A stretch of 59,901 bases of DNA. Source: Micrococcales bacterium. GTDB taxonomy: Bacteria; Actinomycetota; Actinomycetes; Actinomycetales; Microbacteriaceae. The DNA lies in NCBI GenBank assembly GCA_947454255.1, contig CANGIU010000008.1, forward strand, positions 1 to 59,901, read 5' to 3'. Shown piece after piece: positions 1-59,901 of this stretch; position 1 is the first letter of the stretch; each line of letters starts with the position of its first letter. The translations under genes and the position numbers were made by a program. The notes beneath the pieces are model-generated. The model searched no databases. It was not told the origin of the DNA and worked only from the letters and a program-made list of their open reading frames with translations.

Positions 1-191
1 ACTCCAGCATTCTTTGCAGCAATGGTTAGCAATGTGTTCTTAGCTACGGCGTAAGTTGCATCGGCACTGATTGAACGGCGCAGCTCTTTAAGCTGTGCCA
101 CAGTGAGTCCGCGGTACTCGGTGAGCAGAACAGCCTTAGAGTTCTGGAATAAACCAGTTAACTCTGCAACTGTGGCTTGCTTGTCCGCCAT
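1..191 (-). CDS. rplJ: 50S ribosomal protein L10, N-terminal part (cut by window edge)
   Basis: The first 63 or so codons are present, beginning [15 protein letters not shown] and including the L10-typical stretch [18 protein letters not shown]10 forms the base of the ribosomal stalk and binds 23S rRNA and L7/L12 dimers. The ATG is at 191 with a purine-rich AAGGAGCGCC just upstream. It is preceded by a structured leader with an intrinsic terminator-like hairpin, which fits autogenous control of the rplJ-rplL operon. The gene runs off the left edge. It is separated from rplA, its usual neighbour, by about 19 kb. Confidence 0.95.
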
Positions 192-233
192 GGCGCTCCT
201 TATATCTGTGATGCCGGTAGCCCTAGGGTCTTA

Positions 234-267
234 AAGAAAAAAGCTCTGGCGCAAATGACCAGAGCTT
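234..267 (-). terminator. Terminator/attenuator hairpin in the rplJ leader
   Basis: On the minus strand AAGCTCTGG (267-259) pairs with CCAGAGCTT (249-241) over a 9-nt loop, followed by TTTTC. This has the form of a Rho-independent terminator and lies about 45 nt upstream of the rplJ start, so it would act as an attenuator inside the leader. Confidence 0.75.
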
Positions 268-400
268 GAAAAATATCAAATTCAGTTCACCTGCGCTGGA
301 TGCCGCTTACTTAGCGGACCTTCGTCGAAGCATGCAAAACCTCTGATAAATCTTTGGATTTGCCTGCACCGAAACCGGCGGTCTTTGGCTAACTACAGTT
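234..400 (-). promoter_or_regulatory. L10-type ribosomal leader upstream of rplJ
   Basis: The untranslated stretch upstream of rplJ contains short blocks typical of the L10 leader (for example GACCGCCGG, GAAGGTCCGC and CAGGTGAAC on the minus strand). It ends in a terminator-like hairpin before the rplJ ribosome-binding site. In known L10 leaders, excess L10 or L10-L12 complex binds a kink-turn element and reduces expression. The match is by eye; a covariance search with the Rfam L10 leader model would settle it. Confidence 0.65.
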
Positions 401-433
401 TAGCCTGAATGGTCTCAGGGCTGCAAGCCCCAG

Positions 434-1909
434 TTAGATCTGGCCTTTAGAGAGCCCAGTAATGACCTGGCTAGCCCTGACCTTCAACTCATCTAAATCA
501 CTGAGTTTCTTGAGTCCATAGACCTGTTGGCTCATTCGGTGGTTCTTTACGAACTCCTCTTTATGTCTATCTAGGAAGTCCCAGTAGAGAGTTGTAAAGG
601 GACAGGCATTATCGCCAACCCTTAGCTTCGGGTCATAAACACAGCCCTTGCAGTACTGGGTCATTCTGGAGATGTATGCGCCACCGGCTGCATAAGGCTT
701 TGTCATCATGATTCCCCCATCGGCATGAACTCCCATGCCAATGACGTTTGGAACCATTACCCAGTCAGATGCGTCGATGAAAGCCTCCCTCATCCAATCC
801 AAAAACTCTTGAGGGTTAGTGCCAGTGATCAGTGCCAGATTACTCAGAATCATCAGTCGAGGAATATGGTGAACCCAGGATCTGTCTTCAATATCTTTCA
901 CAACACTAGAAACACAGTCCATCTCGGTGGCTATTGAATTCCTAAATACCGGTAGCAAAGGCAACTGTGCGTTCAAACCATTCTTGTATTTATAGCCCTC
1001 CCCTAAGAACCAATACATTCCATTGACATACTCACGCCAACCAATAACCTGTCTGACAATTGCTTCAACTGATTGAATTTTTGCTTTGCCTTGCTTGTAA
1101 CTGTTAATAACAGCTGATACTGCTTCAGCAGGATCTAGTAGCCCATTGTTGAGATAAGGACTCAGTAGTGAATGGTGCAGCGCCCAGTTGTCTTTGACAA
1201 CAGCATCCTCATAAGGACCAAAACCATCTAGGTGATGTTTGATGAAGTACTCAAGTTGAGCTAAAGCACCTTTACGAGTTGTTGCCCAAGTTCTAGTTGG
1301 TTCATAGTCAAGGTCTTTAGCGACCGCAAGATCAATCTCATCTCTATCGTGATAGAGATACTCAGGCCACTCATAATTCTTAGGTGGTGGTAATCGGTTA
1401 TCGGCATCAAAGTTCCAAGCACCACCCTCAGGCTTACCGTCCAAAACAAGAATGTTTAGTCGCACTCTTTGAGCTCGGTAGAAGTTCTCCATGACATAGG
1501 TCTTCTGAGACTTAGCCCAAGCAAAGAAGTCTTCACGTTTGGTTAGAAATAGATCGTTAGTTACGAACTTAACACCGTATTCAGTTAGCTGAGCAAAAGA
1601 TCTAAATGAAGATGGCTCAGCGCAGTAAACAGGAAGATCACCATAAATACTCTTTGCCGTATCAAGACCATGAATGGTTGTTTCCGCTTTGATGTATTCG
1701 ACTTTGATGCCAGACGCTTTTAGTTCTTCAGCGAAGTGTCTTGCTGAAGAGATTAGGAAGAACAATCTTTCCTTGTGCCAATCTCTACCTGAAGTCATTC
1801 GAGCACTCTCGACCAGAACAACAACATCGGTCTTAGGGTCTAGGTCCTTTAGAACACCTTTGTTTCTATTCAAATGATCAAAGGGAATGTAGAGAATTCG
1901 AGAGGTCAT
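434..1909 (-). CDS. FeS-cluster bacterial cryptochrome/photolyase-related protein (DPRP family)
   Basis: About 491 residues. The N terminus ([12 protein letters not shown]) and the C-terminal block YCKGCVYDP...[12 protein letters not shown] match the photolyase-related family typified by PhrB/CryB, which carries FAD and a 4Fe-4S cluster and repairs (6-4) photoproducts or acts as a light sensor. Cluster-ligand cysteines are visible in the CKGC and ACPF segments. The open frame extends upstream to 1963, but the ATG at 1909 is preferred. It overlaps the stop of a DUF2256 gene as ATGA, is preceded by AAAAAGG, and puts the family-conserved start at residue 1-3. The extra 18 residues of the longer frame are a shadow of the DUF2256 gene. 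Whether it is a repair enzyme or a photoreceptor cannot be told from sequence. Confidence 0.9.
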
Positions 1910-2046
1910 GCCTTTTTGCACTTCTCTGAACAGAACTTCACGTTCTCCCAATCTCTTTCCCACTTCTTACGCCACTCAAAGGGTAAGCCGCACTTTTGAC
2001 AGGTCTTAGGTGGGCGACCGTTTTTAGTCTTAGCAACGCGAGGCAT
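1906..2046 (-). CDS. DUF2256 family small zinc-finger-like protein
   Basis: A 46-residue protein, [20 protein letters not shown] at the start and [12 protein letters not shown] at the end, with [10 protein letters not shown] between. The four cysteines (CxxC at 16/19 and CxxxC at 39/43) and the tryptophan-rich basic centre are characteristic of DUF2256, whose biochemical function is not established. It overlaps the photolyase-like gene by 4 nt (ATGA), so the two are probably translationally coupled. DUF2256 genes are known to sit beside photolyase/cryptochrome genes in other bacteria, which supports a shared role. The start is only 32 nt from the divergent ATG at 2079, with no clear Shine-Dalgarno, so the message may be leaderless. 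Confidence 0.88.
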
Positions 2047-2078
2047 GTCTCAACAATAACCAGAACTAGGCTAGAGAA

Positions 2079-3071
2079 ATGCGCTATGAAGAATTAGACG
2101 AAGACGCTCAAATAGCTGAAGTCCAGAAACTAGTCCCTGGCATATTGGCTCAATATGGAATTGAAGCAAAGGCCATTGAGAATGTGAACCACAGTTTCAA
2201 TTCCTCATTCAAGATCACAGATACCAAGGGGGAAGAATATGCACTTCGTATCAACCTAGCCTCGGGGAAATCCAATAATGAGGTACTAGCTGAGATGCAG
2301 TGGCTAGAAGCCCTTGCGCTTGATGGCTCAGTCTTAGCCCCAGTCCCACTTAGAACAACTAACAATGAGCTGTTAGTAAGCACTCACTTCAAGCCTCTGG
2401 AGAAAGAGACAACTGCGGTGCTCAGCAAATGGATCCCAGGTGAAGAAGTTGGAGATAAGCCAACTAATGAACAGTTGTTTGGTCTAGGTCAAAACATGGC
2501 TAGGTTGCAGATCTTTGCAAAGACCCTAAGTTTCACAGAACCGGCATACTTGCCAACAATTAACCGCACCTTCATGAACACCAAAGACAACCTAAGCCCA
2601 GCCCAACCAAAACAGATAAACGACAAGTTGTATGGGGATATTCTCAAAGGTCTAGCGCTAAGTGAAGAAGTCTATGCACGCATTTCTGAGGGCCAAGAGC
2701 TTCTTCCAATCCATGCCGATTTGCACAATGGCAATGTAATCCAAACGGCAAACAAGTTAGCAATTATTGATTTTGATGATGCAGGAATGGGTCTTCCAAT
2801 TCAAGATCTAGTAATTAGCAACTATTACATCAGGGAAGACACCGAGAAAGAGAAGCACCTGAAAGCAGGTTACGCATCCCTTCTTGAGTTACCAAAGATT
2901 TCTGATGAAGACTACGAAACCCTTCTTATGGGAAGACTGATTGGTTTGGTGAGTGCAGTGACATACATGACCTCTGCAGAAATAATTGAGTTCATACCAA
3001 CTTTCTTGGAAAGAACTCAGACGCGTTTAGATCACTTCTTTGCAACCGGAAAGTTCTCTTTAGCCAACTAA
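2079..3071 (+). CDS. APH/homoserine-kinase-like phosphotransferase
   Basis: A 330-residue protein with the kinase signature of the aminoglycoside phosphotransferase (APH) superfamily. The catalytic loop is IHADLHNGNVI (about residues 212-222), followed by the metal-binding IIDFDDAG (about 230-237). The N-terminal half is a two-lobe kinase fold with RINLASG as the likely beta-strand lysine/arginine region. Members phosphorylate small molecules such as homoserine, choline, thiamine or fructosamines; the substrate cannot be named here. It is divergent from the DUF2256-photolyase pair and overlaps the convergent amylase stop by 4 nt. No resistance role is implied. Confidence 0.8.
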   Translation: MRYEELDEDAQIAEVQKLVPGILAQYGIEAKAIENVNHSFNSSFKITDTKGEEYALRINLASGKSNNEVLAEMQWLEALALDGSVLAPVPLRTTNNELLVSTHFKPLEKETTAVLSKWIPGEEVGDKPTNEQLFGLGQNMARLQIFAKTLSFTEPAYLPTINRTFMNTKDNLSPAQPKQINDKLYGDILKGLALSEEVYARISEGQELLPIHADLHNGNVIQTANKLAIIDFDDAGMGLPIQDLVISNYYIREDTEKEKHLKAGYASLLELPKISDEDYETLLMGRLIGLVSAVTYMTSAEIIEFIPTFLERTQTRLDHFFATGKFSLAN

Positions 3072-4426
3072 GGCTTAGTTGAATAAAGAGCGTAGCCAGA
3101 AGCCGCAATCGAAAGCCTCAAGGTACTGCCGATTGATGTTGCTTTTGTTGCACCTAGCTTGAACATCTTGCCTGAAGGTGTTGACACATTCACAGTCTGT
3201 TTCGAATCGGTGAGGTTTATAACAGTAAGAACTTTGTCTGAGCCTCTGGTTCTGATGAAAGCCATGACATTTGTGTTATCGGTGTCTAAGGTACTTATCG
3301 ATCCACCAGCACTACCTGCCCAAATAGCTGAGTTATTTAGCTTCATCGAGTTCAGTTGTGTATAGAAGGTATTCCTAGCAACACCCTTAGCTCCGTAAGA
3401 CTTCCAATTGATTGGGTCCTTCTCAAAGAACTGAAGCCTCTTATTTAGCCCCACCTCTTGACCGTTGTAAAGCAGAGGAACACCAGGGAGAGTGTAGGTA
3501 AGAACTGCCATTGCATCCTCAGCAGCACCATAGAACTCATGCGCTGTTCCATTCCAAGAATTCTCATCGTGGTTGGTAATGAAGTTCAAAGGGTAGGTTC
3601 CAGCCGGATACATATAACTCTGGTTAGCCACCAAATTCTCAATAGCACTCTGAGAACCAAACCCCGACGCTAGAGTTTTTAGCTTGCCTAGCAAGCTCCA
3701 GTTGTAGTTGGCATTGAAGGCATTCTCTAAAAGATTCATGGAACTGCCGTCTTCGGCCAACATCCACAATTTCTTAGACTTAGCCAGTTCAACAGTGGCC
3801 TGCTCCCAGAAGTCCTGTGGCACCATACCGGCAGCATCACAACGGAAGCCATCAACATCAAAGTTGGTAACCCAATACTTCATCGAAGAGATCATCGCTG
3901 AACGCATTGCTGAATTGTCATAGTTCAAATCAGCAACATCGTTCCATCCAGTTCCAGCTGGGCTAATGATCTGACCATTGACCTGTGTATACCAATCAGG
4001 GTGACTTGAAATCCATGCGTTATCCCAAGCAGTGTGGTTAGCCACCCAGTCCAAAATCACATGAAGTCCTGCAGCATGAGCTGCTTTAACTAATGCCTTT
4101 AGATCAGCAGCATTACCAAACTCAGGATTTACTTTCTTGTAATCCTTGATTGAGTAAGGAGAACCAAGAGAACCCAATCTGTTCACTTCACCAATTGGGT
4201 AAATAGGCATCAACCACAAAACCTTGACACCTAGTTTCTTCAAACGAGGCATGTCCTTAGTAACAGAAGTCAGTTTGGAGTTAGCGCTGTATTGACGCAC
4301 ATTGACTTCATAAACAGTTGCTGATTTCACCCAGCTAGGAGCAACAGCATTAGGCACCGAAGCAAATGCCACCGAAGCTGGCAATAGAAGTGAAAGTGCA
4401 ACTAGGGTTCCAAGAAGTCTTCTCAT
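3068..4426 (-). CDS. Secreted GH13 alpha-amylase
   Basis: 452 residues with a clear signal peptide (basic MRR, hydrophobic LLGTLVALSLLLPASVAFA, cleavage near residue 22). The GH13 regions appear in order: DWVANHT (region I), DGFRCDAA with the nucleophile Asp (region II), LAEDGS with the acid/base Glu (region III) and ITNHDEN with the third carboxylate (region IV). A short beta-sandwich C domain follows. It would cleave alpha-1,4-glucans outside the cell. Together with the two intracellular GH13 enzymes near 27-30.7 kb it implies use of starch or glycogen-like polysaccharide. It stands alone here without transporter genes. Confidence 0.92.
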   Translation of the reverse strand: MRRLLGTLVALSLLLPASVAFASVPNAVAPSWVKSATVYEVNVRQYSANSKLTSVTKDMPRLKKLGVKVLWLMPIYPIGEVNRLGSLGSPYSIKDYKKVNPEFGNAADLKALVKAAHAAGLHVILDWVANHTAWDNAWISSHPDWYTQVNGQIISPAGTGWNDVADLNYDNSAMRSAMISSMKYWVTNFDVDGFRCDAAGMVPQDFWEQATVELAKSKKLWMLAEDGSSMNLLENAFNANYNWSLLGKLKTLASGFGSQSAIENLVANQSYMYPAGTYPLNFITNHDENSWNGTAHEFYGAAEDAMAVLTYTLPGVPLLYNGQEVGLNKRLQFFEKDPINWKSYGAKGVARNTFYTQLNSMKLNNSAIWAGSAGGSISTLDTDNTNVMAFIRTRGSDKVLTVINLTDSKQTVNVSTPSGKMFKLGATKATSIGSTLRLSIAASGYALYSTKP

Positions 4427-4560
4427 GCTTTGAGTCTATGACCCCAGCAAAATGGGAACAGACTGGTAGCTGCTGGATTTGTAATGTAATTGAAATGCCA
4501 ATAGCCCGGCTAGTTTCTTTTACTCCCCTACAATGTTGACAAAAGGGAAAAGGAGTAATT

Positions 4561-5115
4561 ATGACTAACCAGTTACCAACTGAACCAGAAGCCAACCAAC
4601 CGGTGGTGCCATGGTTCAAGAAGAAGAAGTTTGTAATTCCACTAGGAATTCTTGTATTTATTATTGCCTTTAACGCCACCAAAGGCCCAAGTGGTCAGAC
4701 CGCAAGTAATAAGACTTCCCCTTCTGAGACCAGCATGACAACAGAAGACCCAACTTACGAACCAGACCCAGTTGTTACTGAAGATCCTGTCTACACAGAA
4801 GACCCAGAACCTGTTGGCCCGGTTGAAACCCTAAGTCAGAGCAACGCAGTCTCGACTGCGCAGGATTACCTAGATTCAAGTTCATTCTCACGCTCAGGAC
4901 TTATTGACCAGCTCAAATTCGAAGGCTTTAGCCTTGCAGATGCCACCTATGCTGTTGACAATATTTATGTGGACTGGAACGAGCAGGCTGCTCAAACTGC
5001 GCAGGATTACTTGGATTCAAGTTCATTCTCGCGCTCAGGACTATACGACCAACTGATCTTCGAAGGATTCACACCTTCGCAGGCAAACTACGGTTTGGCT
5101 GCGGTCGGCTACTAG
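4561..5115 (+). CDS. Membrane-anchored protein with two Ltp-type repeats
   Basis: 184 residues: a short cytoplasmic head, one transmembrane segment (about residues 23-39), an acidic Pro/Thr/Glu linker with repeated EDP units, and two near-identical C-terminal repeats (about 94-135 and 141-182) sharing AQDYLDSSSFSRSGL and FEGF. The repeats resemble the Ltp domain (host cell surface-exposed lipoprotein, PF07553) known from actinobacterial surface proteins and from a phage superinfection-exclusion lipoprotein. There is no lipobox, so anchoring is by the helix. A strong AAGGAG ribosome-binding site precedes the ATG, and an intrinsic terminator follows. The role is unknown; an envelope or phage-exclusion role is only a suggestion. 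Confidence 0.75.
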   Translation: MTNQLPTEPEANQPVVPWFKKKKFVIPLGILVFIIAFNATKGPSGQTASNKTSPSETSMTTEDPTYEPDPVVTEDPVYTEDPEPVGPVETLSQSNAVSTAQDYLDSSSFSRSGLIDQLKFEGFSLADATYAVDNIYVDWNEQAAQTAQDYLDSSSFSRSGLYDQLIFEGFTPSQANYGLAAVGY

Positions 5116-5123
5116 CTCTAATA

Positions 5124-5162
5124 AAAAGATGCCCCAGTCGCAATGACTGGGGCATCTTTTTT
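5124..5162. terminator. Bidirectional intrinsic terminator
   Basis: AAAAGATGCCCCAGTC (5124-5139) pairs with GACTGGGGCATCTTTT (5145-5160) around a 5-nt loop. T-runs lie on both strands, so it serves the Ltp-repeat gene and the convergent DEAD-box helicase gene. Confidence 0.92.
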
Positions 5163-5173
5163 AATATCTTGAT

Positions 5174-7381
5174 TTAGCGATCGCGAGCAGGTCGACCTGA
5201 TGACTTACCAGCAAACTTACCTGCTGGTCTTCCACCTGAGCGTGCACCGTCTCTTGAGCCACCACGTGAACCACCGCGGTCTGAACGACCACCGAAGTCA
5301 CGAGAGCCACCGCGAGATGAACCACGATCTGAACGACCTCTGCCACCATCACGAGAACCACCGCGGCTGTCGCCGAAGTCTAGGGTGCTAGCAGCAGGTG
5401 CTGGAGCAACCGGTCCTGCAATTTCAGCAAGGATTGGGCTATCTGGACGAACATCACCATAGATTGCGTCACGTTCTGCTCTGCGCAGTAGATCTTCTAC
5501 CTTGCGTCTACGAGAACGAGGAACAAGAGTAATAACAGTTCCAGTCTTACCCGCACGGCCAGTTCTACCCGAACGGTGCAAATAGGTCTTGTATTCCTCT
5601 GGTGGATCAACCTGGATAACCATTGCAATGTCGTCAACGTGAATACCACGAGCAGCAACGTCAGTCGCCACTAGTACACGGACTTCACCTGACATAAAGC
5701 GCTGAAGGTTACGGTTTCTCTGGTTCTGGTTTAGATCTCCGTGCAAACGAGCAGCTGGAACACCAGCACTGGTTAGAGACTCACTCAATCTTTCAGCAGT
5801 CATCTTGGTACGGGTAAAGATGATTGCCTTGCCGTGACCTTGAACTAGACGAAGCAAGATAGAGCTTCTGTCTTCAGTTTCAGCAAACATAACTCGGTGA
5901 ATGATGTCGCTGGTCTCTTCAGTTTCGTTAGGAACTTCATAGACATAAGGGTTAGGCAGGAACTGCTTAACTAGTGCATCGATTTCTCTGTCCAAAGTAG
6001 CTGAGAACAGCATCTTCTGTGAGTCGCCTGTTGCAGCAGTAATTCTCTTCACTGGCTCAATGAAACCTAGATCACACATGTGGTCTGCTTCATCGATAAC
6101 TAGAGTCTCAACATCACGAAGATCAACAATCTTCTGAGCCATTAGATCTTCTAGACGTCCTGGGGTTGCCACAAGAATGTCAACACCACGAGCCATAGCA
6201 ATCTCTTGTCTACGCTGAGGCATACCACCGTAAATACAGGTGGTGTAGAAACCAACTGAACGAGCTAGCTGAGAAAGAGTTCTATCAATCTGGTCAGCTA
6301 GTTCACGAGTAGGGGCAAGAATCAAAGCACGTGGACGGTTAGGTTTACGTGGCTGTGAGCCTTGAGCAACAAGCTTGGTGATAAGAGGAACAGCAAACGC
6401 AATTGTCTTACCTGAACCAGTCTTACCTCTACCTAAAATATCTCTACCTGAGATAGCAGCAGGAATAGTTGCCTGCTGGATTGGGAAAGGAGAAACAGCA
6501 CCCATCTGAACAAGTGTCTCTAGAAGGCGTGGGTGTAATCCCATCTCTTCCCACTCAGCTGAGATAACTGCTTCTGTAGCATCAACTGACTGAAGCTTCT
6601 CAAGAACAACATCTTCAAAGAAAGCCTTCTTGTTAGGTGACTTATCTCTTGCACCATCAAAACTTCTCTGACGGTTGTCATCTCTAGCAACACGATCTGA
6701 TCTACGTGGATCTCTTGAACCACGGTCATCTGACCACTCTCTGCGAGGAGCTCTGTCATCGCGTGCTGGACGCTCTGATGTCCATTCACGACGTGGGGCA
6801 CGATCATCACGTGCTGGACGTTCTGCAGTCCACTCTCTACGAGGTGCTCTGTCGTCACGAGCTGGTCTTTCAGAAGTCCATTCGCGTCTTGGTGCACGGT
6901 CATCACGTTGAGGTCTCTCAGAAGTCCACTCTCTACGAGGAGCACGATCGTCACGAGCTGGACGCTCTGATGTCCATTCACGACGAGGAGCACGATCATC
7001 TCTAGGCGCTCTGTCATCGCGACGAGGAGCACGAGATGCACCAGCAGCGTTACCACCGGTACGAGCCTGGCGACCGGCAAAAGATTCTCTTGAATCAGTT
7101 GGAGCCCAGTCGGGACGACGGTCAGTACTTCTAGCTGGACGGTCGTTACGTTGTTCACGACCAGGACGTGAGTCTCTAGCCGGTCTGTCATTTCTTACTT
7201 CACGAGCTGGACGTTCGCTACGAGGAGCATCTTCACGGTAGTCGCGCTTATCGCGACCAGGAGCTGAAGATCCTGCAGTGTGTCTAGGCTTACGAGAAGC
7301 CGGGGCAGCGCTAGCTGCACCTTTACGATGTGTTTTCTTTGCTGCGCCAGGCGCAGACGAGTTTGTGCCAAATTTTGGCAT
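5174..7381 (-). CDS. DEAD-box ATP-dependent RNA helicase with repeat-rich tails
   Basis: 735 residues. The helicase core spans about 285-650 with motifs in order: Q motif FPIQQATIP, GKTGSGKT (I), APTRELA (Ia), TPGRL (Ib), DEAD (II, 430-433), SAT (III), ARGIH (V) and HRSGRTGRAG (VI). The first 240 residues are Arg/Asp-rich and hold five full copies of a 16-residue unit DDRAPRREWTSERPAR (128-207). The C terminus is an RGG-like Arg/Gly/Ser tail. Such proteins unwind RNA in ribosome assembly or cold adaptation, and the tails probably bind RNA. The ATG at 7381 follows AAAGGA. A 250-nt leader precedes it. Confidence 0.95.
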   Translation of the reverse strand: MPKFGTNSSAPGAAKKTHRKGAASAAPASRKPRHTAGSSAPGRDKRDYREDAPRSERPAREVRNDRPARDSRPGREQRNDRPARSTDRRPDWAPTDSRESFAGRQARTGGNAAGASRAPRRDDRAPRDDRAPRREWTSERPARDDRAPRREWTSERPQRDDRAPRREWTSERPARDDRAPRREWTAERPARDDRAPRREWTSERPARDDRAPRREWSDDRGSRDPRRSDRVARDDNRQRSFDGARDKSPNKKAFFEDVVLEKLQSVDATEAVISAEWEEMGLHPRLLETLVQMGAVSPFPIQQATIPAAISGRDILGRGKTGSGKTIAFAVPLITKLVAQGSQPRKPNRPRALILAPTRELADQIDRTLSQLARSVGFYTTCIYGGMPQRRQEIAMARGVDILVATPGRLEDLMAQKIVDLRDVETLVIDEADHMCDLGFIEPVKRITAATGDSQKMLFSATLDREIDALVKQFLPNPYVYEVPNETEETSDIIHRVMFAETEDRSSILLRLVQGHGKAIIFTRTKMTAERLSESLTSAGVPAARLHGDLNQNQRNRNLQRFMSGEVRVLVATDVAARGIHVDDIAMVIQVDPPEEYKTYLHRSGRTGRAGKTGTVITLVPRSRRRKVEDLLRRAERDAIYGDVRPDSPILAEIAGPVAPAPAASTLDFGDSRGGSRDGGRGRSDRGSSRGGSRDFGGRSDRGGSRGGSRDGARSGGRPAGKFAGKSSGRPARDR
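6731..7018 (-). repeat. 48-bp coding repeat inside the helicase gene
   Basis: Five full and two partial units encode the 16-residue DDRAPRREWTSERPAR motif. The DNA copies differ at many synonymous positions (for example varied Arg, Asp and Ser codons) while the protein unit stays almost constant. This suggests the repeat is held by selection and is not a fresh slippage product. Confidence 0.9.
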
Positions 7382-7398
7382 GATTTTATTCCTTTATA

Positions 7399-7491
7399 GT
7401 GTGTGGCCCTCGTAGGAGTAGTACTCAGGCGCATGGACTAGTCGAACTGCGCTGACCCACACACGAGAGGAACATCTGCAAAGAGGCAGAT
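7399..7491 (-). promoter_or_regulatory. Structured leader of the DEAD-box helicase gene
   Basis: The 252-nt stretch between the glutaredoxin gene and the helicase start has no gene. On the minus strand a hairpin ATCTGC/CTCTTT/GCAGAT lies at 7491-7474. An 8-nt block GTGTGTGG (7464-7457) can pair with CCACACAC (7406-7399), which ends a few bases before the AAAGGA ribosome-binding site. Long structured leaders are common on cold-responsive RNA helicase genes. Function here is inferred. Confidence 0.4.
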
Positions 7492-7633
7492 TCTCACAAA
7501 TAGGAAGACTGGCACATTTATCTTGTTCAGACCAAAGGTTCGAACGATGTGCTGCAAACGACTACTATCAAGATTTCTTGACTCATTAACCCTAACGGAA
7601 AGGTAACGTTTTGCCTAGAGGCAATTTATATTG

Positions 7634-7882
7634 CTAAATCAGCCCTCTAACCACTAACTCAGCATGTAATTCAGGATCACTAGGCTCCACCAGGTATTTA
7701 CCGTCAGCGAAGAGGATTACTGGGATGTTGGTTCTACCGGAGATGCTTCTAGCTTCTTCGGTGAATTCAGCTGATTGCTCAACATCTTTCTTTTCGAAGT
7801 CAACCTTTAGTGCTTTTAGGAGTGCTTCTGACCTTCTGCAGTCTCCACACCAGTCAGCGCCATAAACAATAACTTCACTCAT
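7634..7882 (-). CDS. Glutaredoxin/mycoredoxin-like protein
   Basis: 82 residues with a thioredoxin fold: VIVYGADWCGDCRRSEALL carries the redox pair as CGDC (residues 12-15), and TNIPVILFADGKYLVEPSD carries the cis-proline loop. It resembles actinobacterial mycoredoxins, which reduce mycothiol-mixed disulfides, although those usually have CGYC or CPYC. The acidic residue at the third position of the motif would alter the redox potential. The ATG lies directly after the HAD phosphatase stop, so the two are probably co-transcribed. Confidence 0.85.
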   Translation of the reverse strand: MSEVIVYGADWCGDCRRSEALLKALKVDFEKKDVEQSAEFTEEARSISGRTNIPVILFADGKYLVEPSDPELHAELVVRGLI

Positions 7883-8527
7883 TTACCTGATCCTTATGCT
7901 CTCGGGTATTACTAATACTTCACCATCAAAACTAATACCGGTTAGGTCTCTAACAACAATATCTGCATCAGACTTCTTGGCTCTTTCACCAACACCTATT
8001 ACTAGGCCCACTCCAGCTTCTATTGCAGAAATAACTCCTGCTTCAGCATCTTCAAAGACCACACAGTCCATTGGGTCAAACCCTAGGTTCTTAGCTCCTA
8101 GCAAATAAGGATCAGGATGTGGTTTACCTTGTTTCACGTCGTCGCCGGTTACTAGTTCTTTAGGGATAGGTAACCCTGCCGCTTCTAGTCTTGCTCTACC
8201 TAGGTTTGGGTTAGCTGATGTACAGATAGTCCAAACACCTAAAGGTAAAGAGGTGAGGAGTTCTTTAGCTCCAGCTAGAGGAATAGTTAGATTTGCCGTT
8301 TCTTGCTCTAGCTGGTTGACCCTGTTGTTGGCAACTGTAAAGAGGTCTAAAGAAACCAGTTCTCTAACCATGTCTTCTGCTCTTCTACCTGCATTGTTTG
8401 CTTTGTCTAAGTCATAACCAGGTGAGAACTCAGTCGCCCAAATATCCCATGCCTTCTTAGCTGCAGCATGCGAATCAACCAAGACACCATCGTTGTCAAA
8501 GAGGATGGCAGAGCAGGAGAACTTCAT
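7883..8527 (-). CDS. HAD-superfamily sugar phosphatase/phosphoglucomutase-like
   Basis: About 214 residues from the ATG at 8527. Motif I is LFDNDGVLVDS (nucleophile Asp), motif II ICTSANPN, motif III KQGKPHPDPYLLGA, motif IV VVFEDAEAGVISAIEAG. This pattern and the four-helix cap belong to the beta-phosphoglucomutase/sugar phosphatase group. The open frame extends to 8602, but the family-conserved start (MKFSCSAILFDND) is at 8527, so the first 25 codons are probably not translated. It is followed with no gap by the glutaredoxin-like gene. The substrate is unknown. Confidence 0.87.
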   Translation of the reverse strand: MKFSCSAILFDNDGVLVDSHAAAKKAWDIWATEFSPGYDLDKANNAGRRAEDMVRELVSLDLFTVANNRVNQLEQETANLTIPLAGAKELLTSLPLGVWTICTSANPNLGRARLEAAGLPIPKELVTGDDVKQGKPHPDPYLLGAKNLGFDPMDCVVFEDAEAGVISAIEAGVGLVIGVGERAKKSDADIVVRDLTGISFDGEVLVIPESIRIR

Positions 8528-8621
8528 AACTAACAGGTTACAGCTAACAGAAATAGGGAGCTGAATTACTATTCTGTAATCACTGGGGTTATTTAGATTC
8601 AACTATTTGTTAGGGGCACAA

Positions 8622-9362
8622 ATGTTCTTTCTTCTACTAATCGGTGCTGTCGTTTATGGCCGGATCATGATCAAGAATCGACTTGAATCAGGCAAGCCCG
8701 GCGAAAGAGAAAAAGTTGGTCGCTTTTTATGGATTGCTGGTTGGGTAATTGCGGCTATACCAATAGTGATCATTGCCTTTGTATCAGCCTTTGTATCAGC
8801 CTTTGTATCACCATTCGTCCGTGATCCACTTAGTGGATTCATTGGCTTCGAATCAATGCTCGGATACACCTTCGACGGCATTGTTGTAGGGGCTTTCTGT
8901 GCTTACTTAGGCAGAAAATACATGCGTGGGGAGAGCACTTTCATCATCAAGGAAACCCCCAAGATCGAGGAAAGAGTGCCCCTAATCACTGAGGTAAAAA
9001 TCACTACTGAAGGGACTAAACCCAAAATGGCACCCAAAGAACTTGAAGTTTTGTCTCTTGTCTTTAGTCTCCTAATGTGTGCTTACATTTTCATTACACC
9101 CTTCATCGGAAATAAAGGCACGAGCAACGGGAGTAGTTCCGAGGCAGCTGGCATTGCTTTCCTAACTTCTTTTCCAGCAGCTTTGGTAGGTTTCTTCATT
9201 TTGTTTGCGATACCTGCAGCCCTTATCACGAGGAGCGCACTGACATTTACAGAAAGAGAAGCCGCCATTCGAAGGAGTAGAAAGGCAATGTTTTTAGCCG
9301 GGACATTGCTTGTCTGGGCGATCGGCGCCACCGTACTAGTGGTAATTCCAAGGTTGGTATAA
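8622..9362 (+). CDS. Unknown polytopic membrane protein
   Basis: About 246 residues with roughly six hydrophobic helices and a charged loop in the middle (about residues 108-143). The frame opens at a TTG at 8607, but AGGGG sits seven bases before the ATG at 8622, which is preferred. A 12-bp direct repeat gives FVSAFVSAFVSPFV in helix 2. No family is recognised. It begins a run of three small membrane-protein genes on the same strand (8622-9996). Confidence 0.7.
   Translation: MFFLLLIGAVVYGRIMIKNRLESGKPGEREKVGRFLWIAGWVIAAIPIVIIAFVSAFVSAFVSPFVRDPLSGFIGFESMLGYTFDGIVVGAFCAYLGRKYMRGESTFIIKETPKIEERVPLITEVKITTEGTKPKMAPKELEVLSLVFSLLMCAYIFITPFIGNKGTSNGSSSEAAGIAFLTSFPAALVGFFILFAIPAALITRSALTFTEREAAIRRSRKAMFLAGTLLVWAIGATVLVVIPRLV
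8775..8810 (+). repeat. Three tandem 12-bp units inside a membrane-protein gene
   Basis: GCCTTTGTATCA occurs three times in a row (8775-8786, 8787-8798, 8799-8810) and encodes AFVS units at the end of the second predicted helix. The copies are identical, as expected of recent slippage. Confidence 0.95.
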
Positions 9363-9367
9363 ATATC

Positions 9368-9589
9368 ATGAGCATGTCCTTTGAAGAACAAAAATCCAAT
9401 GCGAATCTTGTGCTTGTCGTCGGTTTAGTGTTGTTCGCAATCGGTGTACTACTAGTAGTTATATCCTTCTTCTACTTTTTTGACATTCGCCCAGAGAGCC
9501 AAATGCTGGGCTTTATGTTTACAGGACTTGTTCTTGGTGTGATTGGAGTAATAAATATACTTAGGGGTCTTTTCAAGCTATTCCAATAG
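9368..9589 (+). CDS. Small two-helix membrane protein, unknown
   Basis: 73 residues with two hydrophobic segments (about 14-36 and 46-66) and a short loop (FDIRPESQM). It begins 5 nt after the preceding membrane-protein gene and is probably in the same transcript. No family is recognised. Confidence 0.6.
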   Translation: MSMSFEEQKSNANLVLVVGLVLFAIGVLLVVISFFYFFDIRPESQMLGFMFTGLVLGVIGVINILRGLFKLFQ

Positions 9590-9702
9590 TTCAAAAAACA
9601 AACTCGTGGAAAGAATCAAAAGAGATAATGAGCTCAAACCTTGATCCACAAAAATATTTAAGAAGAAGTAGCAACGCACTTACTAATTGACAGGACCAGA
9701 AC

Positions 9703-9996
9703 ATGACCAGCAACAAACAAGAACCAAACTCTAAGCGCAAGATGTGGAATTACATCGGCTGGGGCGTAGCTCTATCCCCATTCATACTGCTGGCAGTAGG
9801 GCCTGCTTCATACAGCTACCGTGGCGATAGCCACGGTGCAGGAGAAGCAATATTCTTGTTCTTTGTGAGCATCCCTGCAGGATTATTTGTTTCCCTTATT
9901 GGTCGACGTCCTAAGGTAGCCCTTTATATAGGAATAGTTATTGCAGCATATATTCTGTTTGCTTTTGTGTATTCAGCAATCACTCAGCACAACTAG
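9703..9996 (+). CDS. Small three-helix membrane protein, unknown
   Basis: 97 residues: a hydrophilic basic start, then helices near 15-33, 49-66 and 71-92. AGGA lies about 8 nt before the ATG. It follows a 113-nt AT-rich gap in which I see no gene. It is convergent with the next gene, 5 nt away. No family is recognised. Confidence 0.6.
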   Translation: MTSNKQEPNSKRKMWNYIGWGVALSPFILLAVGPASYSYRGDSHGAGEAIFLFFVSIPAGLFVSLIGRRPKVALYIGIVIAAYILFAFVYSAITQHN

Positions 9997-10001
9997 TAAA
10001 A

Positions 10002-10970
10002 CTACTTTGCAGAAATAATGCTTCTAACTCGAACAGTGAAGTAAGTAATTACAACTGAGATCACATAGATGGCTAGAACCGGAAGCATCATGTTGACAAG
10101 CCAGTCACTGAATGCCACGTTACCCACTGTGTATGCACCAACGACACCTTCACCAGCACCAAAAGAGATACCAGTCAGGATCACGATAAAGATCACTACA
10201 AGAGTCAGGTTCAATCTAAGAGCCGTGCTGCTCTTAGCGCTCTTGGTGTCTGCTTGAGATGCGCCGAGTGCTCTAGTTCTTGCTGAATAGAATCCACCAA
10301 GACCAAGAGATGCTGCAACTAGAAGAAGAATAAAGATCCAGTACCAAACACTGTTTCCTGAGCCGAAGTGAGTTCCCATAGAGCTCAAAATAAATACAAG
10401 GGCAATTCCTAGAACTGGGAATATGTAGGCAAGGGAAGCTTCAAGCTTTGCCTTCTTCTCTTCAGGTGTTCTTTCACCCTTACCCATCTCTGACTTACGG
10501 AAGACAGTTGTGCTCAACAGGAGAGCAGTACTACCAAGGGCAGCCAAAAGAATAGGTAAGTAAGCTCCGGTTGTCATTTCTAGGAAGCTGACTTTTCTAT
10601 ATGAGCTAAAAGATGAAATTGAATCAACAGATGTTGCAGTACTAAATGCAGAGAACGCAAAGAAGAATAGCGAGAGTGCGGTAACCACGATCCAGACAGT
10701 TGCGTATTTCAGGACAGGAAGAGCACCTGGGGTCTTCTTTGCTAATTCAACATCTGCGATTCGATATGCGCAAGCAACAAAGAAAGCCTGCCCCAAAAGA
10801 GCCACTAGAAATACATAAGTTGCAGGAGTGGTTAATTGGATATGATTTGGGTCACTCAGGGCGTCTTTCGCCCCCACAATGATCCAATAGGTTGCCAACA
10901 TAAAACCAACCCAAGCGGTAGTCATACCAACTAGGACAAGGGCAGTTGCTTTTTTAAGTGATTTCTCCAT
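10002..10970 (-). CDS. Unknown multi-pass membrane protein
   Basis: 322 residues with about eight hydrophobic helices. A polar loop near residues 160-180 is rich in Glu and Lys, and a second one lies near 232-247. No motif points to a transporter or enzyme family. The start ATG at 10970 gives a basic N terminus (MEKSLKKA) and then helix 1, which fits an inner-membrane protein. It is divergent from the DUF1801 gene. Confidence 0.7.
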   Translation of the reverse strand: MEKSLKKATALVLVGMTTAWVGFMLATYWIIVGAKDALSDPNHIQLTTPATYVFLVALLGQAFFVACAYRIADVELAKKTPGALPVLKYATVWIVVTALSLFFFAFSAFSTATSVDSISSFSSYRKVSFLEMTTGAYLPILLAALGSTALLLSTTVFRKSEMGKGERTPEEKKAKLEASLAYIFPVLGIALVFILSSMGTHFGSGNSVWYWIFILLLVAASLGLGGFYSARTRALGASQADTKSAKSSTALRLNLTLVVIFIVILTGISFGAGEGVVGAYTVGNVAFSDWLVNMMLPVLAIYVISVVITYFTVRVRSIISAK

Positions 10971-11077
10971 GGCATAAGCCTATTTGGAAACACCGATTGG
11001 CTAAACAGAGGTTCTATCCCCTATTTAGGGGACAAAGGAGAAACTTAAGGTCTAATGCCCCCAATAAACTTGAGACT

Positions 11078-11431
11078 ATGTCCGCAAGTGAAGTAACCGC
11101 CTATTTCAAGGCACAAGACCCTACCAAGGCTAAGACCCTTGAAGCTATGCGAACAATACTTCTTGAGACTGAACCAGGTCTAGAACAAACAATTGCTTGG
11201 AAATCAGCAATGTTCAAATACAACGACAAGTTCGTTGTTGGGCTTTGTGCTCACAAAGCCCACATGTCTTTCTCAATGCCTCAGTCAGACCTATTACTAG
11301 ATAACCCAGACCTAAAGGACTTTGTAGTTTCTAAAGGTTCATTCCAGTTTGCGGTTGACCAAGTGCTACCTAAGAAACTAGTCAGCAAACTAGTCAAAGC
11401 GAGACTTAAAGAAATCAGAGAAGCTAAATGA
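11078..11431 (+). CDS. DUF1801 (YdhG-like) protein
   Basis: About 117 residues from the ATG at 11078. The order EVTAYFKAQDP, LETEPGLEQTIAWKSAMFKY, VGLCAHKAHMSFSM and a C-terminal basic helix is the DUF1801 pattern, a small alpha/beta domain of unclear function. The open frame starts 40 codons earlier, but that part is unlike the family and overlaps the divergent gene's upstream region. Its TGA overlaps the ATG of the sugar kinase (ATGA at 11428-11431), so the two are translationally coupled. Confidence 0.82.
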   Translation: MSASEVTAYFKAQDPTKAKTLEAMRTILLETEPGLEQTIAWKSAMFKYNDKFVVGLCAHKAHMSFSMPQSDLLLDNPDLKDFVVSKGSFQFAVDQVLPKKLVSKLVKARLKEIREAK

Positions 11432-12375
11432 TCGTAGTTATTGGTGAAGCCCTAATTGACCTTATTGAATCAAGAGAGACTAAAGGTCAGTTCAATGCTG
11501 TTGTTGGCGGAGCCAACTGCAATGTTGCTTTAGCTTTAGCTAGAAGAGGCAACAACCACCAGTTCTTAGCCCGAATCTCAACAGATAGATTCGGTGGTCT
11601 AATCAAAGAAAGACTTAGCTCTAACAACGTAAAGACTGATCACATCATCACAACTGATGAGCCGACAACTCTTGCTGTTATTAGTGTCAATGCTCAAGGA
11701 TCACCAACATACAACTTTTATACCAATGGAACAGCCGACTGGGGTTGGACTAAAGAAGAACTTCCAACCCAACAGCAACTAAAAGACCTAAACGTTAAAG
11801 CAATTCAATTCGGTTGCCTAACCATGGCTATGGAACCAGGCAACCTAGTAATTGAAGATTGGGCTAAACAAGCACAAGACGTAACCATTAGTCACGACAT
11901 CAACATCAGAGCAGCACTTGGCTTTGATAGAAACAAAGAAAGAGAAAGAGTTGAAAGAGTCAACTCTTTCTCACACATCATCAAAGCCAGTGATGAAGAC
12001 ATTGAGTGGCTATACAACTTAGAACCAGATGCAGATCTAACTGAAGTAATAGCTAACTGGATAAATAACACCAACAAGATTGTCCTGCTAACCAGAGGCT
12101 CTCAAGGAACCAGAATCTATACCAAAGACACAACAGTTGATGTTCCAGCTAGAAAGATCACTGTAAAGGACACAGTTGGAGCAGGAGACACATTCATAGC
12201 TCATCTCCTAGGTCAACTAGATGACAACAACTACCTAGGTAACAACCTAGAAACCCTAGACCTAGAAACCCTAAAGACCTACGTCTATACCGCAGGCATA
12301 GCAGCCAGCATCACCTGTGAAAGAGCAGGATGTGAGCCTCCTACTTTGGAGGAAGTGAAAGCGCTAAATAACTAG
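11428..12375 (+). CDS. PfkB-family sugar kinase, probably fructokinase
   Basis: 315 residues. It has the N-terminal PfkB signature region VVGGANCNVALALARRG (about 26-42) and the C-terminal catalytic motif VKDTVGAGDTFIAHLLG with the GAGD anion hole and base Asp (about 249-265). Overall it matches the fructokinase subgroup that phosphorylates fructose to fructose-6-phosphate, but 2-keto-3-deoxygluconate or ribose cannot be excluded from sequence. It is translationally coupled to the DUF1801 gene. Confidence 0.88.
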   Translation: MIVVIGEALIDLIESRETKGQFNAVVGGANCNVALALARRGNNHQFLARISTDRFGGLIKERLSSNNVKTDHIITTDEPTTLAVISVNAQGSPTYNFYTNGTADWGWTKEELPTQQQLKDLNVKAIQFGCLTMAMEPGNLVIEDWAKQAQDVTISHDINIRAALGFDRNKERERVERVNSFSHIIKASDEDIEWLYNLEPDADLTEVIANWINNTNKIVLLTRGSQGTRIYTKDTTVDVPARKITVKDTVGAGDTFIAHLLGQLDDNNYLGNNLETLDLETLKTYVYTAGIAASITCERAGCEPPTLEEVKALNN

Positions 12376-12431
12376 ATCACGTCTTTGCAACATGCAGCGC
12401 CGAGCGGGAAAAGATCACTTATGCTTCTGGC

Positions 12432-13346
12432 ATGTACGATTTCGTGGAACAAGCTCTTATACGCCTGGACATATTCCAATGGTTGGAACTAAGGCTCGGT
12501 GAGCATGAGTGGATAACCAAAGACGAACTACTCAACGGCTACTCCTATAAGGGAATTCGAATTCCACTGATCCCGACACAACAAGGAATCCATAACCCAC
12601 AAATTTTTAACGAAACCCTGAGTGTTGTATCTACTGCTCGCAGCAAGTATGAGGATTCAACCCGAGACGATGGCATGATCGAGTACGACTATGAGTCTCA
12701 AAGCGTTGAAGGCTACAACACAAAACTTAGACGAGCATATGTAAACAAAACACCAATTATTTATCTCAAGCAAATCAAACCTGGCATCTATCAACCGTCG
12801 ATAAATGTCTACGTCATAGGGGATGACCTTATAAATAAAAAATTCATTCTTGATTTCAGAAGTACAAATCCCGAAAATGACGAGTTCCAGCCCGAATTCA
12901 AGACCTTGCCGAGTACGGAATTTGAGAAGAAGTACGCGATTCAGCAAACTAAAAGACGTTTACATCAGCCACAGTTTAGGGCGGCAGTTTTATACGCTTA
13001 CGAGGAGAAATGCGCAATTTGTAGATTGAAGCACCCTAAGTTACTCGACGCGGCGCACATCGTTCCCGACAGCCATGAACTAGGTGTCCCAAAAGTTTCG
13101 AATGGGTTAGCGCTATGCAAAATTCACCACGCAGCTCTAGACCAAAAATTTATAGGAATCACACCGGATTACACGGTTGACGTCGACAAAGACCTGCTCA
13201 CAGAGGTTGACGGGCCAATGTTGAAACACGGCATTCAGGAGATGAATGGAATCACTATTCAAGTACCTAAAGCAAAGGATGAGAAGCCAGATCGTAGGTT
13301 ACTCGAGTTGAGTTACGCTTCTTTCCTAGCTAACTCAAGAAAGTAG
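12432..13346 (+). CDS. HNH endonuclease, predicted modification-dependent or orphan restriction type
   Basis: 304 residues. The N-terminal half (to about 170) is of the sort found in COG3440 predicted restriction endonucleases, with YDYESQSVEGYNTKLRRAY and TPIIYLKQIKPGIYQP. The C-terminal HNH domain has CAICRLKHPKLLDAAHIVP, then GLALCKIHHAALDQKFIGI, with zinc-binding cysteines and the catalytic HIVP histidine visible. In related proteins the N-terminal part recognises modified DNA. No methylase or partner specificity gene lies nearby, which favours an orphan or modification-dependent nuclease. The start ATG at 12432 has no strong Shine-Dalgarno. It ends next to a convergent unknown gene. Confidence 0.85.
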   Translation: MYDFVEQALIRLDIFQWLELRLGEHEWITKDELLNGYSYKGIRIPLIPTQQGIHNPQIFNETLSVVSTARSKYEDSTRDDGMIEYDYESQSVEGYNTKLRRAYVNKTPIIYLKQIKPGIYQPSINVYVIGDDLINKKFILDFRSTNPENDEFQPEFKTLPSTEFEKKYAIQQTKRRLHQPQFRAAVLYAYEEKCAICRLKHPKLLDAAHIVPDSHELGVPKVSNGLALCKIHHAALDQKFIGITPDYTVDVDKDLLTEVDGPMLKHGIQEMNGITIQVPKAKDEKPDRRLLELSYASFLANSRK

Positions 13347-13763
13347 TCATACTAGACCGCTTTTTTGCGCTTGATTTACTATCCGATCCCACAACACATC
13401 CACCGAATGGTTCTGATCTGTTCCCATCAGTGGCCAGGAGAGTCTTCTGCCTACTAAGCCTCTGAACTTGGGGTTAGGTTCTGGTTCTAGGGTTTTATGG
13501 TTTCTGTGGTGTTTGGATTCGATGATGGCTAGGAGGTTGTCTGACTTCTCTAGTCTTAGACCACATGTACAGGTGTTCTCAGTAATTAGGGAGTGCAGCC
13601 CTTCCTCATAGTCAGCTAGGACAACTGTGTATGGTGCTGCTTCTGCCCAGGAACCAAAGAAGACTGGGGAGGAGTCTATCCTCCCCCGCTTCTTTCTTAT
13701 GGCTTCGAGTTTCTCTTGAGGGTTCTCCCACTGCTTTGTATAGCTCCAGCCTTTAGTTGGCAT
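13347..13763 (-). CDS. Unknown protein, second gene of a two-gene unit
   Basis: 138 residues, hydrophilic, with a tryptophan-rich start (GWSYTKQWENPQ), a CTCG pair near residue 75 and a His-rich HHRNHK near 90. No family is recognised. Its ATG lies 11 nt inside the upstream unknown gene, so they are coupled. It is convergent with the HNH nuclease gene with no gap. Confidence 0.6.
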   Translation of the reverse strand: MPTKGWSYTKQWENPQEKLEAIRKKRGRIDSSPVFFGSWAEAAPYTVVLADYEEGLHSLITENTCTCGLRLEKSDNLLAIIESKHHRNHKTLEPEPNPKFRGLVGRRLSWPLMGTDQNHSVDVLWDRIVNQAQKSGLV

Positions 13764-14160
13764 TGTGTTCTCCTATTACCAATGGTGGACGTTCTGCGAT
13801 GATGCGGTCTATTTCTTCTGGGTCTGTCTGCTTGAGTTCCCTAACGCAAGGGGTTAGTGGTTCGTTAGTCATGTTGAAGCAGTCGGTTGAGTAGTCGCCT
13901 TTGACGAAGAGCCAAGGTCTACCCTTGGTAGCTTCGATGTTTTCTGGTTTTGCTCCGGCAAGAGCGATTAGAAGCCTCTGCGGGTTATGGGTAAACCAGA
14001 AGCTGGTGACCCCTTCAACTGTGACTTGGAATGCTGCGTCACCAAATACTCTTACCTGTGCTGGGACTCTAGGTTGACTTGCACTGTTGATGGCGATGTA
14101 GTGGAAGTGGTGTCCTTCTGCGTAGCTGTAGCAGCGGTTATTGTTTGTTGATTCGGACAT
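13753..14160 (-). CDS. Unknown protein, first gene of a two-gene unit
   Basis: About 135 residues from the ATG at 14160 (MSESTNNNRCYSYAEGHHF). AAAGGGG stands 8 nt before this ATG and fixes the start; the open frame to 14232 runs back through the structured leader and is discounted. The sequence looks like a small beta-rich soluble domain (QVRVFGDAAFQVTVEGVTSF), with no family recognised. It overlaps the next gene by 11 nt. The leader in front can adopt two exclusive pairings, one hiding the ribosome-binding site. Confidence 0.6.
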   Translation of the reverse strand: MSESTNNNRCYSYAEGHHFHYIAINSASQPRVPAQVRVFGDAAFQVTVEGVTSFWFTHNPQRLLIALAGAKPENIEATKGRPWLFVKGDYSTDCFNMTNEPLTPCVRELKQTDPEEIDRIIAERPPLVIGEHNAN

Positions 14161-14216
14161 GAGTAATGCCCCTTTCTTCAAGCTTTCGCTTGATCTATCG
14201 GGGCATTGCTGCCCCA
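14161..14216 (-). promoter_or_regulatory. Leader with mutually exclusive pairings over a ribosome-binding site
   Basis: Read on the minus strand: GGGGCA/GCAA/TGCCCC (14215-14200) forms a hairpin with a GNRA loop. Next, TCAAGC/GAAA/GCTTGA (14193-14178) forms a second hairpin. Then GGGGCATT (14172-14165) contains the Shine-Dalgarno of the downstream gene. AATGCCCC (14207-14200), half of the first hairpin, is exactly complementary to GGGGCATT. Hairpin 1 and sequestration of the ribosome-binding site therefore exclude each other. This is the geometry of a translational switch. A ligand or protein is not known, and chance is possible in so short a region. Confidence 0.45.
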
Positions 14217-14302
14217 TCTTTGATTGCTTCAACGGTTGTTGAGGCCTGTTCCTTTGTTAATGCTTTGGCACCTTACCGATGGGTGGCAGGTTGCTCTCTT
14301 CT

Positions 14303-14318
14303 TAAGTTCTTACGAACT
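14303..14318 (-). other. Short GNRA-capped hairpin
   Basis: AAGTTC/GTAA/GAACTT on the minus strand lies in the gap between the TPR gene stop and the downstream unknown pair. No T-run follows, so it is not a standard terminator; it may be a processing or stability element. Confidence 0.35.
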
Positions 14319-14348
14319 TGAACAGTTGTATTTAGTTTTTAGTTGTTG

Positions 14349-15926
14349 CTAGTAACTTTCCGGCTTGTCTTTACCTTTGGTGCGGAAAGTTTTGGAAAGC
14401 ATTAGTGCACGGTCAATGTTACCGGCTTCCATGTTTTTCTCAATAGCAGAATCAATCCATTTCTTTGCTTCAACAGATTTCTTCTGTGCTTTGAGGAATC
14501 TAAATCGATTTTCGTAAGCGTAGGCCTTCTCCTGGATTGATTGACCTAGGCGGTAATCAGCAAGAAGTCGATCGTTGATTTCAATGGCTTCGTCGTAGCG
14601 TCCTACTTTGTATAGAGCGTGGCTAACGATGTTCTTTAGCTGAATCACAATCTCATCTTGGAACTCCAAACTTGCCTGGGTCAGAGTGTCCCAAAGTGTT
14701 GCAATAGCTAAAAAGTCTTCACTCTGGCGGTAACACTGAATCGCAGCAAAGTTTGCTTTCCAGCGTCCAGCGATATCACCCTCTTCACACTTCTTCATGA
14801 TTAGTTCACCGGCGACAATAAGAGCAGCAGCTGGCTGGTTGCTTTCAAGCAGGTTCTCAATCTCGATGAATGGCTTGTTGTCATCACCAATCTTCGGAAG
14901 TCTAGAATCAACCGCCATTGCCTGAGCAAGAATTGATCTTGCTTCTGACTCTCTACCGAGTTGAGTTAAGAGCTTTGCTAGGGCTTCGGAAGCTAGTTTG
15001 GCAATTCTGAATTCACGCTGCCAAGGCTTGTATGCGCCCTTTCTAACCCGCTGTAGGTAGCGTTCGGCTCGTTCGAATTCCCCGGTTTCGATAAAGGCAA
15101 TTCCTAACCAAAGTTTGGTTTCGGTTCTAGAACCATCGTTTAGTGCACGCTCTGCATTGCGCACTGAAAGCAGCAAATCCCTAGCCGGTTTGGCCATTCC
15201 TCTGCCAAGCATGATGCGAGCCTGGAGGCGATCAACATCGCAGATATCCCCAGGCATTGCGTACTCCAGGTATAGGGCTCTAGCCTTCTCAAGTAGTTCT
15301 TCAGCCTGATCTAGCTCGCCAATTTCAATGAGGCACTCTGCAGCTTTCTCGTAGCCGGTAGCTACTCCGCGGTCAATATGTAGCAGTTCGTTGAGTTCGG
15401 CCTGCATCTTGTATTGAAATACAGCTTCTGGATAGCGGTCAAAAGCAACCATAATCTTGCCCATGACATTGGCAAGAGCAGCCTTCTTGTCTAGCTCATC
15501 TTTATCAAGCGTAAATTCAGGAAGCATCGCTTCAGCTTCAAGTGCATACTCAAGGGCTGCCTTTGGGTTCCCCTGAGTGTTGAGCATCACTCTGGCCAGA
15601 GTGATGCGGAAATGAATCTGCCAAAGAATCAGCTTGTGCTCTAGCGCGATTTCTAATCCTGCTTGAAGGTAAGTAAGTTCGTCACCAATTTCTCCGCGGC
15701 TGTTTGCTTTGTAAGCCAGGGTTAGCAAGATGTGTGCTCTGCGGTCCCAAGGTGTGTTTGGGTCGTTGTATTCGCTCAAGAGTTCGTCCTCATCGGCGTG
15801 CCATTCAGGTGTCATTTGTGCTCCAAGGTTCTGACAAGTTTGGGATCGCCTAGCTTGTCTGCGGGGGTTGGAAATTTGTGTTGGAGAGTTATTGTCATAC
15901 ATGCCACTGACATTAATCTGAAACAC
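14349..15926 (-). CDS. TPR-repeat protein
   Basis: 525 residues, almost entirely alpha-helical, with tetratricopeptide-type units such as GNPKAALEYALEAEAMLP, GELDQAEELLEKARALY, GEFERAERYLQRVRKG and GRYDEAIEINDRLLADY. TPR arrays bind other proteins; no enzymatic domain is visible. The GTG at 15926 has AAAAGGGA upstream. The ATG at 15815 (MTPEWHADEDE) also has a GGAG upstream, and the first 37 residues are low-complexity, so the shorter form is possible. A highly similar role to known proteins cannot be assigned. Confidence 0.75.
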   Translation of the reverse strand: MFQINVSGMYDNNSPTQISNPRRQARRSQTCQNLGAQMTPEWHADEDELLSEYNDPNTPWDRRAHILLTLAYKANSRGEIGDELTYLQAGLEIALEHKLILWQIHFRITLARVMLNTQGNPKAALEYALEAEAMLPEFTLDKDELDKKAALANVMGKIMVAFDRYPEAVFQYKMQAELNELLHIDRGVATGYEKAAECLIEIGELDQAEELLEKARALYLEYAMPGDICDVDRLQARIMLGRGMAKPARDLLLSVRNAERALNDGSRTETKLWLGIAFIETGEFERAERYLQRVRKGAYKPWQREFRIAKLASEALAKLLTQLGRESEARSILAQAMAVDSRLPKIGDDNKPFIEIENLLESNQPAAALIVAGELIMKKCEEGDIAGRWKANFAAIQCYRQSEDFLAIATLWDTLTQASLEFQDEIVIQLKNIVSHALYKVGRYDEAIEINDRLLADYRLGQSIQEKAYAYENRFRFLKAQKKSVEAKKWIDSAIEKNMEAGNIDRALMLSKTFRTKGKDKPESY

Positions 15927-16003
15927 GCCGTTCCCTTTTAAGTTTTTAATTTGTTGTTCGCCACAGGCAAACCGAGGGAGTGCGGAGGTGCTGTTTTTAG
16001 AGC

Positions 16004-16186
16004 TTAGGTTTCTTCAATCACAGGTGTGATGGTGACATTCCAACCTTCATCGCCGAAGAGTCTTACTGCTTTTTGGGCTTTCTCACCAAGGACTCTGCCT
16101 TGGGATGCAATCTCTCCTGAGGAGTCTTTAGCTTCGATGTAGTAGATCTTGGCAGCTGGTAATGCGTTGCCGTCTAGGTCTCGCAC
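16004..16186 (-). CDS. Short unknown protein or gene remnant
   Basis: 60 residues (GTG at 16186) ending WNVTITPVIEET. The reading frame upstream of the GTG continues sensibly as DTPNIIV before a stop, with no ATG and no ribosome-binding site. It may start at a rare codon or be a fragment of a longer gene. The composition looks coding. No family is recognised. Confidence 0.35.
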   Translation of the reverse strand: MRDLDGNALPAAKIYYIEAKDSSGEIASQGRVLGEKAQKAVRLFGDEGWNVTITPVIEET

Positions 16187-16276
16187 AATGATGTTTGGGG
16201 TGTCTTATGGTATGGCTGGCTCCTAAGGTTTTGGTGTTTGGTTATAAGAACTCTTTTGAGTTCAGAATTATTCCCG

Positions 16277-16576
16277 TTAGGCAGAAAGAATTAGGTCCTG
16301 GATTGTTAGTTCCCGTACTACCTCAAACTTGACTCTGCCGAGCTCTTGGGATGTTAGGTGGAAGCCATTGCAACCTGAGCACTCGTAGGTTCTCTTCTGG
16401 TTATAGGTAGTAAAGCCCTTGGTCTTCAAGTCTTGGGCTGCACGAGCTCTAAAGTTTCTTAGATCGTGTTTGGCTTCCTGGTTGTCGCGGTAGCGACGCT
16501 TATCCGGCGTTGCAGAGCAACGCTGGTTGTGCTTGGTTAGCTGTGGCTTCTGAAACTTCTTTGCGCTCTTGCTCAT
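16277..16576 (-). CDS. Small basic protein with a zinc-ribbon-like CxxC...H motif
   Basis: 99 residues. The N-terminal 60 residues are strongly basic, and the centre carries YECSGCNGFHLTSQ, a CxxC-x3-H arrangement seen in short nucleic-acid-binding proteins. An excellent GGAG ribosome-binding site lies before the ATG at 16576. The family is not recognised. It is divergent from the first toxin-antitoxin module. Confidence 0.65.
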   Translation of the reverse strand: MSKSAKKFQKPQLTKHNQRCSATPDKRRYRDNQEAKHDLRNFRARAAQDLKTKGFTTYNQKRTYECSGCNGFHLTSQELGRVKFEVVRELTIQDLILSA

Positions 16577-16760
16577 GATTTCTCCTTACTAGAAATTGCT
16601 GGAATAGGACTCTAACCGAGACCACTGACATTTGTATTTCTAAGAATCAGATTTGGATCGGGATTATTCCTGGTTGGTTCATCACTATAGGGTCAGTTGA
16701 GAGAACTCTTTGTAAGTTCCCAAAATGGTGGGTTCGCTGATGCTGGTATTAGTTCCCAAA

Positions 16761-16815
16761 CCTTATTGACTTATCCACAATCTCATTTATTGTTATGTGT
16801 ATTACATGTAATACA
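16761..16815 (+). promoter_or_regulatory. Promoter and palindromic operator of toxin-antitoxin module 1
   Basis: A 29-nt block (16761-16789) containing a -35-like TTGACT (16766-16771) is repeated exactly at 17344-17372 before module 2. Downstream, TGTATTACATGTAATACA (16798-16815) is a perfect 18-bp palindrome abutting the AGGAGA ribosome-binding site. RHH antitoxins typically bind such palindromes and repress their own operon. The shared block also contains TTATCCACA, a perfect match to the bacterial DnaA box. Confidence 0.75.
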
Positions 16816-16825
16816 GGAGAGAATT

Positions 16826-17149
16826 ATGGCCATGTTGACCCTTCGAATTGACGACGAGATGAATGCCCGCATCGATTGGCTAGCCCAGCGTAGCGGCAGA
16901 ACCAAGTCACACTTCGTCAAGAAGATGATTGCGGATGCCCTAGAAGAGATGGAAGAGCAAGTACTTGACGAGCTAGCCATCAAAGAGTTCTTAACCAGTA
17001 GTCCCGAAGATCAGCAATTAATCCCCTGGGAGCAAGTGAAAGCTGAACTACGTGAACTCGAATTGGCAAGTAAACCTAAGCAGAAAAGCGCTAAAGGAAT
17101 TGGTAAGACTGGATCAAAGCCAAAGAAGCCGGGTAGAAGCAAGGATTGA
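16826..17149 (+). CDS. RHH (CopG/RelB-like) antitoxin, module 1
   Basis: 107 residues from the ATG at 16826, which follows AGGAGAGAATT. The open frame to 16697 crosses the operator and is discounted. Residues 1-45 (MLTLRIDDEMNARIDWLAQR, SHFVKKMIADALEEME) form a ribbon-helix-helix DNA-binding domain. The next part (about 50-75) is the expected toxin-binding segment. The last 30 residues are low-complexity Lys/Ser/Gly and are encoded by DNA that also encodes the toxin start in the +1 frame. Confidence 0.88.
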   Translation: MAMLTLRIDDEMNARIDWLAQRSGRTKSHFVKKMIADALEEMEEQVLDELAIKEFLTSSPEDQQLIPWEQVKAELRELELASKPKQKSAKGIGKTGSKPKKPGRSKD

Positions 17150-17342
17150 ACTCCTCCCAACAATAAGCATCCCAAGCAATCATGCAAAGGCACTTGGTGG
17201 CAATGGATCTGGGTTTTACGCATCTCGAGTGGGAGACCTTCGTATTCTTTTCAGATTGCACAAAGTCACTAAAGAAATTGAAGTAGTGAGAATCGAGTAC
17301 CGCGGAGGTTCATACAAGAAGCTGCGGAATCTAAACAAGTAA
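17052..17342 (+). CDS. RelE-family toxin, module 1
   Basis: 96 residues with the RelE/ParE fold: WQVNLSRKALKELVRLD at the start, and SRVGDLRILFRLHKVTKEI and VVRIEYRGGSYKK at the end. Members cleave mRNA at the ribosome or inhibit gyrase; which applies here is not decidable. The GTG at 17052 lies 98 nt inside the antitoxin gene, in the +1 frame. No later start codon would retain the first helices of the RelE fold, so the overlap appears genuine. Confidence 0.85.
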   Translation: MNSNWQVNLSRKALKELVRLDQSQRSRVEARIELLPTISIPSNHAKALGGNGSGFYASRVGDLRILFRLHKVTKEIEVVRIEYRGGSYKKLRNLNK

Positions 17343-17343
17343 T

Positions 17344-17388
17344 CCTTATTGACTTATCCACAATCTCATTTAGTCTTACATGTAAGAC
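17344..17388 (+). promoter_or_regulatory. Promoter and palindromic operator of toxin-antitoxin module 2
   Basis: The 29-nt promoter block of module 1 recurs here (17344-17372) with TTGACT at 17349-17354 and the DnaA-box-like TTATCCACA at 17354-17362. The operator GTCTTACATGTAAGAC (17373-17388) is a perfect 16-bp palindrome and an extra half-site AGTAAGACA follows. It shares the TTACATGTAA core with module 1 but differs in the outer arms. Confidence 0.72.
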
Positions 17389-17408
17389 AAGTAAGACAGG
17401 AGATACTT

Positions 17409-17762
17409 ATGGCCATGGTAACCGTTCGACTTTCTGATGAGCTCAGAGCCCGGATTGATAATCTCGCCGAACGAACAGGAAGACCTAAGTCCTACTTTGT
17501 TCGCGAGTTGATTATCCGAGGCATTGAAGAATTTGAAGAGGACCTTCGTGACCTTGAGGCTATTCGCGAATACCTCGCCGCAGGGGGGCGCAACCAAAAG
17601 AGGATAAGCATGAAGGAATTGAGTGTTGAACTCGGACTCGACGAATTGGAAAGTGGAGATAACTCCAACAGCAGAAAAGCAACTGAGAAAGTTGCCCCAG
17701 CGAGAAGTGCAAAAAATGCGAAACCAGCTAGATCAGCTAGCCCAAAAAGAAAATCCAATTAA
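17409..17762 (+). CDS. RHH antitoxin, module 2
   Basis: 117 residues from the ATG at 17409, which follows GGAGATACTT. The RHH domain (MVTVRLSDELRARIDNLAER, SYFVRELIIRGIEEFE) is clearly a paralogue of module 1 and shares the ATGGCCATG start context. The C-terminal third is an Ala/Lys/Ser/Arg tail encoded by DNA that also encodes the toxin N terminus. It presumably neutralises the RelE toxin at 17623 and represses from the palindrome at 17373. Confidence 0.87.
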   Translation: MAMVTVRLSDELRARIDNLAERTGRPKSYFVRELIIRGIEEFEEDLRDLEAIREYLAAGGRNQKRISMKELSVELGLDELESGDNSNSRKATEKVAPARSAKNAKPARSASPKRKSN

Positions 17763-17904
17763 TTACCTGACACCTTTGAAAGGTGACTGGTCTCCCTTTT
17801 ACAAACTAAGAGTCGGCGATTACAGGTTAATCATTGACATCGAAGGAGAGACTTTAACCTTGCTCTTAGTTAGAGCAGGTCATAGAAAAGATGTCTACAA
17901 CTAG
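17623..17904 (+). CDS. RelE-family toxin, module 2
   Basis: 93 residues: WKVEITPTAEKQLRKLPQRE, then PLKGDWSPFYKLRVGDYRLI and LLLVRAGHRKDVY, a canonical RelE sequence with the C-terminal basic/His/Tyr residues expected of an mRNA-cleaving member. The GTG at 17623 is 140 nt inside the antitoxin gene in the +1 frame. An ATG at 17716 is possible but would remove the first strand and helix. It is convergent with the PLP decarboxylase gene, directly abutting it. Confidence 0.87.
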   Translation: MLNSDSTNWKVEITPTAEKQLRKLPQREVQKMRNQLDQLAQKENPINYLTPLKGDWSPFYKLRVGDYRLIIDIEGETLTLLLVRAGHRKDVYN

Positions 17905-19386
17905 CTACTGCGGCAGAACTACAAAAGTCTCTAGAGTTCTATCTGCTGCGAATGCGATTCTGACTCCTGAGTCTCTTGCTTCAAATAGTGCATCTAGAGC
18001 TTCTTGAGTAATTCGCTCGCCAGGAGAAAGTACTGGAACACCTGGTGGGTAAGGGCAGATCATTTCTGCTGATACTCGACCTACTGCATCTTTAGCTCTA
18101 ACTACTTCATGCTTTGAGAAGAAGGCATCTCTAGGGCTCACAACTACTTCAGGAATAATCGAGAATGCTGCAGCTGTTGCAATTGGTCTTGGTTCTCCCC
18201 TGTGTCTATTTACGGATTCAATGATTCTGTTGATGAGATCTTCGATTAGTTCTGGGGTATCAGCAAAGGTAATCATTGGAATGATTAGGTCTCTGTTAGC
18301 CATCTCAACGTCGATGTTTGCTTTTAGTAGATCTTGTTCGACTAGGTTGCCGTCTGCTCCAGTTTTAGGAAGCAGGATAACCAGCTTCAGTGGGTCGATG
18401 TATTCACCGTCGATTACATCAATGCCGTTAGCAACTAACGTTGCTCTTCCCTTTTCAGTTGCATCAATGATTGGGTCAATCAGGTCGTAGCCATGCTTTT
18501 GCAGCAGGGCACGGGATGCGTCAATAGAAGCAAGGATTCTGCCTGACATAGAAGTTGTCTGTGTTGAGTCAAAGGCTTTGTTGAATCTGTCTAGATCAAC
18601 TAGACCTTTTCTCACTAGGACAAAGCTTGCTTGTGACCAAGCAGGTAGAGTCTTGTGTGCTGAGGTAACTACGATATCTGCGCCTTCAGCAAGTGGGTGT
18701 TCTGGTAGTTCTGGATGGAAACCGTAGTGAGCTGCCCAAGCAGCATCAACAACTAGTGGAATGCCTGCATCGTGACAGACTTTGGCAAGTCTTGGAATGT
18801 TGGACATGGTGCCAACATAAGAAGGTTCCCCGATTAGAACTGCTTTGGCATCTGGGTTAGCTTCAATAGTTTCTTTGAGTCGAGTTGATGGTAAGTATTC
18901 AGGTAGTCCGGTTGCTGGGTTGATTTCAGGTCTAACCCAAACTGGGATTACACCTGCATAGACCATTCCAACTAGAACTGATTTATGCAGTGTTCTAGAA
19001 ACGATTACTTTATCTCCAGGACCTGCAACAGCCATTACTGCTGCGTGGTTGGAACCAGAAGAGCCATTAACACCAAAGCGGCATAAGTCTGCTCCCCAAA
19101 GATCAGCAGCTAGTTTTTCAGCTTCAAGAATTAGTGAAGGGGAGATTCGGTAAGGGTGGTTACCAGGAAGTACTGGGATGTCACCGTCAACAATTGGTCC
19201 GGTGAGATTAGTGCGGCCTTTGTGGCCGGGTATTTGGAAGGGAGATCTGTCTGTCTCCATGTCGCGTATCCACGCGTCTAGTAATGGTGCCGTAGCACGA
19301 AGACCCATTGGGTCTTTAGTATCAAGCAGAGTTGCTGCGCCGAATGCCTCTGGTGCCAATATCCCAACCTTTCGAACTACATTCAC
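17905..19386 (-). CDS. PLP-dependent Orn/Lys/Arg decarboxylase-family protein
   Basis: 493 residues. The PLP lysine is in VTSAHKTLPAWSQ (about residue 244), the cofactor aspartate in PLVVDAAWAAHYGF, and the N-terminal FQIPGHKG motif is diagnostic of the group. The C-terminal domain has CPYPPGVPVLSPGE, also diagnostic. Such enzymes decarboxylate lysine, arginine or ornithine to polyamine precursors; the substrate is uncertain. It lies downstream of rplA behind a good terminator, so it probably has its own promoter. Confidence 0.9.
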   Translation of the reverse strand: MNVVRKVGILAPEAFGAATLLDTKDPMGLRATAPLLDAWIRDMETDRSPFQIPGHKGRTNLTGPIVDGDIPVLPGNHPYRISPSLILEAEKLAADLWGADLCRFGVNGSSGSNHAAVMAVAGPGDKVIVSRTLHKSVLVGMVYAGVIPVWVRPEINPATGLPEYLPSTRLKETIEANPDAKAVLIGEPSYVGTMSNIPRLAKVCHDAGIPLVVDAAWAAHYGFHPELPEHPLAEGADIVVTSAHKTLPAWSQASFVLVRKGLVDLDRFNKAFDSTQTTSMSGRILASIDASRALLQKHGYDLIDPIIDATEKGRATLVANGIDVIDGEYIDPLKLVILLPKTGADGNLVEQDLLKANIDVEMANRDLIIPMITFADTPELIEDLINRIIESVNRHRGEPRPIATAAAFSIIPEVVVSPRDAFFSKHEVVRAKDAVGRVSAEMICPYPPGVPVLSPGERITQEALDALFEARDSGVRIAFAADRTLETFVVLPQ

Positions 19387-19410
19387 TAAAGAGTGAACTG
19401 CTAACAGATG

Positions 19411-19440
19411 AAGAAAGACCAGGGTTTCCCCTGGTCCTTC
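19411..19440 (-). terminator. Intrinsic terminator after rplA
   Basis: On the minus strand GACCAGGG (19436-19429) and CCCTGGTC (19424-19417) flank a GAAA loop, followed by TTTCTTC. It ends the secE-nusG-rplK-rplA transcript before the decarboxylase gene. Confidence 0.88.
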
Positions 19441-19477
19441 AGCCTAGCCCTCATTACTGAATGCTAGGTAAATATTT

Positions 19478-20179
19478 TTAGAACTCTACTTTGGTAACGC
19501 TTAGGTCTAGTGGAACACCAGGACCGAAGGTTGTTGCTAGTGCACCCTTGAGCAAGTACTTACCCTTAGATGAAGAAGGCTTTAGACGAACGATTTCATC
19601 TAGAGCAACAGCTAGGTTCTCACCAAGTTGTTCCTTAGTGAATGAAACCTTACCGATGATGAAGTGCAGGTTTGACTGCTTGTCGATACGGAACTCGATC
19701 TTTCCACCCTTGATGTCGGTAACAGCTTTAGCAACATCAGGTGTAACGGTTCCAGTCTTAGGGTTAGGCATTAGGTTACGAGGACCTAGAACCTTACCTA
19801 GACGACCAACCTTACCCATGAGCTCAGGTGTTGAAACTGCTGAGTCGAAATCAACCCAACCAGCGGCTACCTTCTCAATAAGTTCGTCGCCACCGACCTC
19901 GTCGGCTCCGGCTTCACGAGCAGCGTCAGCTGCTGCACCAGTTGCAAATACGATTACGCGAGCAGTCTTACCGGTACCGTTTGGAAGACCAACAGTTCCA
20001 CGGATCATCTGATCTGCTTTACGAGGGTCAACACCTAGCTTGATTGCAACTTCAACAGTTGAATCGAACTTTGAGGTGTTGGTTTCTCTAACGAGGGTCA
20101 CTGCTTCTGCAGGAGTGTATAACTTACCCTCTTGGATTTTTTCTGCTGCGGCGATATATGCCTTTGAGCGCTTTGCCAT
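19478..20179 (-). CDS. rplA: 50S ribosomal protein L1
   Basis: 233 residues, full length for L1. Recognisable are [14 protein letters not shown] at the start, [20 protein letters not shown] and the signature [17 protein letters not shown]1 binds 23S rRNA at the stalk of the E site and represses its own operon by binding mRNA. It is last in the secE-nusG-rplK-rplA run and is followed by a terminator. Confidence 0.98.
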
Positions 20180-20223
20180 TTCTGCTTTTCCTTTTCTTTA
20201 TTGGTCACAGTTCGTGGTTAGAC

Positions 20224-20239
20224 GAGTCGCGCGCGACTC
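20224..20239 (-). promoter_or_regulatory. GC-rich palindrome between rplK and rplA
   Basis: GAGTCGCGCGCGACTC is a perfect 16-bp palindrome in the 85-nt gap between rplK and rplA. As RNA it would fold into a six-pair stem with a CGCG loop. It could be a processing site or an L1-related element; no function is shown. No T-run follows, so it is not a terminator. Confidence 0.5.
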
Positions 20240-20264
20240 TCCCACTAGTGTTTCTTTATTTTGT

Positions 20265-20699
20265 TTAGAAACCTTCGACGGTGATACCCATGCTGCGGGC
20301 AGTTCCGGCGATGATCTTTGCTGCTGCTTCAACGTCATTGGCGTTGAGGTCAGACATCTTTGACTCTGCGATCTTTAGTACTTGCTCGCGAGTTAGCTTT
20401 GCAACCTTCACGGTGTGAGGGGTTGCAGAACCCTTAGCAACTCCAGCTGCCTTCTTGATTAGCTCAGCTGCTGGTGGAGTCTTCAGGATGAAAGTGAATG
20501 AACGGTCTTCGTAGACAGTGATCTCTACTGGGACAACGTTTCCACGCTGGTCTGCAGTTGCATTGTTGTATGCAGTACAGAATTCCATGATGTTAACACC
20601 GTGCTGACCTAGAGCTGGACCAATCGGTGGGGCTGGGTTAGCAGCTCCTGCTTGGATCTGTAGCTTGATCATGCCGGTTACTTTTTTCTTCGGTGCCAT
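20265..20699 (-). CDS. rplK: 50S ribosomal protein L11
   Basis: 144 residues, normal length. The N-terminal domain ([29 protein letters not shown]) binds the stringent-response factor and release factors. The C-terminal RNA-binding domain ends in [15 protein letters not shown], the L11 signature. Its position between nusG and rplA is universal. Confidence 0.98.
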
Positions 20700-20733
20700 T
20701 TGTTTTCCTTAGTTGGTTAGGTTTTGTAAATCT

Positions 20734-21582
20734 TTAGACGAGGGCTGAAACTTGGTCGAATGCTAGTTCTACTGGTGTTTCACGTTCGAATAGTGAAACT
20801 AGCACAGTTAGCTTGCCGCTTTCTGGCTTGATTTCGCTAATGGTTCCAGGAAGACCAGCGAATGAACCTTCCTTGATCATGATGCTCTCGCCAAGTGTGT
20901 AGTTGACGTTAACAGGGATTGACTTCTGCTTAGCCTTACCTGATCCACCCTTGACTGAAGCCTTAGCAGCTGCTTCTTCAGGTAGAACAAATAGGGTCTT
21001 GAGCATGTCAAATGCTTCTTGCGCACGAAGTGGGCTTGGGTATTCGCTGTGACCTACGAAGCCAGTAACGGCAGGTGTTCCACGAACTAGCGACCATGAG
21101 TCTTCGTTCATTTCCATGCGGACTAGAACATAACCTGGAATACGAACCTTGGTAACAAGCTTGCGCTGACCGTTCTTGATTTCAATGGACTCTTCCATTG
21201 GAACTTCAATCTGGTAGATGAACTCTCCACCAATAACAGCAAGTTTTCTGTTTTCGATGTTCTGCTTAACGCGCTTCTCGTAACCTGCGTAAGAGTGAAT
21301 GATGTACCACTTACCTGGCTGCTCGCGAAGTTCTTTCTTGAAGACTGCGTATGGATCTTCTTCAACAGCTTCTTCTGCAGCTTCGTGAATGTCAGCTGCA
21401 GCAGCAGTTTCAGATTCAGCAGCAACTTCAACATCGGTTTCGATGTGTAGAGCTAGTTCCTCAGCTGATGGTTCATCACCGTTGGTGTCGTCAATGTAGG
21501 CAGGATCAGTTTCGGCGTAGTCGTTTGACTCCACCGGAAGTTCAACTTCTGGCTGGTTCTGCTCTGATTCGAAATCGGTCAC
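20734..21582 (-). CDS. nusG: Transcription termination/antitermination factor NusG
   Basis: 282 residues. The NGN domain begins at about residue 90 with KWYIIHSYAGYEKRVKQNIE, contains PGYVLVRMEMNEDSW and ends near VTGFVGHSEYP. The C-terminal KOW domain is GESIMIKEGSFAGLPGTISE. NusG binds RNA polymerase and couples it with Rho or the ribosome. The first 85 residues are an acidic Glu/Ala-rich extension, as is usual in actinobacteria. Confidence 0.97.
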   Translation of the reverse strand: MTDFESEQNQPEVELPVESNDYAETDPAYIDDTNGDEPSAEELALHIETDVEVAAESETAAAADIHEAAEEAVEEDPYAVFKKELREQPGKWYIIHSYAGYEKRVKQNIENRKLAVIGGEFIYQIEVPMEESIEIKNGQRKLVTKVRIPGYVLVRMEMNEDSWSLVRGTPAVTGFVGHSEYPSPLRAQEAFDMLKTLFVLPEEAAAKASVKGGSGKAKQKSIPVNVNYTLGESIMIKEGSFAGLPGTISEIKPESGKLTVLVSLFERETPVELAFDQVSALV

Positions 21583-21613
21583 TTGTTTCCTTGTTGTTTG
21601 GTAGTGCTAAAAA

Positions 21614-21892
21614 TTATTTGGTTGTATTGAAAGCTGAGTAAAGCCAGAAGACACCTTGTCCGAAGATGTAGTCAAGACCAAAGATGATCACCATAACTAC
21701 AACTACGAAACCAAGTACAACACCTGTGTAGTTGCGAAGCTCCTGGAAAGTTGGACGGTTTACTTTACGAAGTTCAGCAATGACTTGCTGGATGAACAGA
21801 ATAAAGCGACCGATGAATCCGCGTGCAGCAGCTTTATTCGCCTTTGACTTCTCAACGAGGTCTTCGGAGTGCTGCTCTAGTTCTTCTGACAT
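21614..21892 (-). CDS. secE: Preprotein translocase subunit SecE
   Basis: 92 residues. The conserved amphipathic region FIQQVIAELRKVNRPTFQEL precedes a single transmembrane helix (about 57-80, VVLGFVVVVMVIIFGLDYIF). SecE clamps SecY in the translocon. It lies directly upstream of nusG and downstream of tRNA-Trp. Confidence 0.97.
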   Translation of the reverse strand: MSEELEQHSEDLVEKSKANKAAARGFIGRFILFIQQVIAELRKVNRPTFQELRNYTGVVLGFVVVVMVIIFGLDYIFGQGVFWLYSAFNTTK

Positions 21893-21930
21893 TTCTCTTC
21901 TCTCAGTAATACTTTTTGTTGCTCTTTCAC

Positions 21931-21946
21931 TAGCGCTTGCGCGCTA
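21931..21946 (-). other. GNRA-capped hairpin between tRNA-Trp and secE
   Basis: TAGCGC/GCAA/GCGCTA on the minus strand, 8 nt after the 3' end of tRNA-Trp. It may guide processing of the tRNA from the secE-nusG transcript; no T-run follows. Confidence 0.4.
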
Positions 21947-21953
21947 ATGCTTG

Positions 21954-22026
21954 CAGGGCAGACAGGACTCGAACCTGCAACCTGCGGTTTTGGAGACCGC
22001 TGCTCTACCAATTGAGCCACTGCCCT
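21954..22026 (-). tRNA. tRNA-Trp (CCA anticodon)
   Basis: A 73-nt cloverleaf. Acceptor AGGGCAG pairs with CTGCCCT, the D arm has GCTCAATTGGTAGAGC, the anticodon loop is CTCCAAA within CGGTCTCCAAAACCG, and the T arm is GCAGGTTCGAGTCCTGT. CCA is not encoded. The position upstream of secE is typical of actinobacteria. Confidence 0.97.
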
Positions 22027-22097
22027 AAGGAGGCAAATGGGCACACTAATAGATTGAAATCTAATGTGATTAATTTGCCAGATTAGGCTTGGGGCAG

Positions 22098-22126
22098 TTG
22101 TCAAACTACCTCCTAGGAGTTTATCT
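22098..22126 (+). promoter_or_regulatory. Candidate promoter for the PrlF/YhaV operon
   Basis: TTGTCA (22098-22103) and TTATCT (22121-22126) are separated by 17 nt. The resulting start point would be about 40 nt upstream of the palindromic operator, which is further than usual, so another promoter closer in is possible. Confidence 0.3.
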
Positions 22127-22169
22127 CCGAACCCTTGTAAATGCAAAGAGAGATCTTGATTCGTGTGTA

Positions 22170-22189
22170 GGTAATGCATATGCATTACC
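22170..22189 (+). promoter_or_regulatory. Perfect 20-bp palindrome, probable PrlF operator
   Basis: GGTAATGCATATGCATTACC is its own reverse complement and overlaps the possible start codons of the antitoxin gene. AbrB-fold antitoxins bind symmetrical sites to repress their own operon, so this is the likely operator. Confidence 0.75.
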
Positions 22190-22197
22190 ATATCCAC

Positions 22198-22590
22198 ATG
22201 GATGAAAACGAACTTGAATCAAGCCTTACCGACAGGTATCAAACCACCGTTCCAGCAAGGATACGCAAACTCCTGGGTCTAAACAAGAGAGACAAGCTGG
22301 AGTGGATACTCGATGAGTCTGGTGGTATCCGAGTTAGCAAGAAGCCAGCAGAACCAGAGCACTTTGACCCAGTATTTGATCAATGGCTTGATTTTCTTGA
22401 GAAGGACATGCTCGAACATCCCGAAAGGTTGATACCACTCGATGAAAAGTGGTACGAGGACATGGTCTTCGAGTTATCAGGTGAGAGAGGGGTTGGAATT
22501 CCTGGATTTCCGCCTACCTTGGCTGAGTTCAGAGCGCAGCCTTTGCCTTTCGACATGGATGAGGCGCTTCCAGAGATTGAGGAGATCTAG
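22198..22590 (+). CDS. PrlF-type (SpoVT-AbrB fold) antitoxin
   Basis: About 130 residues from the ATG at 22198; an ATG at 22174 in the same frame would add eight His/Met-rich residues encoded by the palindrome. The N-terminal LTDRYQTTVPARIRKLLGLN is the swapped-hairpin AbrB DNA-binding motif. The acidic C-terminal half (DPVFDQWLDFLEKD and onward) is the toxin-binding part as in PrlF. There is no clear Shine-Dalgarno, so the message may be leaderless. The stop TAG abuts the toxin ATG. Confidence 0.88.
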   Translation: MDENELESSLTDRYQTTVPARIRKLLGLNKRDKLEWILDESGGIRVSKKPAEPEHFDPVFDQWLDFLEKDMLEHPERLIPLDEKWYEDMVFELSGERGVGIPGFPPTLAEFRAQPLPFDMDEALPEIEEI

Positions 22591-23037
22591 ATGCCCTCAA
22601 CAGAATGGTTTCTGCTTGCTCATCCAGCATTCATGAATCAGCTCATAATCTCCACACAAAAAATGTCCGATGCCAAAGCTAAAGCTGGGGCCGATTGGAT
22701 ACAACACTCTGACGTAAAACGCCACTTCACCCTCACCCGTCAGATTACTGAAAGAATTCCCCAAGACCCATCATCCGCACACTTCCGATTGGGGAATGCC
22801 CTTGGACAAAAATACAAACTTTGGTTTAGGGCAAAGTTTTTACAACAATATCGAGTTTTTTTCAGATATAGCAGCATGAGAAAAATAATTGTGTACGGGT
22901 GGGTGAATGATCCAAAGACTTTGCGTGCCTACGGATCAAAGACAGATGCCTACCTTGTCTTCAAGAAAATGCTTGAGTCGGGCAGGGTTCCAAATAGCTG
23001 GGACGAACTGGTTGCTGAATCGAAAAGACTTAGCTAA
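22591..23037 (+). CDS. YhaV-family toxin
   Basis: 148 residues. The C-terminal block [45 protein letters not shown] and [10 protein letters not shown] is diagnostic of YhaV, a RelE-superfamily ribosome-dependent mRNase. It follows the antitoxin stop with no gap. Its end overlaps the convergent aspC stop by 8 nt. The pair sits between tRNA-Trp and aspC, genes that are otherwise commonly adjacent, so it was probably inserted. Confidence 0.9.
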
Positions 23038-24229
23038 ATAGTTTCTGAAGTCTCTGAATACCCTCAAGTAATTGTGCGTCACCAAGCGCGTAAGAGAGTC
23101 TCACATAACCTGAAGGACCGAAAGCTTCACCGGGCACTAATGCAACTTCCGCAGCATCAAGCATGTAATCACAAAGCTCGAGGCTGGTGTTTATTTCTTT
23201 GCCGCCCCAAGTTTTACCAAGTAGTCCAGTGACATCTGAATAAACATAGAAAGCACCCTGAGGTGTTGGGGCAACCCAACCAGGGATCTTGTTTAGTTCA
23301 TCAACCGCAATGAGTCTTCTTCTGTTGAATGCATCACGCATTGCAATAACTTCATCCTGTGGTCCAGTGAGCGCTGCGATCGCAGCTCGCTGGCTGATGT
23401 TAGAAACGTTTGAAGAAAGGTGCGACTGCAGGTTTGCAGCAGCTTTCATTGCATCTAATGGACCTGCCATCCATCCCAAACGCCAACCGGTCATTGCGTA
23501 ACTCTTAGCAACACCGTTGACCATGATGGTTCTATCAATAAGTTCAGGAACAACTTCAGTAATTGAATATGCTTTTAGACCGTCGTAGGTAAGGTTCTGA
23601 TAAATCTCATCAGTGATAACCCATAGACCATGCTGGTAAGCCCACTTACCAATAGCCTCAACTTCATCTCTTGAATGAACAGAACCAGTTGGATTAGAGG
23701 GAGAAACAAAAAGAAGCACTTTAGTTCTTGGAGTTCTAGCTGCCTCTAACTGCTCAACTGTTACTAAGTAGTTCTGGTCACTGCCTGAAAATATTTCAAC
23801 TGGAACACCGCCGGCTAAGTGGATAGCTTCCGGGTAGGTTGTCCAGAATGGTGTTGGAACCAAGACCTCATCACCTGGATCTAATAGAGTCGCAAATGCT
23901 TGGTAAACAGCCTGCTTACCACCATTAGTAACAACTACCTGAGCAGCTGTTATTTCAGTTCCTGAATCACGCTTAGTCTTTTCAGCAATTGCTTCTCTAA
24001 GTTCAGGTAACCCAACAGCTGGTGTGTATCGGTGGTTCTTCGGATCTCTCGCTGCTACAACAGCAGCTTCAACAATGTGAGCTGGGGTTGGAAAATCTGG
24101 TTCACCAGCGGCATAGGAAATAACTGGTTTACCAGCAGCCTGGAGGGCTTTAGCTTTACCGTCTACCTTTAGTGTTGCCGATTCAGCAATAGAACCAATG
24201 CGGTGAGAAATTCTTGGGAACTCGTTCAT
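23030..24229 (-). CDS. aspC: Aspartate (pyridoxal-phosphate) aminotransferase
   Basis: 399 residues, class I fold. The N-terminal part [16 protein letters not shown] binds substrate, the PLP lysine lies in [17 protein letters not shown], and the C-terminal arginine region is [12 protein letters not shown]. It would interconvert aspartate/oxaloacetate and glutamate/2-oxoglutarate. Upstream of secE/nusG this aminotransferase is conserved in related actinobacteria. The gene symbol is by family and not tested. Confidence 0.92.
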
Positions 24230-24278
24230 GCTTTCAGCCTACCGAACCCAATAGTTGTTACGAGTATGGTGATTAGTT

Positions 24279-24884
24279 ATGAACGCGATTCTTCCAGGAT
24301 TTCTCACCGGACTTTCACTAATCATTGCTATCGGTGCGCAGAACGCTTTCGTACTCAGACAGGGACTTACCAGAAAATACATCATTCCCGTGGTTTTGAT
24401 ATGTTCTCTCAGTGATGCACTTCTAATCACACTAGGGACAGCTGGACTTGGTGCTCTCATCAAAGCCATCCCATTGCTTCTAGAAATACTTCGCTGGCTA
24501 GGCGTTGCTTACCTCGCTTGGTTTGGTATCTCCGCAATCCGTAAGGTCCTCACTAAAGATTCATTACACGTAAGTGACGACAGCGCAGTCTCACTGAAAC
24601 AAACAGTGCTTATGACTTTAGGATTCACATTCCTAAATCCACACGTCTATCTAGACACTGTGATTCTGGTAGGTGGATTAGCTAACCAGTTCGGTGACAG
24701 CAAGTGGCTCTTCGCTCTCGGTGCTGTGTGTGCGAGTTTTGTTTGGTTCTTTAGCTTAGGTTTGACGGCATCGAAGATGGCAGTAATTATGGCGAAGCCG
24801 ATGTTTTGGAAAATACTGGATGTCTTTATCGCTGCTGTGATGTTTAGCTTGGCGATAAACCTAGCTGTTGGAAAATTGAACTAG
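24279..24884 (+). CDS. LysE/ArgO-family amino acid exporter
   Basis: 201 residues with six hydrophobic helices. The N-terminal GFLTGLSLIIAIGAQNAFVLRQG is the LysE family signature, and FTFLNPHVYLDTVILVG carries the conserved NPH motif. It exports basic amino acids such as lysine or arginine. It is divergent from aspC (49 nt gap) and no LysG-type regulator is adjacent. Confidence 0.92.
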   Translation: MNAILPGFLTGLSLIIAIGAQNAFVLRQGLTRKYIIPVVLICSLSDALLITLGTAGLGALIKAIPLLLEILRWLGVAYLAWFGISAIRKVLTKDSLHVSDDSAVSLKQTVLMTLGFTFLNPHVYLDTVILVGGLANQFGDSKWLFALGAVCASFVWFFSLGLTASKMAVIMAKPMFWKILDVFIAAVMFSLAINLAVGKLN

Positions 24885-25852
24885 AAACCAATCAGGCTAG
24901 GTTCTGGCACCAAAGTAATTCCAAACTTATTTGAAACTTGAACCTGGATATAGCGAGCAAGTTCCGCAACATCATTGGCTGTTGCTCCTCCACGATTAGT
25001 TATAGCGAGTGCATGCTTTGAGGAGATTGCTGCTTTTGAATGAGGCAACGAGAAAGATTTGGTTAGGCCAGATTGTTCAATTAGCCAAGCAGCTGAGAGT
25101 TTCACAGTCTTACCATCATCGTCAACCGTTGGCCACTGTGGTGCATCCATTGGAAGAGTTCTAGCAAATGACTCAGACACAATCGGGTTAGTAAAGAACG
25201 AACCACAAGACCAGGTGTCATGATCTGATTCATTCAAGACCATGCCTTTGCTAGTTCTTAGTTCTAAAACTTCTTCTGCACGAGATTGCAGGAGTGCAGT
25301 TGAAGCTGCTGGCAGATCAACAAAGAATTGAAACTCGACCCAGGTAACAACACCGCGTTTACCTTGCTTAAATATGCTGTCGCGGTATCCAAAAGCGCAG
25401 CCTTCTTTACTGAGAATTTGTAATTCACCAGTTTCATAATCTAGGAACTCTAGCTGCTTAAAAGTTAGGGATACTTCTTGCTGATAAGCGCCGATGTTCT
25501 GGATTGGCGCAGCACCAACAGTGCCTGGTATTCCGGCAAGCGATTCAACCCCAGCCCAACCCTGCTTGCAGGCGTGAATGACAAAATCACTCCAGTTTTC
25601 CCCTGCCTGAACCCGAACTAGTCCTTGACCCAAATGTTCAACACCAAGGTTTCTCACCAAGATGACTTCTAGGTCGCTAACCTCATCAGCAATAACAACA
25701 TTGGAACCTCCACCTAGAACTAGCCAGTTGTCAGTTTTTGCCCAAACAGCTTTAGTGATTTCAATAAGTTCGTTCCTGCTTGTTGCAGTGTGAATTATGT
25801 GGGGTGTTCCACCAACACGAATTGAGGTGAGTTCAGCTAGAGCTTGGGTCAT
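24881..25852 (-). CDS. murB: UDP-N-acetylenolpyruvoylglucosamine reductase
   Basis: 323 residues. The FAD-binding part has NWLVLGGGSNVVIAD and GWAGVESLAGIPGTVGAAPI; the catalytic part includes YRDSIFK and the serine-bearing CGSFFTNP. It reduces the enolpyruvyl group to lactyl in peptidoglycan precursor synthesis. Its ATG overlaps the upstream MaoC gene stop by 4 nt, so hadA-hadB-murB form one transcript. Confidence 0.95.
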   Translation of the reverse strand: MTQALAELTSIRVGGTPHIIHTATSRNELIEITKAVWAKTDNWLVLGGGSNVVIADEVSDLEVILVRNLGVEHLGQGLVRVQAGENWSDFVIHACKQGWAGVESLAGIPGTVGAAPIQNIGAYQQEVSLTFKQLEFLDYETGELQILSKEGCAFGYRDSIFKQGKRGVVTWVEFQFFVDLPAASTALLQSRAEEVLELRTSKGMVLNESDHDTWSCGSFFTNPIVSESFARTLPMDAPQWPTVDDDGKTVKLSAAWLIEQSGLTKSFSLPHSKAAISSKHALAITNRGGATANDVAELARYIQVQVSNKFGITLVPEPSLIGF

Positions 25853-26271
25853 AACTTCACTACGGCTTGAGCTTTACCAAGAACTGCAACCTCGTTGCAA
25901 ACACAAGTAATGTCAACACGAACGGTTTTAGCTTCTAAATCAATAGCTCCAATTTTTGCAAGGACAGTAACTAGTGCACCTTCATTGGCATCAACAAATA
26001 CTGGCTTAGTAAAGCGCACTCCGTAATCGATAACGTTGCCAGCATCGCCCACCCAGTTCACCACAACCTGAACTGCAGTTCCCATGGTTAGCATTCCGTG
26101 AGCTAAAACACCATCAAGCCCTACAGACTTTGCAAAGTCATCACGGTAGTGAATTGGGTTGAAATCTCCAGATGCACCTGCATACCTCACCAAAGAATCT
26201 CTGGTGAAAGTGAAAGACTGAGAACCAACTTCTTGGCCAATCTCTAAAGCAGTTATGTTGATGTGAGTCAT
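25849..26271 (-). CDS. MaoC-like dehydratase, HadB type
   Basis: 140 residues, single hot-dog domain. ASGDFNPIHYRDDFA contains the catalytic Asp and His of (R)-hydratases, and VLAHGMLTMG follows. In mycobacteria HadB is the catalytic subunit of FAS-II beta-hydroxyacyl dehydratase; in mycolate-free actinobacteria the orthologue's substrate is unclear. It overlaps hadA-like and murB by 4 nt each. Confidence 0.9.
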   Translation of the reverse strand: MTHINITALEIGQEVGSQSFTFTRDSLVRYAGASGDFNPIHYRDDFAKSVGLDGVLAHGMLTMGTAVQVVVNWVGDAGNVIDYGVRFTKPVFVDANEGALVTVLAKIGAIDLEAKTVRVDITCVCNEVAVLGKAQAVVKL

Positions 26272-26711
26272 TCGCCACCTCTAACGACCAGGGTGCTAAT
26301 TGCGGTGCAGACAAGAACCTTGTTTCTATCGAACACTTCGGTCTTGAAGGTGATCATGGAATGTGCACCAAGAGATTTAACTGATTCGACTTCAAGAATG
26401 GAAGTTAGTTCATCCCAGGCAACAATTGGTCTGACGTGAATGAATCTCTGATCTCCGTGAACCACTCTCGAGAAATCAATATCTGCTTCTGGATCAGCTA
26501 GCACAGCGCCCAGTGATCTTTCTTGGATCAAGACAGCAAAAGTTGGTGGAGCGACAACATCTGCATAACCAGCTGCTTGAGCTGCAAAGACATCGTGATT
26601 GATTGGGTTGGTTGAGAAAACAGCATTAGCGAATTCACGAATCTTTTCGCGACCGACTAAATAGGGTGCTGTTTCAGGGTATTTCTTGCCCTGGACGTTT
26701 GGATTTACCAC
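26268..26711 (-). CDS. MaoC-like dehydratase, HadA type (N-terminal hot-dog)
   Basis: 147 residues with the FAS1-like dehydratase fold: REKIREFANAVFSTNPINHD, VVAPPTFAVLIQE and VVHGDQRFIHVRPI. As in HadA the catalytic Asp/His pair is not the usual one, so it is the structural or substrate-binding partner of the HadB-like subunit. ATGA overlap with that gene. tRNA-Met lies immediately upstream. Confidence 0.9.
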   Translation of the reverse strand: MVNPNVQGKKYPETAPYLVGREKIREFANAVFSTNPINHDVFAAQAAGYADVVAPPTFAVLIQERSLGAVLADPEADIDFSRVVHGDQRFIHVRPIVAWDELTSILEVESVKSLGAHSMITFKTEVFDRNKVLVCTAISTLVVRGGE

Positions 26712-26759
26712 TGAATAAGTTTCGCAGGTTTAAAGGAATTTAGATTGCTTTAGGGCAAC

Positions 26760-26836
26760 TGGTAGCGGAGGCGGGACTTGAACCCGCGACACCACGATTA
26801 TGAGTCGTGTGCTCTAACCACCTGAGCTACCCCGCC
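26760..26836 (-). tRNA. tRNA-Met (CAT anticodon, elongator-like)
   Basis: 77 nt including an encoded CCA. GGCGGGG pairs with CTCCGCT (two G-U pairs), the anticodon arm is ACGACTCATAATCGT, and the T arm is GCGGGTTCAAGTCCCGC. A complete first pair argues against an initiator tRNA; a lysidine-modified Ile2 tRNA cannot be fully excluded. Confidence 0.93.
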
Positions 26837-26840
26837 GCAG

Positions 26841-26912
<72 letters not shown>

Positions 26913-27001
26913 GTGACCGAAGCAATTCAAGGCCTAGGCACTAGACGAGATTACCACCTGCCGGCAGGCACCCGCAAACCTTAGATCAGGACATCGACTA
27001 G

Positions 27002-28870
27002 CTAAGCGTCAGAGCCAGGCGCTGGTAATGACCAGATATTCACTGACAGTGGCTCTGTTGGTAGCACCAATTCTTTACCAACAACCTTGAGCTTTCCTTC
27101 ACCAAATAAGTTCCTAGCCCCTCTTATTCCAGCAACGGAATCCAGTGAGATGGTGGCCTTGGGGTCTTTACCTCTGGAGACAACCACCAAGATGCTCTGT
27201 TTCTTGTTCTCCCTGACATAGGCAATAAGTTCATCAGATGCATAGAGGAACCTCATAGAACCATCGTGCAGAGCTGTGTTCTCTTTACGAATCTTGGCAA
27301 AGGCTTTATAGACCTCAAGCATGCTCTTATCGTTTGGGCGTTCGTCATTCCAAGGAATTGGAGTTCTAGATTCCTCACCATTGCCGCCATCCAAACCGAA
27401 CTCATCTCCAGCCCAGATCACCGGCATGCCAGGGAAAGTGAACTGCATTCCAGCTGCGACTTTCTGCGCTCCTGCAATAGTGAAGGTTTTGAATCTAGGG
27501 ATGTCATGAGTGTCGAGTGGGTTCATGTTGTGTAATCGAACGTGCCAAGGGAAAGCAGAGGCAAACTCAATGTGTTGTTTGACAAGCTCTGAACCCGTGA
27601 TCTTTGTTCTGCCTAAACCTAAGAACCCTGCTTCTGCCTTTATGTCGGTGTTATAGAACCAACGCCAAACAGGTTTAGTGAAGTTGTAATAGGTCATTGC
27701 ACCATGCCAGCCCTCACCTTGGATTTGGTAACCAGCATCGCCGGTGTATTCACCGAGCAGGATGGTGTCTTTGTTTATTTTGTGCATGGATTCACGAATG
27801 AGGATTTGTAGTTCCATATACATATCTTCATCGCGAATACGACCAGTCATGTTAGAAACATCGATTCGCCAACCATCCATATCAAATGGCTTTTTCAACC
27901 ATCTAGCGACTATGGACTTAGAACCGGTGATGAACTTCTTTCTCAGTTCTTTAGAGTTCCAGTTGAACTTAGGTAGAGAAGGAACACCAAACCAAGAGTC
28001 ATACTCTTTGTTTTTATTACTGAAGTAGTAATACTCAGATTCTTTAGCGCCTGGTTTCTTATAAGCAGCTCTGAACCATTCATGAGCATCACCCGAGTGA
28101 TTACTGGTTAGATCGCCAATGACCTTCAAACCTTTTTTGTGAGCTGCTCTTACTAACTCAACTAGAGCTTTATCGCCACCGAGCAATGGATCAACTTCAG
28201 CAAATGAACTTGCATCGTATCGGTGATTAGATCTGGCAGGGAAAATAGGAGTTAGATAAACCAGTGTCACACCTAAATCCTTTAGATGATCCAGGTGTTC
28301 TGTTATGCCGTAAATATCCCCACCAAAGAATTGCTCTGAAGTACCAGGACCTGTACCAATAACTTTGTCTCCCCATTTTTTAGCAATTGCCCATGTTGGA
28401 GTTGCATGCTTATCTGCATGTTTAGATCTAGCAAAACGATCTGGGAATATTTGATACATCACCGCACTCTTACCCCACTTAGGAGCTGATGAGAAAGTGT
28501 TGATTCTAAAGTCTTCAATATCGGGCTGTTCAAGCTCAGATAGACCTTTAGCATTTAGCCAGTAAATAGAACCATCAACAAGTTCGATATAGAACCGGTA
28601 GTTCATGTATGGGTTGTGCATGGTAATCACGGATTCAAACCATGACCAACCATTACCTTTAGCGACTAACTTTGCTGCTGGAGTCGGAAAGGCTTCTCCT
28701 GATTCACTGAACCGGACTCTGACTATCTTGACCTTACCCAGAGCGCTGTGAATGCGAATTTTGATCTTGAGCTTGTCGCCTAATGCTGGCTTTTGGTTAG
28801 GAACGTAAAGTTCAGAGCCATCATGGTGTGGCCATAATCCAACTGGCAGTGCATCTAGTTTGCTAGTCAT
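27002..28870 (-). CDS. GH13 neopullulanase/cyclomaltodextrinase-like glycosidase
   Basis: About 622 residues from the ATG at 28870, which follows GAGGATTGAGATT; the open frame to 29056 would overlap the divergent gene and is rejected. An N-terminal beta-sandwich domain (to about 120) precedes the TIM barrel, with DLTSNHSGDAH (region I), DGWRIDVSN with the nucleophile (II), LLGEYTGD with the acid/base (III) and PLDTHDIPR (IV). There is no signal peptide, so it is cytoplasmic and acts on imported maltodextrins. It is divergent from an alpha-glucosidase over a region with a LacI-type site. Confidence 0.9.
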   Translation of the reverse strand: MTSKLDALPVGLWPHHDGSELYVPNQKPALGDKLKIKIRIHSALGKVKIVRVRFSESGEAFPTPAAKLVAKGNGWSWFESVITMHNPYMNYRFYIELVDGSIYWLNAKGLSELEQPDIEDFRINTFSSAPKWGKSAVMYQIFPDRFARSKHADKHATPTWAIAKKWGDKVIGTGPGTSEQFFGGDIYGITEHLDHLKDLGVTLVYLTPIFPARSNHRYDASSFAEVDPLLGGDKALVELVRAAHKKGLKVIGDLTSNHSGDAHEWFRAAYKKPGAKESEYYYFSNKNKEYDSWFGVPSLPKFNWNSKELRKKFITGSKSIVARWLKKPFDMDGWRIDVSNMTGRIRDEDMYMELQILIRESMHKINKDTILLGEYTGDAGYQIQGEGWHGAMTYYNFTKPVWRWFYNTDIKAEAGFLGLGRTKITGSELVKQHIEFASAFPWHVRLHNMNPLDTHDIPRFKTFTIAGAQKVAAGMQFTFPGMPVIWAGDEFGLDGGNGEESRTPIPWNDERPNDKSMLEVYKAFAKIRKENTALHDGSMRFLYASDELIAYVRENKKQSILVVVSRGKDPKATISLDSVAGIRGARNLFGEGKLKVVGKELVLPTEPLSVNIWSLPAPGSDA

Positions 28871-28920
28871 AATCTCAATCCTCGCTGATTGCACGGAGCA
28901 GTCCCTAAATAACGATTGTA

Positions 28921-28934
28921 TGAAAACGATTACA
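28921..28934. promoter_or_regulatory. LacI-family operator in the GH13 divergent promoter
   Basis: TGAAAACGATTACA has the central CG and A/T-rich symmetric arms of a LacI-family operator. A second CG-centred AACGATT lies at 28911-28917. The LacI-type regulator at 31027 is the likely ligand-controlled repressor of both GH13 genes. Confidence 0.65.
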
Positions 28935-28985
28935 GATTGGTAAATACGCGGACTTTTATAGCTTTCGTGTCGTATTTTTATCTTT

Positions 28986-30713
28986 ATGTCTATTCCAACA
29001 ACTGAATTGCTTTCCCATGCCCGCAAGGACGCCGAATGGTGGCGTACTAGCGTCATTTACCAGATCTACCCTCGTTCGTTCGCAGACGGGAACGGAGATG
29101 GCATGGGTGACCTTCCAGGCGTTACTTCAAGGCTGGAATCGCTTGCGGAATTAGGCATTGATGCTATCTGGTTTAGCCCATTTTTCACCTCCCCACAAAA
29201 GGACGCCGGCTACGACGTAGCCGACTACAAGGACATCGACCCTAGATTTGGAACCCTTGCCGACTTTGACGCACTGGTAGCTAAAGCCAAGACCCTGGGC
29301 CTTCGCATCATCGTTGATCTCGTTCCTAACCACTCATCAAGTGACCACGCTTGGTTCCAAGCTGCCCTGAAAGCTGCCCCAGGTTCTCCTGAGCGCGCTC
29401 GATACATCTTCCGTGATGGCAAAGGCGCAAACGGAGAACTACCTCCTAACAACTGGGAATCAGTTTTTGGTGGGAAGGCTTGGACCAGAATTACTGAGGC
29501 TGATGGAACTCTAGGCCAGTGGTATCTCCACATCTTCGATTCATCACAGCCTGACTTTGATTGGCAGAACGAAGAAGTTAGATCAGAATTTGATTCAGTC
29601 CTTCGTTTCTGGTTAGACCGCGGAGCAGCCGGTTTCCGCATTGACGTTGCCCACGGCATGATCAAGGTCGATGGATTACCCGATGTCGTGAAAATTTCAT
29701 CTACTATGTCTGGTCAAGATTCACCTGATGCATTGAAGACTGAGGAAACCCAAGAAGAACTTATTAAGAGACTTCAAATTGAGAACCCATTCTGGGGTCA
29801 AGAAGGTGTCCACGAAATCAACAAGAGGTTCAGAAGCATTCTCGATGAATATGACGATCGAGTAATGTGTGGTGAAGCTTGGGTATTGCCACTTGGACGT
29901 ATGGCTAAATATGTTCGCCCAGATGAGTATCACCAAACCTTCAACTTTGGATATCTTGAGACACCTTGGAACAAAGAGAAACTGCAAGATGTTGTTACTG
30001 AATCGCTAAATGCTTTTGGAGCAGTTGGTGCACCTTCTACCTGGGTGCTTTCAAACCACGATGTGATTCGTCATGCCACCAGAATGGGTTACGACCAAGT
30101 TCCTAAACAAGGTGATGGCATTGGTCCTAACTATCCTCAGCCTGATGAGGCCAAGGGGCAGAGAAGAGCGAGAGCTGCTTCATCATTCATGCTAGGGCTA
30201 CCTGGCGGAGCATACATTTACCAGGGTGAGGAACTAGGTCTTCCTGAACACACAACTCTTGAAGAGAAGTATCGTGAAGATCCAACCTTCTTTAGAACCA
30301 ATGGTGAAAGAGTTGGCCGCGATGGTTGTCGTGTTCCACTTCCTTGGGAAGCAGGAGCTAATGACTCAAACGGTTTCTCAACAACAGGTGCATCATGGTT
30401 ACCTCAACCTGCTTCCTACCGACGCTATGCAAGAAGCGAACAAGAAGGAGTAGCAGGTTCTACCCTTGAGCTTTACAAGCGTCTACTAAGAGAACGTAAA
30501 GCTTTCGATATGGGTAACGGTGAATTCCGTTGGGCACCAGAGTTTATGAACGAGAACACACTCGCTTATATCAATAACGGCATTCTAGTTTTAGCTAATT
30601 TCTCAGGAGATCCTGTATTCATCCCTGCAGGGGAAATCCTGGTCACTACCCAACACGACCTAAGGCTCGAAGGTGAACTAGAGCACGATCACGTCGTTTG
30701 GATAAAACTGTAA
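28986..30713 (+). CDS. GH13 alpha-glucosidase (oligo-1,6/alpha-1,4-glucosidase group)
   Basis: 575 residues. The start WWRTSVIYQIYPRSFADGNG is typical, followed by DLVPNHSS (region I), GFRIDVAHG with the nucleophile (II), CGEAWV with the acid/base (III) and VLSNHDVIRH (IV). A calcium-type loop DGNGDGMGD sits near residue 35. The enzyme releases glucose from maltodextrins in the cytoplasm. It is divergent from the neopullulanase-like gene and followed by a terminator that overlaps the 3' flank of tRNA-Tyr. Confidence 0.93.
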   Translation: MSIPTTELLSHARKDAEWWRTSVIYQIYPRSFADGNGDGMGDLPGVTSRLESLAELGIDAIWFSPFFTSPQKDAGYDVADYKDIDPRFGTLADFDALVAKAKTLGLRIIVDLVPNHSSSDHAWFQAALKAAPGSPERARYIFRDGKGANGELPPNNWESVFGGKAWTRITEADGTLGQWYLHIFDSSQPDFDWQNEEVRSEFDSVLRFWLDRGAAGFRIDVAHGMIKVDGLPDVVKISSTMSGQDSPDALKTEETQEELIKRLQIENPFWGQEGVHEINKRFRSILDEYDDRVMCGEAWVLPLGRMAKYVRPDEYHQTFNFGYLETPWNKEKLQDVVTESLNAFGAVGAPSTWVLSNHDVIRHATRMGYDQVPKQGDGIGPNYPQPDEAKGQRRARAASSFMLGLPGGAYIYQGEELGLPEHTTLEEKYREDPTFFRTNGERVGRDGCRVPLPWEAGANDSNGFSTTGASWLPQPASYRRYARSEQEGVAGSTLELYKRLLRERKAFDMGNGEFRWAPEFMNENTLAYINNGILVLANFSGDPVFIPAGEILVTTQHDLRLEGELEHDHVVWIKL

Positions 30714-30733
30714 TAAGAAAGCGGTTAAAGCAT

Positions 30734-30763
30734 AAAACCCAGCCCGAAAGGGCTGGGTTTTGT
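30734..30763 (+). terminator. Intrinsic terminator after the alpha-glucosidase gene
   Basis: AAAACCCAGCCC (30734-30745), GAAA loop, GGGCTGGGTTTT (30750-30761). The T-run touches the tRNA-Tyr 3' end; on the minus strand the same hairpin could end the tRNA transcript. Confidence 0.9.
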
Positions 30764-30844
30764 GGCTAGTGAGGGATTCGAACCCCCGAAGGCTGAGCCG
30801 GCTGATTTACAGTCAGATCCCTTTGGCCGCTTGGGTAACTAGCC
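30763..30844 (-). tRNA. tRNA-Tyr (GTA anticodon)
   Basis: 82 nt, class II with a long variable arm. Acceptor GGCTAGT pairs with ACTAGCC, the D arm follows TACCCAAGCGGCCAAAGGG, the anticodon arm is CTGACTGTAAATCAG, and the T arm is CGGGGGTTCGAATCCCTC. CCA is not encoded. Confidence 0.95.
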
Positions 30845-30959
30845 AGTGCTCCCGGCCGCCTGTAATCAGCCGGACGGGTGCTTGTAAAGAATACCTGAAC
30901 CTAGGGCACCTGCGCCAATTAGCCTTCCGCAACAATCGGGTTGCGATTGTGCAAATGAC

Positions 30960-30991
30960 TGTAACTGATTACATCTGAGGCAGTAGATTAC
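30960..30991 (+). promoter_or_regulatory. Candidate autoregulatory sites of the LacI gene
   Basis: TGTAACTGATTACA (30960-30973) has inverted arms TGTAA/TTACA, and GATTACA recurs at 30985-30991. The same GATTACA half-site occurs in the GH13 operator at 28928-28934. This suggests that the regulator also controls itself. Confidence 0.45.
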
Positions 30992-31026
30992 ATAGAGATT
31001 TCCATACTTTTACAGATAGAGGACTT

Positions 31027-32043
31027 GTGGCTGGAATTGTTGATGTTGCGAGAGAGGCTGGCGTCTCAACAGCAACAGTCTCTAGAGCACTTAGCGGTAA
31101 GGACTATATCTCTGCTTCTACCAAGGCTTTGGTGGAAGAGGTTGCGGAAAGACTTGGCTATGTTCCTTCAGCTTCTGCATACACCCTGGTCACTGGCCGG
31201 ACTAAGACCATTGGTGTTGTAGTTCCTTATGTTGACCGTTGGTTCTTCTCGACTGCGCTAGAAACAGTTGACCGTGAACTGGTTAAAGCTGGTTATGACG
31301 TGACTCTGTATAACCTCTCCAGCGGTGATGATCACCGGAAATCAATCTTCACGAGGTCTCTCCCTCGTAAACGAGTTGATGCAGTTATGTGTATTTCTGT
31401 TCGTATGAGTGATCAAGAAATTGAATCGCTAGCAAAGGTTAATAAACCTATTGTTGCTATCGGAGGCCCTATTGCTGGAGCTAAGTGCATCAGAATTGAC
31501 GACACTGCTGCAGGTAAGTTGGCAACTGAACATCTGATTGCAATGGGTCACACCAAGATTGCCATGATTGGGTCATCAGTAAGTGATGAAAAGTTTTTCG
31601 ATGTCTTTAATGAACGTCGCGAAGGCTATGCAGTGGCTCTAAAAAATGCTGGTATCACTGCAAGAGATGCTTGGTATAAATCGGTTTCAAAATATGCAAT
31701 TAGTGAAGGTTACTCAGCTGCAAAGCAATTGCTAGGGGACCCTCATAACGCCCCAACAGCAATCTTTGCTTCTTCTGATGAGCTGGCGGTTGGTGCAATG
31801 TTAGCGGCTAAAGACATGGGGCTTTCTATTCCTAATGATCTATCCATCGTTGGTGTCGATAATCACGAGTTGGCTGACTTCTTTGGGATTACAACCATCA
31901 ATCAAAATGTTCAAGGTCAAGCAGGACTACTTGTTAAGACAATGCTTCAACTTCTTGATGACCCAGACCACGAGGTGGAAGATCAGGTTGAGTGGCCTGT
32001 TGAACTTATTGTTAGAAGCAGCACCGCTCGCCTAGTTTCCTAA
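31027..32043 (+). CDS. LacI-family transcriptional regulator
   Basis: 338 residues from a GTG with GAGGAC before it. The N-terminal helix-turn-helix is AGIVDVAREAGVSTATVSRA, with the hinge region GYVPSASAYTLVTGRTKTIG. The periplasmic-binding-like domain follows, with FASSDELAVGAML and NDLSIVGVDNHELADFFG. It probably senses a maltooligosaccharide or related sugar and represses the GH13 genes 300-2000 bp upstream. Confidence 0.92.
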   Translation: MAGIVDVAREAGVSTATVSRALSGKDYISASTKALVEEVAERLGYVPSASAYTLVTGRTKTIGVVVPYVDRWFFSTALETVDRELVKAGYDVTLYNLSSGDDHRKSIFTRSLPRKRVDAVMCISVRMSDQEIESLAKVNKPIVAIGGPIAGAKCIRIDDTAAGKLATEHLIAMGHTKIAMIGSSVSDEKFFDVFNERREGYAVALKNAGITARDAWYKSVSKYAISEGYSAAKQLLGDPHNAPTAIFASSDELAVGAMLAAKDMGLSIPNDLSIVGVDNHELADFFGITTINQNVQGQAGLLVKTMLQLLDDPDHEVEDQVEWPVELIVRSSTARLVS

Positions 32044-32066
32044 CTTGTACGATTAGAATTCAAAAC

Positions 32067-32555
32067 ATGGCAGATTCCTCATTCGACATCGTCTCTAAAG
32101 TAGACAAGCAAGAAGCAGCTAACGCGCTCAATCAAGCTGAAAAAGAGATTGAACAGCGCTACGACTTCAAAGGCGTAGGCGCATCAATTGAATTCTCAGG
32201 CGAAAAGATCCTGATGAAGGCAAACAGCGAAGAAAGAGTTAAAGCTGTTCTTGATGTTTTCCAGAGCAAGCTCATCAAACGTGGCATTTCACTAAAGTCT
32301 CTAGATTCAGGTGAGCCTTTTCCTTCAGGTAAGGAATACCGCATTGAATCGACTCTCAAAGAGGGCATCGAACAGAAGGAAGCTAAAAAAATCTCTGCAA
32401 TCATTCGTGAGCAAGGACCTAAGTCTGTAAAGGCCAATATCCAGGGTGATGAACTTAGAGTTTCTAGCAAGAGCCGCGATGATCTCCAAGAAGTCATGTC
32501 ACTACTTCGCTCAAGCGATTTAGATATAGACGTTCAGTTCATCAACTACCGTTAG
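32067..32555 (+). CDS. yajQ: YajQ family nucleotide-binding protein
   Basis: 162 residues, full length. MADSSFDIVSKVDKQEAANA, RYDFKG and the C-terminal LRSSDLDIDVQFINYR are near-invariant in UPF0234/YajQ. The family binds nucleotides or tRNA, and cyclic di-GMP in some Gram-negatives; the role here is unknown. It overlaps the convergent MFS gene by 4 nt. Confidence 0.93.
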   Translation: MADSSFDIVSKVDKQEAANALNQAEKEIEQRYDFKGVGASIEFSGEKILMKANSEERVKAVLDVFQSKLIKRGISLKSLDSGEPFPSGKEYRIESTLKEGIEQKEAKKISAIIREQGPKSVKANIQGDELRVSSKSRDDLQEVMSLLRSSDLDIDVQFINYR

Positions 32556-33811
32556 GGAACGTCTATCTCTGTTATCGGAGAAGTTGGTGGATACGCCAGC
32601 GTGTCAGCTCTGGCAACCTTCTTATTCCTTGAAGCTACAAACCCGCTGATAACGCTGGCAAAAGCAAACATGGTGATTGGGAAAATCATCGCCAACGGCA
32701 GGCTTGCGTTATCAATTAGTGAGCCCATAAGCATCTTGGCAAAGATGATGATTGTGTAGTTAAAGAGCGCCATTCTTGAAAGCGCCTGTGCTGTTGATAA
32801 GCCTTCAATGTGCCCAGTAGCACTATAAAAGCCAGGCACCATTGAAGAGATTCCGTAACCCGCAATAGCAAAGAATAAGCAGAGCAGTAATAGCGCAAGC
32901 GGTTGATTTGATGAAGCCAGGTTTGCAGAAGTATAGATAGCCAGAGCTAAGGCGATAGAACCAAAGGCTCCACCAATTTGTGAAATTCTAGCAATCTGAT
33001 ATTTCTCAGTTAGTTTTACGATTGAGAATCTGCCAAAGATCATTGCGACGATGAAACAGGTGTATGGAAGAGCAGCACTACCAGCATCAAGTAGCAAAAC
33101 CTTCTTACCGTAAACAGAAGACCAATCCATGATGACCAGTTCTGGCCACATTCCTGCAAATGCTCCTATGGATAGCAGCCACAAATATTTAGGTGTTTTG
33201 AACCAAGAGACTTTACTTCCGCTATCTCTTTCTTGTGCATGGTTATCTTCTTGAGGGGTAAGCATGTTGGAAGAAGACCAAAGGAATAAACCTAGACAGA
33301 TCACTCCTAGGGAAAGGGTGTGGACTAGTAGCGGTGTGTAGGAAGCGATGGCTGCTGAAATAGCTGCCGATGTGGCAGCTCCAATACTCCAAGCCCCATG
33401 AAAGCTTCCGAGTAATACTTTGCCCTGACGTTTTTGAAAGGCTACTGCCTGGGAGTTTAGAGCGATATTGAAAGTGCTAAAAGCAATGGACATAGTGAAA
33501 TGCAACATTAGGAATACCCACCAGTGAGTTGCCAGCGGTAATACCGAAACAATAATTGCGATTGCTATCGCTGAATACTTAATGATCGGAGTTGTTCCAA
33601 AACGTAAAACTAACTTGTTGGTAAAGACCAAAGGAAGAATGGCTCCTGCACCACCAAAGCCAATGATGGAACCCCATATTTCATTACTAACCTGCAGGTT
33701 ATTTATGAACTCGGGGATTCTAGGCATCCAAGATAGCGAAGCAACTCCTTGGGTAAAGAACATCACCATTAGAGCAAACTGTGCTCGCTTAGACCTGAGT
33801 GCTTGGTCCAT
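32552..33811 (-). CDS. MFS transporter
   Basis: 419 residues with about twelve hydrophobic helices. Helix 1 is ALMVMFFTQGVASLSWMPRI, and GSFHGAWSIGAATSAA in helix 5 resembles the YbjJ-like group. Its ATG directly follows the fprA stop. The substrate is unknown. Confidence 0.85.
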   Translation of the reverse strand: MDQALRSKRAQFALMVMFFTQGVASLSWMPRIPEFINNLQVSNEIWGSIIGFGGAGAILPLVFTNKLVLRFGTTPIIKYSAIAIAIIVSVLPLATHWWVFLMLHFTMSIAFSTFNIALNSQAVAFQKRQGKVLLGSFHGAWSIGAATSAAISAAIASYTPLLVHTLSLGVICLGLFLWSSSNMLTPQEDNHAQERDSGSKVSWFKTPKYLWLLSIGAFAGMWPELVIMDWSSVYGKKVLLLDAGSAALPYTCFIVAMIFGRFSIVKLTEKYQIARISQIGGAFGSIALALAIYTSANLASSNQPLALLLLCLFFAIAGYGISSMVPGFYSATGHIEGLSTAQALSRMALFNYTIIIFAKMLMGSLIDNASLPLAMIFPITMFAFASVISGFVASRNKKVARADTLAYPPTSPITEIDVP

Positions 33812-35167
33812 CTAGTTGTCTTCGAAAGCAGCGCTTAGGAAATCTTCACGATCGACAAGCTTGATACGCTCGCGTCCCTGCTGTTCACCTAGCTGGCGCT
33901 CTGTGGAATCCACCTTGAGCCATTCTGGCCACCCAAGGAACCGAACATTCTTACCCTTTAGCAAATCAATCACTGCCTGCTCATCGGGATGAGTTGGCTG
34001 CCACCAGGTGCTTTTATCTCCAATGACACAGGCAACAGTTTCCATGGCATCACTCTTTGTGTGACCAATTAGACCAACTGGTCCACGCTTGATCCAACCG
34101 GTGGCATAGATACCTGCAACATTGTTACCTGCTGAGTCGATTACTCTTCCAGCTTTATTGCTAATTACCCCATACTTCTCATCAAAAGGAATCTCGACTA
34201 ATTCACTTCCGAAATAGCCAACGGCTCGATAGACAGCCTGAACCGGATACTCTCTAAACTCACCAGTCGGGGTAACGCCTCCATGCCCATCAAGCTGAGT
34301 TCTCTCAATTCTGAACCCGCTTACTTTGCCGTCTATTCCTAGAATCTCAGCAGGAGATGAAAAGAAATGCAGGTGGAGACGCTTGGTCGCACCACTAAGT
34401 TCTTTACCCCTGATGCCTTCAAGTGTTGAGACCATAACGCGAGTCTGGTTATTTGAATCAATCGCATCTTGAGAACCTGCATCGTATTGGAAGTCCTCAT
34501 CGTAAACGATGGTGTCGACTCCTTCGATAGCACAAGCTTCGCGAAGCTCCAGTGGAGTGAACTTAACCTGGGCTGGCCCTCTTCTTCCAAAGACGTGAAC
34601 ATCAGTAACAGGTGAAGAAAGTAGTCCTTGGTAAACATTGTCAGGAATATCAGTAGTGAGTAGATCTGCAGGATGTTTAGCCAAAATTCGAGCAACATCA
34701 AGAGCAACGTTTCCGTTTCCGATGACAGCAACTTCTTTAGCATTCAGTGGCCAAGTTCTAGCAACATCAGGATGAGCGTCATACCAGTTAACAAAATCAG
34801 CTGCACCGTAACTGCCGTCAAGGTTGACTCCAGGAATATTTAGATCTGCATCTTTGATTGCACCGGTTGCAAAGATCACTGCGTTGTAGTGATCTTTTAG
34901 TTCGGCAAGAGTGATGTCTTTTCCATATTGGACATTGCCGAAGAACCTAATATCACCTCTATCTAAAACTTCATAGAGAGCTTTGATGATGCCTTTGATT
35001 CTTGGGTGATCAGGAGCAACACCGTATCTAACCAGCCCGTATGGTGCAGGTAGCAAATCGAATAGGTCGATACTGACTTCGAAGTCTCGTTCGGCTTTGA
35101 TGATTAAGTCAGCAGCATAGATACCGGCTGGGCCGGCACCAACTATGGCTAGACGCATTTTGGTCAA
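33812..35167 (-). CDS. fprA: Ferredoxin/adrenodoxin-type NADP reductase (FprA)
   Basis: 451 residues. FAD-binding LAIVGAGPAGIYAADLI at the start, then LLPAPYGLVRYGVAPDHP, NADP-binding VAVIGNGNVALDVARIL, FGRRGPAQVKFTPLELRE and YATGWIKRGPVGLIGHTK are diagnostic of FprA. It transfers electrons between NADPH and ferredoxin. The TTG at 35167 has AAGGA nine bases upstream; the ATG at 35158 is an alternative. The MFS gene follows without a gap. Confidence 0.95.
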   Translation of the reverse strand: MTKMRLAIVGAGPAGIYAADLIIKAERDFEVSIDLFDLLPAPYGLVRYGVAPDHPRIKGIIKALYEVLDRGDIRFFGNVQYGKDITLAELKDHYNAVIFATGAIKDADLNIPGVNLDGSYGAADFVNWYDAHPDVARTWPLNAKEVAVIGNGNVALDVARILAKHPADLLTTDIPDNVYQGLLSSPVTDVHVFGRRGPAQVKFTPLELREACAIEGVDTIVYDEDFQYDAGSQDAIDSNNQTRVMVSTLEGIRGKELSGATKRLHLHFFSSPAEILGIDGKVSGFRIERTQLDGHGGVTPTGEFREYPVQAVYRAVGYFGSELVEIPFDEKYGVISNKAGRVIDSAGNNVAGIYATGWIKRGPVGLIGHTKSDAMETVACVIGDKSTWWQPTHPDEQAVIDLLKGKNVRFLGWPEWLKVDSTERQLGEQQGRERIKLVDREDFLSAAFEDN

Positions 35168-35179
35168 TCTAGTTATTCC

Positions 35180-36184
35180 TTATTTCTGTCGTTCAACAAC
35201 TGCTTCAGCAAAAACACGTAAGGCATCTTTAACTGGTGAATCTGGCAAAGGGGCTAGAGCTAGAACTGCATCATCTGCCCATGACTTAGCTGATTGATAA
35301 GCCTGTTCTAGAGCTGGATGCACTCTCAGCAGCGCAACCGCTTTAGCTAACTGCGCATCATCCTCAAGCCCAGCATCAATTATCTCAACTAGTTCTAAAG
35401 CCTTAGGGTCAGTAGCGGCCTGAGCCCTTAGTAAAAGAGTTGGCAACGTAGGCACCCCTGCGCGAAGATCTGTTCCAGGAGTCTTACCTGATTCTTCAGA
35501 GAGAATGTCAATGACATCATCGATCAACTGGAAAGCCACCCCTACTTTTTCACCATAGACACGCAATGGCTCACGATATTCATCAGGCGCTCCACCATAG
35601 ACAACTCCCAGTTCAGCACTAGCTGCGATGAGGGAACCGGTTTTATCTGCCAGCACCTGCAGGTAGTGCTCAATTGGATCTTCGTTGTTCTGAGGCCCCA
35701 GGGTTTCATGCAATTGGCCTAGACACAATCTTTCAAAAGTATCCGCTTGCAAGCTAAGCGCCTTGCCGCCTAAGCGACTAACAATCTGTGATGCCCTAGC
35801 AAACAGCAAGTCACCGGTGAGAATCGCAACGCTGTTTCCCCAAACCTCATGTGCTGTTGGAACACCTCGTCTAAGAGGTGCTCTATCCATGACATCATCG
35901 TGATACAAAGTTGCTAGATGGGTTAGCTCAACAACAACTGCCGCTTTGATCACTTCTTCCTTTGTCGCATCTCCAAGCGATGCGCCAAGCAAAACTAGAA
36001 CTGGTCTAAGTCTTTTTCCACCGGCTTCTAGCAAATGTCTACTGGTGACATTCGCTACCGGGTCAGTGTGTGTGACTGCTTCCAATAAAGCAGTTTCAAC
36101 ATTCTCAAGACCTGCCTGAATCGACTTGATGAGGTTTTTATCAACTACCTTGCGTAGTTGTGGTGGTAGCTGAATCTTGCTCAC
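35180..36184 (-). CDS. Polyprenyl diphosphate synthase (menaquinone side chain)
   Basis: 334 residues. The first aspartate-rich motif is YHDDVMDRA and the second is QLIDDVIDI. GGKRLRPVLVLLG is the isopentenyl-diphosphate site. The residues before the first motif (THLATL) suggest a long chain product, as in heptaprenyl or octaprenyl synthases. It overlaps the menG stop by 4 nt, which supports a role in menaquinone tail formation. Confidence 0.93.
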   Translation of the reverse strand: MSKIQLPPQLRKVVDKNLIKSIQAGLENVETALLEAVTHTDPVANVTSRHLLEAGGKRLRPVLVLLGASLGDATKEEVIKAAVVVELTHLATLYHDDVMDRAPLRRGVPTAHEVWGNSVAILTGDLLFARASQIVSRLGGKALSLQADTFERLCLGQLHETLGPQNNEDPIEHYLQVLADKTGSLIAASAELGVVYGGAPDEYREPLRVYGEKVGVAFQLIDDVIDILSEESGKTPGTDLRAGVPTLPTLLLRAQAATDPKALELVEIIDAGLEDDAQLAKAVALLRVHPALEQAYQSAKSWADDAVLALAPLPDSPVKDALRVFAEAVVERQK

Positions 36185-36879
36185 TTGGCCGCCTTCTGAG
36201 CTGTGTGAATAGCTACGATTCCTAAAGAAAGGTTCTTGTATTTAGCCTGACTAAAACCAGCCTCAGTTAACCAATCAACTAATACTTCTTGTTTTGGCCA
36301 AGCGGCAATTGATTCTGCTAAATAGTTATAGGCACCTTTGTTTCTGGTTACCAGCTTCGACAAAGTTGGCAAGATGCTTTTCAGATAAAAGCGGTAAAGC
36401 GCACCAATAACAGGTGTGTTCAGATGAGAAAATTCACAGATCACAACAACGCCATTTGGCTTTAGCACTCTAAGCATTTCCATCAGTGCCTTCTTTGGGT
36501 CAACAACATTTCTTAACCCAAAACTTATTGTTACTGCATCAACCGATTCCGCTTTGAAAGGTAATGCAGTTGCATCAGCGAAAACAAATTCTAGCTCTGG
36601 GTGTCTTTTACGACCTACGGCAAGCATGCCTTCACTAAAGTCACTGGCAATTACCTTAACTCCAGGCTTTGCAAAAACAACAGAGGAAGAACCTGTCCCG
36701 GCAGCAAGATCAAGGACGGTTTGACCTGCTTGTGGGTTAACGGCTTTTAGAACTCGCTTGCGCCAAATGCGGTCTTGCCCTAGGGAGAGCAGGTCGTTAG
36801 TGCGGTCATAGTTTTCGGCTACCGAATCAAACATGGCCGCGACTTCTGCTGGCTTTTTAGCCAAATCCGCTTTACTCAC
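36181..36879 (-). CDS. menG: Demethylmenaquinone methyltransferase
   Basis: 232 residues. FDSVAENYDRTNDLLSLGQD is the UbiE/MenG signature start, VLDLAAGTGSSSVVFA binds S-adenosylmethionine, and FGLRNVVDPKKALMEM is the second signature. It performs the final C-methylation to menaquinone. ATGA-type overlap with the polyprenyl synthase gene. Confidence 0.95.
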   Translation of the reverse strand: MSKADLAKKPAEVAAMFDSVAENYDRTNDLLSLGQDRIWRKRVLKAVNPQAGQTVLDLAAGTGSSSVVFAKPGVKVIASDFSEGMLAVGRKRHPELEFVFADATALPFKAESVDAVTISFGLRNVVDPKKALMEMLRVLKPNGVVVICEFSHLNTPVIGALYRFYLKSILPTLSKLVTRNKGAYNYLAESIAAWPKQEVLVDWLTEAGFSQAKYKNLSLGIVAIHTAQKAAK

Positions 36880-36916
36880 CTGTCAAGTCTAATCTTGACT
36901 GGGCAGCGCTCTGTTC

Positions 36917-37552
36917 TTAGAGTTCTTTAGCCTCGCGGCGAAGCTTTAGAGCGCTAACACCTGTCATCCCGAGAAGGGCAAGGGCCAAAGCTCCAAGACC
37001 TGCGCCAAAGACTATCGCCCCATCAAGGAACTCATCGGCTGGTGTTTTTTTCGTTAGAACCAGGTCTCTGATTTGAATAGGGGCAGCCCCAGAAGGATTT
37101 AGGTTGCTAGCGGTTAGGGCTTGCTTCTCGTTAGCAGTGATGAAGGTTATTCCCAACTGACTGGAAACATACTCCTGGACTTCTTCCTGCTTACCCGCCG
37201 CAGAGTTATCTTCAACTTCCCCAAGAGAAGTCACCTTAGAAGTTGGAGAAAGGTTCTCTGGAATCACCGGCATTTCAAATGCACCGGGATCTGGATTCAC
37301 CCCTGGCCTAATAGCAATCCTTGGAACCCCAACGTGATCGACATCGCCATACTGATCTTCAAGCTTTTTGTGTTTGTGATCTGGGTTATCTTCTGGTTTT
37401 GGAGCCTGGTTAGACTGCGAGTCATGATTCGGATCGAAAATATGCTCCCAACCTGAATCATCATCAGATTGGTCATCAGCAAAGGCAGATTGCGGGAAGG
37501 TCAAGATTGCGAGGAAGAGAACGGTGGTACCGATGTATAGCGGTTTACGCAC
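36917..37552 (-). CDS. Secreted, C-terminally anchored protein, unknown
   Basis: 211 residues with a signal peptide (KPLYIGTTVLFLAILTFPQS, cleavage after SAFA near 25), an Asp/His/Pro-rich extracytoplasmic region and one C-terminal transmembrane helix (about 180-203) with a basic cytoplasmic tail. It is divergent from menF. No family is recognised. Confidence 0.65.
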   Translation of the reverse strand: MRKPLYIGTTVLFLAILTFPQSAFADDQSDDDSGWEHIFDPNHDSQSNQAPKPEDNPDHKHKKLEDQYGDVDHVGVPRIAIRPGVNPDPGAFEMPVIPENLSPTSKVTSLGEVEDNSAAGKQEEVQEYVSSQLGITFITANEKQALTASNLNPSGAAPIQIRDLVLTKKTPADEFLDGAIVFGAGLGALALALLGMTGVSALKLRREAKEL

Positions 37553-37673
37553 TTGGGCTTTCCTCTCTTGCCTTAGAATTTCAGGGACTTAACTCAAGAA
37601 TATCCCCTCCCCAATCAGCCAAATAGACTGATTAGGTCCTTTCACAGATAACACTCAGCCGAAGCAGATTCCC

Positions 37674-38921
37674 TTGAATTCCTTAGCAACCCCAGCACTT
37701 AAGGTCTTTAGCCGCCCCTGCTCGCTAGAGGAACTTGGGGCGACCACCTTCATTAGCCTGATCAACGCGTCAAGCTCTGTATTTATCAATCAAGGACAGG
37801 GCTTGATCGGATTTGGTGAAGCAGCCAGAATCGAAGCAACAGGTGCTAACCGAATAAATGAGCTAAACAGCGAATGGCAAAAAGTTGTTCAGAATGCTGA
37901 AATTCAAGATTCTGTAGGAAGTCCTGGATCAGGACTAATTGCCTTTGGAGCCGTTGCCTTTGCAGAATCTAGTGCCACAAAAAGCGTCCTAATAGTCCCT
38001 AAGGTGGTTATCGGTTTTAGTGGGTCAGCCCTATGGCTAACTATTGTGAACACAACTGAAGAGAATGCTTTAGAACTAATCCAGAGCAAGGCTAAGGAAC
38101 AGAGCCCATTGCGTTTTGAGTCAGGAAAAATTGGCCCTGATCAATTTAAGGAAAATATTGTGCTGGCTCTGAAAGAAATTGTTTCTCACAACATAGAGAA
38201 AGTAGTGCTAGCCAGAGATCTGGTTAGTGATTTACCTAGCGGCTTTGATTACTCAATTGCATTACAGAAACTAGCAATAAAGTTTGATACCTGTTTCACA
38301 TACTCAGTCGATGGACTCTTCGGTGCCAGCCCAGAGTTATTAGTGAAGGTTTCACATTCTCAAGTTTCGGCAAGGGTTCTTGCTGGCACAGCGGGGCGTG
38401 GCACAGATCCGGGTGTTGATGAGGCCATTGGTTCTGCTCTTGCCTCTTCTCACAAGAATCTAGAAGAACATAAATTTGCTGTTGACTCTCTGGTTTCAGA
38501 ACTAGCGGTTCTCGCATCAGAAATTGATGCCGACGAGAAACCATTCAGCCTTGCCCTTCCAAACCTTTGGCATCTAGCAAGTGATATTCATGCAGTACTA
38601 AAAGCAGACAGTACTTCTCTGCAGGTAGTTAATGCTCTGCACCCATCAGCTGCTGTCGCAGGAACACCAAGAATCAAAGCTCAACAATTAATTGCTGAAC
38701 TTGAAAACCTAGATCGCGGTCGTTACGCAGGACCGGTTGGCTGGATAGGTGCCGATGGTGATGGGGTTTGGGCAATAGCCCTTCGTGGAGCTCAGGTCGA
38801 AAAAAATGAAAACCAGATTAGAGCCTTCGCTGGTTGCGGAATTGTGGCTGAATCAGAAGCTGAAGCTGAACTTGCTGAAACAAACTTGAAGTTCAAACCA
38901 ATCCTTGAAGCGCTTAGCTAA
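37674..38921 (+). CDS. menF: Isochorismate synthase
   Basis: 415 residues, chorismate-binding fold: KVVLARDLV, FGASPELLVKVS, RVLAGTAGRGTDPGVDEA, HPSAAVAGTPR and RAFAGCGIVAESEAEAE are the conserved blocks. It makes isochorismate for menaquinone. The TTG start at 37674 is weakly supported. It overlaps the convergent menD stop by 4 nt. Confidence 0.92.
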   Translation: MNSLATPALKVFSRPCSLEELGATTFISLINASSSVFINQGQGLIGFGEAARIEATGANRINELNSEWQKVVQNAEIQDSVGSPGSGLIAFGAVAFAESSATKSVLIVPKVVIGFSGSALWLTIVNTTEENALELIQSKAKEQSPLRFESGKIGPDQFKENIVLALKEIVSHNIEKVVLARDLVSDLPSGFDYSIALQKLAIKFDTCFTYSVDGLFGASPELLVKVSHSQVSARVLAGTAGRGTDPGVDEAIGSALASSHKNLEEHKFAVDSLVSELAVLASEIDADEKPFSLALPNLWHLASDIHAVLKADSTSLQVVNALHPSAAVAGTPRIKAQQLIAELENLDRGRYAGPVGWIGADGDGVWAIALRGAQVEKNENQIRAFAGCGIVAESEAEAELAETNLKFKPILEALS

Positions 38922-40453
38922 CTAAGCCTTATCTCAATCACTAAGCGCTCTGTTCTCTGCAGAGCAGCCTGCAAAGTTGCTACATCACTGACCAATAAAT
39001 ACTCCCAGCCATAGGCCCTGGCTAAGCCTTCAATGCTCCCAGTTTGCGGGGTAGCGAATACCCGAGTAAAGATTTCACTGCTTACGGTTTGAGCAACCTC
39101 CAGCTTGCTAAAGATCTTGCCGCCGTTGTCGTTTACGACAATTACTTGCAAATCTAAATCGCCATCAGCAGGGTCAATCACTAGCGATGATGCATCGTGG
39201 AAGAAAGTTAGATCACCCAGCAGAGCCCTAACTGGCTTACCAGTTTGGATGGCGATACCGGTAGCTGTTGCGATGGTGCCGTCAATTCCAGATAGCCCTC
39301 GGTTAGCCCAGGCACTGACCCTGTTACCAGGAGCAAAGAAGTCAGCTTCTCGAATAAGTTGTGACGCACCTAAAACAATTTCTTTTCCTGAATTCCAAAT
39401 GGTTTCAACAATGGCCCTGCGATCTAATTCACCGCTGGCATCAGGTGTTAGCCCGACAGCTACTTTTTGCCACTGGCTTACCCAATCCGGTCCTGAGCCA
39501 GTGACTGGAACATCGACCTGAGTAACATTTGTTCCAATAGCAAATTCACCCATTTGGCTAGCTCTAACAATGACTTGAACATCGCTTCTACGCAACAAAC
39601 CAATCACAGATCTAGAAAGTGTCGGTTTACCATAAACAACAACCTGTTTGATTTTGCCAACCAATTCCTGATTGCTATCAAGAACAAATCGATAACCTAA
39701 CACTGAACTCTCTAGATGCCTAACTCCAGAAGTTGGTTCAGCAAAAACAGGAACGCCAAGACCAGCAATCTCTTCCTCAAACGCTGAACTGTTCGCGCCC
39801 GCAACAATAACTGTTGGAATACTCAAATCAATTGATACCGCTGTTACTTCTGAAACAGAAACGGTTTCATCAGTTGCTGGAATATCCAATGTCTGCAGGA
39901 TCTCCGCCGCATTAGGAGCATTTGCAGAAAGCGGTTCACGGAACTGCAGATTTAGTTGAACTACTTTTCCACTCCATGCTTGAATGACTGATTCTTCAAC
40001 TAATCGCTTTGCCTTCTGCGCTAAATCTTCATCAGGCATCGGAGCATCAACATCAATACAGGTAACCGCATCTGCGAAGATGCCGACTTGGTTAGTGGTT
40101 TGGTTTGAACCTTTACCTCTGAGCTCAACTGGTCTATCTGCCGTTAGCAGGATAAGCGGAAGGCCAGAGTGATGTGCTTCTAGAACTGCTGGATGTAGAT
40201 TTGCAACCGCAGTTCCAGAGGTTGTGATGATTACCTGAGGACCACCATAGACAGCAGCACCAAGAGCTGAGAAGCCTAATGAACGTTCATCCAGGCGAAT
40301 GTATAGATCAAGTTCACCGGCTTCAGCTAACTGTGCTGAAGCGATTGCTAATGCTTGTGAACGAGCACCAGGAGCTAACCAAACCGGTCTTCCCCATGCT
40401 GCAAATTGTGCCATCAGGTGCGCAGTGAAAACCTGTGCAGGAGAATCAACCAT
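38918..40453 (-). CDS. menD: SEPHCHC synthase (MenD)
   Basis: 511 residues. The TPP glutamate is in RLDERSLGFSALG, the cofactor region includes TSGTAVANLHPAVLEAHHSG and TADRPVELRGKGSNQTTNQ, and the C-terminal LGDLTFFHDASSL and VIVVNDNGGKIF bind diphosphate/Mg. It couples isochorismate with 2-oxoglutarate. The usual N-terminal PGSRS reads PGARS. The stop of the PLDc_N gene overlaps its start by 8 nt. Confidence 0.95.
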   Translation of the reverse strand: MVDSPAQVFTAHLMAQFAAWGRPVWLAPGARSQALAIASAQLAEAGELDLYIRLDERSLGFSALGAAVYGGPQVIITTSGTAVANLHPAVLEAHHSGLPLILLTADRPVELRGKGSNQTTNQVGIFADAVTCIDVDAPMPDEDLAQKAKRLVEESVIQAWSGKVVQLNLQFREPLSANAPNAAEILQTLDIPATDETVSVSEVTAVSIDLSIPTVIVAGANSSAFEEEIAGLGVPVFAEPTSGVRHLESSVLGYRFVLDSNQELVGKIKQVVVYGKPTLSRSVIGLLRRSDVQVIVRASQMGEFAIGTNVTQVDVPVTGSGPDWVSQWQKVAVGLTPDASGELDRRAIVETIWNSGKEIVLGASQLIREADFFAPGNRVSAWANRGLSGIDGTIATATGIAIQTGKPVRALLGDLTFFHDASSLVIDPADGDLDLQVIVVNDNGGKIFSKLEVAQTVSSEIFTRVFATPQTGSIEGLARAYGWEYLLVSDVATLQAALQRTERLVIEIRLS

Positions 40454-40748
40454 CCTTGTTGTCTTTATCCCGTCTTAGGCGCTCAGCTAAATCCTTTAGG
40501 AAGGCAGGATCGTCATCAGGGGCTCTAGGAGTTGACCTCTTAGCTGCCTGACCTGAATCACCATCGATAGGTCTTCCAATGGTGATGTATAGCAGTGGGC
40601 CAGCTAGCGGCAAGAACAGGCATAGCAGCACCCAAAGCGCTTTAGGAAAAACTCGAACCTGCTTGGCATCAGCGCTAGCCGCATAGACAGTAGAGAAGAT
40701 GTGCAGAATAACCAGCGCAACAATGATGGTTAGTTCGATACGGTTCAT
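40446..40748 (-). CDS. PLDc_N domain membrane protein
   Basis: 100 residues with two helices (about 6-24 and 38-57) and the PLDc_N/cardiolipin-synthase-type N-terminal pattern VFPKALWVLLCLFLPLAGPLLYITIGRP, shown here in part. The C terminus is acidic/basic and soluble. Such genes often neighbour menD in actinobacteria. The function is unknown; there is no phospholipase domain. Confidence 0.8.
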   Translation of the reverse strand: MNRIELTIIVALVILHIFSTVYAASADAKQVRVFPKALWVLLCLFLPLAGPLLYITIGRPIDGDSGQAAKRSTPRAPDDDPAFLKDLAERLRRDKDNKDG

Positions 40749-40788
40749 GGATTAACTCTAAGCCAAGAGACAAACATAGACTTATCCA

Positions 40789-41085
40789 GTGAAGAACGTT
40801 TGGCTCAAATACACCCTCTACCGTCTAGGAATGTTCGCTGTCTTAGCCATTATTTTCGGCCTTTTGATGCCTATCCTCTTTGCCATCTTGGTAGCGGGAA
40901 TGATTTCTTTCGCTTTGTCCATCATCTTCCTAAGCAAGCTAAGAGATGAGATTAGTAAGCAAATTTACGAGAAGAGACAGAACACCTTTGGTTCAGGGGA
41001 CAGCGAAAGCGACCTCGAGAACAGCCAGCTAGATGCCCTAGAAAGTAATACTAAAAAGACCCCAGCAAAGCCCAAGAGCAAATAA
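40789..41085 (+). CDS. DUF4229 membrane protein
   Basis: 98 residues from a GTG: KYTLYRLGMFAVLAIIFGLL, then a second helix, then SKLRDEISKQIYEKRQ, the DUF4229 pattern that sits with menaquinone genes in actinobacteria. Its last 48 nt overlap the convergent menA gene. No biochemical role is known. Confidence 0.82.
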   Translation: MKNVWLKYTLYRLGMFAVLAIIFGLLMPILFAILVAGMISFALSIIFLSKLRDEISKQIYEKRQNTFGSGDSESDLENSQLDALESNTKKTPAKPKSK

Positions 41086-41913
41086 CAAACTCGTATAGCT
41101 AGTTAGCTGCAAAGCCAGAATAAGTTCCTTAGGTGTCTTAGCGCTTAGCGCAATGATAGTGATCATCAAAACCACTATCACCAAGATGTTCACAACAAAG
41201 ACCGCTGGAGCCAAAAACCAAAGAGGTGTCACAAGTGCAAATGGCGCCCAAATTAGCAGCACAAATAGAACCAAGGAGAAATTCTTACCAATCCTGGTTG
41301 AAAGAGTCTTCTTACCACTCTTACGATCTGTTTCAATATCTCTGATGTTATTTATCAACAGCACTGCTGTTGCAAAGCAACCAGCAATACAACCACCGAG
41401 AACAGCTAACGGGTTCAACTCATTCGTTTGAATGTAATCAGTTCCAATAACTGCTACCAATCCAAAGAAAATAAAAACAATAACTTCACCTAAACCTAGG
41501 TAACCGTAAGGCTTCTTACCTCCGGTATAGAACCAGGCAGTAATGATGCAAACCAAACCAACAAGAATGAACCACCAGTGACCTGTCAATAAAGTAATAA
41601 GCAAACCAACAACACCAGCTAGCGCAAATGAAACAAAAGCAGCATTACGAACTAACTTAGGTTCAACCAATCCACCACCAGTAAGACGAGCAGGCCCCAC
41701 TCTGTTCTTATCTGTTCCGCGAATACCATCTGAGTAGTCATTGGCGTAGTTGACTCCGATCTGCAGAAACAACGCAACCAGAAGAGCAAGTAAAGCTAAG
41801 AGTGGTTTCGATGTTCCCCAAAGAGCTGCAGTTCCAGAACCAATCAGGATTGGTGAAACTGCTAATGGCAAAGTACGAAGCCTTGCTCCCTTAACCCATA
41901 ACTTAAACATCAA
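41038..41913 (-). CDS. menA: 1,4-dihydroxy-2-naphthoate polyprenyltransferase
   Basis: 291 residues, about eight helices, UbiA family. NYANDYSDGIRGTDKNRVGP contains the first Asp-rich motif, and NNIRDIETDRKSGKKTLSTR the second. It attaches the polyprenyl tail to naphthoate in the membrane. It overlaps menE by 11 nt. Confidence 0.95.
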   Translation of the reverse strand: MMFKLWVKGARLRTLPLAVSPILIGSGTAALWGTSKPLLALLALLVALFLQIGVNYANDYSDGIRGTDKNRVGPARLTGGGLVEPKLVRNAAFVSFALAGVVGLLITLLTGHWWFILVGLVCIITAWFYTGGKKPYGYLGLGEVIVFIFFGLVAVIGTDYIQTNELNPLAVLGGCIAGCFATAVLLINNIRDIETDRKSGKKTLSTRIGKNFSLVLFVLLIWAPFALVTPLWFLAPAVFVVNILVIVVLMITIIALSAKTPKELILALQLTSYTSLLFALGLCWGLFSITF

Positions 41914-43000
41914 AAAGCCTTCTTATGCTTATCAAATCCGTCTTACCGTTAACCAACCTTGGTAACTTATCAACCCTAATCACTCGAATAGGTTTAGCAG
42001 CTAAACCCAACTGCTCAAAGACAGCTCCTGCAACATAGTCAGCAACCTCAGGAGAACCAACATAAACAAGGCCAACTCGTTGACCCCACTCTGAAGAATC
42101 AAGTGCTGTTGCAGCTACCTCTACTACTCCACCAATAGACCCAGCAACAGCCTCTACGCTATCTAAACTCACCTTTAGAGCCCCTGAGATAAGCACTCGA
42201 TCTGCTCTACCCAAAACCTTCAAGCTGCCACCCACAAGCTCACCAGCGTCCTGAGTAACCAAGAAACCATTGCTATCTGCGACACCATTAGCCAAACTTG
42301 GGCTCTTGATGGCAATCAAACCATCTTGGATCTCAACCTCAACCCCAGATAAAGCCTTACCGTCATAGACCACCCCGCCTGCTGTCTCAGCCATGCCATA
42401 ACTCAGCACAACATTCACACCCTTATCTCTAAGCGTAGAAACAATTCCTGGATCAACAGCCTGACCACCAACCAGAATTGCAGTGAAGGACTTCAGCGCT
42501 CGAAGCACAAACTCATCTAACTCTGCAACATCAGCTAAACGCTTCAACTGGGTTGGTACGAGGGATGTAAAGCGGTGTTCAGCTGTCATCAGTTGTGCTG
42601 ATCTTGCAAAAGCTTCAGCGGTAAAGGAAACCAATGTGTTCATTACCACCGGTTGTGTTTCTGCAACCAGTGAACGCACTAGAACTTGAGCACCAGCAAT
42701 GTAGTTGATTGGTAAGGCTAGAAGCCATTGACCTGAAGATCCAAAGTATTCTTCCGTTGCTTTTGCAGATGCAAGAAGCGCTTCTTTACTTAAATGAATT
42801 CTCTTAGGAGTACCAGTTGAACCACTAGATTCAATCATCAATGCAGTGTTAGTTACATCCTCTGGCAGTTCTTGTATTTCAGGTTTGACTCCGCCAATCT
42901 CTGGACCACAAACGAATACAGTTCCATGGCCCGCAAGCGCTTTCCCCAAAGCAATTGTTGCCCCAACAACATCATTAGCCGGAATTACCTTTACAGTCAT
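41903..43000 (-). CDS. menE: O-succinylbenzoate-CoA ligase
   Basis: About 365 residues from the ATG at 43000; the frame opens at 43015 within the menB end. The AMP-binding motif is ESSGSTGTPKRIHLS, and LSYGMAETAGGVVYDG is the adenylate-binding A5 block. The C-terminal domain is short, and KLPRLVNGKTD carries the A10 lysine. It forms OSB-CoA from o-succinylbenzoate. Short length is typical of actinobacterial MenE. Confidence 0.93.
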   Translation of the reverse strand: MTVKVIPANDVVGATIALGKALAGHGTVFVCGPEIGGVKPEIQELPEDVTNTALMIESSGSTGTPKRIHLSKEALLASAKATEEYFGSSGQWLLALPINYIAGAQVLVRSLVAETQPVVMNTLVSFTAEAFARSAQLMTAEHRFTSLVPTQLKRLADVAELDEFVLRALKSFTAILVGGQAVDPGIVSTLRDKGVNVVLSYGMAETAGGVVYDGKALSGVEVEIQDGLIAIKSPSLANGVADSNGFLVTQDAGELVGGSLKVLGRADRVLISGALKVSLDSVEAVAGSIGGVVEVAATALDSSEWGQRVGLVYVGSPEVADYVAGAVFEQLGLAAKPIRVIRVDKLPRLVNGKTDLISIRRLFDV

Positions 43001-43002
43001 AT

Positions 43003-43890
43003 TTAGAAATGCCAAGGGAAAGGTGACCAGTTAGGTTCACGCTTTTCTAAGAAAGCTTCTTTACCTTCAACTGCTTCATCAGTGCCATAAGCCAAACGTG
43101 TTGCTTCACCTGCGAAGAGTTGTTGTCCAACTAAACCATCGTCAATCATATTCATTGCATACTTCAACATTCTGATTGACTGTGGTGACTTAGAAAGTAT
43201 TTCCTTAGCCCAACGAACACCTTCAACTTCAAGTTCTGCATGTGGAACAACAGCGTTGACAACACCCATCTCGTATGCACGCTGAGCTGAATACTCTTGC
43301 CCTAGGAAGAAGATCTCTCTAGCAAACTTCTGGCCAACCTGACGAGCAAGATAAGCAGAGCCATATCCTGCATCAAAAGAACCAACGTCTGCATCAGTCT
43401 GCTTAAATCTTGCATGCTCACTAGAGGCTAGAGAAAGATCAGCAACAACGTTTAGTGAATGTCCTCCACCAGCAGCCCAACCAGGCACTAGAGCAATAAC
43501 AACCTTTGGCATAAACCTAATTAGTCTTTGAACTTCAAGAATGTGCAAGCGAGCAGAAGTTCCTGTTTCCCCATACTCATAACCTTCACGACCACGAACC
43601 TTCTGGTCTCCACCAGAAGAGAAAGCCCAACCTCCATCTTTAGGAGAAGGACCATTACCAGTTAGTAGAACAACACCAACCTTGGTATTTGCTTGAGCAT
43701 GGGTTAGAGCATTAGCTAGCTCATCGACAGTCTGTGGTCTAAAGGCATTTCTAACTTCTGGACGGTTAAATGCAATACGCACTACCCCTAAAGAAACATG
43801 CTGGTGGTAGGTGATGTCAGTCAAACCCTCAAAACCAGATACTTCTTGCCAGATTGACTCATCAAAGAGCTCAGAAACCTTGTTTGCCAT
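43003..43890 (-). CDS. menB: 1,4-dihydroxy-2-naphthoyl-CoA synthase
   Basis: 295 residues, crotonase fold. AFNRPEVRNAFRPQTVDEL, FSSGGDQKVRG, PGWAAGGGHSLNVVADL and TDADVGSFDAGYGSAY are conserved MenB segments, and the C-terminal KREPNWSPFPW is diagnostic. It closes the naphthoate ring. Its start is 18 nt from the divergent menC start, so both promoters must overlap. Confidence 0.97.
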   Translation of the reverse strand: MANKVSELFDESIWQEVSGFEGLTDITYHQHVSLGVVRIAFNRPEVRNAFRPQTVDELANALTHAQANTKVGVVLLTGNGPSPKDGGWAFSSGGDQKVRGREGYEYGETGTSARLHILEVQRLIRFMPKVVIALVPGWAAGGGHSLNVVADLSLASSEHARFKQTDADVGSFDAGYGSAYLARQVGQKFAREIFFLGQEYSAQRAYEMGVVNAVVPHAELEVEGVRWAKEILSKSPQSIRMLKYAMNMIDDGLVGQQLFAGEATRLAYGTDEAVEGKEAFLEKREPNWSPFPWHF

Positions 43891-43907
43891 ACTCCTAGAC
43901 TAACAAT

Positions 43908-44879
43908 GTGGAGATAACCCCAGAAATTAGAGAACAAATCCTTGGTACAGCCAAGGTTCTGTCTATCCCCATGCGCACCAAGTTCAGAGGCCTAACCACC
44001 AGGGAAGTGCTTCTATTTGAAGGTCCTAACGGCTGGGCCGAATGGTCACCCTTCACCGAATACGAAGACGAAGAAGCCAGTATCTGGCTAAAAGCAGCCA
44101 TCGAATGGGCCTTCGGAGATATCCCTAAGACGGACGTAAAGACCATCAAAGTCAACGCAACCCTCCCAGCCGTCAAAGACGTCCGAAAAACCCTAGAACC
44201 CTTCGGCAAATTTGAAGTAGTAAAGATCAAAGTCGCCGAACCAAGTCAAACACTTCAAGACGATCTAGATCGAATCCACCAGGTTAGAGAACACTACCCA
44301 GATGCCAGAATCCGCTTAGACGCTAACGGTAACTGGGATATCGAAACTGCACTAAAGATTGCCAAGACCATCTACCAAGAAAACGTTCCTCTGGAATACC
44401 TCGAACAACCAGTTAGAACAATTGCCGAGATGGCAGAACTAAAACTGAAGCTTCAAGAATTCAACATCAAGATCGCAGCAGACGAATCTGTTAGAAAAGT
44501 AAGTGACCCTTTAGCAGTTGCACAAGCCAACGCTGCAGACATCCTCGTCCTAAAAGTTGCACCACTAGGTGGAATCAACAACGCACTAGCAATAACAAAA
44601 GACGCAGGCTTACCAGTAGTTGTTTCAAGCGCACTAGAAACATCAGTCGGCATAAGCATGGGTGCACACCTCGCAGCACTGCTAGGTAGTGAGTATGCGA
44701 GCGGCTTGGGAACTGCTGCACTACTAGCTGAAGATGTTACTGATACACCTTTGATTCCGGTTGATGGGGACATAAGGATAAGCAGAGTCGATTTGGATTC
44801 GACAAGATTAGAGGATATTGAAGCCACTAAGCGCGAAGTTGATTGGTGGTTCGAAAGACTTCGAAGATCGCTGAAGTAG
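43908..44879 (+). CDS. menC: o-Succinylbenzoate synthase
   Basis: 323 residues, enolase superfamily. KIKVAEPSQ carries the catalytic KxK-type lysine, RLDANGNWD and LEYLEQPV carry metal ligands, and AADESVRK and VLKVAPLGGI complete the site. It dehydrates SHCHC to o-succinylbenzoate. The start is a GTG at 43908. Confidence 0.94.
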   Translation: MEITPEIREQILGTAKVLSIPMRTKFRGLTTREVLLFEGPNGWAEWSPFTEYEDEEASIWLKAAIEWAFGDIPKTDVKTIKVNATLPAVKDVRKTLEPFGKFEVVKIKVAEPSQTLQDDLDRIHQVREHYPDARIRLDANGNWDIETALKIAKTIYQENVPLEYLEQPVRTIAEMAELKLKLQEFNIKIAADESVRKVSDPLAVAQANAADILVLKVAPLGGINNALAITKDAGLPVVVSSALETSVGISMGAHLAALLGSEYASGLGTAALLAEDVTDTPLIPVDGDIRISRVDLDSTRLEDIEATKREVDWWFERLRRSLK

Positions 44880-45380
44880 TTAGAACCTAGAATCTCGAAG
44901 TTCAAGTATCCCTGACAGAAGTGCAGTTATGAAACCTATGCTGCTCACCATGACTCCTCCAACCAACAATTCAGTTGATTCTCTAGTTAACCCTACCCAA
45001 ATCAGAGGAATCCCAATTAGAGAAGTTGTTAGCGAAAGGAAGAAGAAAATAGCGAGTGATCTGACGGCTTTTGTAGCTCGGTTTACAGCCGCCACCAGTG
45101 GGTCAGTTTTGTCTATGTCTATCTGCTCACGCTTTGACTTTGGGCTTTGAGAAATTTTAGTTAGTTTTGGGATAACTCTTGCTGCGAGATCTGCATCCTG
45201 CAAAGCATATGTAGGTTCCCTTTGGGATTTTACATTCCTTGAAAGATCTGCCACTAAATTTGATCTCAATGGCTCTTCACCTCGAGCCTGCTGAGGCGTT
45301 TGGCCACAGCCTGGACATTGGTTGCCTTTTTGAAGGTCATACTTCCTGTAACAAGCAGGGCATTTATATATTTCACTCAT
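44880..45380 (-). CDS. Zinc-ribbon membrane protein, unknown
   Basis: 166 residues. The N-terminal YKCPACYRKYDL and NQCPGCGQTP form a two-CxxC zinc ribbon, and two helices lie near 108-130 and 135-157. It abuts the convergent menC stop. The role is unknown. Confidence 0.7.
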   Translation of the reverse strand: MSEIYKCPACYRKYDLQKGNQCPGCGQTPQQARGEEPLRSNLVADLSRNVKSQREPTYALQDADLAARVIPKLTKISQSPKSKREQIDIDKTDPLVAAVNRATKAVRSLAIFFFLSLTTSLIGIPLIWVGLTRESTELLVGGVMVSSIGFITALLSGILELRDSRF

Positions 45381-45419
45381 TACACAAATCTATCGCCATA
45401 CAGAAACAAGGAATGCGCT

Positions 45420-46334
45420 TTACAACCCCGAATAAACGTGCAATCCCTTGAAGTAAAGGTTCACGATTGTGAAGTTAAAGAGGATGGCTGTGAAGCCAAC
45501 AAGGGTTAGCCAAGCTGCTCTCTTGCCGTCCCAGCCTCTGGTTGCTGTGGCGTGAAGGTAGGCGGCGTAGATAGTCCAGATGATGAAGGTCCAGACTTCT
45601 TTGGTGTCCCAACCCCAGAACCTGTGCCAAGCCTTATCTGCCCAGATTGCTCCTGCGATCAGGGTAAAGGTCCAGAGTATAAAACCAATGATGTTGAACT
45701 GGTAAGACTGCTTCTCTAGCTTCTCGGTCTTAGGGAAGACATTTAGAACATTTCTAATGAGCTTTATGCCTAGAAGCTTTGAGTTGTTGATGAACTTAGA
45801 TTCCTTCATTAGTAGTGCTGCTGCTAATGCAGCACCAATCATGAAGAAGGCTGTTGCCAGAATGGCAACGCTCACGTGGATTACTAACCAATAGTCCTTA
45901 AGGGCTGGCATTAGCGATTCAACCTGAACATAGAACAAGGTGTTAGCAGAACCAATGATTAGAACTACAAATCCTGAAACAAAGGTGGAGATGAATCTGA
46001 TGTCTCGCCAGATCAGGGCAAGTAAATAGATTGCTGTGACGATGAATGAACCAGTAATGGAGAATTCATACATATTCGCCCAAGGAACTCTTTGAGCTGC
46101 AATACCTCTGGTTAGCACTCCAATACCCTGAACGACAACACCGAGGGTCATAAGCGAGATACCGACAAGTTCTAACTTGTTGGCAAAACTATCTTTGGCT
46201 TTCTTAGCTCCTGCTCTTCTGGTTAGTGCCCAGGCTAGAACTAGGAAGGCAATTGAGTAAAGGGTGAGGGCAGCAAGAACGACGATTCTAGAAAGAGTTG
46301 CTAGTTCAGGGTTCAATACAACAGTGCTGTTCAT
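45420..46334 (-). CDS. ccsB: Cytochrome c biogenesis protein CcsB/ResC
   Basis: 304 residues with about eight helices. The heme-handling block WGWDTKEVWTFIIWTIYAAY and the C-terminal NFTIVNLYFKGLHVYSGL are diagnostic of the CcsA/CcsB family of System II. Together with ResB it moves heme to apocytochrome c outside the membrane. Its start abuts the resB stop. Confidence 0.95.
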   Translation of the reverse strand: MNSTVVLNPELATLSRIVVLAALTLYSIAFLVLAWALTRRAGAKKAKDSFANKLELVGISLMTLGVVVQGIGVLTRGIAAQRVPWANMYEFSITGSFIVTAIYLLALIWRDIRFISTFVSGFVVLIIGSANTLFYVQVESLMPALKDYWLVIHVSVAILATAFFMIGAALAAALLMKESKFINNSKLLGIKLIRNVLNVFPKTEKLEKQSYQFNIIGFILWTFTLIAGAIWADKAWHRFWGWDTKEVWTFIIWTIYAAYLHATATRGWDGKRAAWLTLVGFTAILFNFTIVNLYFKGLHVYSGL

Positions 46335-47896
46335 CAGTCCTTTTTCTTCATTGCTTTAGTGATTTCTTTAACAAGTTTAGGCAAAGAGTCATCTCTAGTT
46401 TTCGCCAGCGCACCGACTTCAATGCCTTCAGGAGTCTTTCTAATCCACACTCTTCTCCTAGGGGTAATCAACATCATGATTAGGCCAAGGAAAGTAAGGA
46501 TTGCAAAGAACAAAACAAACAGTTCACCTGGGTTATAGGTGATGTCAAGAGATGCGAATCTCTTGACGCCTTTGAACTCAACAGTTCCAAGCCCTTGAGG
46601 CAATTTGGCTGTTTGTCCTTTTTCTAATTTGATTCCCTTGACTCCACTCTTACCACCAGCAACCTGCTTGAGGCCATGCGTCTGCAGGTCAAATGCGTTA
46701 GATGCGATTCCGTTGTCTAGGCCAAGGTTTCCAACATAAACATTCATCGTGAGCAACGGGTTGATTAGCTCAGGATGGTTAGACGTGAGTGCACCTGTTT
46801 TAAGTTTTGCGACAGTCGGATAGAAGAAGGCAAGCATTCCATACTGCTTAGGTTTAGCGTCAGGGTTCTTGATTACCCCCAGTGAAGTTAAGTTCGAATC
46901 TTGTGGCAAGAAGACCACTGGCCCGCTGAAGGAAACAGTTCCATCTGCATCTCTTAGAACAATGACTGGCGCATAACCATTACCGGTGAGATAAACCTTT
47001 GAGTTTGGAAGTTGCAAAGGTTCGTTGACTCTAATGATTGCTTGGGCAGGACTTTGGTTAGCCAGCTTGCTGGTCACAGTTGCAATGAAATCTAGCGGTC
47101 TACCGTAGTTGTTTGGATTCTTGTAATCGTAGGTGGTGCTGAACTTATCGAGGGTGATGCTAAAGGGAGTTAGATCTTTTGAATCAAAAAGTAGTCCTGG
47201 AGTATAGGAATCAAAACCGGCTTCGTTGTTTACGAAAGTCTCTCCTTCAACTAGAACTCTTTGAGCTGAATAGCTTAGAGCGTTACCAAGACCAACTGAA
47301 ATTAGAACACCAATTAGAGAGGTGTGAAATAACAGGTTGCCTGTTTCTCTGATGTATCCCTTTTCAGCCCTGATGGATCCCTTTTCAGCCACAACTCTGA
47401 AACGTTTTGATTTCAAATACTGCTCAGCTCTGCTGAGCTTGTAATGCTTTTCAGAGTTGGCAAGGAGTTTGTATGCAGGTAGACGAGAAAGTGATGTTGG
47501 CGCCTGAGGAGGTGGAGCCATCAGTGCTTTGTAGTGAATTCCGACTCTAGGTATTACACAACCAATTAGAGAGATGAAGAGCAGTAAATAGATACTTGAG
47601 AACCAAGATGAAGAGTAAACGTCAAAGAGTTGCAGGTTATCTAGCCAAGGAGCAAGAGCAGGATTTGCTTTGAAGTAAAGCACAACACCATTTGGATCAG
47701 CAGAGCGCTGTGGATATAGCGACCCAGGAATTGCGGCTAGCGCTAGAAGCAAAAGAAGAATTAGTGCAATACGCATGCTGGTGAGCTGTCGCCATATCCA
47801 GCGCAACCAAGATTTGAAAGACAGATCTGGTGCTTCAATCGGTTCGTTGTATTCCTTACGAACTACATACTTCTCAGATGGTTGGGGTGAAGACAC
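46334..47896 (-). CDS. resB: Cytochrome c biogenesis protein ResB
   Basis: 520 residues with about four helices and a large external domain. [36 protein letters not shown] and the C-terminal [20 protein letters not shown] are typical. It is the partner of CcsB. Its start overlaps the ccdA end by 23 nt. Confidence 0.95.
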
Positions 47897-48596
47897 GAGT
47901 CACCTCCGCAATGTATTCCATGAAGGTCTGCCAAAGCCCAGTAACAAGTAATAGCCCTAGAGCAATCAGGAGAGAGCCACCGAAGAGATTGATTGCTCTG
48001 ATGTGCTTTTTGATGAAGGAGATGGACTTAGTAGCCCAACTGAAGCCAGCAGCAGCAATTACAAAGGGAAGACCTAGGCCTAGAGAGTAAACAACTGCTA
48101 GGAATGCACCTCGATTGGCTGATCCTGAATCTAGGGCAAGGTTTAGCACTGCTCCCAGTGTTGGGCCAATACAAGGGGTCCAACCTAGGCCGAAGACTAG
48201 TCCCAGAAGTGGTGCTCCAATGAGACCTGCTGTTGGTTTTAGGTTGAACTTTATTGTTCGCTGAGCAAAGTCAAAACCACCGACTAACACAATCCCAAAA
48301 AGAATTACTAGTAATCCAGCTCCACGAATAATCAGATTCTTAGTTTCTCCGTGAAGGAAAGAACCGAAACCACCAAAACCTGCGCCTAGTAATACGAAGA
48401 CAACTGTGAAGCCAAGCACGAACAAAACAGAGCCCAGAATGACTCTGGACTTTGTGCTTGTTGATCCTGAAACAAAACCTAGATAGCCAGGTAGCAGTGG
48501 AAGAACACAAGGGCTAAAGAATGAAATCAATCCAGCAAGAAATGCGATTGGTGTTGCCACCAAAAGTGACCCATTAGTTATTGCTTCAAAATTCAA
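47874..48596 (-). CDS. ccdA: Cytochrome c biogenesis/thiol-disulfide transporter CcdA
   Basis: 240 residues with six helices. [20 protein letters not shown] and [17 protein letters not shown] hold the paired redox cysteines. It carries electrons from cytoplasmic thioredoxin to the ResA-like protein encoded next to it. ATGA-type overlap with that gene. Confidence 0.97.
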
Positions 48597-49159
48597 TCTG
48601 GTAACGCCTCTGCAATAACTGATTTGATTAACGCTCTAAGTGTTGCTTTCTCAGCAAGACCCAAAATCCTTGCTGCAACTCTTCCCTGTCTATCAATCAC
48701 CAAAGTTGTTGGCACTGCACTTGGAGTCACAACACCCGTAAAAGCCAGAACAACATCTCCAGTGTTGGCATCAATCAGAGTGGGGTAGTTAACTTTGAAA
48801 TTTCTCTTGAATGCGTTTGCTGTTTCTGCACTGTCTCTGACGTTCACACCAACAAACTGCGCTTGGCCATCAAACTCTTTTGCTAAAGAAACTAAATCTG
48901 GAGTTTCAACTCTGCACGGTGGGCATGATGCGTACCAGAAATTTAGAACTGTGACGGCACCGGTTAGGTTTGCAGACGATAGTGGAATTCCGTCACTATC
49001 AACTCCAGCCCATTGAACTGCAGTTGATCTGGCTGCAATCTTGAATTCTGTAACAGTGCCATCGCCTGATTGGTAGGTGTTGTTCACGCTAGGCGTCTCG
49101 GTGCAGGCACCCAGAGAAAGTGAAGAGAGAATGATTGCCGCTGCTAATAGTTTCTTCAC
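48593..49159 (-). CDS. ResA/TlpA-like thiol-disulfide lipoprotein
   Basis: 188 residues. The lipobox LSLGAC (cysteine at 19) marks a lipoprotein. The thioredoxin fold has [16 protein letters not shown] with CPPC and [13 protein letters not shown]. It reduces the heme-binding cysteines of apocytochrome c, fed by CcdA. It overlaps the phosphatase stop by 4 nt. Confidence 0.94.
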
Positions 49160-49791
49160 ACTGCACCGCTGTCTATTGCTTTGATGCCCTTAGCTGGTTC
49201 TGAGTAATCCACTTCCATGAATTTTCCGTCTAAGTATTCGAAGCTTGTGATGCTAGAAAGTGAACAACGACGCTTTCTTGGATCGTGGGCTAGCTTCTCT
49301 CCCGATAGGGAGAGATGGGTAATCCAGATTGGAAGTTGATGCGTCACTAAAACAACATCTCCACCTGTGACTGACTCGGCGGCAGCAACCATGGCTTCAT
49401 TCATTCTTGCCACGATGCTCACATATGGTTCACCCCAACTAGGCCTGGCAGGGTTCCTGAAGTGCCACCAGAGGTGCGGCTTCAGGGCTAGGTTCTTAGC
49501 TCCCATCTTTCTGCCTCTAAAAGCATTGGTGGGTTCAATAAGCCTTTGATCGGTTTGTAGTTCTAGTTTGAAGAGTTCTTCAAATGGTTGAGCTGATTCC
49601 TGGGCTCTCACTAGAGGAGAGCTAAATATGGCTACAACCATCGCCTTTTGGCTCTTTAGTTCCTGAGCGGCAGCCAATGCCATCAACTTGCCCTTATCGG
49701 AAAGGTGGAAGTTGGGTAACTGCTCATAGAGCACACCGCTTGGGTTATAGACCTCACCATGGCGAACTAGATGAACACGATTGGCAGGCAT
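49156..49791 (-). CDS. Histidine phosphatase (phosphoglycerate mutase-like)
   Basis: 211 residues. The N-terminal HLVRHGEVYNP carries the catalytic RHG and VVLVTHQLPIWI the second histidine. Such a gene precedes the System II cytochrome c cluster in many actinobacteria. The substrate is unknown. ATGA overlap with the ResA-like gene suggests a single operon of five genes. Confidence 0.9.
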   Translation of the reverse strand: MPANRVHLVRHGEVYNPSGVLYEQLPNFHLSDKGKLMALAAAQELKSQKAMVVAIFSSPLVRAQESAQPFEELFKLELQTDQRLIEPTNAFRGRKMGAKNLALKPHLWWHFRNPARPSWGEPYVSIVARMNEAMVAAAESVTGGDVVLVTHQLPIWITHLSLSGEKLAHDPRKRRCSLSSITSFEYLDGKFMEVDYSEPAKGIKAIDSGAV

Positions 49792-49853
49792 GGGTCAAGT
49801 CTATCGCCGACTAAACTTGGGGTTTAGGCGTGATTTAGACGAAAGAAAACACT

Positions 49854-51161
49854 ATGCGCGAACGCATCCTGGTAAAAGATTTAGCAGCAAGAGAAGATGG
49901 TCCAGTCCTTATTGGCGGGTGGGTTGAGACCCTTAGAGATCAGAAGCGTATTCAGTTCATCGTTCTCAGGGATGAGACAGGTTCCGTTCAGGTTACCTAC
50001 CCAAGACCTGCTGAAGTTGATGCCCTAGCTGACTCAGTGTCTACCCTTACCTCAGGCTCATTTGTCTGGGTAAAGGGCCGCCTAGTCCACGATGAGCGCG
50101 TAAAGCTCGGCGGTATTGAATTACAGCTGGATGACCTAGAGATCATTACCCTTGCTGACCCTGAAACTCCTATTGCTGAAGACTCAGGTATCGATAAGCG
50201 TCTTGACTGGAGATACATCGACCTACGTCGTCCAGAGATGAACCTAGCCTTCAGAATCCAAACCACAATTGAGCATGCCTGGCGAACATACTGGGTGAAC
50301 AACGGCTTCATTGAGATTCACTCACCAAAGCTAATGTCTTCCCCTTCTGAATCTCATGCAGAACTATTCAAGATGGAATACTTCGAGACAGTTGCATACC
50401 TAGCTCAGTCTCCTCAGTTCTATAAGCAGATGGCGATGATGGCTGGCTTTGGTCGCATCTTTGAAATTGGCCCAGTGTTTAGAGCAGACCCTTCTTTCAC
50501 TTCTCGTCACGCAACAGAGTTCACCTCAGTTGACATGGAAGTCTCATACATCGACTCACATGAAGACATCATGAAGATGCAGGAAGACCTTATGGTTGCA
50601 GCATTATCTGCCGTCAAGGAAAAGCATGGTGATGAGATCAAGCGTCTCTACGATATTGATGTTGTAGTTCCAACTACTCCATTCCCAAGAATTCCTCTTG
50701 CCGAAGCAATTGAAATCGTTGCTAAGCGTGGTCACGAGATTACTCGTGGTGGAGATATGGACCCAGAAGGTGAAAGACAGATTGCGGCTCACGTTGCAGA
50801 AACACTAAACCACGAGTTCGTCTTCCTCACCGACTACCCATCAACTGTTAGACCGTTCTATCACATGAGACATGCTGACAACGATGCTCTAACTAACAGC
50901 TATGACCTTATCTGGCGTGGAACAGAGATCACTACCGGTGCTCAACGTGAACACCGTCTAGAGGTTCTAATTGAGCAAGCTAAATCAAAGGGACTAGATC
51001 CTGCAGGTCTTCAGTCATACATGGACTTCTTCAAGTTTGGTGCTCCACCGCACGGTGGTTTCGGTATGGGTCTTCTAAGAGTTGTCATGCTCTTGCTACA
51101 CGAAACAAACATTCGTGAAGTTGGTTACCTATTCCGTGGACCTAACCGCCTAGAGCCATAA
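49854..51161 (+). CDS. aspS: Aspartyl-tRNA synthetase, archaeal type (probably non-discriminating)
   Basis: 435 residues, shorter than the bacterial type of about 590 and lacking the GAD insertion. The N-terminal OB fold includes IGGWVETLRDQKRIQFIVLR. Motif 2 is FRADPSFTSRHATEFTSVDM, motif 3 GGFGMGLLRVVMLLL. This type often charges both tRNA-Asp and tRNA-Asn and needs the GatCAB amidotransferase. Motif 3 has Leu where Glu or Asp is usual before the invariant Arg. It is followed 3 nt later by a TipAS gene. Confidence 0.92.
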   Translation: MRERILVKDLAAREDGPVLIGGWVETLRDQKRIQFIVLRDETGSVQVTYPRPAEVDALADSVSTLTSGSFVWVKGRLVHDERVKLGGIELQLDDLEIITLADPETPIAEDSGIDKRLDWRYIDLRRPEMNLAFRIQTTIEHAWRTYWVNNGFIEIHSPKLMSSPSESHAELFKMEYFETVAYLAQSPQFYKQMAMMAGFGRIFEIGPVFRADPSFTSRHATEFTSVDMEVSYIDSHEDIMKMQEDLMVAALSAVKEKHGDEIKRLYDIDVVVPTTPFPRIPLAEAIEIVAKRGHEITRGGDMDPEGERQIAAHVAETLNHEFVFLTDYPSTVRPFYHMRHADNDALTNSYDLIWRGTEITTGAQREHRLEVLIEQAKSKGLDPAGLQSYMDFFKFGAPPHGGFGMGLLRVVMLLLHETNIREVGYLFRGPNRLEP

Positions 51162-51164
51162 TCC

Positions 51165-51503
51165 ATGTTTGAACGGTCTTCCCAAATACAAGGTGTTAAT
51201 GCCTCGTATACAGAAGAACAACAGGCCTCCTATAAAGCCCAGCATGATGCCATCGCCGAAGCGATAGCTGATCAGAAGCGCAAAGGCGCACTCTTTAGTG
51301 ACGTCGATGTTCAGAAACTAGTTGCAGATCACTACGCATTCGTAAAGCAGTTCTGGACACCGAACAAGCAGGCATACAAATCATTAGCCCTGACATATGT
51401 ACTAGACCCGGCTTTCGAAGCAACCTACGAGTCGTTCGAGCCGGGCCTAGCTAAATACATCAAATCAGCCATAGAGATTTGGGCTGACCAGAACCTGGAT
51501 TAG
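51165..51503 (+). CDS. Stand-alone TipAS-domain protein
   Basis: 112 residues matching the TipAS ligand-binding domain (PF07739): LVADHYAFVKQFWTPNKQAY, LTYVLDPAFEATYES and LAKYIKSAIEIWADQNL. In TipA this domain follows a MerR DNA-binding domain and traps thiopeptide antibiotics. Here no MerR domain is encoded, so it may sequester a ligand or have another partner. It follows aspS by 3 nt and is probably co-transcribed. Confidence 0.85.
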   Translation: MFERSSQIQGVNASYTEEQQASYKAQHDAIAEAIADQKRKGALFSDVDVQKLVADHYAFVKQFWTPNKQAYKSLALTYVLDPAFEATYESFEPGLAKYIKSAIEIWADQNLD

Positions 51504-52213
51504 TCCTTGATTTTATTCTTTTCTCTAAAGGTAAAAGGTTCACCTTTCATTCCATAGGAGAAGTACTTCTGGAATGAGACGACTGCCATAGCGAAGACTA
51601 CGATAGTGAAGCTGCGATGGTCATCCAAACCGTAGGAGAGAACACTCCACCAGTATCTGGCATCCGATCTGCTGATTGCCATTAATACAACAATCACTAC
51701 AGCAAATAATGCTGGAATCAGCCTTAGAGCTCGGTAAGCCTTACGGTAGGCAGCATCTCTTCTGGTTAGTTGGAATTCGTCAGCAACGCCGCCTGCGTTG
51801 AATACGAAGCGAACTGAAGCTGCCTGCATGCCAAGCAATACGAGCAATGTGATTAGCCAGGGAATGAAATTCTCTTCAGATTCAAAGACAATGAAACCCC
51901 AAACATATAGAGCCAGGAAGCTCATTGTGCTGATGAGGATTCGAGCAGGGGTATTGACCATCCCATCAAAGAATTGGCTGGTACGTAACCAGTTGATCAC
52001 TGCTCTCCTGAACCCATCAGATTTGACATCGAAGAGTTTCTCTAGCCTTTCCGCTCTAGATTCGAGAGACTTCTCTAACCTTTCTGATTTGGAGTCAAAG
52101 TATTTCTCTAACTTTTCAGACTTAGCGTCGAAAGACTTCTCTAATCTTTCAGCGGCTTTTTCCAATTTTGACTCTGAGGATTTACCCGAATCCTTAATGT
52201 TCTTGCTAGCCAT
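51500..52213 (-). CDS. Membrane protein with an 11-residue-repeat N-terminal coiled coil
   Basis: 237 residues. Residues 16-70 are five units of 11, of the form KLEKAAERLEK, SFDAKSEKLEK, YFDSKSERLEK, SLESRAERLEK, LFDVKSDGFRR, a hendecad coiled coil. Four transmembrane helices follow (near 85-110, 114-136, 158-178 and 198-220). The stop overlaps the TipAS stop by 4 nt. The ATG overlaps the last base of the XRE gene stop, so the two are coupled. XRE plus four-helix membrane protein pairs are common; the coiled coil is unusual. Confidence 0.8.
   Translation of the reverse strand: MASKNIKDSGKSSESKLEKAAERLEKSFDAKSEKLEKYFDSKSERLEKSLESRAERLEKLFDVKSDGFRRAVINWLRTSQFFDGMVNTPARILISTMSFLALYVWGFIVFESEENFIPWLITLLVLLGMQAASVRFVFNAGGVADEFQLTRRDAAYRKAYRALRLIPALFAVVIVVLMAISRSDARYWWSVLSYGLDDHRSFTIVVFAMAVVSFQKYFSYGMKGEPFTFREKNKIKD
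52004..52168 (-). repeat. 33-bp coding repeat (11-residue coiled-coil units)
   Basis: Five consecutive 33-bp units encode the hendecad repeat of the membrane protein, with the third and second units most alike. They lie at residues 16-26, 27-37, 38-48, 49-59 and 60-70. Confidence 0.85.
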
Positions 52214-52443
52214 TAGTTCTCCTCCAAGCTAAAGATCTGTTCTACTTTTTTGTTTAGCGCTTTGGCTATGCGCAATGCGAGCACAAGGCTCGGGCTGTAT
52301 TCGTTTCTTTCGATATAGCCGATGGTCTGATAGTGGACATCAACGGCATCAGCTAACTGCTGCCTGGTGATTCCAGCCTTAGACCTTAGTGCTTCGAGCC
52401 GGTTGAATACGAGCTCTTCATCTGCTTTAGGTTTACGTCCCAT
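52213..52443 (-). CDS. XRE-family small transcriptional regulator
   Basis: 76 residues. The helix-turn-helix is ITRQQLADAVDVHYQTIGYI, ending ALNKKVEQIFSLEEN, as in small YgzD-like regulators. It begins 8 nt downstream of a 26-bp imperfect palindrome, its likely operator. The membrane-protein gene follows with a 1-nt overlap. Confidence 0.9.
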   Translation of the reverse strand: MGRKPKADEELVFNRLEALRSKAGITRQQLADAVDVHYQTIGYIERNEYSPSLVLALRIAKALNKKVEQIFSLEEN

Positions 52444-52450
52444 GTATGTA

Positions 52451-52476
52451 GCATAATTACTATGTAGTAATAATGC
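52451..52476. promoter_or_regulatory. 26-bp imperfect palindrome, probable XRE operator
   Basis: GCATAATTACTA and TAGTAATAATGC flank a 2-nt centre with a single mismatch in the arms; the inner ATTACTA/TAGTAAT is perfect. It lies immediately upstream of the XRE gene, as expected for autoregulation. Confidence 0.72.
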
Positions 52477-52512
52477 AACAATTTATTTGGGTGTTTTGAA
52501 AACAGGCTCTGA

Positions 52513-52779
52513 CTACGCTTTAGTACCACTCTTAGTTAAATACTTCTTGATTTCTCGCCGTTCCTTCTTTGTGAGTGGAGAGACGTGGTTTTCCCAATCA
52601 TTAGGAATTTTCTCTGCTCTTCTGGAAAGTCGAACCATCTGTCTTGAGGGTGCTGGACGGATTGTCAAAGTTTGGGTCTCGGCGTCAAAGGACAACAGTA
52701 CTTTCTTGACTGACAATTCGAATTCCTTTGGAATCAGAAGAATGTCGCCATTAGTGATTTCCGAAAGTTTCTTTATCAT
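52513..52779 (-). CDS. Small protein with an AbrB-like start, unknown
   Basis: About 88 residues from the ATG at 52779, which follows GAGAGGTTACTC; the frame to 52836 is discounted. ITNGDILLIPKEFELSV resembles a swapped-hairpin AbrB or PrlF-type segment, and the C terminus is Lys-rich. No toxin-like gene is adjacent. The assignment is weak. Confidence 0.5.
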   Translation of the reverse strand: MIKKLSEITNGDILLIPKEFELSVKKVLLSFDAETQTLTIRPAPSRQMVRLSRRAEKIPNDWENHVSPLTKKERREIKKYLTKSGTKA

Positions 52780-52849
52780 GAGTAACCTCTCTCTAGTTGT
52801 TCGTAAATATAGAAAGCACCTCTGACAATGTCTCAAATTGAGCTTGCAG

Positions 52850-53137
52850 CTACCTAACGAATTCGTCCAGAGCCCCTCTGAGTCTTACTGGATCGATTCG
52901 CCAGTAGTTGTGAATCTTTCCGTTGATTAGAAGTACTGGAACTTCCTCTGAGTATTTGTTCCAGAGCTCTTCATCAACCAAGATGTCGTGTTCGACAAGG
53001 TTCACTTGAATGTGTCTGGCGACTCCGGTGTATTCGGCTCTAAAGGCCCCAACAACAGCGTTGACGGTCACCCTGGCTTCATCACAGAGGTGACAGCCAG
53101 ACTTACCTATCAAGGTGAGGTCAATCGTTGTGGTCAT
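52850..53137 (-). CDS. Glutaredoxin-2-like (DUF836) protein
   Basis: 95 residues: LIGKSGCHLCDEARVTV carries the CHLC redox motif, and VPVLLINGKIHNYWRIDPVR the cis-proline loop. DUF836 proteins are found across actinobacteria. It is divergent from the HAD-IB gene. Confidence 0.88.
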   Translation of the reverse strand: MTTTIDLTLIGKSGCHLCDEARVTVNAVVGAFRAEYTGVARHIQVNLVEHDILVDEELWNKYSEEVPVLLINGKIHNYWRIDPVRLRGALDEFVR

Positions 53138-53176
53138 ACGTCCAGATTATTCCAGTTAGCAACCTAAACTTATCTC

Positions 53177-53920
53177 GTGGCTAAATCCCCTAAAAAGCCC
53201 GCAGCTGCTTTCTTTGATGTCGACAACACTCTTGTTCGTGGATCAACTAGTTACCAGTTCGGCAAAGAAGCGTATCGACGCAAGTTCTTCCCAAGGAAGG
53301 ACTTCATTGCGTTCGCTTGGGGTCAGATTATGTTCCTCACTAAAGGTGAAACAGAACACATGCTCTCTGCCATCAAAGACAGAGCACTAGAACTTGTTAA
53401 AGGTAGAAGTTACGACCAGATGATTGAACTAGTATCTGTCGTTTACAAGCAAGAGATTAAGCAGAGAATCTGGCCAGAAACAGCAAAGCTCGCTAAACAG
53501 CACATTGAAGCAGGTAGAGAAGTTTGGCTGATCACCGCAGCTCCTCAGGAGATGGGTGAAGAAATTGCTAAGCAGTTGGGCCTAACCGGTGCACTTGGAA
53601 CAAGACTTGGTCAAGTTGATGGAATTCTGACCGGTGAAATTATTGGTAAGCCACTGCACGGTAAAGAGAAAGCAAAAGCTATCAAGAAGCTTGCGAAAGA
53701 CCGTGGTTTTAGTTTGAGAAAATCTTTTGCATATTCAGATTCACACAATGACCTACCAATGCTGACCACAGTCGGTCACGCAGTTGCAGTGAACCCAGAC
53801 AAGTTGCTCAAGATTTACGCTAAAGCAGCTGGTTGGAAGATTTATGATTTCAAGCGCAGAGAGCTTCGTGCAGCTAAGAAGCATGCCAAGAATGAAATCA
53901 AAATCGGTAAACGAGGATAA
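53177..53920 (+). CDS. HAD-IB family phosphatase (SerB-like)
   Basis: 247 residues from a GTG. AAFFDVDNTLVRGSTSYQF is motif I with the DxD nucleophile; LITAAPQEM is motif II; KGRSY and SYSDSHNDLPML, seen as YSDSHNDLPML, complete III/IV. The IB subclass includes phosphoserine phosphatases and CicA-like proteins; the substrate is unknown. The start lies close to a possible promoter, with no ribosome-binding site. Confidence 0.88.
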   Translation: MAKSPKKPAAAFFDVDNTLVRGSTSYQFGKEAYRRKFFPRKDFIAFAWGQIMFLTKGETEHMLSAIKDRALELVKGRSYDQMIELVSVVYKQEIKQRIWPETAKLAKQHIEAGREVWLITAAPQEMGEEIAKQLGLTGALGTRLGQVDGILTGEIIGKPLHGKEKAKAIKKLAKDRGFSLRKSFAYSDSHNDLPMLTTVGHAVAVNPDKLLKIYAKAAGWKIYDFKRRELRAAKKHAKNEIKIGKRG

Positions 53921-53935
53921 ATTAACCTGTTAAAC

Positions 53936-53970
53936 AAAAACCCCGTCTGAGTTATCTCAAACGGGGTTCT
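53936..53970. terminator. Bidirectional intrinsic terminator
   Basis: AACCCCGT (53939-53946) pairs with ACGGGGTT (53961-53968), with an inner TGAG/CTCA pairing. On the minus strand a T-rich run (TTTTTGTTT) follows, so it mainly serves bS22; it also faces the HAD-IB gene. Confidence 0.85.
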
Positions 53971-53980
53971 CTATTTAGAA

Positions 53981-54079
53981 CTACTTCTTATTGCGACGTT
54001 GGTGGCGAGTCTTACGAAGCAACTTACGGTGCTTCTTCTTAGACATACGCTTACGGCGCTTCTTAACAACTGATCCCAC
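53981..54079 (-). CDS. Actinobacterial small ribosomal protein bS22 (AURKAIP1/COX24 domain)
   Basis: 32 residues: MGSVVKKRRKRMSKKKHRKL then LRKTRHQRRNKK. This nearly invariant basic peptide is the actinobacterial 30S protein bS22. The GTG at 54079 has AGAGG six bases upstream. The longer open frame to 54163 is not translated on this reading. A terminator follows. Confidence 0.93.
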   Translation of the reverse strand: MGSVVKKRRKRMSKKKHRKLLRKTRHQRRNKK

Positions 54080-54219
54080 AAAGACCTCTTTTAATTTGGT
54101 AAACACATCCGTACCACTTGCGTGAACGGTTCGTTTTATTCTAGCCGAACCCACCAGCTTCAAATCCCCGCTCTCAACCTCCCCTTAGATAGTCCTTTTC
54201 GGCCATAAACTCAACCTCG

Positions 54220-54750
54220 ATGACCGAACAACTGCCGTTCAAACTAGTTGCCAATGAGCCTGGCTTCGAAGTTAGGCTTTACCCGAAACATGTCTTGGTT
54301 CAGGTAGTAATCAAAGGTGAATTCAACTCAGCTGCTAATCGAGCCTTTAGCCCACTGGTTAATTACATCTCCGGTAGAAATACCTCCAGCGAGAAGTTCG
54401 CCATGACTGCACCGGTCCTTCATGCTCCAGCAGATGAATTACACACCGTTAGTTTCGTGCTTCCAGAAGGTGTAAAGCTAAAAGATCTGCCTTTGCCACT
54501 AGATGCCAAGGTAAGCACAGTTGAAGTCAATGAACACTATGCAGCCGCAATCCGTTTTAGAGGGCTAGCAAACTATGAACATTTCAAGACTTATGGTGAT
54601 CAACTTATCCAAGCTCTAAAGGCTGCAAAACTAAAGCCTGCTGGCGACCCATACTACGCTCGTTTTGATCCACCTTGGAAGCCAGGCTTTCTAAGAAGAA
54701 ATGAAGCCATCATCGATTTGACTGAATACCCATCGAAAGGAAAGAAATGA
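54220..54750 (+). CDS. SOUL-family heme-binding protein
   Basis: 176 residues: PGFEVRLYPKHVLVQVVIKG, AFSPLVNYISGRN, KFAMTAPVL and a C-terminal YARFDPPWKPGFLRRNEA are the SOUL signature. SOUL proteins bind heme or porphyrin. The stop overlaps the aquaporin gene ATG by 4 nt (ATGA), so the two are coupled. Confidence 0.93.
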   Translation: MTEQLPFKLVANEPGFEVRLYPKHVLVQVVIKGEFNSAANRAFSPLVNYISGRNTSSEKFAMTAPVLHAPADELHTVSFVLPEGVKLKDLPLPLDAKVSTVEVNEHYAAAIRFRGLANYEHFKTYGDQLIQALKAAKLKPAGDPYYARFDPPWKPGFLRRNEAIIDLTEYPSKGKK

Positions 54751-55391
54751 AAATCAACAACCTAGTCCGCAAGTCCATCTCAGAAGCCATGGGTGTGATG
54801 ATCTTCGTCACCTCGATTGTGGCGGCTAACTTCAACCCGACATTTCACAACCTAGCTTTGGCTTCCACCCTTGCAGTGATGATTATCATCACCTCTGGAG
54901 TCTCCGGTGGACACCTAAACCCTGCAGTTTCTCTTTTCTTCTTCGCTAGAAAAGAAATTAACTTACCAACTTTGGTTTCATATTGGATCGCACAACTATC
55001 TGGTGCAGCTCTAGGTCTTTACCTAGGCTTTGCACTCAGTGGCACAGACGTTAAAGCCATTACAGCTCCGGCAGGCGTCTCAGCTAACGCGGTATTCATT
55101 GGCGAGCTACTCTCAACCACAGTTCTTGTAATAATCATTCACCGTCTGGCATCAACCAAGCGAGCACAGCTAATTCCATTTGCTGTTGGTCTCTGGGTAT
55201 TGGCAGCTAGCACCTTCACTTTGACAGGCGCTCAGGCTAACCCTGCCGTCACCTTTGCACTGATGCTTCGTGATGGCTTCACCCAAGGAAACCTGGGCAT
55301 TATCTTGGCAGAGTTTGCTGGTGCACTGCTAGCACTGCTATACATCCTCCTTCTAGACGACAAAGTAAAGAAGTCTAAAAAGAAGAAATAG
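54747..55391 (+). CDS. MIP-family channel (aquaporin/glycerol facilitator-like)
   Basis: 214 residues with six helices and two half-helices bearing NPA: SGGHLNPAVSLFFFARKEIN and TGAQANPAVTFALMLRDG. It conducts water or small neutral solutes. Neighbouring ArsC-like and ArsR-like genes raise the possibility of arsenite passage, as for AqpS. It is coupled to SOUL and ends in a Lys-rich tail before a terminator. Confidence 0.92.
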   Translation: MKINNLVRKSISEAMGVMIFVTSIVAANFNPTFHNLALASTLAVMIIITSGVSGGHLNPAVSLFFFARKEINLPTLVSYWIAQLSGAALGLYLGFALSGTDVKAITAPAGVSANAVFIGELLSTTVLVIIIHRLASTKRAQLIPFAVGLWVLAASTFTLTGAQANPAVTFALMLRDGFTQGNLGIILAEFAGALLALLYILLLDDKVKKSKKKK

Positions 55392-55401
55392 TTCACTTTG
55401 G

Positions 55402-55440
55402 AAAAGGTGCTCCGGGTCGAACCTGGGGCACCTTTTGCAT
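55402..55440 (+). terminator. Intrinsic terminator after the aquaporin gene
   Basis: AAAAGGTGC (55402-55410) pairs with GCACCTTTT (55428-55436), with additional GGG/CCT inner pairing, and TTTT at the end. It separates the SOUL-aquaporin unit from the ArsC-like gene. Confidence 0.85.
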
Positions 55441-55452
55441 TAGCCTGAAAAC

Positions 55453-55863
55453 ATGACTATGAAAGCAAGCGTTCTTTTTGTATGTGTCCACAATGCCGGC
55501 AGATCTCAGATGGCTGCCGGTTATCTGCGGCATCTAGCTGGCGACCGAATTGAAATTCGCTCAGCCGGTACTCAACCTAAATCAGAGATCAACTCTGTTG
55601 CGATTGAAGCCATGAACGAAGAGGGCATTGACATCTCTAATCAAGAACCAAAGGTTCTTTCTGATGAGGCTGTTATTGCTAGCGATTACGTAATCACAAT
55701 GGGTTGTGGCGATGCCTGCCCATACTTCCCAGGCAAAACATACCTGGACTGGGTTCTAGATGATCCTGCAGGTCAGGGGATCGAGGCAGTTAGACCTATC
55801 CGTGACAAGATTCGTCAGCACGTGGAAAAACTAATCGCAGAGATTGACGCTAAGACTTCTTAG
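55453..55863 (+). CDS. Arsenate reductase/low-MW phosphatase family protein (ArsC)
   Basis: 136 residues. The P-loop VCVHNAGRSQMAAGYL carries the nucleophilic cysteine, and YVITMGCGDACPYFPGK and YLDWVLDDPAGQ follow, as in thioredoxin- or mycothiol-linked arsenate reductases. It converts arsenate to arsenite. Its 3' end overlaps the convergent ArsR-like gene by 14 nt. Confidence 0.92.
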   Translation: MTMKASVLFVCVHNAGRSQMAAGYLRHLAGDRIEIRSAGTQPKSEINSVAIEAMNEEGIDISNQEPKVLSDEAVIASDYVITMGCGDACPYFPGKTYLDWVLDDPAGQGIEAVRPIRDKIRQHVEKLIAEIDAKTS

Positions 55864-56329
55864 TCTTAGTAGCCACTTTTGCCTTAGCCTTCTTTGCAGC
55901 TTTCTTCGCACTCTGTTTAGCATCAGATAACTTCTTGCCTAATTCTTTGCCAGCTTCTTCTGCATCGATGTTGAACTCAATCTTGGTGTCTAGCTTCTTC
56001 TCTAGCCATGCTTTGAGGCTAGTGCCCAACTCACCAAGAGTCTCTGCCAAGTCATCTGCTCTAGCACCTAGATTTGCAGAACCCACTTTGCCAAACCACT
56101 TAGCGGCTTCTGTAAAGCCGGTGCGGTTGAGTGAATAGGTTTCAGTCCTGCCTTTTTTCTCAACTTTGACGAGCTTGGCTTCTACCAAAACAGTTACATG
56201 CTTAGCAATTGATGCTTCCGTCAACTTTGTCTCTTTGATGAGTGCAGCTTTAGTTAGTGGATTAGCAGCCAGCGCTTCAATGATTCTTCTTGACTGTGGG
56301 GCGGCTAGAGCCTGGAATACATCGGTCAT
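55850..56329 (-). CDS. ArsR-like winged-helix regulator with a Lys/Ala-rich tail
   Basis: 159 residues. The N-terminal 75 residues are a winged helix: DVFQALAAPQSRRIIEALAA, LTEASIAKHVTVLVEAKLV, KKGRTETYSLN. The centre resembles a short dimer segment. The last 30 residues are a histone-like Lys/Ala tail (KKAAKKAKAKVATKTKK). It shares an ATGA overlap with proC, so it is in the proC transcript yet faces the ArsC-like gene. Metal-binding cysteines are absent, so it is not a classical arsenic sensor. Confidence 0.82.
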   Translation of the reverse strand: MTDVFQALAAPQSRRIIEALAANPLTKAALIKETKLTEASIAKHVTVLVEAKLVKVEKKGRTETYSLNRTGFTEAAKWFGKVGSANLGARADDLAETLGELGTSLKAWLEKKLDTKIEFNIDAEEAGKELGKKLSDAKQSAKKAAKKAKAKVATKTKKS

Positions 56330-57159
56330 TTTTGCTCCTGAGATATTTCTTTAGCTCTGGCTAGAGCTGCGGTTGTTGCTCTTAGGAGGAGTTCATGCAG
56401 CTTGCCTTCTTCAAGGACAGCAACTGCTTTCATTGTTGTCCCGTTAGGGCTGGTAACCGCTCTTCTCAACTCAGCAGGATCTCCTTGAGTTTGAGCAATT
56501 AGTTCACTGGCACCTAAGAAAGTTTGAGTTACAAGTAAATACGCATCTTCTTGGCTAAAACCCATCGCCTTTGCTGTACTGATGAATTCTTCCATGAAGT
56601 AGAAAACGTAAGCAGGACCAGATCCTGAAATTGTTGATAGTGCATCTATCTGATCTTCTGGAAGAACAACAGTCTTACCAACTGCGTCAAACAAAGCGAC
56701 AGCAACAGCTAGCTGCTCAGCGCTGGCTCGACTACCAACAGAGATGCCGGTTAGGCCCTGCTGGATTAGAGCTGGGGTATTGGGCATTGCCCTAATTACA
56801 GAAACCGATTCAGGAAGGTAGCTTTCGATCGTTGCGGTGGTAACACCAGCAGCGACAGAAATAACTATTGCGTCTTTGGAGATAACAGTTTTGATCTGCT
56901 CTAAAACTTCAATTACGTTTGCTGGCTTTATTGCCAGCAGAATTATCTGGGCACCTTCAACGGCTAAAGAGTTCGAATTCGGCTGATAACTAGTTGCGTA
57001 TGCAGTCACACCAAATTTCTTAGCCAGAGCCTCAGCGGATTCAACTTTGCGAGTGGTGACTTTGATGTTCTCTTTTTTGATGCCATGGCGCACCATCCCG
57101 GAGAGAATGGCAGTTCCCATAGAACCTGAACCAAGGATTGCGACTGTTGTATCTTGCAT
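56326..57159 (-). CDS. proC: Pyrroline-5-carboxylate reductase
   Basis: About 277 residues from the ATG at 57159, 4 nt after the preceding gene's stop. VAILGSGSMGTAILSGMVRH binds NADPH; SVIRAMPNTPALIQQGLTG and LSTISGSGPAYVFYFMEEF are signature blocks. It makes proline from pyrroline-5-carboxylate. The frame to 57195 would overlap the upstream gene. Confidence 0.95.
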   Translation of the reverse strand: MQDTTVAILGSGSMGTAILSGMVRHGIKKENIKVTTRKVESAEALAKKFGVTAYATSYQPNSNSLAVEGAQIILLAIKPANVIEVLEQIKTVISKDAIVISVAAGVTTATIESYLPESVSVIRAMPNTPALIQQGLTGISVGSRASAEQLAVAVALFDAVGKTVVLPEDQIDALSTISGSGPAYVFYFMEEFISTAKAMGFSQEDAYLLVTQTFLGASELIAQTQGDPAELRRAVTSPNGTTMKAVAVLEEGKLHELLLRATTAALARAKEISQEQK

Positions 57160-57163
57160 ATCT

Positions 57164-57763
57164 CTAGTTGAGCACAAACTGTTGGCTATTTTCACTGATT
57201 ACGCCATTTACCTCAGCCTTAAGCACATAACTCGCTCCGCCAGCTGATACTTCTGGCAATCCATCGGCTGAGGAGCAGCCCTGGTCACTTGACCGAACAC
57301 GTTCCCAGTAGTCAGCCCCTGAGGTAACGGGGCTATTGGGTTTGAGCGACATGATGGTGTCAGTTCGCTCGGTAGCTAAGTTGCAGTCCTGAGATGACCA
57401 GATGTTATCGCTACCGCTGGTGATCTTGTAGAAGGTTCCACTGGTTCCAACATTGAAATTGCACTCAACTGATGCTGTGTTTGTTATGGTGAACCAGAAA
57501 TATGGTTGATCGCCAGCGTTGAAGGCTAGCTGTCTAGTTTTATCTGCCGTGCCAACATATGCTTCAACTTTTATTTGTTGTGGTTGGCAATCTCCGCCGG
57601 CAACTAAGACCGGGCTGCTGCTTGGGTTAAACACTCCAGCGACAAAACTAATGCCTGCGCTAACTGCCGCCACTACTCCCCAGATAAGCCCACCTAAAAC
57701 CAGCAATACGAGTGCGCGTCTAGTCCAGATAATGCTGGGTCTTGGTCCGTAATTTTGAGGCAT
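57164..57763 (-). CDS. Membrane-anchored protein with an extracytoplasmic domain, unknown
   Basis: 199 residues. A basic N terminus then one helix (about 16-42), followed by an extracytoplasmic beta-rich domain with paired cysteines (GGDCQP, SVECNFN, SSQDCNLA, DQGCSSA), probably disulfide-bonded. No family is recognised. proC follows by 4 nt. Confidence 0.7.
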   Translation of the reverse strand: MPQNYGPRPSIIWTRRALVLLVLGGLIWGVVAAVSAGISFVAGVFNPSSSPVLVAGGDCQPQQIKVEAYVGTADKTRQLAFNAGDQPYFWFTITNTASVECNFNVGTSGTFYKITSGSDNIWSSQDCNLATERTDTIMSLKPNSPVTSGADYWERVRSSDQGCSSADGLPEVSAGGASYVLKAEVNGVISENSQQFVLN

Positions 57764-57784
57764 GTATTTATTTTGCCAGCACTA

Positions 57785-58294
57785 CTAAAGAGTTCGGAGC
57801 ATTCGTGTGTTGCCAAGTGTGTTCTCTTTAACTCTGGCTAAATCAAGGAACTCGGCGATACCGTCATCAGCGGATTCAACCATTTGAGCAAAGGTTTCTT
57901 CGTCAACTGGAACATCACTAATGATTTCAAAACCACACTTCACAAAGAACTCGACCTCAAAAGTTAAACAGAAAACACGAGTGATGCCCAAACTAAAAGC
58001 ACGTTCAATCAAGGCTTCAACAATCGCTTTACCTAAACCAAGCCCACGTGCGCTGTCATCAACAACTAGAGATCTAACCTCAGCTAGATCTCCCCACATA
58101 ACGTGCAAAGCACCAGCCGCAAGAATACGACCATCTTGGTGTTCTGCAACTACAAACTCCTGGGTGCGCTCAAACAGGGAGACCAGCTGGTGCTGGAGCA
58201 AGACTTTGCTGTCGACCAACGGGGCACGCATCGCCTGGATTGCGACAATGTCGCTAGTCCTAGCAGGCCTAATCTTGAATGAGTTTTGTGGCAT
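57785..58294 (-). CDS. Short N-acetylglutamate synthase-like acetyltransferase (ArgA type)
   Basis: 169 residues, GNAT fold. FKIRPARTSDIVAIQAM, GALHVMWGDLAEVRSLVVDD, RGLGLGKAIVEALIERA (acetyl-CoA loop), FCLTFEVEFFVKCGFE and VKENTLGNTRM match the actinobacterial short NAGS type (Rv2747-like). It would make N-acetylglutamate for arginine synthesis. It starts 2 nt from the clpC stop. Confidence 0.88.
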   Translation of the reverse strand: MPQNSFKIRPARTSDIVAIQAMRAPLVDSKVLLQHQLVSLFERTQEFVVAEHQDGRILAAGALHVMWGDLAEVRSLVVDDSARGLGLGKAIVEALIERAFSLGITRVFCLTFEVEFFVKCGFEIISDVPVDEETFAQMVESADDGIAEFLDLARVKENTLGNTRMLRTL

Positions 58295-58296
58295 TG

Positions 58297-59901
58297 CTAA
58301 ATGCTAGCAATGACTCGCACGTTCGAGGTGAATATAAACTCACCTGCAACAACATCCGCAACAACATCACTCGCGTTCTTGATGACTCCCTGCAAGATGC
58401 TCTCAGAGATCTGGTCTTCGATTTCTCGCTGAACAGCTCTACGAAGTGGTCTTGCACCCAATGCTGGGTCATAACCAAGTTCGATCAAGCGGTCCTTTGC
58501 AGCATCGGTCAATGTCAAAGTGATGTCGCGCTCTTCAAGACGTGTGTTGAGCTTCTTGATGAACAGATCAACAATCTCCAACAGTTCCGGCTTAGAAAGC
58601 TGAGGGAAGACAATGACATCATCGACGCGGTTTAGGAACTCAGGCTTGAAGTGCTTCTTCAACTCATCGTTAACCTTTGCAGCCATACGCTCAAAGTCGT
58701 TCTGCTGGTTACCTTCTAGGTTGAAACCAAGGGCTCCCTTAGAGATGTCTTTAGATCCTAGGTTGGTGGTCATGATGATGATCGTGTTCTTAAAGTCAAC
58801 AACACGACCCTGACCATCAGTTAGGCGGCCTTCTTCAAGAATCTGCAACAGTGAGTTGAAGATATCTGGGTGAGCCTTCTCAATCTCATCGAAGAGAACA
58901 ACGCTAAAAGGCTTACGACGAACACGCTCAGTTAGCTGACCACCCTCATCGAACCCAACATATCCAGGAGGAGCTCCAAACAGACGTGAGACGGTGTGCT
59001 TTTCTGCATACTCGCTCATGTCTAGGGAGATCAAAGCACCTTCGTCATCGAAGAGGAATTCAGCAAGAGCCTTAGCCAATTCAGTCTTACCGACACCGGT
59101 AGGGCCAGCGAAGATGAATGAACCTGATGGGCGGTTAGGGTCTTTTAGGCCTGCACGCTGGCGTCTAATCGCCTTAGAGATTGACTCAACAGCAGCCTTC
59201 TGACCAATAACTCTCTTGTGTAGTTCTGCCTCCATGAAGACCAACTTCGCTGATTCTTCTTCTGACAACTTGAATACTGGGATACCAGTAGCAGCTGCTA
59301 AGACTTCAGCGATAAGACCTTCGTCCACGACACCGTGAGCGGCAACGTTTCCGGTGCGGAACTGCTTGGTTAGCTTTGCTCGTTCTGAGAGAAGTTTCTT
59401 CTCGTCATCGCGAAGCTTGGCAGCTCCTTCAAAGTCCTGGCCTTCAATAGCCTTTTCCTTGTCAACACGAACAGCAGCAATCTTCTCTTCAAGTTCACGT
59501 AGTTCTGGAGGTGAAGAAAGGATTGAAAGACGTAGTCTTGCTCCTGCTTCGTCGATTAGATCAATCGCTTTATCTGGCAGGTAACGATCAGCAACGTAGC
59601 GATCGGCGAGCTTTGCGGCAGCAACGATTGCACCATCGGTAATCGAAACCTTGTGGTGAGCTTCGTAGCGATCACGGAGTCCCTTCAAGATATTTATGGT
59701 TTGAGGAATAGAAGGCTCATTAACCTGGATTGATTGGAATCGACGCTCAAGAGCAGCATCCTTCTCAAAGTACTTTCTGAACTCATCCAAAGTTGTTGCG
59801 CCAATAGTTTGTAGTTCACCACGAGCAAGCATTGGCTTCAGGATTGATGCAGCATCAACTGCACCTTCAGCAGCACCTGCACCAACAAGAGTGTGAATCT
59901 C
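58297..59901 (-). CDS. clpC: ATP-dependent Clp protease ATPase subunit ClpC, C-terminal two thirds (cut by window edge)
   Basis: The frame is open from 58297 to the window edge. It covers the end of the first AAA domain, the UVR-like middle domain ([20 protein letters not shown]) and the second AAA domain with Walker [18 protein letters not shown], Walker [12 protein letters not shown] and sensor region [10 protein letters not shown]. ClpC unfolds substrates for ClpP. The C terminus is a short tail ending VRVIASI. Confidence 0.97.

Follow-up and report, generated by a model that had tools for sequence, protein, structure and literature searches.

Organization of the DUF2256–photolyase locus

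The window, by which we mean the whole analyzed stretch of 59,901 nucleotides from a Micrococcales bacterium of the family Microbacteriaceae (contig CANGIU010000008.1), contains near its first end a very short gene encoding a DUF2256 protein and, immediately downstream on the same strand, a gene for a photolyase. The features of this region are listed in Table 1. The terminator-like stem-loop that lies between the photolyase gene and the gene for ribosomal protein L10 (10 pairs, 5 of them G-C) is weak, since the 3 matches of the pattern scan compare with about 2.7 in shuffled sequences.

Table 1. Features of the DUF2256–photolyase region and further genes of the window
Feature	Position	Strand	Basis and remarks
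Ribosomal protein L10 gene	3–191, cut by the window end		PF00466, 65.5 bits
Terminator-like stem-loop with T run	241–267	−	Pattern scan; weak
PhrB-type (6-4) photolyase gene (FeS-BCP type; predicted activity), 491 aa	434–1909	−	PF04244, match to 4dja, four cysteines
ATGA overlap: photolyase ATG (1909–1907) and DUF2256 TGA (1908–1906)	1906–1909	−	Sequence
DUF2256 gene, 46 aa	1906–2046	−	PF10013; frame runs from ATG to TGA
Phosphotransferase-family gene, divergent	2079–3071	+	PF01636, 73.2 bits; 32 bp from the DUF2256 start
Predicted protein with two repeats matching PF07553 (host cell surface-exposed lipoprotein)	4561–5115	+	108 bits, two stretches
DEAD-box helicase gene; N-terminal part carries a run of RDDRAPRREWTSERPA-like repeats	5174–7381	−	PF00270, PF00271

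The coordinates originally predicted for a 46-residue, four-cysteine DUF2256 gene proved to be exact. Its product scores 65.4 bits against PF10013 (Pfam cut-off 25) and carries the CX2C...CX3C cysteine pattern, and on these two grounds it is a member of the DUF2256 family, whose COG number we take to be COG4338. The four cysteines (viz. C16, C19, C39, and C43), together with W25, R26, and W29, are invariant in an alignment of 67 members, and the protein is strongly basic, with a calculated pI of 9.9 and a charge of about +8.5. Comparison of the gene with ten relatives over 36 codons gave pN values of 0.06–0.20 and pS values of at least 0.72 that were mostly saturated; the low pN at a pS near or at saturation therefore identifies it as a real coding gene under strong purifying selection. 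Among bacterial proteins of 50 residues or fewer, DUF2256 is listed as one of three high-frequency DUFs (PMC11796252). In its full profile match, four cysteines and W-R-x-x-W core the window protein does not differ from the family; it is an ordinary short member, and the novelty lies in the link to photolyase rather than in the family itself.

The photolyase gene, its start and the overlap

The product of the downstream gene scores 152.5 bits against PF04244, which is over the cut-off, and 338.8 bits against Agrobacterium fabrum PhrB (4dja), its residues 3–471 aligning with residues 2–489 of PhrB. Four cysteines (residues 332, 420, 423, and 436) align with the [4Fe-4S] ligands of PhrB, and the residues at PhrB positions H366, L370, Y424, and Y430, whose role is described in the accessible part of PMC4619345, are also retained (counted by eye in the alignment). 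On sequence grounds the gene encodes a PhrB-type (6-4) photolyase, the activity being predicted. The enzyme shares its PF04244 domain, the four cysteines and these four residues with the prokaryotic (6-4) photolyases of the FeS-BCP type (viz. PhrB, 4dja, and CryB, 3zxs); the published enzymes, as far as the available texts describe them, were studied without a small partner, whereas the window gene has DUF2256 beside it.

In the original prediction the start of the photolyase gene had been moved from 1963 to 1909, and this is most likely right because residue 3 of the product then aligns with residue 2 of PhrB; initiation at the GTG at 1963, which would add 18 residues taken from another frame within the DUF2256 gene, is unsupported. 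The ATGA overlap between the two genes is likewise present as claimed. Such 4-nt NTGA overlaps occur in 17 of 23 directly linked DUF2256–photolyase pairs (24 were examined and L033, with a mis-set frame, was excluded; 14 overlaps were found by script and 3 by eye), 5 of the 17 being less certain since they would need a GTG or TTG start, and 4 further pairs have a stop-start junction of the TAATG or TGATG kind. The NTGA overlap is found among Actinomycetota and also in L139 and L127, both of them Alphaproteobacteria, and two further pairs from Microbacteriaceae (L255 and L256) are also ATGA-coupled, as worked out from their frames. Within the window's own genus the overlap is not conserved, the two genes being some 12 nt apart in one relative (L052) and no start being called in another (L048). 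Of the 46 genomes of Microbacteriaceae that have both families, 12 have their PF10013 and PF04244 matches no more than 60 nt apart. Overlaps of 4 nt are a common type between neighboring bacterial genes, and the overlap by itself therefore proves little; translation of the photolyase is probably coupled to that of DUF2256 at the ATGA.

Predicted structure of DUF2256 and of its fusion to DUF3253

A model of the window DUF2256 protein (pLDDT 84, pTM 0.54) had no Foldseek match at E 0.001, and the structure libraries listed no clear solved relative beyond three matches that reach a Z of at least 2, all of them weak, viz. the FCS finger of L3MBTL2 (2w0t; Z 2.7, 3.1 Å over 34 residues), a PHD domain, and gyrase-bound YacG (4tma; Z 2.1, 2.7 Å over 32 residues). 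YacG, which we take to be DUF329, is also the only NCBIfam match of the protein, at 14.7 bits against a cut-off of 79. DUF2256 and DUF329 are both placed in the TRASH clan in the available text of PMC4047054. With the zf-FCS and other TRASH-clan fingers (2w0t and YacG) DUF2256 shares the paired cysteines with a serine after the third, and its last pair, CX3C, has the same spacing as the motif FCSX2C given for zf-FCS in the accessible part of that paper; it differs from them in its invariant W-R-x-x-W, and no gyrase, RNA or Polycomb context was seen. The clan assignment and the weak fold evidence from the model suggest a putative zinc-finger fold, perhaps treble-clef-like.

In 26 of 59 actinobacterial loci DUF2256 is fused to DUF3253, as judged by length and a C-terminal motif, and Pfam found both domains in all three of the fusions tested (L045, L009, and L018). 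In a model of one fusion (L045; pLDDT 91) the DUF3253 half matches 2ns0 (Z 16.1, 1.8 Å over 83 residues) and then many winged-helix proteins; the secondary structure of the model and these matches suggest that DUF3253 has a winged-helix fold. Matches to Z-alpha domains reach a Z of 9.6, but many winged helices score alike. The domain known from RHA04536 (2ns0) is thus fused behind DUF2256 in many Actinomycetota, the window protein being of the short form, and in Pseudomonadota it is encoded by a separate gene that also goes with photolyases: 18 of 200 genomes have DUF3253, all 18 of them with PF00875, 12 with DUF2256 and 9 with PF04244.

Co-occurrence of DUF2256 with photolyases

Profile searches were carried out over the whole genomes of 200 Pseudomonadota, 150 Microbacteriaceae, and 246 Actinomycetota. 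DUF2256 and PF04244 are present together in 31 of the Pseudomonadota (DUF2256 in 36, PF04244 in 38; 6.8 expected, p 1.7e-24, a value that treats related genomes as independent), in 46 of the Microbacteriaceae (53 and 54; 19.1 expected), and in 15 of the Actinomycetota (26 over the cut-off, with three sub-cut-off matches left out, and 32; 3.4 expected), these counts being without tree correction and each centre genome (G000 and G405), chosen for having DUF2256, adding one to each count. The association between DUF2256 and photolyases that had been said to recur across bacteria is thus borne out, far beyond chance in all three samples. The second family of photolyases, PF00875, is present in all 36 of the DUF2256-bearing Pseudomonadota (89 of the 200 genomes have it), in 52 of the 53 Microbacteriaceae (base rate 106 of 150), and in 25 of the 26 Actinomycetota, where only these 26 were searched and there is hence no base rate for the sample. 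Within the 89 Pseudomonadota bearing PF00875, DUF2256 and PF04244 are still shared by 31 genomes against 15.4 expected (p 2.9e-12, again with related genomes treated as independent).

The window's genome falls in two of the three samples, so that there are 114 distinct DUF2256-positive genomes, and 113 of these have PF00875 or PF04244, one (G325) having only PF04244. The exception, an actinobacterial genome with neither (G173), has an in-frame TGA in its DUF2256 match. In the sampled bacteria, DUF2256 is found almost only where photolyases occur. Nine genomes of one family (f18) have DUF2256 without PF04244, eight of the nine having PF00875, and given these genomes the partner of DUF2256 may be photolyases in general. 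In the same family, none of whose sampled DUF2256 genomes has PF04244, two DUF2256 matches each have an in-frame stop (G173:C224:5073-5189 and G130:C18:47888-47998). The link reaches, beyond what the original prediction had included, to the PF00875 photolyases and to DUF3253.

Conversely, among the genomes with PF04244, those that have no DUF2256 over the cut-off number 7 of 38 in Pseudomonadota, 8 of 54 in Microbacteriaceae, and 17 of 32 in Actinomycetota. On a quick tree of PF04244 proteins those from genomes without DUF2256 are scattered, with 21 changes of label, at least 17 of them forced by starred branches, against a mean of 27 for shuffled labels. Because DUF2256 is absent from many PF04244 genomes and the label changes at least 17 times on the tree, DUF2256 is not required.

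Gene neighborhoods and linkage

Of 80 loci, which are the best 80 of 593 from a mostly actinobacterial query and a biased draw, 29 have a gene of the photolyase superfamily (100 bits or more by our own profiles) within 3 kb of DUF2256; it is PF04244-type in 25 and PF00875-type in 13. The listing of neighbor clusters contains spurious high-GC frames, and only recognizable clusters were used. DUF2256 adjoins photolyase genes in members of the Actinomycetota, Pseudomonadota, and Bacteroidota; in several Pseudomonadota (L099, L112, L120, and L130) it is embedded among two or three consecutive photolyase genes, PF00875 being confirmed by Pfam for those tested. In 18 alphaproteobacterial loci, nearly all from Sphingomonadales according to their titles, DUF2256 lies near ndk (identified by Pfam in one member, L133) with no photolyase in the examined flank.

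Close pairing of the two genes is not general, and neither would be the stoichiometric production suggested in the original prediction. Of the 31 Pseudomonadota that carry both genes, 13 have the two matches within 3 kb of each other; in the remaining 18 the distance exceeds 3 kb or the matches are on separate contigs. On this count we reject linkage or hitchhiking as the only reason for the association. PF04244 is found elsewhere in the genome for 34 of 36 genomes in which the flank of the DUF2256 locus shows none (the misses are L091 and L104), the comparison taking in 36 of 51 loci, with 15 left out, many of them on short contigs, and the search spanning 37 genomes, of which one with a linked pair (L126) is not among the 36. 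Among the Microbacteriaceae genera with at least two genomes visible and at least one positive among the matches listed, the two genes change in parallel in five and in opposite directions in one (g252, in which the DUF2256-bearing member is a 170-contig assembly), while DUF2256 alone changes in four, PF04244 alone in three, and neither in 18. In three of the five genera with parallel changes, the genes are distant from each other or on separate contigs.

Eight regions were taken from 132 plasmid records with a DUF2256 match, the plasmid gene table being incomplete. A "cryptochrome/photolyase family protein" adjoins DUF2256 in three of the seven annotated regions (Rhizobium, Acinetobacter, and Sphingomonas), and no photolyase gene is present in the other four (Pantoea, Thioclava, Salipiger, and Agrobacterium); the eighth region is without annotation. 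The gene directly after DUF2256 in Thioclava (L180:3992-4788) encodes an SOS-response-associated peptidase, and an error-prone DNA polymerase gene lies near DUF2256 in Agrobacterium vaccinii (L183:1-4138). DUF2256 and a photolyase are also found beside DUF2805 (PF10985) in Leucothrix (L111:6298-6576) and beside a protein annotated as TIGR03643 on an Acinetobacter plasmid (L177:4144-4407); we take DUF2805 and TIGR03643 to be one family. Many prophage-like contigs (L140–L173, e.g., L154:6001-6135) carry a DUF2256 of about 40–46 aa near genes for Erf, SSB and repressor proteins, one of each confirmed by PHROGs, with DUF2256 read from the other strand; in two of 36 viral loci (L146 and L151) a PF04244 gene adjoins DUF2256 instead. 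Searches of phage records by tblastn with protein P0001 and with a prophage copy gave no match, a prophage stretch had no match in E. coli genomes (near mode search only), and PHROGs gave weak HNH-endonuclease matches for P0001 (E 0.0008).

Iron–sulfur cysteines of the associated photolyases

The original prediction included help with the iron–sulfur cluster as a possible role of the small protein. Such a helper, inserting or protecting the [4Fe-4S] cluster of the photolyase, would suit a small cysteine-rich protein coupled to the gene of an Fe-S enzyme, and it would make sense in view of the finding, in the available text of PMC4619345, that PhrB, when mutated in its cysteines or produced in iron-free medium, is either not obtained or insoluble. 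We have examined 94 PF04244 proteins, viz. that of the window, 13 from the neighborhood loci, and 80 fetched proteins, the last covering all PF04244-only genomes of the three samples (7 Pseudomonadota, 17 Actinomycetota, and 8 Microbacteriaceae) and, where both genes are present, 13 of 31 genomes of Pseudomonadota, all 14 further ones of Actinomycetota, and 21 of 45 further ones of Microbacteriaceae. Among proteins from genomes lacking DUF2256, 32 of 32 keep the full set of four cysteines; where DUF2256 is present the figure is 55 of 62, and the other seven (L221, L239, L240, L255, L256, L131, and L114) have no cysteine at any of the four positions. These seven form one group (SH-aLRT 99 in the quick tree) spanning Actinomycetota and Bacteroidota, and they exist although the PhrB cysteine mutants were reported as insoluble or not expressed (PMC4619345, available text).

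In two of the seven (L255 and L256) DUF2256 lies directly in front of the cysteine-free gene, and a cluster-loading helper would not be expected there. PhrB and SePhrB, moreover, were made and were active in E. coli, PhrB enzymes repairing in vitro and SePhrB also within E. coli cells, according to the accessible parts of PMC4619345 and PMC9178010; in our control E. coli genome PF10013 had no match, though PF00875 matched there and PF10013 matched in two other controls. Among the controls, Caulobacter vibrioides and Synechococcus elongatus have matches to both DUF2256 and the photolyase family. DUF2256 is also present in genomes with PF00875 but no PF04244. The suggestion of help with the cluster is thus not borne out, and an Fe-S helper as the general role of DUF2256 is rejected by the cysteine-free partners and the activity of PhrB and SePhrB in E. 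coli; we regard this reading as very improbable indeed.

Discussion

We hold it to be very probable that DUF2256 is functionally linked to photolyase repair. The best overall explanation, toward which we lean while giving it not quite an even chance, is that DUF2256 is a photolyase accessory, chiefly of the PhrB/FeS-BCP (6-4) type, with a zinc finger that works at the DNA. Of the roles named in the original prediction, DNA handling is the one that we favor. The DNA-side mechanism itself is proposed tentatively, from the charge, the zinc-finger pattern, the winged-helix fusion, and the repair-gene neighbors, among which the SOS-response-associated peptidase of Thioclava and the error-prone polymerase of A. 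vaccinii are also counted. According to this proposal DUF2256, encoded first, would be made before the ribosome probably starts the photolyase at the ATGA. The very basic four-cysteine protein would bind zinc and act as a finger at the DNA, and through presumed contact with the photolyase or with DNA it may help the enzyme, in the crowded interior of the cell, to get to photoproducts or to keep hold of them. It would not serve to build the enzyme or its cofactors, and it does not appear to be needed for core photolyase activity, as PhrB repairs in vitro and SePhrB in E. coli cells (PMC4619345 and PMC9178010, available texts). Against this reading stand the PF04244 genomes without DUF2256, the nine f18 genomes without PF04244, the 18 loci with DUF2256 near ndk, and the four annotated plasmid regions that show no photolyase gene. 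A winged helix joined to DUF2256 is also what one would expect of a transcription factor, and both winged helices and zinc fingers can serve in contacts between proteins.

The main rivals to a DNA-side accessory are a regulator and a YacG-like inhibitor. DUF2256, alone or with DUF3253, could regulate photolyase genes, as a transcription or light-response factor, and take no part in repair itself. The predicted winged-helix fold of DUF3253 would be in keeping with this; regulators are often linked to or co-inherited with their targets, enzyme activity in E. coli would not depend on one, and DUF2256 precedes the photolyase gene here. However, the 46-aa form would be a zinc finger with short tails only, and the 4-nt overlap with the enzyme gene suits a partner better; we consider a regulator unlikely. 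It is improbable, in our judgment, that DUF2256 acts as YacG does, binding gyrase or another housekeeping enzyme, halting it after UV, and being found with photolyases for that reason. The shared TRASH clan (PMC4047054, accessible part), the sole NCBIfam match and the place of 4tma among the three structural rows all speak for such an inhibitor, but every score is weak, and it does not by itself explain the association of DUF2256 with PF04244 within photolyase-bearing genomes.

The same association within PF00875-bearing genomes bears on the view that a shared light-exposed lifestyle and common ancestry alone explain the co-occurrence, with no functional link. The genomes are indeed not independent, PF00875, DUF3253, and PF04244 all go together, and many PF04244 genomes are without DUF2256. 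Against this, the association persists inside the PF00875-bearing genomes, unlinked genes change together in three genera, and DUF2256 lies beside photolyase genes in three phyla, and we judge this view to be quite unlikely.

A literature search, with most subscription papers outside its reach, found no paper linking DUF2256 to photolyase and none on photolyase together with DUF3253. The tie to photolyase gives DUF2256 a testable function. In its widest form, which we regard as possible rather than probable, our proposal is that DUF2256, with or without DUF3253, is a dedicated photolyase accessory in at least three phyla that would give access to lesions in chromosomal DNA, for instance through binding to distorted DNA or removal of a stalled protein, serving both the PhrB type, with or without the Fe-S cluster, and the PF00875 enzymes, so that bacterial photolyases would not be stand-alone enzymes. 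If this is true, a textbook single-protein repair enzyme would have a conserved helper that is invisible to in vitro work.
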